From: Anaerolineales bacterium
Lineage (GTDB): Bacteria > Chloroflexota > Anaerolineae > Anaerolineales > Villigracilaceae
Assembly: GCA_020060235.1 (NCBI GenBank)
Contig: JAGVAO010000144.1
Span: 1 to 32,514 of the forward strand
Length of the DNA stretch: 32,514 nt
Reading direction: 5' to 3'
The position numbers and the translations under genes are program-made. Shown here piece by piece: positions 1 to 32,514 of this stretch. Position 1 is the stretch's first letter. Every line of letters starts with the position of its first letter. The notes beneath the pieces are model-generated. The model saw nothing but the letters and a program-made list of their open reading frames with translations. It searched no databases and was not told the origin of the DNA.

Positions 1-707
1 CCGGGGCCTTCCTCGTAGGTCAGGTCGAACGGCAGGCCGCGCAGGAAGTCACGGAAACTGAGATTGCTCTCATAGAGAAAATCTTCGGTGCCGCAGCACT
101 GGTACAGGCGCGGCTTTTCGGGGGCGTTGGCGGCCTGGCGGGCCAGGGTGCGCAGGTCTTCGGGGCCGTCGGCTACTTTTTTCAGGTCTGGGCCGAAGAT
201 GTTGCGCATCTGGGCCAGCCATTCTTCGTCCCGGTCGGGGCCTTCTTCATTGACGGCATAGCGAATTTCGACCGCGCCCGAAAGGCTGGCGGCAGCGGCG
301 AAACGTTCGGGGTGCGCCAGCGCCATCTTGAACGCGCCGTATCCGCCCATTGAAAGCCCGGCCACGAAATTATCGGCGCGCTCTGCCGAGAGCGGGAAGA
401 TGCTGCGCGCCAGGGCCGGCACTTCCTCGCTGACAAACGTCCAGTAGCGATGTCCATGTGCCATGTCGGTATAAAAACTGCGATGCACATTCGGCATGAT
501 TACGGCCATGTTCAGCCCCTCGACGTAGCGCTCAATGGATGTCCAACGCTGCCAGGCGGTGTGGTCGTCGGAATGTCCGTGCAACAGGTACAAGGTGCGG
601 AAGGGCGGCTTGAGCGGCTGATTGGGGCCGGGCTGGGGCAGGATAACGCCCATTGTCGTGCGCATGCCCAGGGCTTCGGAGAAAAAGTTGATTTCGCTGA
701 GTATCAT
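1..707 (-). CDS. esterase family protein (Esterase D/tributyrin esterase-like), 3' end cut by window edge
   Basis: An alpha/beta hydrolase of the putative-esterase (PF00756) type; the first 235 residues are present. The oxyanion region LYLLHGHSDD is at about 39-48. The nucleophile elbow GLSMGGYGA places the catalytic serine near residue 119. GTEDFLY near 206-212 supplies the likely acid Asp; the catalytic His should lie beyond the window edge. There is no signal peptide, so it is probably cytoplasmic. The ATG at 707 is preceded by AGAGAGGA at good spacing. It starts 22 bases after the ABC-F stop and is probably co-transcribed with it. Relatives hydrolyse short acyl esters or S-formylglutathione; the substrate here cannot be told. 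Confidence 0.88.
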   Translation of the reverse strand, partial: MILSEINFFSEALGMRTTMGVILPQPGPNQPLKPPFRTLYLLHGHSDDHTAWQRWTSIERYVEGLNMAVIMPNVHRSFYTDMAHGHRYWTFVSEEVPALARSIFPLSAERADNFVAGLSMGGYGAFKMALAHPERFAAAASLSGAVEIRYAVNEEGPDRDEEWLAQMRNIFGPDLKKVADGPEDLRTLARQAANAPEKPRLYQCCGTEDFLYESNLSFRDFLRGLPFDLTYEEGP

Positions 708-729
708 GGTGTCCTCTCTACGTCCAATT

Positions 730-2352
730 TTACACCTGCCTTGCCAAATAATCGCTATACCCGCCCAGATGCCCGACCAGTTGGCCGTCTTCGATGGTCA
801 GGATGCGGTCAACGGTGCGGTCGAGGAAGTAGCGGTCATGCGAGATGACCAGCACCGTGCCGACAAAGTCTGCCAGGGCGTTTTCGAGCACTTCGGCGGA
901 AGCAATGTCGAGGTTGTTGGTTGGCTCGTCGAGCAGCAGGAAGTTCGCGCCCGAAAGCACCAGCAGCGCCAGTTGCAGGCGGCTGCGCTCGCCGCCGGAG
1001 AGTTCGCCGATTTTCTGCTGGCATTGCTGGTAGGTAAAGGTGTAGCCCAACAGGAAGGATACCGCCCGCGATTCGCTCATGTTGCCGCCATATCGCACGG
1101 CGTCGAGCACCGTCTGGTTGAAGTCGAGGGTTTCATGCTCTTGAGCGTAATAGCCGACCTTAACGCTCGGCCCGATGAGAATTTCGCCAACATCAGGCAT
1201 TTCCTTGCCGAGAATCAGGCGCAGCAAAACCGACTTTCCCGACCCATTGGGGCCAATCAGCCCGACCCGTTCGCCGTGCCAGAGCGTTTCGTTGACTCCG
1301 TCCAGGATGCGGCGCGGGCCGAAGGCTTTTTGCAAATCGACCAGTTCGAGCACCTTGTTCGAGCCGCGCCAGCCGCTCAGCGCAAGTTCCATGCGTTTGC
1401 GGTCGAGATTCGGGCGGTCAAGTTGCTCGACTTTTTCAAGCCGGGTTTGCATGGAGCGCACACGGCTGGCGAATTTGTCGCTGACCTGCACCCAGACCTG
1501 GTAGCGCTTGAGGGCCATTTCCATGCGCCGAATGGCGCGCTGCTGGATTTGGAAGAGTTCCTCCTGGCGGGCGAGACGCTGCTCTTTGTCGATAATGTAA
1601 TCGGTGTAGTTGCCAGGGAAGGTGGTCAGTTTTTCGTCTTCGATTTCGGCGATGTGGGTCACAACGGCGTCCAGCAGGTAGCGGTCGTGCGAAACAAGCA
1701 CCACTGCGCCGGGGTACTCACGGATGAGTTTTTCAAGGTAGGCTTTGCCGGGCAGGTCGAGGTGGTTGTCGGGTTCGTCAAGTAAGAGGACAGAGGGTGA
1801 TAGCAGCAGCAAACGTGCCAATCCGACCAGTTTTTTCTGTCCGCCAGAGAGCACGGACAGGGGTTTTTCGAGGTCGCCTTCGGGGAGACCGAGGCCGAGA
1901 AGCAGGTCGCGGACACGGGCCGGGTAGCCATCGCCGCCGAGGCTGGCGTATTCTTCGAGCAGCTTTTCGTGCATGGCGAGAGTCCGCTCCAGCGTGACGG
2001 GATTCTCGTAAACGGCGGGCAGGCCGAGGCGGGATTCGACGTCCTCCAGTTCGGCGAGAACCTGCCACAGACGTGGATTTCCCTCCAGCGCGGACTGGAG
2101 CGCGGTCTGCGACATGTCCAACTCCGGCTGTTGGGGCAGGTAGCCGACGCTGACGCCGCGCAAACGGATGACGTTGCCGCCGGGTTCGGGGCCGTGTTCG
2201 CTGATGATAAGTTTGAGCAGCGAGGATTTGCCCGCGCCGTTGGGGCCAATCAGGCCGATGCGCTGGTCATGCTGGATTTCCCAGTTGAGGCTGCGAAAGA
2301 TGGCTTTTGCGCCAAGGATGAGGGTGGCGTTGGAGATGGAGATTTGAATCAT
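730..2352 (-). CDS. ABC-F family ATPase (first of two in the window)
   Basis: A 540-residue soluble protein with two ABC domains and no membrane segment, as in ABC-F translation factors that act on the ribosomal E site. Domain 1: Walker A GPNGAGKS (36-43), signature LSGGQ (168-172), Walker B DEPDNHLD (192-199). A charged linker follows (about 235-320). Domain 2: GPNGSGKS (367-374), LSGGE (451-455), DEPTNNLD (475-482), SHDRYF. The first Walker B has Asp where DEPTNHLD is usual. The ATG at 2352 was chosen over a longer frame because AAGGAA lies just upstream and homology begins there. Upstream come a terminator hairpin and a short ORF, suggesting attenuation; the esterase follows. Whether it gives antibiotic resistance or is housekeeping cannot be decided from sequence. 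Confidence 0.93.
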   Translation of the reverse strand: MIQISISNATLILGAKAIFRSLNWEIQHDQRIGLIGPNGAGKSSLLKLIISEHGPEPGGNVIRLRGVSVGYLPQQPELDMSQTALQSALEGNPRLWQVLAELEDVESRLGLPAVYENPVTLERTLAMHEKLLEEYASLGGDGYPARVRDLLLGLGLPEGDLEKPLSVLSGGQKKLVGLARLLLLSPSVLLLDEPDNHLDLPGKAYLEKLIREYPGAVVLVSHDRYLLDAVVTHIAEIEDEKLTTFPGNYTDYIIDKEQRLARQEELFQIQQRAIRRMEMALKRYQVWVQVSDKFASRVRSMQTRLEKVEQLDRPNLDRKRMELALSGWRGSNKVLELVDLQKAFGPRRILDGVNETLWHGERVGLIGPNGSGKSVLLRLILGKEMPDVGEILIGPSVKVGYYAQEHETLDFNQTVLDAVRYGGNMSESRAVSFLLGYTFTYQQCQQKIGELSGGERSRLQLALLVLSGANFLLLDEPTNNLDIASAEVLENALADFVGTVLVISHDRYFLDRTVDRILTIEDGQLVGHLGGYSDYLARQV

Positions 2353-2375
2353 GGTGGTTCCTTGTGTAAATGATG

Positions 2376-2435
2376 GTAAGGGCGACCCGCCAGGGTCAAC
2401 AAGTGGTCTGGCAGATCTTGAAGGGTCGCCCCTAC
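2376..2435. repeat. REP-like inverted repeat (GTAGGGGCGACCC family)
   Basis: Arms at 2376-2388 and 2423-2435 are near-complementary 13-mers with one interior mismatch. The right arm and its flank (2423-2436) are identical over 14 bases to 12168-12181, which lies in another inverted repeat. It sits between the attenuator-like terminator and the ABC-F start, so it would lie in the ABC-F mRNA leader. Confidence 0.6.
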
Positions 2436-2471
2436 AAACAAAAACGCGCCGCAGGGGGTACCTGCGGCGCG
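2435..2471 (-). terminator. intrinsic terminator in the ABC-F leader (candidate attenuator)
   Basis: A perfect 11-bp GC-rich stem (2445-2455 with 2461-2471) with a 5-base loop, followed on the minus strand by TTTTTGTTTG. It lies between a short ORF (2499-2600) and the ABC-F start at 2352, in the same direction. It would stop transcripts from the promoter at 2610-2637 before they reach the ABC-F gene unless antitermination occurs. It could also end read-through from the DinB gene. Confidence 0.85.
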
Positions 2472-2498
2472 GGGAATACAATCGGGGTGACTTTTGGG

Positions 2499-2600
2499 TC
2501 AATCTTTCCGGGCAACAGGCGCGATTCGAGGAAGCCCCGTGAAAGTAAAGCCACGAAAAGCTGCAAAAATGGGTTGCGCAAGGCGGAAAGCGTACATCAT
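2499..2600 (-). CDS. putative 33-residue leader peptide upstream of ABC-F gene
   Basis: An ATG at 2600 (or the adjacent ATG at 2597) opens a 33-codon frame ending in TGA at 2499. The peptide begins MMYAFRLAQP and ends PRIAPVARKD; it is basic and aromatic-rich. There is no Shine-Dalgarno. The start lies only 9 bases after a TATAAT box, so the mRNA would start almost at the ATG (leaderless). The stop is 27 bases before the terminator stem. CGCGCC at 2518-2523, inside the ORF, could pair with the GGCGCG of the terminator's 3' arm as an antiterminator. Translation is inferred from layout; a chance ORF is possible. Confidence 0.45.
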   Translation of the reverse strand: MMYAFRLAQPIFAAFRGFTFTGLPRIAPVARKD

Positions 2601-2609
2601 AGCGGCGAG

Positions 2610-2637
2610 ATTATATCACGTCTTCTTCCTGCGGCAA
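2610..2637 (-). promoter_or_regulatory. promoter of ABC-F leader transcript
   Basis: The -35 TTGCCG (2637-2632), a 16-base spacer and a perfect -10 TATAAT (2615-2610), immediately after the DinB stop codon. The predicted start is about 2600-2603, at the ATG of the leader ORF. Confidence 0.7.
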
Positions 2638-2641
2638 GAAA

Positions 2642-3127
2642 TCAGGAAGCGAATTTCCAGGCTTCGTAATTGGCCTCTATCTGGGCGACGTGGCCTGGGA
2701 TGTGACCGGCGTAGATTTCGAGCCATTTATCGAAGGAATAGGGCTTCTCGTATTCGGGATGCAAGACGGTATTGTCAAAGACTTCATCGGGCAGGGTTTT
2801 CAGCCATTTGTAGGTTGTCAGGCGGGCATATTTGGTCATTTGCAAGGCATCGTCAACATCCTGGTCATGATAATTTAGCGCAACAGCCCATTTATCCTGG
2901 TCGTAGGCCATGACAGGGCGGCCCGGTTCGGCGGCCAGCAATCGCGCCCGCAAGGCGCTGTTGGTTTCGCTGTCGGCCAGGTGGACGATGACTTCATGAA
3001 TGCTCCACTCGTTTGGGGCGGGCTTGAACTTCCAGGCTTCGCGCGGAATGGTGATTAACGCTTCCATGAGCATTTCAAAGCCCTGCCCGTACAATTCGAT
3101 TTTTGCCTTGCGTTCTTCTCGGTTCAT
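2642..3127 (-). CDS. DinB superfamily protein
   Basis: A 161-residue four-helix-bundle protein of the DinB/DinB_2 type. These are metal-binding proteins related to the mycothiol- and bacillithiol-dependent transferases; many have no known reaction. The likely metal triad is His49 (SIHEVIVHL) with His142 and His146 (GHIPGHVAQI). PNEWSIHEV is typical of the helix-2 entry. The ATG at 3127 follows AAAGGATGG. It lies 54 bases after the thiolase stop in the same direction and is probably co-transcribed. It ends right before the promoter of the ABC-F leader. No substrate can be proposed. Confidence 0.85.
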   Translation of the reverse strand: MNREERKAKIELYGQGFEMLMEALITIPREAWKFKPAPNEWSIHEVIVHLADSETNSALRARLLAAEPGRPVMAYDQDKWAVALNYHDQDVDDALQMTKYARLTTYKWLKTLPDEVFDNTVLHPEYEKPYSFDKWLEIYAGHIPGHVAQIEANYEAWKFAS

Positions 3128-3181
3128 GCGGTTCCATCCTTTCTGGTAAAAGCGAATCGGGAGAATAATGTTTCCTGCAAC

Positions 3182-4384
3182 TTACTCGACTTCGATTGCC
3201 ATTGCGACAGCCTCGCCGCCGCCCAGACACAGGCTGGCAAGGCCGCGTTTCAATCCGCGGTCTTTGAGCGCATAAATCAGGGTCGCCAGGATGCGCGCGC
3301 CGGATGCGCCAATGGGGTGGCCAAGCGAAATACCGCCACCATGCACGTTGACTTTGGCCCAATCCCAACCCTGGTCGGCCAGTTCGTAACCGTTGGCGAG
3401 TACCTGGGCGGCAAAGGCTTCGTTGAGTTCGATTAAGTCCAGGTCGGCAAACGTCCAACCGGCCCTGGCAAGCACTTTTGGCATGGCTTTGGCGGGGGCG
3501 GCAAAGAGCCACTTCGATTCGAGCGCAGCCTGCCCGTAGGCCACAATCCGAGCCAGGGGTTTCAATCCGCGCGATTCGGCATAGGCGCGGCTGGCAACCA
3601 CAATCGCCGCCGCCCCGTCGTTGAGTGTGGAGGCGTTTCCCGCCGTCACACGGCCATCGGGGCGGAAGGCCGGTTTGAGCCGGGCCAACGCTTCGAGCGA
3701 AGCGTCACGGCGCGGGCCTTCGTCTGTATCGAAAAGGGTTACATCGCCCTTGCGTCCGTGCAACTCGACCGGCACAATTTCGGCCTTGAACTTGCCCGCA
3801 TCCTGCGCGGCAATCGCCTTTTGTTGACTCTCGAGGGCAAACCTGTCCATCGCCTCGCGGGTGACTTCATATTCTTCGGCAATAAAATCAGCTGAATTCC
3901 CCATCCCCCAGTTTTCAAACGGGTCCCACAAGCCATCGTGCAGCAGGGCGTCGGTCAGTTGGGTATGCCCGTAACGCAATTCGCCGCCCCGCCCGTTAAC
4001 CAGGTAGGGCGCGCGCGACATGGATTCAAACCCACCGGCGACAAACAAACTCCCATCCCCCGCGCGGACAGCCTGGGCGGCGAACATGGCCGCCTTCAGT
4101 CCCGACCCGCAAACCTTGTTCAGCGTGGTCGCGCTGACGCTGGCGGGCAATCCGGCAAAAATGGCCGCCTGACGAGCCGGGGCCTGTCCCTCCCCCGCCT
4201 GGACGACATTGCCAAGCAAAACTTCGTCAATCTCTTCCAGGTTTTCCACCCCGGCACGCTCAACCGCCGCCTTGACGGCAATCGCGCCCAATTTCGTAGC
4301 CGGGATGGCGCTCAATGCGCCCTGGAAACGTCCAATCGGGGTACGCACAGCGGAAAGGAGTACCGCTTCGGTCTCTTTTGGCAT
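3182..4384 (-). CDS. acetyl-CoA C-acetyltransferase (thiolase)
   Basis: A 400-residue thiolase, typical in length, that condenses two acetyl-CoA to acetoacetyl-CoA or cleaves 3-ketoacyl-CoA. The acyl-accepting Cys92 is in [16 protein letters not shown], the His-containing [17 protein letters not shown] and the C-terminal CLGGGEAVA, with the general-base Cys, are all intact. It is cytoplasmic. The start ATG at 4384 has TAGGAG upstream. It heads a minus-strand unit with the DinB gene. No other beta-oxidation or polyhydroxyalkanoate genes lie nearby, so the direction of the reaction (biosynthetic or degradative) is unresolved. Confidence 0.95.
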
Positions 4385-4418
4385 GTCTGCTCCTATTTGG
4401 TTTTCTTTGGCATGGGAT

Positions 4419-4424
4419 ATTATA
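4419..4424 (-). promoter_or_regulatory. -10 box for thiolase transcription unit
   Basis: TATAAT on the minus strand, 35 bases before the thiolase ATG, in the divergent gap with aroQ. No strong -35 was found. On the plus strand, TTGGTT (4397-4402) with TATAAC (4421-4426) at 18 bases could serve aroQ. Confidence 0.5.
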
Positions 4425-4454
4425 ACCCGTCAGGGATGTGATAAGATTTATTGC

Positions 4455-4892
4455 ATGAAATCAATCCTGCTTTTACACGGCCCCAACCTGAACCTGCTCG
4501 GCACGCGCGAACCGGCTGTTTACGGCAGCCTGACCCTTGACGAAATCAATGTCCGTATTCAAACCGCGGGCAAAGAAGCCGGTCTTGAAGTGCGCTGCCT
4601 GCAAAGCAATCACGAAGGCGCGTTGATTGACGCCCTGCACGATGCGCGCAATTGGGCAGACGGGGTAATCTTCAACCCAGGCGGGTATACCCACACATCA
4701 GTGGCACTGCGCGATGCCATTTCGGCAATCGGCATCCCGGTTGTCGAAGTGCATCTCTCGAATGTCTATGCGCGGGAGGAGTTTCGGCATACCTCGCTGA
4801 TTTCGGCGGTCTGCAAAGGCAAAATCAGCGGGTTTGGGTGGCACTCTTACTGGCTCGGCCTGATGGCGCTTAAAGAGATTCTGGGCGATTAA
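4455..4892 (+). CDS. aroQ: type II 3-dehydroquinate dehydratase
   Basis: A 145-residue enzyme, full length for the family. It dehydrates 3-dehydroquinate to 3-dehydroshikimate in the shikimate pathway and acts as a dodecamer in the cytoplasm. [12 protein letters not shown] (9-20) precedes catalytic Tyr23 on the mobile loop. NPGGYTHTS (74-82), His100 in EVHLSN and RHTS (111-114) are the conserved substrate-binding and catalytic segments. The start ATG at 4455 is fixed by the conserved N-terminus. There is no clear ribosome binding site, and TAAGAT lies 7 bases before the ATG, so it may be leaderless. No other aro gene is adjacent. Its 3' end overlaps the converging gene by 23 bases. Confidence 0.96.
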
Positions 4893-6138
4893 AGCCGCGC
4901 AAAATTTCAAGAAACTCGGAGCGGGTGCGCGCTATCGAATCGTCCCCCTGCCGGTGGGATTTCTCCAGCCCGGCCTTCATACCCTGCTCGAAGCACGTTT
5001 GCACCGTTTCGGCAAGTTTCTCCACATCCAGTTCTTCCACCGGAAGCAGTACCGGCCAACCCAGCGCTTTTGCCTGGGCTGTTACTTTTCCGCCCCCGGC
5101 TATCGAATCGACCGCCACCACCGGCACGGAGTTTTTGAGTCCGAGCACCAGGCCATGCAAGCGATTGGTAATCAGCACATCCACTTTGCGCAGCAGGCTT
5201 TCGAACTCCGCGCCGGTGCGTAAGCCGACCTTGTTGTTCTTGATAACCGTATCCAGCCAGACAGGGGCCACATGGGCGGTCTTCAGGTATTCTTCAAAAA
5301 CCTGCCTGACGTATAAATGCCGCTGACGGCTGCCGTAGGCCGTCTGGCGCTCGACCATCAAAACACCAACCACAGGCACGGTCTCCACTGTTTTACCAAA
5401 GGCAATATCGGCGCGGATTTCATTCGGGTTGTCGCGCGCCAGCAGGATGTCGAATCCGGCCTGGTCGGCGTGCGAGGTTGTCAGGTTAAGGCCGATTTTC
5501 AGGCAGTGGTCGTATCGCCGCAGCAACATGGACGGGATGGCTTTTTCAGGATACCAGGGACCGCAGACAAAAATGAAAATGCCATAATCTGCCGGGTCGG
5601 CGTCCTCCAGCCGAATCCCCTCGACACCATCTTCCAGGTTGGTGGCAACGTCAAACGGAATTCCGGCCTCGGCCAGCCACTCGCAGGCCATTTCCTGTGC
5701 CTCAATGTCGCCAAACGTCCCTCCGCCGCCGGGAACGCTGAAATGCCCGCTGACCAGCGCCCGAACAGGCCGCACAACGGGGGTGTCCACCGGGGCAGCT
5801 ACCAACCGGCGATAATGAAACTGAAACCAACGCATGGATAATTCTTTGCGCACAAACTCAAACAGCCTCGAACGGCTAAGCAGACGCAAGTCGAAGCGTA
5901 ATTGCGAAAAAGCGGAAACGCGATACGTCGCCTCGACCCGCACTTCGATATCCGACCCATCCTGACTGATATTCTTTTCGATGGAGATTAATTCCAGCAG
6001 GCGCAACCCGAGCGAATCGGCCACCTTTTTGGCGTTGGCCTCAGCCTTGCTGGCGGCCTTTTCAACGGCAATTGTCTCACGCCCCGGTTTTTCACGACAT
6101 GCGGCCACCACACAGATGGTTTCTGTTTGTCTGGTCAA
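4870..6138 (-). CDS. polysaccharide pyruvyl transferase family protein with extra N-terminal domain
   Basis: 422 residues with a TTG start at 6138, chosen because AAGGGA lies 9 bases upstream; an earlier TTG at 6186 lacks one. The C-terminal region resembles the polysaccharide pyruvyl transferase family (PF04230), which adds pyruvate ketals from PEP to cell-surface glycans, or CsaB. Signs are [15 protein letters not shown], the backbone of an N-terminal Rossmann half, and [21 protein letters not shown] near the C-terminus. The first ~130 residues are extra: a small mixed helix/strand region ([20 protein letters not shown] onward) I cannot assign. There is no signal peptide. Family membership is moderately sure; the acceptor glycan is unknown. 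Confidence 0.75.
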
Positions 6139-6215
6139 GAAAGGGGTTCCCTTCAAAAATTTCTGAGATAAAAACAGTCTGTACAAAGGCCTATTTTACC
6201 CGTTCTGTCGCATTT

Positions 6216-6245
6216 TTCACGATAACCTTAAAATTAAGATAAAAT
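6216..6245 (+). promoter_or_regulatory. promoter for the 7TM/PAS sensor gene
   Basis: TTCACG (6216-6221), an 18-base spacer and TAAAAT (6240-6245), followed by only 6 bases before the ATG at 6252. This layout predicts a leaderless mRNA. There is no Shine-Dalgarno. Confidence 0.55.
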
Positions 6246-6251
6246 AATCGT

Positions 6252-7661
6252 ATGAGCCTTGCGTTGAACTCCTTCTCGATAGCCTTGTTCGTTGCCGCCA
6301 TCCTCTCAGCAACGGTTGCGCTCGTTTCCTACTATCGCCGCAAGGTATACGGGGCCAAAACCTTGTTCCTTCTTTTCACCGGGCTGACAATTTGGTCAAT
6401 CGCCTATGGGATAGAAACCTTGAGCCCCGACCTGGAATGGCATAAATTCTGGACATATGTCCAATTCATCCCCATTCCATACACAGCGGTCCTCTGGCTG
6501 ATATTCGCCATTCAATATACCCAACAACAGAAAACTCCAAGCCATAAAGTTCTGGCCCTTCTTTTCATCATTCCGACCCTGACGGTGGTAATGGCGTGGA
6601 CCAACGACCTGCATTCCCTGATGTGGGCCTCCATGCAAATGACCACTCTTAACAACGTAGCCTTGCTTCAAGTAGAGTTTGGGGATTACTTTAGATTCCA
6701 CACCATCTATTCTTACGCTGCGGTTTTTGGCGGGGTCTTTCTGTTCCTGCGTTACGCCATTGTCAACGGGCGGGCGTATCGTGAGCAAGCCATGACCATG
6801 CTGGCAACTGTGATTGTCTTCATTATTGGGAACGGACTTTACATCCTCGACCTGTTGCCCTTCAAAGGGCTTGACATTACCCCGTTCAGTTTTACCATCT
6901 CCAGCATCATCCTCTCTTACGGCCTGTTCCGTTATCACGTGCTCGACCTGATGCCGATTGCCAACGAAATCATCCTGCAAAACATCGGCGACGGTGTGCT
7001 GGTGGTTGACAGTGAAAAACGTATCGTCTTCATCAATCCGGCTTTCGAGCACATCGCCGGATTGCTGCCCGAAACCTCCATCGGCGCACCAGTCGAAGAA
7101 GTTTTCTTCAACTGGCCCAACATCTTTGAAATGCCTGAAGAAAACAAAGAGATTGAAACCAAAATTAATTTTGGCGACGACGAACATTACCTGCAAGTTG
7201 AAATTTCCCCAATCCGGCACCGCGACATCCTGCAAGGCTGCATTTATGTCATTCACGACATCACTGAGCGCGCCACTCATGAAGAAAAAATGCGCCTCTT
7301 CATGGAAAGTCGCGACAAAATCCATGAAAACTTTGTCTTCCTGGCCCTCGACAATACAAACAGCACCATCCTGGATGTCAATAGCGCCTTCACCCTGGCG
7401 ACCGGCTTCGCGCCCGAAGAAGCCATCGGCAAGAGCATCATCTCGCTCAACCTGATAAGCGTCGAAACCCGCGCCCTGCTCAACCGCCTGCTACGCACCT
7501 CGCCCGGCATTTTCGACATGCCCATCAGCGTGCGGAGCAAAAAAAGGCAGGAACAGGAATGGACTATCTCCATCACCAACCTGAGCATTGCCGAAACATC
7601 CTTCAAAGTTTGGGTTGCAAAACCCAACTCGCAGGATATTCCCACCCGGCACAGAATATGA
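6252..7661 (+). CDS. 7TM sensor with two PAS domains and no output domain
   Basis: 469 residues. Seven hydrophobic segments (about 6-26, 37-54, 69-87, 100-117, 150-167, 181-199, 208-226) match the histidine-kinase N-terminal 7TM region (PF16927-like). PAS 1 follows (about 240-350, starting ILQNIGDGVLVVDSEKRIVF), then a second PAS-like domain (about 355-460, with LATGFAPEEAIGKSI). No HisKA, HATPase, GGDEF or EAL motif follows and the frame ends cleanly in TGA. The protein is therefore a membrane sensor lacking its own catalytic output, or a truncated kinase. The next gene is an unrelated ABC-F, so no partner is evident locally. Confidence 0.8.
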   Translation: MSLALNSFSIALFVAAILSATVALVSYYRRKVYGAKTLFLLFTGLTIWSIAYGIETLSPDLEWHKFWTYVQFIPIPYTAVLWLIFAIQYTQQQKTPSHKVLALLFIIPTLTVVMAWTNDLHSLMWASMQMTTLNNVALLQVEFGDYFRFHTIYSYAAVFGGVFLFLRYAIVNGRAYREQAMTMLATVIVFIIGNGLYILDLLPFKGLDITPFSFTISSIILSYGLFRYHVLDLMPIANEIILQNIGDGVLVVDSEKRIVFINPAFEHIAGLLPETSIGAPVEEVFFNWPNIFEMPEENKEIETKINFGDDEHYLQVEISPIRHRDILQGCIYVIHDITERATHEEKMRLFMESRDKIHENFVFLALDNTNSTILDVNSAFTLATGFAPEEAIGKSIISLNLISVETRALLNRLLRTSPGIFDMPISVRSKKRQEQEWTISITNLSIAETSFKVWVAKPNSQDIPTRHRI

Positions 7662-7667
7662 TATAGT
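7639..7667 (+). promoter_or_regulatory. promoter of second ABC-F leader
   Basis: TTCCCA (7639-7644), a 17-base spacer and TATAGT (7662-7667), overlapping the end of the sensor gene. The predicted start near 7674 gives a leader of about 135 bases before the ABC-F ATG. Confidence 0.55.
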
Positions 7668-7699
7668 TACGCCTGCCTCTAAGATTCAGGAGTAAACGA

Positions 7700-7720
7700 A
7701 TGACGACAGAGAACATCTAA
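7700..7720 (+). CDS. putative 6-residue leader peptide (MTTENI)
   Basis: ATG at 7700 with CAGGAG (7687-7692) at a 7-base spacing, six codons, then TAA at 7718-7720. It lies between the promoter at 7639-7667 and the terminator at 7766-7795. The good Shine-Dalgarno supports real translation despite the tiny size. Its likely role, if any, is to let ribosome occupancy control the downstream terminator. Confidence 0.45.
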   Translation: MTTENI

Positions 7721-7765
7721 GAAAACACGTTTTTTCAGGGTACGGGCCCGCCAAATGACGTTTGG

Positions 7766-7795
7766 CCGGGGGCGTTTGCCCTCGGTTTTTGTTTT
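7766..7795 (+). terminator. intrinsic terminator in leader of second ABC-F gene (candidate attenuator)
   Basis: An 8-bp GC-rich stem with one G-U pair (7766-7773 with 7778-7785), a GTTT loop, then TTTTTGTTTT. A preceding hairpin (GCCAAA 7750-7755 with TTTGGC 7761-7766) shares a base with the terminator stem and could compete with it. The ABC-F start codon is only 14 bases beyond, so read-through is needed for expression from the promoter at 7639. Confidence 0.8.
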
Positions 7796-7809
7796 CTTAC
7801 GAGGTTCTC

Positions 7810-9438
7810 ATGCTTAGCGTTCACCACCTTTATAAATCTTACGGCATCCAAACCGTTTTACAAGACATCACATTCAATATCAGCACAGGCGACAAAATCA
7901 GCCTGGTTGGGCCGAACGGCTGCGGAAAAACCACCCTGATGCGCATCCTGGCAGGGCTGGAAAACGCGGATTCGGGGAAAGTCTCGCAGACTTTTCCGGG
8001 CCTGCGAGTCGGATACCTGGCCCAGGGCTTTGAACTGCCCCTCGACGCCACCATCCGCTCGACCCTCAACCTGTCCACCGTTGACGAAGCCGCCCTCGAG
8101 GCTGAAATCGCATCCCTCGCCGGGGCATTGACCGCCTCCCCCGCCGATTCGGCCCTGCAGGCGCGATATGATTCAGTGCTGGCAAAACTTTCCAGCCTAG
8201 ACATCCACCCAGAAAGCGTGCTGGCCCCGCTGGGATTGGACAGCCTCGACCCCGAAACACTGGTCGGACAACTCAGCGGTGGGCAGAAAACCCGCCTGCT
8301 GCTGGCACGCATCCTGCTGGCCGAGCCGCATTTACTGCTGCTTGATGAGCCGACCAACCACCTCGATATCGCCATGCTCGAATGGCTCGAAGGCTGGACG
8401 CAGCGATTCAAGGGCGGGGTACTGGTTGTCTCGCACGACCGCGCCTTCCTGGATAACACCGTGAGCACGATTTTCGAAATTGACCCCAGAACCCATCAGT
8501 TGAAGGCTTATCCCGGGAATTACAGCGATTACGCCGCCCAAAAAGCACGCGAATTCGAACAGCAACAGCAGGCCTACATCGACCAGCAGCAGCAAATTTC
8601 GCAATTGCGCGCCGCCGCCAACCACATTCGCAGCATGACCAAAATGAAAAAAGGCGGTAAAGCCGACAGCGGCGACAAGTTCGCCAAAGGTTTCTTCGGC
8701 AACCGGGCCACTAAACGCGTCGCCGGGCGCGCCAAAAACATCGAGGCGCGCATCCAGCACATTTTGGAGGAAGAGAAAATCGACAAGCCGCGCGCCGACT
8801 GGCAGGTAAAACTGGATTTTGGTTCGCCGCGACACCAATCGCGCGACATCTTTTCAGCCCAAAACCTGTCTATCGGCTACACGCCAGAAACACCCTTGCT
8901 GGAGCAACTCGACCTCTACGTGGGGCCGGGACAAAAAATCGTCCTGACCGGTGAGAACGGCAGCGGCAAAACCACCCTGCTGCGCACCATTGCGGGCAAA
9001 CTCCCCCCACTGGGTGGGATGCTCAAACTGGGCGCAGCCGTCAAACTGGGCTACATGACCCAGGAACAAGAATCCCTCTCGCCCGACCTGACCCCGCTGG
9101 AAAGCCTGCAAGCCGTTGCGCCCTTCAACGAGACCGAAGCCAGGCACTTCCTGCACTACCTGCTCTTCAGCGGCGACGACCCGCTGCGGCCCAACCACAG
9201 CCTGAGTTACGGCGAACGCGCCCGACTGCAACTCGGGCTGCTGATTGCCCAGGGATGCAATTTCCTGCTGCTCGATGAACCCATCAACCATCTCGACATC
9301 GCTTCGCGCTCACGCTTCGAACAGGCCCTGCGCCAGTTCGAGGGCGCGGTGCTGGCCGTCGTACATGACCGCTATTTCATCGAGCGTTTCGCCGAAATCG
9401 TCTGGGTGGTCGAGGGAAATCGCTTGAAAATGCTGTAA
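7810..9438 (+). CDS. ABC-F family ATPase (second of two)
   Basis: 542 residues, two ABC domains, no membrane segments. Domain 1: GPNGCGKT (34-41), LSGGQ (155-159), DEPTNHLD (179-186). The linker has a Gln-rich stretch (250-265) and a basic, Gly-rich part (MTKMKKGGKADSGDK, 276-290). Domain 2: GENGSGKT (381-388), an atypical signature LSYGE (465-469), DEPINHLD (489-496) and VVHDRYF. ABC-F proteins bind the ribosome and clear stalled or drug-bound complexes, or assist peptide-bond formation. The ATG at 7810 has GAGG upstream and matches the domain start. A terminator and mini-ORF lie in the leader. It is distinct in sequence from the ABC-F at 730-2352, so not a recent duplicate. Confidence 0.92.
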   Translation: MLSVHHLYKSYGIQTVLQDITFNISTGDKISLVGPNGCGKTTLMRILAGLENADSGKVSQTFPGLRVGYLAQGFELPLDATIRSTLNLSTVDEAALEAEIASLAGALTASPADSALQARYDSVLAKLSSLDIHPESVLAPLGLDSLDPETLVGQLSGGQKTRLLLARILLAEPHLLLLDEPTNHLDIAMLEWLEGWTQRFKGGVLVVSHDRAFLDNTVSTIFEIDPRTHQLKAYPGNYSDYAAQKAREFEQQQQAYIDQQQQISQLRAAANHIRSMTKMKKGGKADSGDKFAKGFFGNRATKRVAGRAKNIEARIQHILEEEKIDKPRADWQVKLDFGSPRHQSRDIFSAQNLSIGYTPETPLLEQLDLYVGPGQKIVLTGENGSGKTTLLRTIAGKLPPLGGMLKLGAAVKLGYMTQEQESLSPDLTPLESLQAVAPFNETEARHFLHYLLFSGDDPLRPNHSLSYGERARLQLGLLIAQGCNFLLLDEPINHLDIASRSRFEQALRQFEGAVLAVVHDRYFIERFAEIVWVVEGNRLKML

Positions 9439-9476
9439 ATTTCGATAAAATCACTCCAAATTGTGACTTTTTTCAG

Positions 9477-9505
9477 TTGGCAGGAGCGCAGCCAGCCTTT
9501 ATAAT
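9477..9505 (+). promoter_or_regulatory. strong sigma70-type promoter, leaderless layout
   Basis: TTGGCA (9477-9482), exactly 17 bases, TATAAT (9500-9505), then 6 bases to the ATG at 9512. No Shine-Dalgarno can fit within the transcript. This is the clearest leaderless promoter in the window. Confidence 0.8.
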
Positions 9506-9511
9506 GATGTT

Positions 9512-11497
9512 ATGTTAATTCCTACCCAAATCGAACAAAAACTTGACCGTGTGCTTTTAAAGGTAAGCAAACCTGGCCGCTATGTGGGCGGTGAAGTCAA
9601 CGTCACCGTCAAAGACTGGGACAAGACCCCCATGCGCGTGGCGCTGGCTTTCCCGGATGTGTACGATATCGGCATTTCCAACGTCGGCCTGCAAATTTTG
9701 TATGACCAGGTAAACGACCGCCCCGACGCGCTGGCGGAGCGCGCCTATGCCCCCTGGGTGGATATGGAAGCCGTCATGCGCGAGGAAGGCATTCCGCTCT
9801 ACTCGCTTGAAAGTTTCCACCCCGTTCGGGATTTCGACATTCTGGGCTTTACCCTGCCCTATGAGACGCTTTTTACCAACGCGCTGAACATGCTCGACCT
9901 GGCCGGGATTCCCGTCCGCACAGTCGAACGGACGATGGAACACCCGCTGGTCATCGCGGGCGGGCACAGCACCATGAACCCCGAACCGATGCACGCCTTC
10001 ATCGATGCTTTCGTCATCGGCGAGGGCGAGGAAGTGATACACGACATTATCGATGCGGTCAAAAAAATCAAGATGTCATTGCGAACCAGGCGCGAAGTGG
10101 GTAGTGAAGCAATCTCCTCGCTGGAGGATGCAGATTGCTTCGCAACAAACCGCGCGGCTCGCAATGACCTGTTGCTCGCACTGGCGCAAATTCCCGGCGT
10201 GTACGTCCCCAGCCTGTACCGTGTCGAATATCTCGATGACGGAACCATTGCCGAGGTGAGTCCGCTGGTCGCCGAAGCGCCGAAAAAAGTGATTAAACGG
10301 CTGGTCGCCAAACTGCCTCCCCCGCCAACAAAGTTCATCGTCCCCAATATCGAAGCCGTGCACAACCGCGTTTCGGTCGAAATCATGCGCGGATGCACGC
10401 GCGGCTGCCGCTTCTGCCAGGCCGGGATGATTGTGCGCCCGGTGCGCGAACGCCCGGTAGCCGAGGTGGTTGCCGCCGCCGAGGCCGCCGTAAAAGCCAC
10501 CGGCGCCGAGGAACTGGCCCTGCTTTCGCTTTCATCGTCTGACTACACAAACATCCTTGAACTAGTGACGGCAGTCGGCGAGAAGTTCAGCGGCCAGCAC
10601 TTGAGCGTTTCGCTGCCTTCGCTGCGCATCGAGTCGGTTTCGATTGACCTGATGGAGAAAATCAAAAGCCGCCGCACGGGCGGGTTTACGCTCGCGCCCG
10701 AAGCAGCCAGCGAGCGCATGCGGCGCATCATCAACAAGTTCATCCCGGATGAAGATATCATCAACACCGCGCGTGAAATTTACGCCCGCGGCTGGGTAAC
10801 GCTCAAACTGTATTTCATGATAGGCCACCCCAGTGAAACGCTCGAAGATGTGCAGGCGATTGCCGACCTGTGCAAGCGCGTGCTGCACGAAGGCCGCAAG
10901 GTTGCCGGAAACCGCATCAAACTGAACGTCGGCGTGAGCACCTTCATCCCCAAGCCGCAAACGCCATTCCAGTGGGTCGCCTGTGACACGCCGGAGAAAA
11001 TCCGCGCCAAACAGGTCTTGTTGCGCCAGGAAATGCGCGACAAGAACATCAAACTGACCCTGACCAGCATCGAAGACAGCCTGCTTGAAGCCTGGCTGAC
11101 GCGCGGCGACCGGCGCATGGCCGAGGTCATTTACAGCGCCTGGAAGAGCGGCGCAAAATTCGACGCCTGGAACGACCAGCACCACTTCGACGCCTGGTAC
11201 GCGGCCTTCAACGAACACGGCCTCGACCCCGATTTCTACACCTACCGCCAGCGCCGCACCGACGAAATCTTCCCCTGGGACCACATCTCCGCCGCGGTTC
11301 GCAAGGAATTCCTGTTCCAGGACTTCCGCCAGAGCCTCGAAGGCCAGATTCGCATCGACTGCCGCCAGCACTGCTTCGCCTGCGGCATCCTGCCGACTTT
11401 CACCTCAGTGCGACGCGAAAATCCCGGCGACCACTGGAAATGTCCCGAAGTCAAAAGCCCGGCCCGCAAGCCGGTCGAGGCCCTGCCCGTCTTATGA
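9512..11497 (+). CDS. TIGR03960-type radical SAM protein with in-frame repeat insertion
   Basis: 661 residues. The N-terminal half resembles a B12-binding-like domain (MRVALAFPDVYDIGISNVGL). The radical SAM core has the cluster motif Cys295-x3-Cys299-x2-Cys302 (RGCTRGCRFCQAG), and a Cys-rich C-terminus ends near RQHCFACGILPTF. The family almost always precedes a TIGR03936/DUF2344 gene, as here (ATGA overlap, 11494-11497); its reaction is not established. Residues about 188-218 are encoded by a palindromic dispersed repeat (10075-10168) and interrupt the normal link between GEGEEVIHDII and LALAQIPGVYVPSLY. The frame stays open through it. The ATG at 9512 sits 6 bases after TATAAT. Confidence 0.9.
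   Translation: MLIPTQIEQKLDRVLLKVSKPGRYVGGEVNVTVKDWDKTPMRVALAFPDVYDIGISNVGLQILYDQVNDRPDALAERAYAPWVDMEAVMREEGIPLYSLESFHPVRDFDILGFTLPYETLFTNALNMLDLAGIPVRTVERTMEHPLVIAGGHSTMNPEPMHAFIDAFVIGEGEEVIHDIIDAVKKIKMSLRTRREVGSEAISSLEDADCFATNRAARNDLLLALAQIPGVYVPSLYRVEYLDDGTIAEVSPLVAEAPKKVIKRLVAKLPPPPTKFIVPNIEAVHNRVSVEIMRGCTRGCRFCQAGMIVRPVRERPVAEVVAAAEAAVKATGAEELALLSLSSSDYTNILELVTAVGEKFSGQHLSVSLPSLRIESVSIDLMEKIKSRRTGGFTLAPEAASERMRRIINKFIPDEDIINTAREIYARGWVTLKLYFMIGHPSETLEDVQAIADLCKRVLHEGRKVAGNRIKLNVGVSTFIPKPQTPFQWVACDTPEKIRAKQVLLRQEMRDKNIKLTLTSIEDSLLEAWLTRGDRRMAEVIYSAWKSGAKFDAWNDQHHFDAWYAAFNEHGLDPDFYTYRQRRTDEIFPWDHISAAVRKEFLFQDFRQSLEGQIRIDCRQHCFACGILPTFTSVRRENPGDHWKCPEVKSPARKPVEALPVL
10075..10168. repeat. 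palindromic dispersed repeat (GTCATTGCGA...TCGCAATGAC) inside a coding region
   Basis: The left arm begins GTCATTGCGA at 10075 and reaches GAAGCAATCT at 10106-10115. The right arm is its near reverse complement, with AGATTGCTTC (10132-10141) and TCGCAATGAC (10159-10168). This is the well-known CATTGCGAG/GAAGCAATCTCC palindromic repeat type found between genes in many bacteria. Here it is translated in frame as roughly 31 residues of the radical SAM protein without a stop. Confidence 0.85.
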
Positions 11498-12117
11498 GCC
11501 GCCGCATCCGCATCACTTTTGCCAAAACAGGCCCGCTGCGCTACATCGGCCACCTCGACCTGCACAAGTTGTGGGAACGCGCCTCGCGCCGCGCGGGCGT
11601 CAGCCTGGCCTATAGCCAGGGGTTTCACCCGCAGCCTAAAATCCAGCTGGCTTCGGCCCTGCCGCTCGGTTTTTCCTCGCGCTGCGAGGTCGCCGACCTG
11701 TGGGTAGAAGACGAACCCAACCCCAACCTGCAAAACGAACTGCAAACCGCCCTGCCTTCCGGCATCGTCATCCAAAATATGCTGGAAGTGGAGGAACGTG
11801 GCCCGGCCTTGCAGACCCAGGTAGTTGCTTCTGAATTCGAGGTGACCCTGCTCGAAGAAGTGGACGCGGAAGCACTCACCCGCCGCCTGTCCGCCGTGCT
11901 GGAGGCCGCTACCCTGCCCAGGGAGCGGCGCGGCAAAACCTACGACCTGCGGCCGCTGATTGAATCCCTGGCCTTTTCCGCATCTCCGGCCCCTTCCCTG
12001 CATATGCGCCTGACCGCGCGTGAGGGCGCAACCGGCCGCCCCGAAGAAGTGCTGGCCGAGTTGGGCATCGCCATCGAAGACACGCGCATTGAGCGGACGG
12101 AATTAATTTTTATCTAA
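11494..12117 (+). CDS. TIGR03936/DUF2344 radical SAM-linked protein
   Basis: A 207-residue partner of the preceding radical SAM gene, starting within its stop codon (ATGA overlap), which implies translational coupling. The N-terminus RIRITFAKTGPLRYIGHLDL and the SQGFHPQPKIQLASALPLG segment are hallmarks of DUF2344. The two families are fused or adjacent in many genomes, so they very likely form one enzyme system; the substrate is not known. There is no signal peptide or membrane segment. The gene ends 92 bases before the first SH3 lipoprotein gene. Confidence 0.88.
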   Translation: MSRRIRITFAKTGPLRYIGHLDLHKLWERASRRAGVSLAYSQGFHPQPKIQLASALPLGFSSRCEVADLWVEDEPNPNLQNELQTALPSGIVIQNMLEVEERGPALQTQVVASEFEVTLLEEVDAEALTRRLSAVLEAATLPRERRGKTYDLRPLIESLAFSASPAPSLHMRLTAREGATGRPEEVLAELGIAIEDTRIERTELIFI

Positions 12118-12121
12118 CAGC

Positions 12122-12178
12122 AGGGGCTACCCGGGCCGGTTTGTCAAGGGTCTTTATTACCCAGCGCGGGTCGCCCCT
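12122..12178. repeat. REP-like inverted repeat, second copy of the GTAGGGGCGACCC family
   Basis: Arms 12122-12133 and 12167-12178 are complementary 12-mers with one mismatch around a loop of about 33 bases. The right arm plus flank is identical over 14 bases (12168-12181) to 2423-2436. It lies between the radical SAM pair and the lipoprotein promoter, and may act as a processing or termination structure. Confidence 0.6.
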
Positions 12179-12196
12179 ACATTTGAACAAAATTGG

Positions 12197-12202
12197 TACA
12201 AT
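12197..12202 (+). promoter_or_regulatory. -10 box of first SH3 lipoprotein gene
   Basis: TACAAT followed by 7 bases and the ATG at 12210, another leaderless-type start with no Shine-Dalgarno. No convincing -35 was found; the repeat arm occupies that region. Confidence 0.5.
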
Positions 12203-12209
12203 CAGGCAC

Positions 12210-13415
12210 ATGCGACCCATTCATACCCTGTCCCTGCTTGTATTTTTCTTTTTAATCAGCGCCTGTTCGGCCAGCATCGAACAACCCGGCGGCCCCGACG
12301 AAACCCCTACTCTGCCGCCGCTGGCCTTTTCGACGGCCACCCTGCCCCCCACCCAAACGCCCCAGGTAACCTACACCCCCGCGCCGCCCACCGCGCAACC
12401 AACCTCCGCGCCGATTAACGGGTTGACCAGCACCCAGGTAAATGTGCGCTCCGCGGCCGATGCCGCCAGTGAATCGCTCGGATTGTTGCAGGCGGCCAGC
12501 CAGGTGCAAATCATCGGCAAGGATTCCAGCGGCAACTGGCTGGCAATCACCTTTCCGCAGTCGCCCAATGGCATCGGCTGGGTGACTGCCCAGTTTGTCG
12601 AAATCTCCGGCGACATCGAAAACCTTTCGGTCATTCAGGTTGCGCCGCTGCCCGGCCAGGCGCAGCCCGCCAGCCAGCCCGAATCCCAACCCACTGCCGC
12701 GCCCGAATCGCAAAAACGGACAGCCACAACCACCAGCCAGATTAACGTCCGCAGCGGCCCGTCCTCGGCCTTTGAATCGCTCGGGCTGATTGACGCCAAT
12801 ACCACTGTCGTACTGACTGGCCGCAACCTGATTAATACCTGGGTTCAAATCGAATACCCAGCCGATTCGGAAGAACGCGCCTGGGTGGCGGTCGCCTTCA
12901 TCACCTATGAGGGATTCCTCGACAGCCTGCCAGTTTTCGACAACGAAGGCAAGCCCGTGCAACCGGCATCCTCCAGCGGCCCGGCCAGTTCCCTGCCGAC
13001 CACCGCTCCCGGCGGCTATCAGCCCGCCGTCGAAGACCTCGATTCGGCTGAAAGCCCGGCTGTGCGGTTGAGTTTCTCCCCATCCGGCACGCGCCGCATC
13101 ATCTACGCCAGCGACATCTCGGCCCCTACCGGCGACAACGCCGATTGGATTGAGTTCACCGTCATCACGCCCCAGGCAAACCAGTCTGTCATCATCTACT
13201 TCAAACTGGAATGTACGGGCAACGGCGCAATCAGCGTCGAACTGCGCCAGAATGGGCTTTTGGTGAGCGACTTTCCCGGCCTGCTGTGCGGGCAATACGG
13301 GGTGGCCTTCAAAGCCCTGGGCGGCCAGCCCTACCTGTTGCAACTCAAAGCTGACGGCTCGGCCTCCGATTTGCGTTATGTCGCTTACTATCTCTACATC
13401 AGCACCACACCCTAA
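12210..13415 (+). CDS. lipoprotein with two bacterial SH3 domains
   Basis: 401 residues. A hydrophobic signal with lipobox LISAC (Cys near 19) predicts a membrane-anchored, extracytoplasmic lipoprotein. A Pro/Thr-rich spacer follows (about 30-70). SH3b domain 1 begins TSTQVNVRSAADAASESLGL and SH3b domain 2 begins TSQINVRSGPSSAFESLGL; each ends with a GW/AWV motif (GWVTAQFV, AWVAVAFI). A C-terminal domain of about 120 residues (GTRRIIYASDISAPTGDNADWIEF onward) looks like an all-beta sandwich similar to pre-peptidase or carbohydrate-binding modules, but I cannot assign it. SH3b domains usually bind cell wall or peptides. The next gene is a paralogous lipoprotein 9 bases away. Confidence 0.87.
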   Translation: MRPIHTLSLLVFFFLISACSASIEQPGGPDETPTLPPLAFSTATLPPTQTPQVTYTPAPPTAQPTSAPINGLTSTQVNVRSAADAASESLGLLQAASQVQIIGKDSSGNWLAITFPQSPNGIGWVTAQFVEISGDIENLSVIQVAPLPGQAQPASQPESQPTAAPESQKRTATTTSQINVRSGPSSAFESLGLIDANTTVVLTGRNLINTWVQIEYPADSEERAWVAVAFITYEGFLDSLPVFDNEGKPVQPASSSGPASSLPTTAPGGYQPAVEDLDSAESPAVRLSFSPSGTRRIIYASDISAPTGDNADWIEFTVITPQANQSVIIYFKLECTGNGAISVELRQNGLLVSDFPGLLCGQYGVAFKALGGQPYLLQLKADGSASDLRYVAYYLYISTTP

Positions 13416-13424
13416 ACCAACGCC

Positions 13425-14561
13425 ATGAAAAAAATCATCCTACTCCTGATTCTGTTTTCCTTACTGCTGGCCGGGTGCAACCTGCCAGATAGCACAGCAG
13501 CGACTCCCACCGAAGCGGCCAGTCCCTCGGCCACTGTCACCTTGACCCTGACCCCCAGTGAAACACCCACGCCGCTCCCAACCGACACACCGACCATCAC
13601 CCCGACCCCGACCATCATGCCGACCATCGAGCCGATGACCGGCATCCTGCGCGCCCCGACCAACGTCCGCGCGCGCCCCAGCCGGGGAGGCAGCGAGCGC
13701 CTGGGCGGTGTATATTTCAACCAGGCGGTCAAAGTCATCGGGCGCAACGACCAGGCCAACTGGCTGTGGATTGTTTACCCCGAAGCGCCCAACGGCACGG
13801 CCTGGATTCTCGCCAGCGCAGTCGATTTGCAGGGAGAAATCGGGCTGCTTCCGATTGTCATCTTCCCCGAAGGCCCCGACAAACCGCTGGCCCTACCCCC
13901 CATGCTGCCGTTAAGCACCGGCGCACCGCTGCCGCTCAACCCGCCCGGCCCGGACGCCATGCTCGGCACAGCCACCCAACTCCTGAATGTGCGCGTCGGC
14001 CCGGGCACCGGCTACCTTAGCATCGGAACCATTCCGGGCGGGACAGCCTTGAGCATGACCGGGCGACTCGAAGACAATTCGTGGTTCCAAATCGAATACC
14101 CGTCCGGGCTGGATGGCCGCGCCTGGGTGGCCGGGGACCTGGTCAAACTGGACGTCGGGGCGAAGCTGCTGCCGATTTTCAACCGGCTGGCAACCCCCGT
14201 CACCGAAGCGCCGCCCCAGCCCGAAGGGCAGGAAGCCGCGCCCGAGGGTGGAACGCCCGTCCCCGCTACCAAAACGCCAGTCCCGCCGACAGCCACCCCG
14301 AGCCTGCCAAGCGGAACCGTGACCGCCCAAATCAACGTCCGCAGCGGCCCGGCCTCGTCTTTCGAGTCGTTGGGCATGTTGAACCCCAATGAGCGAATCT
14401 TCATCACCGGCAGGACGCTCAACGGCGTCTGGCTGCAAATCGAGTACACCTCCGCGCCCGGCGGACGGGGCTGGGTTGCCGCCGCTTATGTCACCCTTAA
14501 CAGCGACATCAGCAAAGTGCCTTACTTCGACAACCAGGGTACGCCCATGCCCCAGCCATAA
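13425..14561 (+). CDS. lipoprotein with three bacterial SH3 domains
   Basis: 378 residues. Signal peptide MKKIILLLILFSLLLAGC with lipobox LLAGC, Cys18. A Thr/Pro-rich linker (about 25-65) would hold the domains away from the membrane. Three SH3b-like units follow: about 72-140 (APTNVRARPSRGGSERLGG), 182-245 (TQLLNVRVGPGTGYLSIGTI) and 298-365 (AQINVRSGPASSFESLGML). A second Pro-rich spacer (about 255-295) precedes the last. The final unit and its tail (VPYFDNQGTPMPQP) mirror the second unit of the neighbour (LPVFDNEGKPVQP), pointing to duplication. It is probably co-transcribed with 12210-13415. No enzyme domain is seen; the ligand is unknown. Confidence 0.88.
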   Translation: MKKIILLLILFSLLLAGCNLPDSTAATPTEAASPSATVTLTLTPSETPTPLPTDTPTITPTPTIMPTIEPMTGILRAPTNVRARPSRGGSERLGGVYFNQAVKVIGRNDQANWLWIVYPEAPNGTAWILASAVDLQGEIGLLPIVIFPEGPDKPLALPPMLPLSTGAPLPLNPPGPDAMLGTATQLLNVRVGPGTGYLSIGTIPGGTALSMTGRLEDNSWFQIEYPSGLDGRAWVAGDLVKLDVGAKLLPIFNRLATPVTEAPPQPEGQEAAPEGGTPVPATKTPVPPTATPSLPSGTVTAQINVRSGPASSFESLGMLNPNERIFITGRTLNGVWLQIEYTSAPGGRGWVAAAYVTLNSDISKVPYFDNQGTPMPQP

Positions 14562-14569
14562 AATGAAAC

Positions 14570-14587
14570 TTGTGGTGAATTGCACAA
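14570..14587. promoter_or_regulatory. Rex operator (ROP) upstream of rex
   Basis: TTGTGGTGAATTGCACAA matches the Rex consensus TTGTGAAN4TTCACAA in both outer half-sites (TTGTG and CACAA, 8 bases apart). It overlaps the predicted -35 TTGCAC of the rex promoter, so Rex bound here should repress its own gene when NADH/NAD+ is low. Confidence 0.8.
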
Positions 14588-14608
14588 AAACGACTTTTAT
14601 GGTAGATT
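14580..14608 (+). promoter_or_regulatory. rex promoter
   Basis: TTGCAC (14580-14585), a 17-base spacer and TAGATT (14603-14608). The -35 lies inside the Rex operator. The start codon is 33 bases after the -10, with GGGAGG before it. Confidence 0.6.
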
Positions 14609-14641
14609 TATTCAACAATTCTGATTGCGGGAGGCAACCCA

Positions 14642-15262
14642 ATGAATAAACAAAACGTGCCCGATGTCATCGTCAGCCGTTTGCCTGTTTACCTGCGCGC
14701 CTTGCAGCGCCTTGCCGATGCGGGGGAAACAGCAACATCGTCGCAGGAATTGGGCGAAAAAGTGGGGATTTCAGCGGCGCAAATTCGCAAAGACCTCTCG
14801 CAATTTGGGGAGTTCGGCAAGCAGGGAACGGGCTACCACATCCCCTTCCTGATTGAACGCCTGAGCCAAATCCTGCACGTAGACCGCATCTGGGATGTTG
14901 CTGTGGTAGGCATGGGAGACATCGGCCACGCGGTTGCGCGTTACAACGGTTTTGCCAACAGGGGCTTCAGGGTTACGCACTGCTTCGACGCCGACCCGGC
15001 CAAAATTGGCAAAGAAATCGGCGGCTTTATCATCCTGGATGCCAAGAACCTGGTGGAAGAAGTCCGCAAAGCTGAAATCAAAATTGCGATGCTTTGCGTC
15101 CCGGCTACGGTGGCGCAGGATGTCGCCGACAGGCTTATCGAGGCCGGGGTACGCGGTATCCTGAATTATGCCCCGCTCAAATTGATTGTTCCCAGCACTG
15201 TCCGGGTACAGCACATCGACCCGGCCATTGGGATGCAAAGAATGACTTATTATTTCGACTGA
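14642..15262 (+). CDS. rex: redox-sensing transcriptional repressor Rex
   Basis: A 206-residue, full-length Rex. The N-terminal winged helix (about 1-80) contains SSQELGEKVGISAAQIRKDL and the signature LSQFGEFGKQGTGY. The Rossmann domain has VVGMGDIGHA (88-97) for NADH, and a C-terminal swapped helix ends in YYFD. Rex dimers bind ROP sites and release DNA when NADH rises, controlling fermentation and respiration genes. A near-consensus operator overlaps the promoter, so autorepression is likely. The start ATG at 14642 has GGGAGG at good spacing. A strong bidirectional terminator follows. The upstream lipoprotein genes are in the same direction but separated by this promoter. Confidence 0.96.
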   Translation: MNKQNVPDVIVSRLPVYLRALQRLADAGETATSSQELGEKVGISAAQIRKDLSQFGEFGKQGTGYHIPFLIERLSQILHVDRIWDVAVVGMGDIGHAVARYNGFANRGFRVTHCFDADPAKIGKEIGGFIILDAKNLVEEVRKAEIKIAMLCVPATVAQDVADRLIEAGVRGILNYAPLKLIVPSTVRVQHIDPAIGMQRMTYYFD

Positions 15263-15271
15263 TATTTAGCG

Positions 15272-15313
15272 AAATCAAAACGGCCTCCCGGTTTCGGGAG
15301 GCCGTTTTGATTT
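15272..15313. terminator. bidirectional intrinsic terminator
   Basis: A perfect 19-bp inverted repeat (15272-15290 with 15295-15313) around a GTTT loop, with a GC-rich core and A/T tails on both sides. It ends rex on the plus strand and the membrane-protein gene (15328-15771) on the minus strand. Confidence 0.93.
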
Positions 15314-15327
15314 TATTGTGGCAGGGA

Positions 15328-15771
15328 TTAGTGTTTCTCCCATTTTTGAACAGCTTCGTAAACAACCTGGCGCAGGCCATCATCGGGCAGGTCTTCGATT
15401 TGGTCATATTTTTGACCGTTAACCCAGATTTCGAGACCAGTATCAGGAGAAGTTCCCAGGTCGACATCATAGTGATTAAGTTCGGGATGGGCCTGCAAGA
15501 GCGCGCGCAGGATGTCCTCGATTTGCTCCGCAAAGGGTGCTGCCAGCTTCTCGCCCTCGGCCTGGTGGAAGACCTGAACCCCTTGCCCCTCCGCAGCGGT
15601 GGCGGCGACAGTTTCGGCTGGCGGGTTTTGGCGCATCCAATCTGGCTTGTCCTCGCCAGTCTCGGTCAGGTTAACCTTATTGGCCCGGATAAAGACAAAC
15701 GCAAGCGCGCCAATCACCACCAGGCCAGCCAGCACTGCGAGAACGAGTATCAAGAGCGAGAGCGACATCAT
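15328..15771 (-). CDS. hypothetical single-pass membrane protein
   Basis: A 147-residue protein not recognised by family. An N-terminal hydrophobic helix (about 4-30) is followed by a short variable stretch (KPDWMRQNPP) and a soluble, acidic alpha/beta domain of about 75 residues (EDILRALLQAHPELNHYDVD... LEIWVNGQKYDQIEDLPDD). The ATG at 15771 was chosen because AAGGA lies about 10 bases upstream; a second ATG directly follows. It begins 17 bases after the MreB-like gene and is the last gene of the atpA-to-mreB-like run. A role near the membrane or cytoskeleton is only a guess from position. Confidence 0.7.
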   Translation of the reverse strand: MMSLSLLILVLAVLAGLVVIGALAFVFIRANKVNLTETGEDKPDWMRQNPPAETVAATAAEGQGVQVFHQAEGEKLAAPFAEQIEDILRALLQAHPELNHYDVDLGTSPDTGLEIWVNGQKYDQIEDLPDDGLRQVVYEAVQKWEKH

Positions 15772-15788
15772 GACCACCAATCCTTTCC

Positions 15789-16796
15789 TTATACGGGCGG
15801 AAGGTTGCGGCGCAGGAGCGCATACATGGGCAAGGCACGCGCCGCGCCCTGGGCTACACAGGTTAGCGGATTATCGACCAGGTAGGCGGGAATACCGAGC
15901 GCTTTGGTCAGCAGCTTGTCGATGCCGCGCAAGAGCGCGCCGCCGCCTGTCAGGGCCATGCCGCGGTCGATAATATCCGAAACCAGTTCGGGCGGGGTTT
16001 TTTCCAGCACACGGCGGCAGTTTTCCGTCACCTGTTTGAGCGGTTCCTGCAAGGCCTCGACAATTTCGCCGGTGGTAATCGTTACCGGACGGGGCAGGCC
16101 CGTTACCTGGTCCTGTCCCTGGACGTCCATGCTTTGTTCGGTATCCTGGGGAACCGCCGCGCCAATCTTGATTTTCAACTGCTCGGCAGTCTGCTCCGAG
16201 ATTACGACGCCGTATTTGCGGCGCACATAGGTGACAATTGCATCGTCCATGTGCATACCGCCAGCCCGAAGCGTTTCAGCCGAGACAATGCCGTACATTG
16301 CCAGCACAGCGGCCTGAGTTGCGCCGCCGCCCAGGCAAACCACCATATTGCCAGACGGGGAATTAATTGGCAAATCGACGCCTAACGCGGCGGCCAGCGG
16401 CTGCTGGATGAGATACGCGTCGCGGCTGCCAGCCTGGAGCACGGCCTCATGCACGGCGCGGCTCTCGACGCTGGTCACGCCAAACGGGACAGAAATCATC
16501 ACATTTGGCTTGAAAATGCGGATTGGGCCGCTGACACGCTGGAGCAGGATGCGCAGCAGGGTTTCGGTAACTTCATAATCGGCAATGACGCCATTTTGCA
16601 GGGGCATGGCGACTTCGATGGAGTCAGGAACGCGCCCGAGCATATCGCGGGCTTCCTTGCCCACTGCCACCATTTTTTGGTCGGCGACATCAATCGCAAC
16701 AATGGTCGGCTCTTCAACCGCAATCTGACTGCCATCGGCAATGCGCGTGTAAATTGTGCCCAGGTCAATGCCCAGGTCGCGAGAAAAACCGGCCAT
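15789..16796 (-). CDS. MreB/Mbl-like actin homologue with altered ATPase site
   Basis: 335 residues, the normal MreB length. The fold is clear: DLGIDLGTIYTRI (7-19, phosphate 1), EEPTIVAID, GVIADYEVTE, KTPPELVSDII and LTGGGALLRGID (282-293, adenosine motif). Phosphate 2, usually DIGGGTTE, reads CLGGGATQ (154-161), so the Mg-binding Asp is Cys154 and the Glu is Gln161. EEPMAAAIG reads QQPLAAALG (131-139), so the Glu pair is Gln-Gln. These are residues that support ATP hydrolysis in MreB. The protein may bind nucleotide without cycling. It starts 9 bases after atpC, in the same operon run. A standard mreB probably exists elsewhere. Confidence 0.85.
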   Translation of the reverse strand: MAGFSRDLGIDLGTIYTRIADGSQIAVEEPTIVAIDVADQKMVAVGKEARDMLGRVPDSIEVAMPLQNGVIADYEVTETLLRILLQRVSGPIRIFKPNVMISVPFGVTSVESRAVHEAVLQAGSRDAYLIQQPLAAALGVDLPINSPSGNMVVCLGGGATQAAVLAMYGIVSAETLRAGGMHMDDAIVTYVRRKYGVVISEQTAEQLKIKIGAAVPQDTEQSMDVQGQDQVTGLPRPVTITTGEIVEALQEPLKQVTENCRRVLEKTPPELVSDIIDRGMALTGGGALLRGIDKLLTKALGIPAYLVDNPLTCVAQGAARALPMYALLRRNLPPV

Positions 16797-16805
16797 AAAA
16801 TTCTT

Positions 16806-17240
16806 CTACCCTTCAGTCGGGAAACGCTTCGAGCCGCGATGACGCCTGACAGCATCCAGGCGCAAATTGGAGCGGCGCAGGGTGGCTTCCAGTTTTTCGT
16901 ACGTGTCGGCGTCTTCCGGGCTTATTTTGCTGAGGGCTTCCTCAGCGTGCTTGCGGGCAGCTTCGGCGCGGGCTACATCGATTTCCTGGACGTTTTCCGC
17001 AGCGTCGGCCAGCACAGTTACGATGTCAGGCTGGATTTCGGCCACACCCCCGGCTACCGTGAAAATATATTCCTGCGACTTTTCGCGTACTTTGATAATC
17101 CCATACTTAAGGGTGGTCAACAAAGGCGCATGGTGAGGCAAGATGCCCATTTCGCCGTCCGAGCCGGGCAAAACGACAATATCCACATCGCCTTCAAAAA
17201 CCATGCGGTCTTGCGAGACTATTTCGCAACGTAGTGTCAT
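16806..17240 (-). CDS. atpC: ATP synthase F1 epsilon subunit
   Basis: 144 residues. The N-terminal beta-sandwich has MTLRCEIVSQDRMVFEGDVD and the family motif GSDGEMGILPHHAPLLTTL. VAGGVAEI and VTVLADAAE follow, then the C-terminal helical hairpin (EIDVARAEAARKHAEEAL). It couples the central stalk to the c-ring and can inhibit ATP hydrolysis. The ATG at 17240 follows GGAGAAA. It is separated from atpD by 112 bases that hold a repeat, an unusual gap for this gene pair. The MreB-like gene follows after 9 bases. Confidence 0.96.
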   Translation of the reverse strand: MTLRCEIVSQDRMVFEGDVDIVVLPGSDGEMGILPHHAPLLTTLKYGIIKVREKSQEYIFTVAGGVAEIQPDIVTVLADAAENVQEIDVARAEAARKHAEEALSKISPEDADTYEKLEATLRRSNLRLDAVRRHRGSKRFPTEG

Positions 17241-17256
17241 AAAGATTTCTCCGGTG

Positions 17257-17346
17257 TTCCAGTATCAGGTTTAAGTGTCAAGTAGCACGTGAAAACCTGA
17301 TATACCTGACACCCTGATATTGATTACTGGCTACTGAGCACTGGAA
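17257..17346. repeat. nested inverted repeat with degenerate CAGT-type units between atpD and atpC
   Basis: Inner arms are TATCAGGTTT (17263-17272) and AAACCTGATA (17293-17302). Outer arms are TTCCAGT (17257-17263) and ACTGGAA (17340-17346). On the minus strand the right part reads as short CAGT units separated by 2-4 bases (CAGTTTCCAGTGCTCAGT). It resembles a dispersed intergenic repeat. It has no terminator T-run, so atpC may still be co-transcribed. Confidence 0.6.
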
Positions 17347-17352
17347 ACTGGT

Positions 17353-19676
<2,324 letters not shown>

Positions 19677-19723
19677 CAGTTAATCTCCTCGTCGGCTAGT
19701 TTTTCAGAACTAGTCGGCACGGT

Positions 19724-21388
19724 CTAGGCCTGCCAGGTCGCTTTGAAAGCCGAAAGCGCGTCGCGCAGTTTTTTCTCGTTATCGTCGGTGATGCGCTTGT
19801 TCTCGGCAATACCCTTGCCAACTTCGGGGTGCGAGGCGTCCATATACTTAAGCAGGTCGACCTCCCAGCGCCCCATCTTTTCCACCGGAACTTCATCGGC
19901 GAAACCCTGCGTGCCGGCAAACAGGACGATGACTTGGTGTTCGAGCGAAGCCGGGCTGTACTGCGCCTGCTTCAAAATTTCCTGCATTCGGCGGCCGCGG
20001 TTCAACTGTCCCTGGGTAGATTTATCAAGGTCAGAACCAAACTGGGCAAACGCGGCCAGTTCACGATAGGCCGCCATATCGAGGCGCAGGCGTCCGGCCA
20101 CCTGTTTCATGGCCTTGGTCTGGGCCGCGCCGCCTACGCGAGAAACTGAAATACCCACGTTCACCGCCGGACGAATGCCAGCATTGAACAGGTTGCCTTC
20201 CAGGTAAATTTGGCCGTCGGTGATGGAAATGACGTTGGTCGGCACATAAGCGGATACGTCGCCAAGCAGGGTTTCGATAATCGGGAGGGAAGTCAGCGAA
20301 CCACCCGTGCCCTGCACTTTGACAACCTTGAAGTTTTCCTTACCTTCGAGTTTTTCGAGCGCCTGTTCGGCATCGTGCTGAGAAAGCGGCCCGGCATACA
20401 CCTTGCCGTCGAAAGCATCCGCTTCGCTGGCTTCCGCGCCCGCAAAATCCTTTTTGGTGATGACGAATTTATAGGCCAGGCGTGCGGCGCGCTCCAGCAG
20501 GCGGGAGTGCAGGTAGAACAAGTCGCCGGGGTAGGCTTCGCGTCCGGGCGGGCGGCGCAGGAGCAGGGACACCTGGCGATAGGCCCAGGCATGCTTCGAC
20601 AGGTCATCGTAGACGACCAGCGCGTCACGCCCGGTTTCCATAAATTCCTCGCCCATGGCGCATCCGGCGTAGGGAGCGATATATTGAAGCGCGGCGGCTT
20701 CGTCAGCGGCGGCCACGACCACAATGGTATGGTCCATCGCGCCGTATTTTTCGAGCAGGGCCACCGTGCGGGCAATGGCCGATTTCTTCTGGCCGATGGC
20801 GACATAGATGCAGACCACGCCTTTGCCCTTCTGGTTGATGATGGTATCCAGCGCAATGGCGGTCTTACCGGTCTGGCGGTCGCCGATGATGAGTTCGCGC
20901 TGGCCGCGGCCAATCGGAATCATCGCGTCGATGGCTTTGATACCGGTCTGGATGGGGGTGTCCACATCCTGGCGGGCAACCACGCCGGGCGCAATACGCT
21001 CGATGGGACGGTAGCCGCTAAAGCTGACCGGGCCTTTGCCATCGATGGGTTCTCCCAGGGCGTTGACTACACGCCCCACCAGCCCATCGCCGACCGGCAC
21101 CGAGGCAATTCGCCCCAGCGAGCGCACAGTCATGCCTTCCACAATTCCGGCGTAATCACCCATAATGATTACGCCGACTTTCTCCTGTTCCAGGTTGAAC
21201 GCGATACCAATGACCCCGTTCTGGAACTGTACCAGTTCCTGCGAACGGACATTGGCCAGGCCTTCAACGCGGGCAATACCATCACCAGCCTCAAGCACCG
21301 TTCCAACGTCGCTGATACTGTAATCAGGTTGGAAGGAATCGATTTGCTTTTGGAAATCGCTCGTGATTTGCTTAATCAGGTCTGACAT
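19724..21388 (-). CDS. atpA: ATP synthase F1 alpha subunit with lineage-type insertion
   Basis: 554 residues, longer than the usual ~500-515. It is the regulatory nucleotide-binding subunit of F1. Walker A GDRQTGKT is at 169-176, and [10 protein letters not shown] and [12 protein letters not shown] match the family. Between LLERAARL and [11 protein letters not shown] there are about 58 residues (305-362) instead of the roughly 8-21 normally seen, including a helical [16 protein letters not shown] stretch. The ATG at 21388 follows GGAGG. It is the first gene of an F1-only cluster: no atpB, E, F or H lies upstream, where a sugar transferase is found instead. Confidence 0.97.
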
Positions 21389-21505
21389 TTGGCCTCCACC
21401 ATTGGGATTTTTCTTTGATTCAACCCCGCCTGCAAAACAGGCGCAAAACATAAACGCAATTTTAAATTACAAAATGCCGGTACGAGCGGCGGTTTGAACT
21501 CCGCA

Positions 21506-21534
21506 ATCATACCTGAAAGCATAGGGATTGTCCA
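21506..21534 (-). promoter_or_regulatory. promoter of the atpA-G-D-C cluster
   Basis: TGGACA (21534-21529), a 17-base spacer and TATGAT (21511-21506), starting 19 bases after the sugar-transferase stop. The predicted leader is about 110 bases and contains a CGCCTG/CAGGCG hairpin. This supports atpA as the first gene of its own transcript. Confidence 0.65.
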
Positions 21535-21553
21535 GTTACGCGCCGCCCAGCGC

Positions 21554-22171
21554 TCATTTTTCGCCGCCTGCGGACCCCATAAACTCGTCCATCGTTGCGC
21601 GGCCTGGATGCGAAATGCCCTCGCGCTTGAGCACTTTCCAGACCGTCATCAGGATAATTTTGATGTCCAGCCAGAAAGACCAGTTATCGACATACCAGAC
21701 ATCCAGGGCGAACTTTTCCTCCCAGGTCAGGGCGTTGCGGCCATTGACCTGCGCCCAGCCGGTCAGGCCAGGCAAAACGTCGTGGCGGCGCATTTGCTCG
21801 GGGGAATAGCGCTCCAGGTACTGCATCAGCAGCGGACGCGGTCCAACCAGCGACATCTCGCCGCGCAGGATGTTGAACAGTTCGGGGAGTTCGTCGAGGC
21901 TGGTCGCGCGCAGGAAAAGCCCGAGGCGCGTCAGCCGCTCCGTGTCTGAGAGCAGGCTTCCGTCTGTAGCGCGGTCATCGGTCATGGTGCGGAATTTGTA
22001 GATGCGGAACGGCATCCCCTTATACCCTGGACGAACCTGTCCGAAAATGACCGGCGCGCCAAGGTGGATGCGCACCAGGACGGCAACCAGCAGCAAAACC
22101 GGCGCAAACACGATTAGCGACAGGGAAGCCGCCAGAATATCAAAGATTCGTTTGAACAGGGGCACAGGCAT
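21554..22171 (-). CDS. bacterial sugar transferase (polyprenyl-phosphate phosphoglycosyl transferase)
   Basis: 205 residues of the PF02397 (WcaJ/PglC-type) family. It transfers a sugar phosphate from a nucleotide sugar to undecaprenyl phosphate at the inner membrane face, starting exopolysaccharide or O-glycan assembly. An N-terminal re-entrant hydrophobic helix (about 6-32) precedes IFGQVRPGYKGMPFRIYKFR. The catalytic Asp-Glu dyad is in SLDELPEL, followed by GEMSLVGPRPLL and LPGLTGWAQVNGRN. It is a small, monotopic form without the extra membrane domain. TAGAAT lies 7 bases before the ATG, so it may be leaderless. No other glycan genes are adjacent. Confidence 0.93.
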   Translation of the reverse strand: MPVPLFKRIFDILAASLSLIVFAPVLLLVAVLVRIHLGAPVIFGQVRPGYKGMPFRIYKFRTMTDDRATDGSLLSDTERLTRLGLFLRATSLDELPELFNILRGEMSLVGPRPLLMQYLERYSPEQMRRHDVLPGLTGWAQVNGRNALTWEEKFALDVWYVDNWSFWLDIKIILMTVWKVLKREGISHPGRATMDEFMGSAGGEK

Positions 22172-22178
22172 GGAGCAG

Positions 22179-22200
22179 ATTCTACCAGAGTTGGTATAAT
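22179..22200. promoter_or_regulatory. divergent promoter elements, sugar transferase / two-component system
   Basis: On the minus strand TAGAAT (22184-22179) lies 7 bases before the sugar transferase ATG. On the plus strand TATAAT (22195-22200) precedes the response regulator, which has AAGGAG before its ATG. The 47-base gap thus carries back-to-back -10 boxes. Confidence 0.55.
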
Positions 22201-22218
22201 TCTTAATAAGGAGCGACT

Positions 22219-22899
22219 ATGAACGAGCGAATCTTGATAATCGAAGACGACCCCGCCATCCTGAAACTTCTTCAGCGCGGCTTGGCTTATGAAGGTTACC
22301 TGGTGGATACCGCCACCGACGGGCGCGGCGGCCTGAACGCGGCCCGCGACAACAGTCCCGACCTGGTTATCCTCGACTGGATGCTGCCCGGCATGGACGG
22401 GCTGGATGTCTGCCACCGCCTGCGCCTGGGCGGCAAAATGCCCATCCTGATGCTGACCGCCAAAGACTCCATCCAGGACCGCGTGCAGGGGTTGGACGCC
22501 GGGGCCGACGATTATATGGTCAAGCCTTTCAACCTGGATGAGTTGACCGCCCGCGTGCGCGCCTTGTTGCGCCGCACCCAGACCGAGCGCGTCCAGGTAC
22601 TCCAATTTTCTGACCTGAGCCTGAACACCAGCACCCGCGAGGTCATTCGCGCCGGGAAGTTGATTCAACTGACCGCCAAGGAACATGAATTGCTCGAATT
22701 GTTCCTGCGCCATCCGCGCCAGGTTTTGACCCGCGAAGTGATTTTCGACCGCGTTTGGGGCTACGATTTCGGCGGCGAAAGCAACGTGCTGGAAGTTTAC
22801 ATCCGTTACCTGCGCCAAAAACTGGAAGAAAACGAGCAACTGCCGCGCCTGATTCATACCGTGCGCGGGGTGGGCTACGTACTGCGCGAAACGCCTTAA
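22219..22899 (+). CDS. OmpR/PhoB-family response regulator
   Basis: 226 residues. The receiver domain has an acidic pocket (ED-D at 9-11), phospho-acceptor Asp53 in [12 protein letters not shown], and Thr/Lys switch residues in MLTAKDS and DYMVKPFNL. The winged-helix DNA-binding domain (about 130-226) has [23 protein letters not shown] and the closing [18 protein letters not shown] lies before the ATG at 22219. It is co-transcribed with the kinase 6 bases downstream, which should phosphorylate it. Target genes are unknown. Confidence 0.97.
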
Positions 22900-22905
22900 T
22901 CGATA

Positions 22906-24267
22906 ATGTCCCTGCGCACAAGACTGACCCTGCTTTACGCCGCCTTGCTGGGGGGTATCCTGCTGCTTTTTGCGGTGCTGGTTTACCTGATTGTCAGTGT
23001 TGTGCTGTTCGAACAGGTCGATAACACCCTGCGCGACACGACCCGTGAAATTGCAAACAACCTCAGCATTAACCCACAAAACGAAGAGATTTTCTGGCGT
23101 CCGTCTTTACAGCCTTCTTCCAACGTTTTTGTGCAAATCTGGAACCGCCAGGGCAGGCTGGTTTGGAGCAGCAATAACATCATCAGCCTGGCCGAGCCGC
23201 TCGACAGGGCCGGGCTGGCCGCCAATGCGCCCATCGTTCGCAACCTGGGCGATTTAGGCAACAATCATCTCAGGGTATTGACCGTTCCCTTGCAATCGAG
23301 GGGGCATAACATCGGCACGATGCAGGCCGCCCAAAGCCTCGACCTGGTGGATACCATTCGCACCAGCCTGTTATACATCCTGCTCCTGCTGGCGCTGGCA
23401 TCGATGACGCTGGCCGGTTTCGCCTCCTGGTTCAGCCTCGGGCAGGCGCTCAAGCCGCTTGAAACCGCCACCCGTATTGCCGAGCAAATCAACCGCGCCG
23501 ACGACCTGGCGCGCCGCATCCCCTATGACGGCCCGCCCGACGACGAAATCGGCACGCTGACCGAGGCGGTCAACCGCTCGCTGGAACAATTGGAAACCCT
23601 GTTTACCTCGCAGCAGCGCTTCCTGGCCGATGTCTCGCACGAACTGCGCACCCCACTGACCGTCATCAAAGGCAATGTCGATTTAATCCGCAAACTGGGG
23701 CCGGACGATGAATCGCTCGACTCCATCAAGGACGAGGCCGACCGCCTGACGCGTATGGTCGGCGACCTGCTCCTGTTGGCACAGGCGGAATCGGGCGCAA
23801 TCCCCCTGCACCTGGGCGCCGTTGATGTGCATGAACTGGTGCTCGAGGTTTTCCAGGAAATGCGCGTACTGGCCGAGGGCAAAGTCACGCTCAAACTGGC
23901 CGGTTTCGACGAAGCCCGGGTCAACGGCGACCGCGACCGGCTCAAGCAGGTTTTCCTGAACCTGGTCGCCAACGCCATCCAGTACACGCCGCAGAGTGGC
24001 GAAGTGGTCGTCAACCTGGAAAAAACCGAAAGCCAGGTGCAGGTTAGCGTGCGGGACAATGGCCCGGGCATCCCCGCCGAAGACCTGCCTCACATCTTTG
24101 AGCGCTTTTATCGCGGCGAAAAATCGCGCACACGCTCAAAAGCCAGCGGATTTGGGCTGGGTCTTTCGATTGCTTATTGGATTGTCGAACACCACGGGGG
24201 AAAAATCCGGGTCGAATCGCAGCCTGGAGCGGGAACCACTTTTATCGTCAACCTGCCGCTGGCTTAA
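22906..24267 (+). CDS. sensor histidine kinase
   Basis: 453 residues. Two membrane segments (about 12-34 and 155-177) flank an extracytoplasmic sensor of about 120 residues. HAMP follows (about 178-230), then HisKA with phospho-acceptor His245 in FLADVSHELRTPL. HATPase_c has N-box NLVANAIQYTP, G1 DNGPGIP, an F-box-like HIFERFYRG and G2 GFGLGLSIA. It partners with the response regulator at 22219-22899. The stimulus is unknown. Its TAA overlaps the stop of the converging crp-like gene in a shared TTAA (24264-24267). Confidence 0.97.
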   Translation: MSLRTRLTLLYAALLGGILLLFAVLVYLIVSVVLFEQVDNTLRDTTREIANNLSINPQNEEIFWRPSLQPSSNVFVQIWNRQGRLVWSSNNIISLAEPLDRAGLAANAPIVRNLGDLGNNHLRVLTVPLQSRGHNIGTMQAAQSLDLVDTIRTSLLYILLLLALASMTLAGFASWFSLGQALKPLETATRIAEQINRADDLARRIPYDGPPDDEIGTLTEAVNRSLEQLETLFTSQQRFLADVSHELRTPLTVIKGNVDLIRKLGPDDESLDSIKDEADRLTRMVGDLLLLAQAESGAIPLHLGAVDVHELVLEVFQEMRVLAEGKVTLKLAGFDEARVNGDRDRLKQVFLNLVANAIQYTPQSGEVVVNLEKTESQVQVSVRDNGPGIPAEDLPHIFERFYRGEKSRTRSKASGFGLGLSIAYWIVEHHGGKIRVESQPGAGTTFIVNLPLA

Positions 24268-24962
24268 TTCCAGGGCTGGGCCCATTCCTGCAAGACGTTA
24301 TGATTGGCGATGCTGATGCGCCGGTTCTCGACCAGGATGGCCCCGCTGCGCTCCAACTCGCGCAGGGAACGGGCCACCACCTCGCGCACCGTGCCAAGTC
24401 GGGCGGCCATCTGCTCCTGCGTCCAACGCGCACCGCTTTCGCCGCTCAACTCGTGGGCCGGGATTTCATCAATCAGGCGCGCCAGGCGGTGCGTGACCTG
24501 CAAAAAGGCCATTTCAGAAGTCATCTTGACCAGGTGGCGCAGCATCTTGCCCAGGCTCTGGATAATCCGCAAGGCGTATTCAGGGTCGTTTTTCATTAAC
24601 ATCCTGACCGCGCCCGCATCGACCACCCAGGCGGATGCCGGTTCAAGGGCCTCGGCATTGACCGGGTTTTCGCCGCCGTCAAAGACCGGCACCTCGTTGA
24701 ATGTCTCGCCCTCCTGCACCACGCGCAGGATGTGCTGGCGCCCTTGCGGCGAAACGCGAAAGAGTTTGACACTGCCGGTTTCAAGGATATGCAGCCCGGC
24801 GCAGGCGTCGGCTTCCCAAAACACGGGTTCGCCGCGCTCGAACTGGCGCAGGCTGGTATGAACTGACAACTCTTCCAGCGACTTTTCCCCCAGGCCCTGG
24901 AAGAACATATTTTTACGTAAAATTTCGACCTTTTTGCGGTTGTCGATGCTGAGGGTTCTCAT
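24264..24962 (-). CDS. Crp/Fnr family transcriptional regulator
   Basis: 232 residues. The N-terminal cyclic-nucleotide-binding-like beta-roll (about 20-120) contains GLHILETGSVKLFRVSPQG and GETFNEVPVFDGG. A long dimer helix follows (about 125-155), then an HTH (about 180-206: WTQEQMAARLGTVREVVARS). Only one cysteine (Cys54) is present, so an FNR-type iron-sulfur cluster is unlikely. The phosphate-binding Arg-Ser pair of cAMP-binding CRP is not evident, so the effector is unknown. It starts 3 bases after the phosphoribosyltransferase stop, giving an operon. It converges on the histidine kinase with overlapping stops. Confidence 0.93.
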   Translation of the reverse strand: MRTLSIDNRKKVEILRKNMFFQGLGEKSLEELSVHTSLRQFERGEPVFWEADACAGLHILETGSVKLFRVSPQGRQHILRVVQEGETFNEVPVFDGGENPVNAEALEPASAWVVDAGAVRMLMKNDPEYALRIIQSLGKMLRHLVKMTSEMAFLQVTHRLARLIDEIPAHELSGESGARWTQEQMAARLGTVREVVARSLRELERSGAILVENRRISIANHNVLQEWAQPWN

Positions 24963-24965
24963 AAA

Positions 24966-25472
24966 TTAGGCCGAATCTCCAAGTAAAGCCAAATCCTGCC
25001 CCCGGTCGATTTCCCAGGGATAAACGATATAAGCGCTGGTGATGTCTGCGTAATAATCGGGGCGCACCGCGCCAAACAGGTTGCGATACGGATTGAAGTG
25101 CAGCACGCAGGTTTCAGGGAACGCGCCAGCCGCCGAAACGCGATTCTTGACCGCCGTAATCGTCCGCCCCGACCCCCAGACATCGTCCACAATCAAAATC
25201 GAACGTCCGCGCAGGCTCTCATCCACCGGGAACTGGATGAACTGCGGCCAGGCCATAAACTTCTGCTTCTCGTTGGCCTGCTCGAAAGGAAAATCCACCG
25301 CCGCCGTCAGGATGTCGGTCAGGCCCATCGCCTCAGCCAGCATCCCGCCGGGAATGATGCCGCCGCGCGTAATCATCACCATCGCCTTAAATTCGCGCCG
25401 AAACTGCGGCAAAAGTTGGTGAACCAATTTGTCAACGTCTTCCCACGAAAGTATCACTCGTCCTTGATTCAT
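24966..25472 (-). CDS. phosphoribosyltransferase (xanthine-guanine PRT-like)
   Basis: 168 residues of the type I PRTase fold. MITRGGIIPGGMLAEAMG supplies the early loop, and SILIVDDVWGSGRTI (91-105) is the PRPP-binding motif with its paired acidic residues. A W/Y-rich C-terminus (YIVYPWE) resembles Gpt-type purine salvage enzymes. It would join a purine base to PRPP in the cytoplasm. The exact base cannot be stated. The ATG at 25472 follows CGGAGA. It lies 21 bases after the membrane-protein gene and 3 before the Crp-like gene. The pairing with a regulator may be incidental. Confidence 0.88.
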   Translation of the reverse strand: MNQGRVILSWEDVDKLVHQLLPQFRREFKAMVMITRGGIIPGGMLAEAMGLTDILTAAVDFPFEQANEKQKFMAWPQFIQFPVDESLRGRSILIVDDVWGSGRTITAVKNRVSAAGAFPETCVLHFNPYRNLFGAVRPDYYADITSAYIVYPWEIDRGQDLALLGDSA

Positions 25473-25493
25473 CCCAATCTCCGGGTAAAGTTT

Positions 25494-26519
25494 TTACAAC
25501 GGCTCGATGGTCAGCAAGCGTTTGGTGCGCGGCAGGGCATACACCCGGTAGTTCTCGCCATCCACCAGGGCCTGGTAAGCCCCGCGCCCGACCTGGAAGA
25601 AAACCCCATCGATGACATAGTAATAGGTCGTTCGGCGATTTTTGCCGCCGCTGGTGCGTTTCTCCTTGCGGCCAGCGCCTTCGGTCACCAACGGGGCATG
25701 CGACATCAAATCGAGCAGGCCGTTAAAGAACATGTAGCCGCCAATCCCCGCGAAGATAAGCAAAAACAGGGCCGGGATGAGCAGCGCGAGTAAATCGCCA
25801 TTTTCCTCGCGACCGACGAAGAAGAAAACCAGGCCTATGCCCACCGGGAAAGCGCCAATCAGCAGGCCGAACAAAACGCTGGGCAGGGCTTTCATGCGCT
25901 GCGCGGAGGTCATTTCGCCGTTGCGGTTCAATTCCAAATCTTCGAGTTGGAAGTTGTTGGCGCTGGCCAAAATGCCAAGCAGGGAACTACGCGCCTGGGC
26001 AGGGCTGGCCGGGTATAACTCTTCGGCGGAAAGCACAAAACCGCTTTCCTCAAGGTAATAAAACCGGTAGGTCGCGCCTGGTTTTAAACCGCCTGCATTG
26101 GCGCTCGCCGGCAACAACAAATCGCGCCCGGCGGCCTGGGCGATATATTTGCCATTCTCATAAGCCAGTTGCCCCTGCCCCATGCGAATGGCGCGATTCT
26201 CGCGGTCGCGCTTGAGCGCGCTCCAACGCTGCCAGAGCGGCCAGGCTCCCAACCGAAAAATCAGCGCAAAAACAGCCAGCAGGACGACAAGTGAAATAAC
26301 CAGGGCAATTTCGCCCCACGAAATCGTCACAAAGAAAACCATGCCAAACAAAAACTGGAAAGCAATAAAAGAAGCCAGCAGAACCACACAGCCGCCCTGG
26401 AAGCCCACACTGGCCATCAGGCGCGCATTCTGGTCGCTGGTAATTTCGCCGCGCTGGTTGGCCTGGAAATCAGCCTGGTTTTGCAAATCGACAGATGTCG
26501 GCAGAAATAAATTCATCAT
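25494..26519 (-). CDS. membrane protein made of two tandem copies of a 2-TM module
   Basis: 341 residues, family not recognised. Module 1 (about 21-168) begins NQRGEITSDQ, then has two membrane helices (about 41-63 and 69-90) and ends LKPGATYRFYYLEESGFVLS. Module 2 (about 198-340) begins NRNGEMTSAQ, then has two helices (about 213-235 and 243-266) and ends LVDGENYRVYALPRTKRLLT. The shared order NRxGExTSxQ, 2 TM, GxxYRxY shows an internal duplication. A basic segment (RKEKRTSGGKNRR, 284-296) lies in the second soluble part. The start has GAGGTGAG before two adjacent ATGs. It has its own promoter inside the end of priA. No function is proposed. Confidence 0.8.
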   Translation of the reverse strand: MMNLFLPTSVDLQNQADFQANQRGEITSDQNARLMASVGFQGGCVVLLASFIAFQFLFGMVFFVTISWGEIALVISLVVLLAVFALIFRLGAWPLWQRWSALKRDRENRAIRMGQGQLAYENGKYIAQAAGRDLLLPASANAGGLKPGATYRFYYLEESGFVLSAEELYPASPAQARSSLLGILASANNFQLEDLELNRNGEMTSAQRMKALPSVLFGLLIGAFPVGIGLVFFFVGREENGDLLALLIPALFLLIFAGIGGYMFFNGLLDLMSHAPLVTEGAGRKEKRTSGGKNRRTTYYYVIDGVFFQVGRGAYQALVDGENYRVYALPRTKRLLTIEPL

Positions 26520-26536
26520 ATCTCACCTCGCTAATC

Positions 26537-26566
26537 ATTATAGCAAACTGACCGGGCCAACTTCAA
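26537..26566 (-). promoter_or_regulatory. promoter of membrane-protein gene inside priA 3' end
   Basis: TTGAAG (26566-26561), an 18-base spacer and TATAAT (26542-26537), overlapping the last codons of priA. A start near 26530 leaves room for the GAGGTGAG ribosome binding site. Confidence 0.6.
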
Positions 26567-29024
26567 CCCGCCAGCCCGCCAAAGGCTTGTCTTTCAACAA
26601 ACCCGCCGGGTCTGGCCCGCGCAAGACAATCTGCCAGCGATAAAAACCTGCCATTTTAGGGAACGGACAGGGAAGCGGGCCAATCATTTCGGTCTGGATG
26701 CGGCCCTCGCGCTCCATCCAAACCCGCAGTTGGGCCGCCATTTTACGGGCTTCTTCCTCGGCCCTGGCCGGGTCCTGCTCGCGCCGTTCCAGGCGCACCA
26801 ACCGCGCGAAAGGCGGATACCCCAACTGACGCCGGTTCTGCAATTCGTCGGCATAAAAGCCGCTGAAATCGTGTCCCACTGCCCGACGGATGACCGGGTT
26901 TTCGGGCTGGAAGGTTTGCAGGATGACCTTGCCGCCTTTGTGCGAGCGTCCCGCCCGCCCGGCCACCTGTGTCAGGGTCTGGAAGACGCGCTCAGGCGCA
27001 AACGGGTCGGGCAGGTTAAGGCCGACATCGGCCAGCACAATCCCCACCAGGGTGACATCGGGCAAATCAAGCCCCTTTGCCAGCATTTGCGTACCAACCA
27101 GCACATTGGCCTTGCCGTTGGCGAAATGGGTTAGGATGATTTCGTGGGCATCCTTCTGGCGGGTGGTTTCCCAGTCCCAGCGCAGCGGAACAGCCTGCGG
27201 AAACAGGCGCACCACCTCACTCTCAACCTTCTCACTGCCCAGGCCAAACGCGCGAATATGCGGGCTTTTACACTTCGGGCAGGTCTTCGGCATCTGGCGG
27301 CTGTACCCGCAGCGATGACAATGCAAACCGGTGGCATAGGTAGTCGAAGGCCGGGCAGACAGGCCTTCCTGCTGGTGGTACGTCAACGGCGTATCGCACT
27401 GCGGGCATTTGAGCGACTCGCCACAGGCCCGGCAAAAAACATAGGTGGACGTGCCGCGCCGGTTAAGGAACAGGATGGCCTGTTCGCCGCGCAGCAGGGT
27501 TTCGGCCAGCGACTCAGACAGGGCGCGGCTGAAAATCTCGCGGTTGCCGGCCTGCAATTCCTCGCGCATATCGACCACCTGCACGGGCGGCAGTTCGAAA
27601 TCGGTGCTTTCGTTTTCAAGCGAGAACCCGACCCGCTCAGGCAGTTCGAGCAGAGTCAGTTCGCCGCGTTCGGCCCGGTAACGCTGTTCGACCGTTGGGG
27701 TGGCGGAACCCAGCAGGCAGGTCGCGTTGCAGATGCGGGCATAGGCTTCGGCAGCCTCGACGGCGTGATAAAACGGCGGCTCCGACTGGTAATAGGAATT
27801 GTCGTGGCACTCATCCAGCACAATCAGGCCAATGTCGTTGAAGGGGGTAAACAGGGCCGAGCGCGCGCCAATCAGCACCGACAGTTGCCCTGAGCGGGCG
27901 CGCCGCCAGGTGTCGTAACGCTCGCCGTCGGAAAGTTTCGAGTGCAGGATGCCGACCCGCCCCGGAAAACGGGACATAAAACGGCGCACGGTCTGCGGCG
28001 TGAGGGCAATTTCGGGTACGAGGATTAAGGCCTGGCGTCCCTGCCTGAGGGTGGTCTCGACGGCCCGCAGGTAGATTTCGGTCTTGCCTGAGCCGGTGAT
28101 GCCGTGCAAAAGAAAAGGCGAAACGGCGGACGGTTGACCGCTGACCGAGGCAATGACCTGCGCCAGGGCGGCCTCCTGGGCGGGGGTCAGGGTGATTTCG
28201 GCGGCCTGCCTTTCGCTGCTGCTGACTTTTTCAAGCGGGTCGCGCCAGATTTCGGTTTCGCCGAGCAGGATTAGGTCGCGTTCGGCCAGTTCCTGCAAGT
28301 CGGCCAGGTTGCAGCCGCTGGCGGCATAGACCCACGAAACGTTGACCGCACCGGCTTCCTGAATAAGAAACTCCAGCGCGGCGCGACGGCGTTTGAGCGT
28401 GGCTTCGGTCTTGCCGAGCGAGTCCATCGCGGCGCGGGCGGCTTCGGGCGCGGCGGCCAGTTGGGCAATGCGGATGAATTTACCGCGCACGGCGGGCTGG
28501 GGGAGCACACTGGTCTTGCCCAACACCCCACGCCGCGCCAGTGCCTCGGCAGATTTACGCCAATCGACCCGCGAGAAATGGCGTTCGATTTGGCGTCCGC
28601 GCAGGTGGCCGCGCTCGGCCAGCAGGGCGACAATCCGCGCCTGGGTGGGGGAAAGTTCAAGGTCGCCGGTCTGGGGAGCAAACAGGGTGTAGAGCGTGTC
28701 GGCTTGCTGCGACAGCCCCGGCGGGAGCATAAGTGAGATGATGGAGGAAAGGGGGTTTAGCGTCGCTTCGGCGAGGTGAAAAGCCAGGGAAAGCTGCTGC
28801 GGCGTCAGGACGGGCAGCGGGTCTAACAGCGTGGAAAGCGGCCTGGGGTCGGCCACGGCAGGCTGCGGGGGGAGCGCGGTCACCACTCCCTGCACCATCT
28901 GGCGGTTAAACGGAACCGTGACCAGGCTGCCGGGAACTATTTTGGCGGACATTTCCGCCGGAACGGCATAATCGAAGACCCCGGCAAGGGTAGGGATGTT
29001 GACGGCAACACGCGCAAAAGACAT
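26538..29024 (-). CDS. priA: primosomal protein N' (PriA helicase)
   Basis: 828 residues. It restarts stalled replication forks by binding DNA and loading the primosome. The N-terminal 3'-DNA-binding domain (VAVNIPTLAGVFDYAVP) and a helical part lead to the helicase core: Walker A GITGSGKT (308-315) and a Walker B reading LDECHDNSYY (403-412), where DEEHD is usual. The zinc module has eight Cys (531, 534, 540, 543, 569, 572, 582, 585), stretched by about 12 residues in the middle. GTQMLAKGLDLPDV and QVAGRAGR close the core. TATAAT lies 6 bases before the ATG, so it is probably leaderless. It follows infA after a terminator. Confidence 0.96.
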   Translation of the reverse strand: MSFARVAVNIPTLAGVFDYAVPAEMSAKIVPGSLVTVPFNRQMVQGVVTALPPQPAVADPRPLSTLLDPLPVLTPQQLSLAFHLAEATLNPLSSIISLMLPPGLSQQADTLYTLFAPQTGDLELSPTQARIVALLAERGHLRGRQIERHFSRVDWRKSAEALARRGVLGKTSVLPQPAVRGKFIRIAQLAAAPEAARAAMDSLGKTEATLKRRRAALEFLIQEAGAVNVSWVYAASGCNLADLQELAERDLILLGETEIWRDPLEKVSSSERQAAEITLTPAQEAALAQVIASVSGQPSAVSPFLLHGITGSGKTEIYLRAVETTLRQGRQALILVPEIALTPQTVRRFMSRFPGRVGILHSKLSDGERYDTWRRARSGQLSVLIGARSALFTPFNDIGLIVLDECHDNSYYQSEPPFYHAVEAAEAYARICNATCLLGSATPTVEQRYRAERGELTLLELPERVGFSLENESTDFELPPVQVVDMREELQAGNREIFSRALSESLAETLLRGEQAILFLNRRGTSTYVFCRACGESLKCPQCDTPLTYHQQEGLSARPSTTYATGLHCHRCGYSRQMPKTCPKCKSPHIRAFGLGSEKVESEVVRLFPQAVPLRWDWETTRQKDAHEIILTHFANGKANVLVGTQMLAKGLDLPDVTLVGIVLADVGLNLPDPFAPERVFQTLTQVAGRAGRSHKGGKVILQTFQPENPVIRRAVGHDFSGFYADELQNRRQLGYPPFARLVRLERREQDPARAEEEARKMAAQLRVWMEREGRIQTEMIGPLPCPFPKMAGFYRWQIVLRGPDPAGLLKDKPLAGWRVEVGPVSLL

Positions 29025-29030
29025 GGGGTG

Positions 29031-29036
29031 ATTATA
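29031..29036 (-). promoter_or_regulatory. -10 box of priA, leaderless layout
   Basis: TATAAT then six bases and the ATG at 29024. A weak -35 (TTTTTG, 29059-29054) at 17 bases overlaps the T-run of the infA terminator. No Shine-Dalgarno is present. Confidence 0.65.
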
Positions 29037-29054
29037 GTATGCGATGCGGCAATC

Positions 29055-29082
29055 AAAAAGGGCCGGGGAAAATCCCGGCCCT
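29055..29082 (-). terminator. intrinsic terminator of rpsU-infA
   Basis: A 9-bp GC stem (29059-29067 with 29074-29082) with a 6-base loop and a minus-strand T-run at 29059-29055. It lies 28 bases after the infA stop. Confidence 0.9.
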
Positions 29083-29110
29083 CATGATTGCGGTGAGGTG
29101 TATGGCAGGT

Positions 29111-29368
29111 TTACTGTTCAGAAAAGATGCTTTCGCCGCTGGCGGTTTTCTTCTGACGGTAGGTGATGCGTCCGCGCGTCAGGTCGTAGGGGGACATTTC
29201 GACTTTAACGCGGTCGCCCAGCAGGATGCGGATGTAGAACTTGCGCATCTTGCCTGAAAGGTAGGCCAGCACTTCGTGGCCGTTGTCGAGTCGCACCCGA
29301 AATTGTGTACCGGGCAGGGCCTCGATTACAACTCCTTCGACGACAAGTTTGTCATCTTCTTTTGCCAT
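29111..29368 (-). CDS. infA: translation initiation factor IF-1
   Basis: 85 residues, an OB-fold S1-like protein that blocks the A site of the 30S subunit during initiation. [40 protein letters not shown], split around [14 protein letters not shown], and [20 protein letters not shown] are the family core. The C-terminus is extended by about 10 residues ([11 protein letters not shown]) relative to the usual ~72. The ATG at 29368 has a perfect AGGAGGTG upstream; an ATG two codons earlier lies too close to that site. It follows rpsU by 18 bases and shares its leader. Confidence 0.97.
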
Positions 29369-29386
29369 ACACACCTCCTGCTTATC

Positions 29387-29584
29387 TTATTCAAAGGTCT
29401 TTACCTGGCGTCGTTTGAGACGGCGAATAGCCTTTTTGTCTTCCATACGGCGCTGCTCGCTCTTGGATACAAACCAGCGCTTGCGGCGCACGGTGCTCAA
29501 GACACCGCTCTTGACGACCTTCTTGCGAAAGCGCTTGAGCAGCTGGTCTTGCGATTCGTTCTGGCGTAAGTAAACTGCAGTCAT
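29387..29584 (-). CDS. rpsU: 30S ribosomal protein S21
   Basis: 65 residues, short and very basic. YLRQNESQDQLLKRFRKKV and the RRKRWFVSKSEQRRMEDKKA region match bS21, which helps 30S subunits engage mRNA near the anti-Shine-Dalgarno. The ATG at 29584 has GGGAGGTG upstream. It is the first gene of the rpsU-infA unit. Its leader carries a terminator (29631-29663) and short ORFs, so expression is probably attenuated. An overlapping 37-codon frame (29587-29700) ends 2 bases before this ATG and could couple translation. Confidence 0.96.
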   Translation of the reverse strand: MTAVYLRQNESQDQLLKRFRKKVVKSGVLSTVRRKRWFVSKSEQRRMEDKKAIRRLKRRQVKTFE

Positions 29585-29630
29585 TGCTATTTCACCTCCC
29601 TTCTACTTAAGGGATTGCCCATCAGGGCAT

Positions 29631-29663
29631 AAAAAAACCGGCGCATGTCATAGACACAGCCGG
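29631..29663 (-). terminator. terminator hairpin in rpsU-infA leader (candidate attenuator)
   Basis: Outer stem GCCGG/CCGGC (29659-29663 with 29638-29642), an inner TGTC/GACA stem, then seven Ts on the minus strand (29637-29631). It lies about 47 bases before rpsU and downstream of a TATAAT promoter, in the same direction. Confidence 0.75.
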
Positions 29664-29696
29664 ACAGGGGGCGAGATTGGCGAGAAAAAATCTTGC

Positions 29697-29750
29697 TCAA
29701 AGAAACGTTCGCTCCTGCACAACTCCCTTCACTGTTCGAAAGTTACTCAT
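29697..29750 (-). CDS. putative 17-residue leader peptide before rpsU
   Basis: ATG at 29750, 17 codons (MSNFRTVKGVVQERTFL), TGA at 29697. It starts about 22 bases after the predicted transcript start. The TGA overlaps a TTG (29700-29698) that opens a 37-codon frame ending just before rpsU and running through the terminator; CAGGAG precedes that TTG. Whether either frame is translated is not shown by the sequence alone. Confidence 0.35.
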   Translation of the reverse strand: MSNFRTVKGVVQERTFL

Positions 29751-29778
29751 CAACGAGAGCCGGTCTATAACGGCTGTG

Positions 29779-29784
29779 ATTATA
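29779..29784 (-). promoter_or_regulatory. -10 box of rpsU-infA
   Basis: A perfect TATAAT; the transcript would start near 29772. There is no good -35 at 16-18 bases. A small hairpin (AGCCG with CGGCT) follows at the start of the transcript. Confidence 0.6.
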
Positions 29785-29823
29785 CTACATACCCGGCCTG
29801 CAAGGAAGGGCGAGTTTTATTCG

Positions 29824-29943
29824 ACAGCAATTCCCAACAGGTCTGTGCAGCGCAGCCTTCGGACGGCAAATCGCAGACTACATCGTGCTGCGCAAAGCCC
29901 GCGCTACATGTTGCTCGTTTCATTTCAAGTTGAGAATTGCTGT
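29824..29943. repeat. 120-bp element with 15-bp terminal inverted repeats abutting the MFS stop codon
   Basis: Arms ACAGCAATTCCCAAC (29824-29838) and GTTGAGAATTGCTGT (29929-29943) are complementary at 14 of 15 positions. An inner stem GCGCAGC/GCTGCGC (29850-29856 with 29887-29893) is nested inside. It ends at the base next to the MFS stop codon. There is no ORF and no T-run, so it is more like a palindromic or MITE-type repeat than a terminator. Confidence 0.65.
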
Positions 29944-31155
29944 TTAATCGAGCCGCCTTATGGAAGGGTGCAGCAGCGCCAGCAGGCCCATCAACGCAGA
30001 AAGCGCGCCGCCCAGGATGAAGACCATCGCCGGGCCGAGAACAGAGGTTGCCCAACCGGCGACCACCAGCCCGACCGGCAGGAGAATGAACGAGCCAGTC
30101 TGGTCGATACTTGAAACGCGCCCCAACTGTTCATTGGGGATTTTCTCTTGCAATAAATGAGTCCAGGCCAGTTGACCGGCTTGCAGGGCAAAACCGTTGA
30201 CGAGCGCGGCCAGCAGCAAGGCCCAGAGCGGCAGGTGAAAGCCGAAGAGCACCAGCATAACTCCACCCACAATCAAGCCGCCCTGGACGAACAACCCGCG
30301 CCGGGGCAGGCGCGCATAACGTCCCAGCCCAAGGGCGGCGAGGATGTAACCGAGCGGGAAAAAGGAGTAAATCAGGCCGAGCTTGTCGACGCCGCCCTGC
30401 ATTTCCTCGCCGACCAGGAAGGGCATGGCCACGCTGTACGGCCCAGCCAGAGTGACATTGGTCAGCGCGGCGACGACGATACAAATCCACAACCAGGGCA
30501 GGGCAGCCACAACCGAAAACCCCTCGCGGATGTCGGCCAGCAGGTTGGTGTTTTCGCCCACCAGCGGGGCCGGGATTCCGGCGCGCAGAAGGGGCGAGAC
30601 AATCAGGGCGGAGAGCAGGAAGGAGACGCCATTGACGGCGAAGGCGGTCTCGATGCCGAAGACGGCTATCAGCCCCGCGCCGAGGGCCGGGCCAAGCACG
30701 CGCCCCAGGTTGACGCTGATACTGCCCAGGGCGTTGGCGCTTCCCAGGTTTTCTTCCGCAACGACCTGCGGGATGATGGCGGCGTAGGCGGGTTCAAAGA
30801 AGGCGGTTGCGATACCAAAGAACAGGGCCGCGCCGAAAATATGCCAGAGTTCCAGGGCGCCGCTCCAACCGAGGATGGCGACCGTCAGCGCAACCAACCC
30901 GCAGCCGAGGTCGGAGAACATCATCAGAATCAGGCGCGGGAAGCGGTCGACAATCGCCCCGCCCAGGACGAGAAAAAGCACAGAGGGGGCAATCGAAACG
31001 ACCAGCACCAGCCCCATGATTTCGGGCGAGCCGGTTTCCTGCAAGACCCACCAGGCCAGGGCAATTTCATAGACAAAATCACCGACCCGCGATTGAGTGT
31101 TGGCGGCCCACAAGAGGGCAAAGTTGCGTTGTTTCAGGGCGCGCAGGAGGAACAT
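29944..31155 (-). CDS. MFS transporter (drug-exporter type, MFS_3/DHA3-like)
   Basis: 403 residues with about 12 hydrophobic segments. It begins LKQRNFALLWAANTQSRVGD, the usual N-terminal helix of this group. The loop-2/3 motif is GGAIVDRFPRLILMM (a variant of GxxxDRxGRR), and NLGRVLGPALGAGLIAVFGI is the antiporter motif-C-like segment. Such proteins export macrolides, siderophores or similar compounds by proton exchange; the substrate is not predictable. The ATG at 31155 has no clear Shine-Dalgarno. It lies 43 bases after the TPR gene. That gap holds repeated GAATG units (31161-31195, plus strand). Confidence 0.9.
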   Translation of the reverse strand: MFLLRALKQRNFALLWAANTQSRVGDFVYEIALAWWVLQETGSPEIMGLVLVVSIAPSVLFLVLGGAIVDRFPRLILMMFSDLGCGLVALTVAILGWSGALELWHIFGAALFFGIATAFFEPAYAAIIPQVVAEENLGSANALGSISVNLGRVLGPALGAGLIAVFGIETAFAVNGVSFLLSALIVSPLLRAGIPAPLVGENTNLLADIREGFSVVAALPWLWICIVVAALTNVTLAGPYSVAMPFLVGEEMQGGVDKLGLIYSFFPLGYILAALGLGRYARLPRRGLFVQGGLIVGGVMLVLFGFHLPLWALLLAALVNGFALQAGQLAWTHLLQEKIPNEQLGRVSSIDQTGSFILLPVGLVVAGWATSVLGPAMVFILGGALSALMGLLALLHPSIRRLD

Positions 31156-31198
31156 TTGGGGAATGAAGAATGCAGAAGGATGAATGCGGAATGGTGGG

Positions 31199-32275
31199 TT
31201 AATAGCAGGCGGACAGGTTGTCCCAGGTCATTTGGGTTTTGGGATGATTGTCACCCAGGCGTTTGCGGAAATCGCGCAAGGCGCGCTGGAAGAGTTCGCG
31301 GGCATCCTGTTTGCGCCCGAGCGATTGCAGCAGCACACCCAGGTTGTTGCGCGACAGGGCGGTGTCGGGATGCTCTGCGCCGAGGATGTTCTCCTTGACG
31401 GCAATCGCCCGCCGAAAGAGGGATTCGGCTTCGGCAGGGTCGCCCAACTGCCAGCAGACGTGGGCCAGGTTGTTGAGGGTGACAGCCACTTCGTAATGTT
31501 CCGGCCCGTAGATTTTCTCGAAAGCGGACAGGGCGCGGCGGTAAATCGGCTCGGATTCGGTATAACGGCCCAGGCCGTCCAAAATCCCGGCGTAGGCGCA
31601 GGCGTCGGCCAGGGGGGTGGGATGCTCGTCACCCAGGATGGCGCGGCTGGTGTCCCAGGCTTTGCGCCCGAAGGGTTCACTGGCAGCAAAATCGCCGCGC
31701 GCGTGAGCCAGCCCGCCCAGGTTGTGATAGAGGGCGGCTACTGACAGCGAGTGTTCGCCCTCGCTCTCTATCAGGCGCGCCAATGCCTGACGATACAGGG
31801 ACTCGGCTTTGTCGAATTCGGCGGTGTATTTGTAGAGGATGCCGAGGTTATTGCGAGCGTCGGCGGCTTCGTCGCTTCGCTCGCCGAAACGGGAAACAGC
31901 CAGGGCCAGGGCGCGCTCCAGCCAGGATTCGGCCTCGATATAACGCGCCAGGTGGCGGTGGAGCGCGCCGATTTTGCCCCAGGCCTGTAAACGTATAAAG
32001 GCCGTCTCGTCGTCATCATCCATTTGCGGGTCATCCACCAGGCGGTGGGCTTCCAGCGCGGCTTCGAGGGCGGAGTCGGTCGTCCCCAACTGCTCGCGGA
32101 CGATGGCCAGGGCGTTGTGCAGGTTGGCCAGGTTGGCGCGCTGGTCGCCGGGCAGGGCGCGGAACAGGTCGATGCAGCGGCGGTACAGCCCTTCGGCGCG
32201 GGCCAGTTCTCCGGCGGATTGGGCTTCGGCGGCTTGCTGGTAGGTTTGCAGGGCGGTTTGGGTCGGGTCGCTCAT
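31199..32275 (-). CDS. tetratricopeptide repeat protein (kinesin light chain-like 42-residue repeats)
   Basis: 358 residues, built almost wholly of TPR units. The C-terminal repeats have the 42-residue period of TPR_10/TPR_12 proteins: LNNLAHVCWQLGDPAEAESL, then HPDTALSRNNLGVLLQSLGR with GDNHPKTQMTWDNLS at the end. An acidic patch (DDPQMDDDDET, 81-91) lies between early repeats. There is no signal peptide, membrane segment or catalytic domain. It should be a cytoplasmic protein-binding scaffold. The ATG at 32275 follows AGAAGAA. Upstream is a terminator and a repeat-peptide gene, downstream the MFS exporter. Confidence 0.92.
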   Translation of the reverse strand: MSDPTQTALQTYQQAAEAQSAGELARAEGLYRRCIDLFRALPGDQRANLANLHNALAIVREQLGTTDSALEAALEAHRLVDDPQMDDDDETAFIRLQAWGKIGALHRHLARYIEAESWLERALALAVSRFGERSDEAADARNNLGILYKYTAEFDKAESLYRQALARLIESEGEHSLSVAALYHNLGGLAHARGDFAASEPFGRKAWDTSRAILGDEHPTPLADACAYAGILDGLGRYTESEPIYRRALSAFEKIYGPEHYEVAVTLNNLAHVCWQLGDPAEAESLFRRAIAVKENILGAEHPDTALSRNNLGVLLQSLGRKQDARELFQRALRDFRKRLGDNHPKTQMTWDNLSACY

Positions 32276-32295
32276 ATTTTTCTTCTATAAACGTG

Positions 32296-32318
32296 AAAAG
32301 ACGTTGCGCGGCAACGTC
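32296..32318 (-). terminator. intrinsic terminator after the repeat-peptide gene
   Basis: A perfect 8-bp stem GACGTTGC/GCAACGTC (32300-32307 with 32311-32318), a 3-base loop, and a short minus-strand TTTT tail. It lies between the stop at 32345 and the TPR start. Confidence 0.65.
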
Positions 32319-32344
32319 CATTCACAGTGCAGGAACACAGGGCA

Positions 32345-32514
32345 TTAGCGAATGCGGCCGGCGGTCTCGTTATGGTTCACGCGGAAGCCTTCGCGGACGG
32401 TGGATAACTTGGCGGCGGTTTCATTATGCTGCAAAACAAGGCCGGGACCCTGGCGCACGGTCGGCAACTTGATGACGGTCTCGTTGTGGTTGAGGCGCAT
32501 ACCTTCGCGGACGG
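32345..32514 (-). CDS. C-terminal fragment of a tandem-repeat protein of unknown family
   Basis: The last 55 codons of a gene whose start lies outside the window, ending in TAA at 32345. The fragment is three repeats of 17-20 residues built on VREGxxLNHNETxxKLPT: VREGMRLNHNETVIKLPT, VRQGPGLVLQHNETAAKLST and VREGFRVNHNETAGRIR. The repeat is also visible in the DNA. The invariant core is HNET with a preceding VR(E/Q)G. I do not recognise the family. The pattern could be a short beta-strand repeat or a multi-unit peptide; nothing seen here decides it. A terminator follows. Confidence 0.6.
   Translation of the reverse strand, partial: VREGMRLNHNETVIKLPTVRQGPGLVLQHNETAAKLSTVREGFRVNHNETAGRIR

Follow-up and report, generated by a model that had tools for sequence, protein, structure and literature searches.

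An in-frame REP-like palindrome pair in a recurrently replaced linker of a TIGR03960-family gene from the Anaerolineales

Introduction

In a member of the Anaerolineales, a pair of dispersed REP-like palindromic units has probably been inserted into a TIGR03960-family gene. It lies in frame in the inter-domain linker, where it would be read as 32 residues in a stretch of the protein that appears to be permissive. Rickettsia provides the best-known in-frame palindromes, and the cases from other organisms are scattered. Those of Rickettsia, the RPEs, are described as dispersed palindromes lying in frame inside the ORFs of known enzymes (PMC3733652, PMC10969869), and the sections of the former paper drawn on here state that inserts in dimer or grouped form mostly encode 20 to 30 residues (PMC3733652). 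The sequence analysed in the present work (the window) is a contig of 32,514 nt from a 3.99-Mb host genome in 279 contigs. The features of the window that matter here are as follows.

9512-11497, plus strand: TIGR03960-family B12-binding/radical SAM gene, 661 aa, a single intact ORF
Residues 59-199 of the window protein: Radical_SAM_N2 (Pfam match)
Residues 289-454 of the window protein: Radical_SAM (Pfam match)
10055-10171, plus strand: recurrently replaced linker between conserved columns, window residues 182-220 (length profile and type survey)
10075-10168, plus strand: in-frame palindromic element of two REP-like units in opposite orientation, residues 188-219 (MSLRTRREVGSEAIS...RND)
10075-10114, plus strand: REP-like unit 1, GTCATTGCGA...GAAGCAATC (pattern match)
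10115-10132, no strand: spacer between the REP-like units, with a small hairpin (CTCC..GGAG; fold and sequence)
10133-10168, minus strand: REP-like unit 2, the inverted partner of unit 1 (pattern match)

The host gene and its product

The window protein scores 735 bits against the TIGR03960 profile (NCBIfam), for which the curated cut-off is 462.3, placing it in the family. The cluster motif CxxxCxxC is intact, with C295, C299 and C302 invariant in 38 aligned sequences, the window protein among them. An AlphaFold2 model of the window protein, for which the alignment took in 37 of the 80 named homologue loci, has a mean pLDDT of 88.6. Helices are predicted at residues 172-197 and 207-225, with pLDDT below 50 for residues 200-207 between them, and on this model the repeat-encoded segment would cap a helical hairpin that lies between the domains. 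The closest structural matches of the model are cobalamin-dependent radical SAM enzymes, such as MgmA and TsrM (query TM-scores about 0.4). Elsewhere in the window, a perfect palindrome with 18-base arms (AAATCAAAACGGCCTCCC..GGGAGGCCGTTTTGATTT) lies at 15272-15313 between two convergent ORFs and is terminator-like.

The palindromic element

An earlier note on this DNA, made from its letters alone, had placed a palindrome inside the TIGR03960-type gene of an otherwise intact enzyme, and both points hold: the two arms lie at 10075-10168 within the gene, and the frame runs unbroken through one ORF of 661 residues. Within the window, the 10-mer GTCATTGCGA has exact matches only at 10075-10084 (plus strand) and 10159-10168 (minus strand), and the 10-mer GAAGCAATCT only at 10106-10115 (plus) and 10132-10141 (minus). 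The terminal tag is TGTC on one unit and GGTC on the other. Folded as single-stranded DNA, positions 10060-10180 reach -31.7 kcal/mol (z -5.2), as good a value being found in none of 200 shuffled sequences, which rules out a chance palindrome.

By codon arithmetic, the element is read in one frame, free of stops, as 32 residues. The earlier note put the gain at about 31 residues. Its in-frame reading stands, residues 188-219 being encoded by the element, but a simple addition of that size does not: measured from GEGE to YVP, the linker is 64 residues long in the window protein against 42 in a short-linker congener (G001), a net gain of 22. Comparison with homologues supports the note's further proposal of a Rickettsia-like, in-frame palindromic insertion in a gene of the Chloroflexota. 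The homologues, moreover, carry no segment of similar length and conserved amino acids in place of the repeat; their linkers are short, filled with another repeat or, in a few cases, made up of other sequence. A conserved domain in the linker can be ruled out, as the homologue linkers hold no conserved segment.

A recurrently replaced linker

Of 152 family genomes searched at the protein level, 138 had a match, in some of them to paralogues or fragments only. From the family and order-level relatives, 131 loci were collected and the linker was read in 127 (124 of them in the family, the host included), the four loci without anchors being left untyped. Between columns conserved in 90% of the 124 proteins, only two places, residues 182-220 and 511-516, show length differences of more than one residue, in a profile that covers the interior between conserved columns rather than the protein ends. 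At residues 182-220 there are 9 to 48 residues and 25 distinct lengths. The variation at 511-516 is due to one genome (G019, locus L043), in which a 42-base unit holding CCCTGAGTT..TCGAAGGG stands twice in tandem, the two copies adding about 28 residues in frame. Among the named homologues, 76 of 80 have a plain linker of 37-42 residues (GEGE to YVP).

The 127 linkers fall into the following types, of which A to F are motif classes defined after the sequences had been seen; three linkers that the motif assigned to C are counted in the short class, being only 40 residues long.

Type A, REP pair: 16 of 127, in 10 genera, some with one worn unit
Type B, GTCAAAG/GACCTTC heptads: 19 of 127
Type C, AAGTT/AACCTTCC heptads: 15 of 127
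Type D, GAAAGAC/CTTTCNT heptads: 10 of 127
Type E, GTGGAAA/CTTTCCAC heptads: 5 of 127
Type F, AACGTG heptads: 2 of 127
Short linkers: 50 of 127
Other linkers: 10 of 127

The REP pair is thus found at the same site in 15 genomes besides the host, including one assembled as a single contig (G067). Its left end is read SLR in 13 of the 16 carriers and its right end RND, again in 13. The cores and inner frames differ from carrier to carrier, and the core amino acids are therefore not conserved. Eleven carriers have a common left junction after the conserved helix (MSLR, with the two worn forms SSLR and LTMR), and the other five, the window included, have another. On inspection the linkers of G079, G062 and G146 appear nested, a further repeat lying inside the heptad palindrome. 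The longest linker seen, 75 residues in G096 (L180), has worn REP ends (LTMRG ... RND) around other sequence and is perhaps a decayed or nested insertion.

Architecture and spread of the heptad repeats

Types B to F, 51 linkers in all, are made up of tandem 7-base units followed by their inverse, the units being by motif of several unrelated sequences. Identity at a lag of seven bases is 0.454 in these linkers (n=51; partly circular, as they were chosen by motif), 0.343 in short and other linkers (n=47) and 0.207 in type A. For 251 control windows taken from these genes it is 0.183, values at other lags being 0.23-0.31 in those windows. Palindromy was assessed by folding. A z of -3 or below was reached by 10 of 16 type A linkers, 18 of 51 of types B to F, 18 of 53 linkers of a second gene, HemW (described below), 3 of 47 linkers classed as short or other and, among the control windows, 1 of 120. 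When the window limits had been set differently, in a previous run, 12 of 16 type A linkers and 6 of 264 controls reached this value, with median z values of -4.4 (A), -4.8 (E), -2.9 (D), -2.4 (F), -2.2 (B) and -1.2 (C). Types B and C are weak palindromes, B moderate and C the weakest.

The heptad motifs are also dispersed, B being found in 70 and D in 78 of the 152 family genomes. Reversed controls gave three matches in all for B and many in some genomes for D, apparently to other heptads, which makes the D counts approximate. In 400 kb sampled from G067 there were 38 near-perfect inverted repeats (none in one shuffled control), just three of them heptad palindromes and none of those three inside an ORF. 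Tandem arrays at lag seven numbered 14 in this sample and were the commonest of eight periods (others 0-6; none in one shuffle). Eight of the 14 lay inside ORFs and four had an 8-base inverted partner nearby. The phenomenon reaches beyond two genes, and full palindromes in genes are uncommon in the G067 sample; their minority share there counts against a very wide claim.

A second site in HemW

One heptad locus of G067 is a HemW-like gene. Searching with HemW gave matches, some of them weak, in 144 of the 152 family genomes. The linker, taken as the stretch from YEISNW to HNxxYW, was read in 63 of 70 loci fetched (L288-L357; seven unread) and is 23 to 58 residues long among these 63, the host having the plain short form of 23. 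On inspection, most of the longer linkers hold heptad repeats, of many sequences. Lag-7 identity is 0.541 in 53 HemW linkers, a set chosen by length alone. In the PDB comparison for HemW the repeat region falls outside the alignment. HemW provides a second linker at which in-frame heptad repeats recur, their reading as insertions resting on comparison with relatives.

REP-like units elsewhere in the host and its relatives

The earlier note called for a search of the host genome for further copies, and this turned up a few units, one of them in frame in a MoeA-type gene. The unit pattern GTCATTGCGA...GAAGCAATC has five matches in the host, two being the window's own (reversed control 0), and a looser pattern has nine against two for the reversed control, seven of the nine being real units on inspection. 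Used whole as a BLAST query against the host, the 121-base stretch matched itself and no other copy, indicating that the copies have their ends in common and not their cores. A stricter pattern, GTCATTGCGAG...GCAATC, was matched in 45 of 61 genomes, including the host, with up to 139 copies and no match in any control. The REP-like repeat is rare in the host and common in its relatives. The base preceding GTCATTGCGAG is T in 54 cases and C in three (34 loci, some overlapping), and the bases after GCAATC (n=53) are TCC (29), TTC (9), CCC (8), TTA (4) and three others once each. The single Rfam match, at 18.7 bits against a gathering score of 70, was taken as chance.

In the host, a MoeA/periplasmic-binding fusion gene carries a single REP unit in frame (L001 1501-1536; contig 29, 11905-11940). 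Opposite this unit, which uses a different frame (VIARR...AIS), the nearest solved MoeA has a gap of 15 residues. In hisA (contig 49; L002 1501-1533), the 3' end of the ORF extends over a REP unit, and the C-terminus (KMSLRDALASKQS...) is therefore repeat-encoded. A UvrD-like helicase gene (contig 54; L009 about 1475-1510) has a REP-like unit in frame and is a candidate insertion; in the PDB comparison, the repeat region lies outside the alignment. Units on contigs 100 and 249 are apparently intergenic. In another genome (G027, contig 6, 17767-17843; L247, about 1500), a REP pair is apparently in frame in a 731-residue ORF that has no Pfam match, where it stands between apparent membrane segments.

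In the 400-kb sample of G067, 20 of 29 REP units are intergenic, five lie inside ORFs and four at an edge, on crude ORF calls. Inspection places the five in doubtful ORF starts or a doubtful ORF. With most units intergenic and those in ORFs doubtful, insertion into genes is not frequent.

Turnover and selection

Three pairs of sister species differ in linker type: G170 (type A) and G138 (C), G174 (C) and G139 (D), and G020 (E) and G071 (B) have flanking DNA that is 89-93% identical and linkers that are unrelated. The first pair is 0.054 apart on the protein tree, and its flanking DNA is 90-93% shared. On a quick gene tree built without the linker, type A requires 14 changes for 16 carriers (shuffled mean 15.3), type B 17 for 19 (18.0), type C 13 for 15 (14.4), type D nine for ten (9.8) and type E four for five (5.0). 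All classes together require 56 changes against 62.3 when shuffled (minimum 57 of 200). These values lie close to, yet below, those for shuffled types, and linker type is thus nearly but not fully random on the tree.

With groups named after the tree had been seen, a single clade was rejected both for the 11 type A carriers with the common left junction and for the window together with G032 (quick tree, simple model). The junction common to the 11 could reflect horizontal exchange of linkers, or one old insertion followed by many losses. In 12 pairs, dN/dS of the flanks is 0.036-0.117, pointing to purifying selection, and the carriers accordingly look functional. Taken together, comparison of the sequences establishes that the frame is open and the element missing from close relatives, that the segment is an insertion relative to relatives, that such segments recur and replace one another between sisters, and that the flanks are under purifying selection.

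Origin of the linker repeats

We suggest that the linker serves as a permissive landing place. If it tolerates additional residues, frame-keeping insertions would survive, and these might later be replaced or overwritten by other repeats; the inserted segment would be merely tolerated and the gene product presumably made. REP-like units might move as hairpin DNA by means of a REP/RAYT-type transposase. The Y1 transposase family PF01797 is represented in 147 of the 152 family genomes, with one match in the host. No complete REP-like unit was found near the 12 PF01797 loci fetched, half-motifs being present at two of them, which leaves the RAYT step without direct support. In many family genomes, perhaps including the host, the ORFs matching PF01797 are about 400-600 residues long, far above the usual Y1 transposase. 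The heptads may have another origin, for example slippage and template switching.

There are four rival accounts of the linker. A single old REP insertion, kept in some lineages, lost in others and passed between species through homologous recombination of the conserved sequence on either side, would explain why 11 of the 16 type A carriers have the same left junction, and it gains something from type D, whose linkers are 53 residues long in all ten carriers, across five genera. We nevertheless think it unlikely: the flank gene tree rejects a single clade of the 11 (single gain with many losses being compatible), the unit cores differ between carriers, five carriers including the window have a different left junction, and close pairs carry unrelated linkers. 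Alternatively, the heptad palindromes might arise in place by replication errors, 7-base units slipping in tandem and a template switch copying one arm onto the other, with selection acting only on how well they are tolerated in linkers. This we entertain tentatively, at somewhat less than even chances. The linkers of types B to F and of HemW are alike in architecture (tandem heptads, loop, inverted heptads) while their heptads are many, and lag-7 identity stands at 0.454 and 0.541 respectively against 0.183 in the 251 control windows. Type A does not fit such an origin, being a dispersed element with a common consensus and no heptad array (lag-7 identity 0.207), and the recurrence of motifs B and D in 70 and 78 of 152 genomes (the latter count rough) fits spreading instead.

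It is improbable, in our view, that selection acts on the hairpin as such, which might for instance pause translation between two domains or affect mRNA stability, with any palindrome serving the purpose. Palindromy is indeed kept despite sequence change (10 of the 16 type A linkers, 18 of the 51 with heptads and 18 of 53 from HemW have a z of -3 or below, against 1 of 120 controls), but 50 of 127 linkers are short, short and other linkers are mostly unstructured (3 of 47 at that z), and 76 of the 80 named homologues make do with plain linkers of 37-42 residues. Two pairs that set a type A gene beside a short-linker gene have dN/dS of 0.036 and 0.099, values that give no hint of relaxed selection on the short form. 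Finally, an assembly or binning artefact of a metagenome-derived genome has the 279 contigs of the host assembly in its favour and is hardly credible: the element, its frame uninterrupted, is situated 10 kb into a contig of 32.5 kb, and the same situation recurs in the single-contig genome G067 and 14 further genomes. The in-frame element of G067 argues against artefact as a general cause. Insertion and replacement at a permissive linker remains the reading we prefer.

Relation to known repeats

The likeness to RPEs, which we draw from published descriptions of them, lies in the in-frame insertion in genes for conserved proteins, seen here in the TIGR03960 gene and the host MoeA-type gene; the differences are the other phylum and the filling of one linker by several unrelated repeat families in sister species. 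The sections of PMC3733652 drawn on here also report that intragenic REP copies of R. conorii are RPE-4 and RPE-6, and that the recB genes of two Xanthomonas species carry different REPs at about the same site (PMC3733652). The CGTC-tagged REPs treated in those sections resemble the present units in being short and dispersed, often in inverted pairs, and in having a terminal CGTC or TGTC and an arm starting AT (PMC3733652), TGTC being usual here. They differ in having a stem of 8-9 bp and a loop of 4-5 bases (PMC3733652), where the present units show on inspection a 5-bp outer stem (ATTGC/GCAAT), unpaired bases and a variable inner part, and in an unpaired tail that is mostly CCA (PMC3733652), a sequence found in none of 53 cases here. 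The phyla listed there for CGTC repeats do not include Chloroflexi (PMC3733652).

Coding palindromes of Nematomorpha mitochondria are likewise described as inverted repeats inside functional protein genes; both of their arms encode conserved protein, (PMC6649704, in the parts used here), whereas the arms in the present case belong to a variable linker and are similar to dispersed repeats. Prokaryotic MITEs, as characterised in the relevant part of PMC10969869, are also small, non-autonomous palindromic elements able to fuse in frame with genes; the comparison is by description, and the present units are not tied to any known transposon. For the motif GTCATTGCGAG, the matches listed from the open-access literature included only unrelated papers, judging by title and start of abstract, and among the matches listed for heptad repeats, for palindromes of Anaerolineales or Chloroflexi and for exchange at a fixed linker there was no description of these. 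REPs within genes are thus already known; what appears to be new is the heptad class and the exchange at a single linker, no account of either having been found in the literature searched.

Conclusion

More broadly, we put at about even the chance that linkers in this family of the Anaerolineales evolve by cassette exchange, unrelated in-frame repeats (REP pairs, and inverted 7-base tandems as a class not described before) entering and replacing one another at a few fixed permissive sites, TIGR03960 and HemW being the two demonstrated here. With one linker read over 124 genomes of a single family, the gain, loss and replacement of a protein segment can be traced between sister species. The idea that selfish repeats are a direct source of protein sequence becomes testable, with two genes, many natural replicates and conserved flanks as a clean control. 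If cassette exchange is true, non-coding repeat DNA would be a standing source of new protein segments, and the patterns described here suggest that junk-like DNA may keep supplying new pieces of protein in tolerant linkers.
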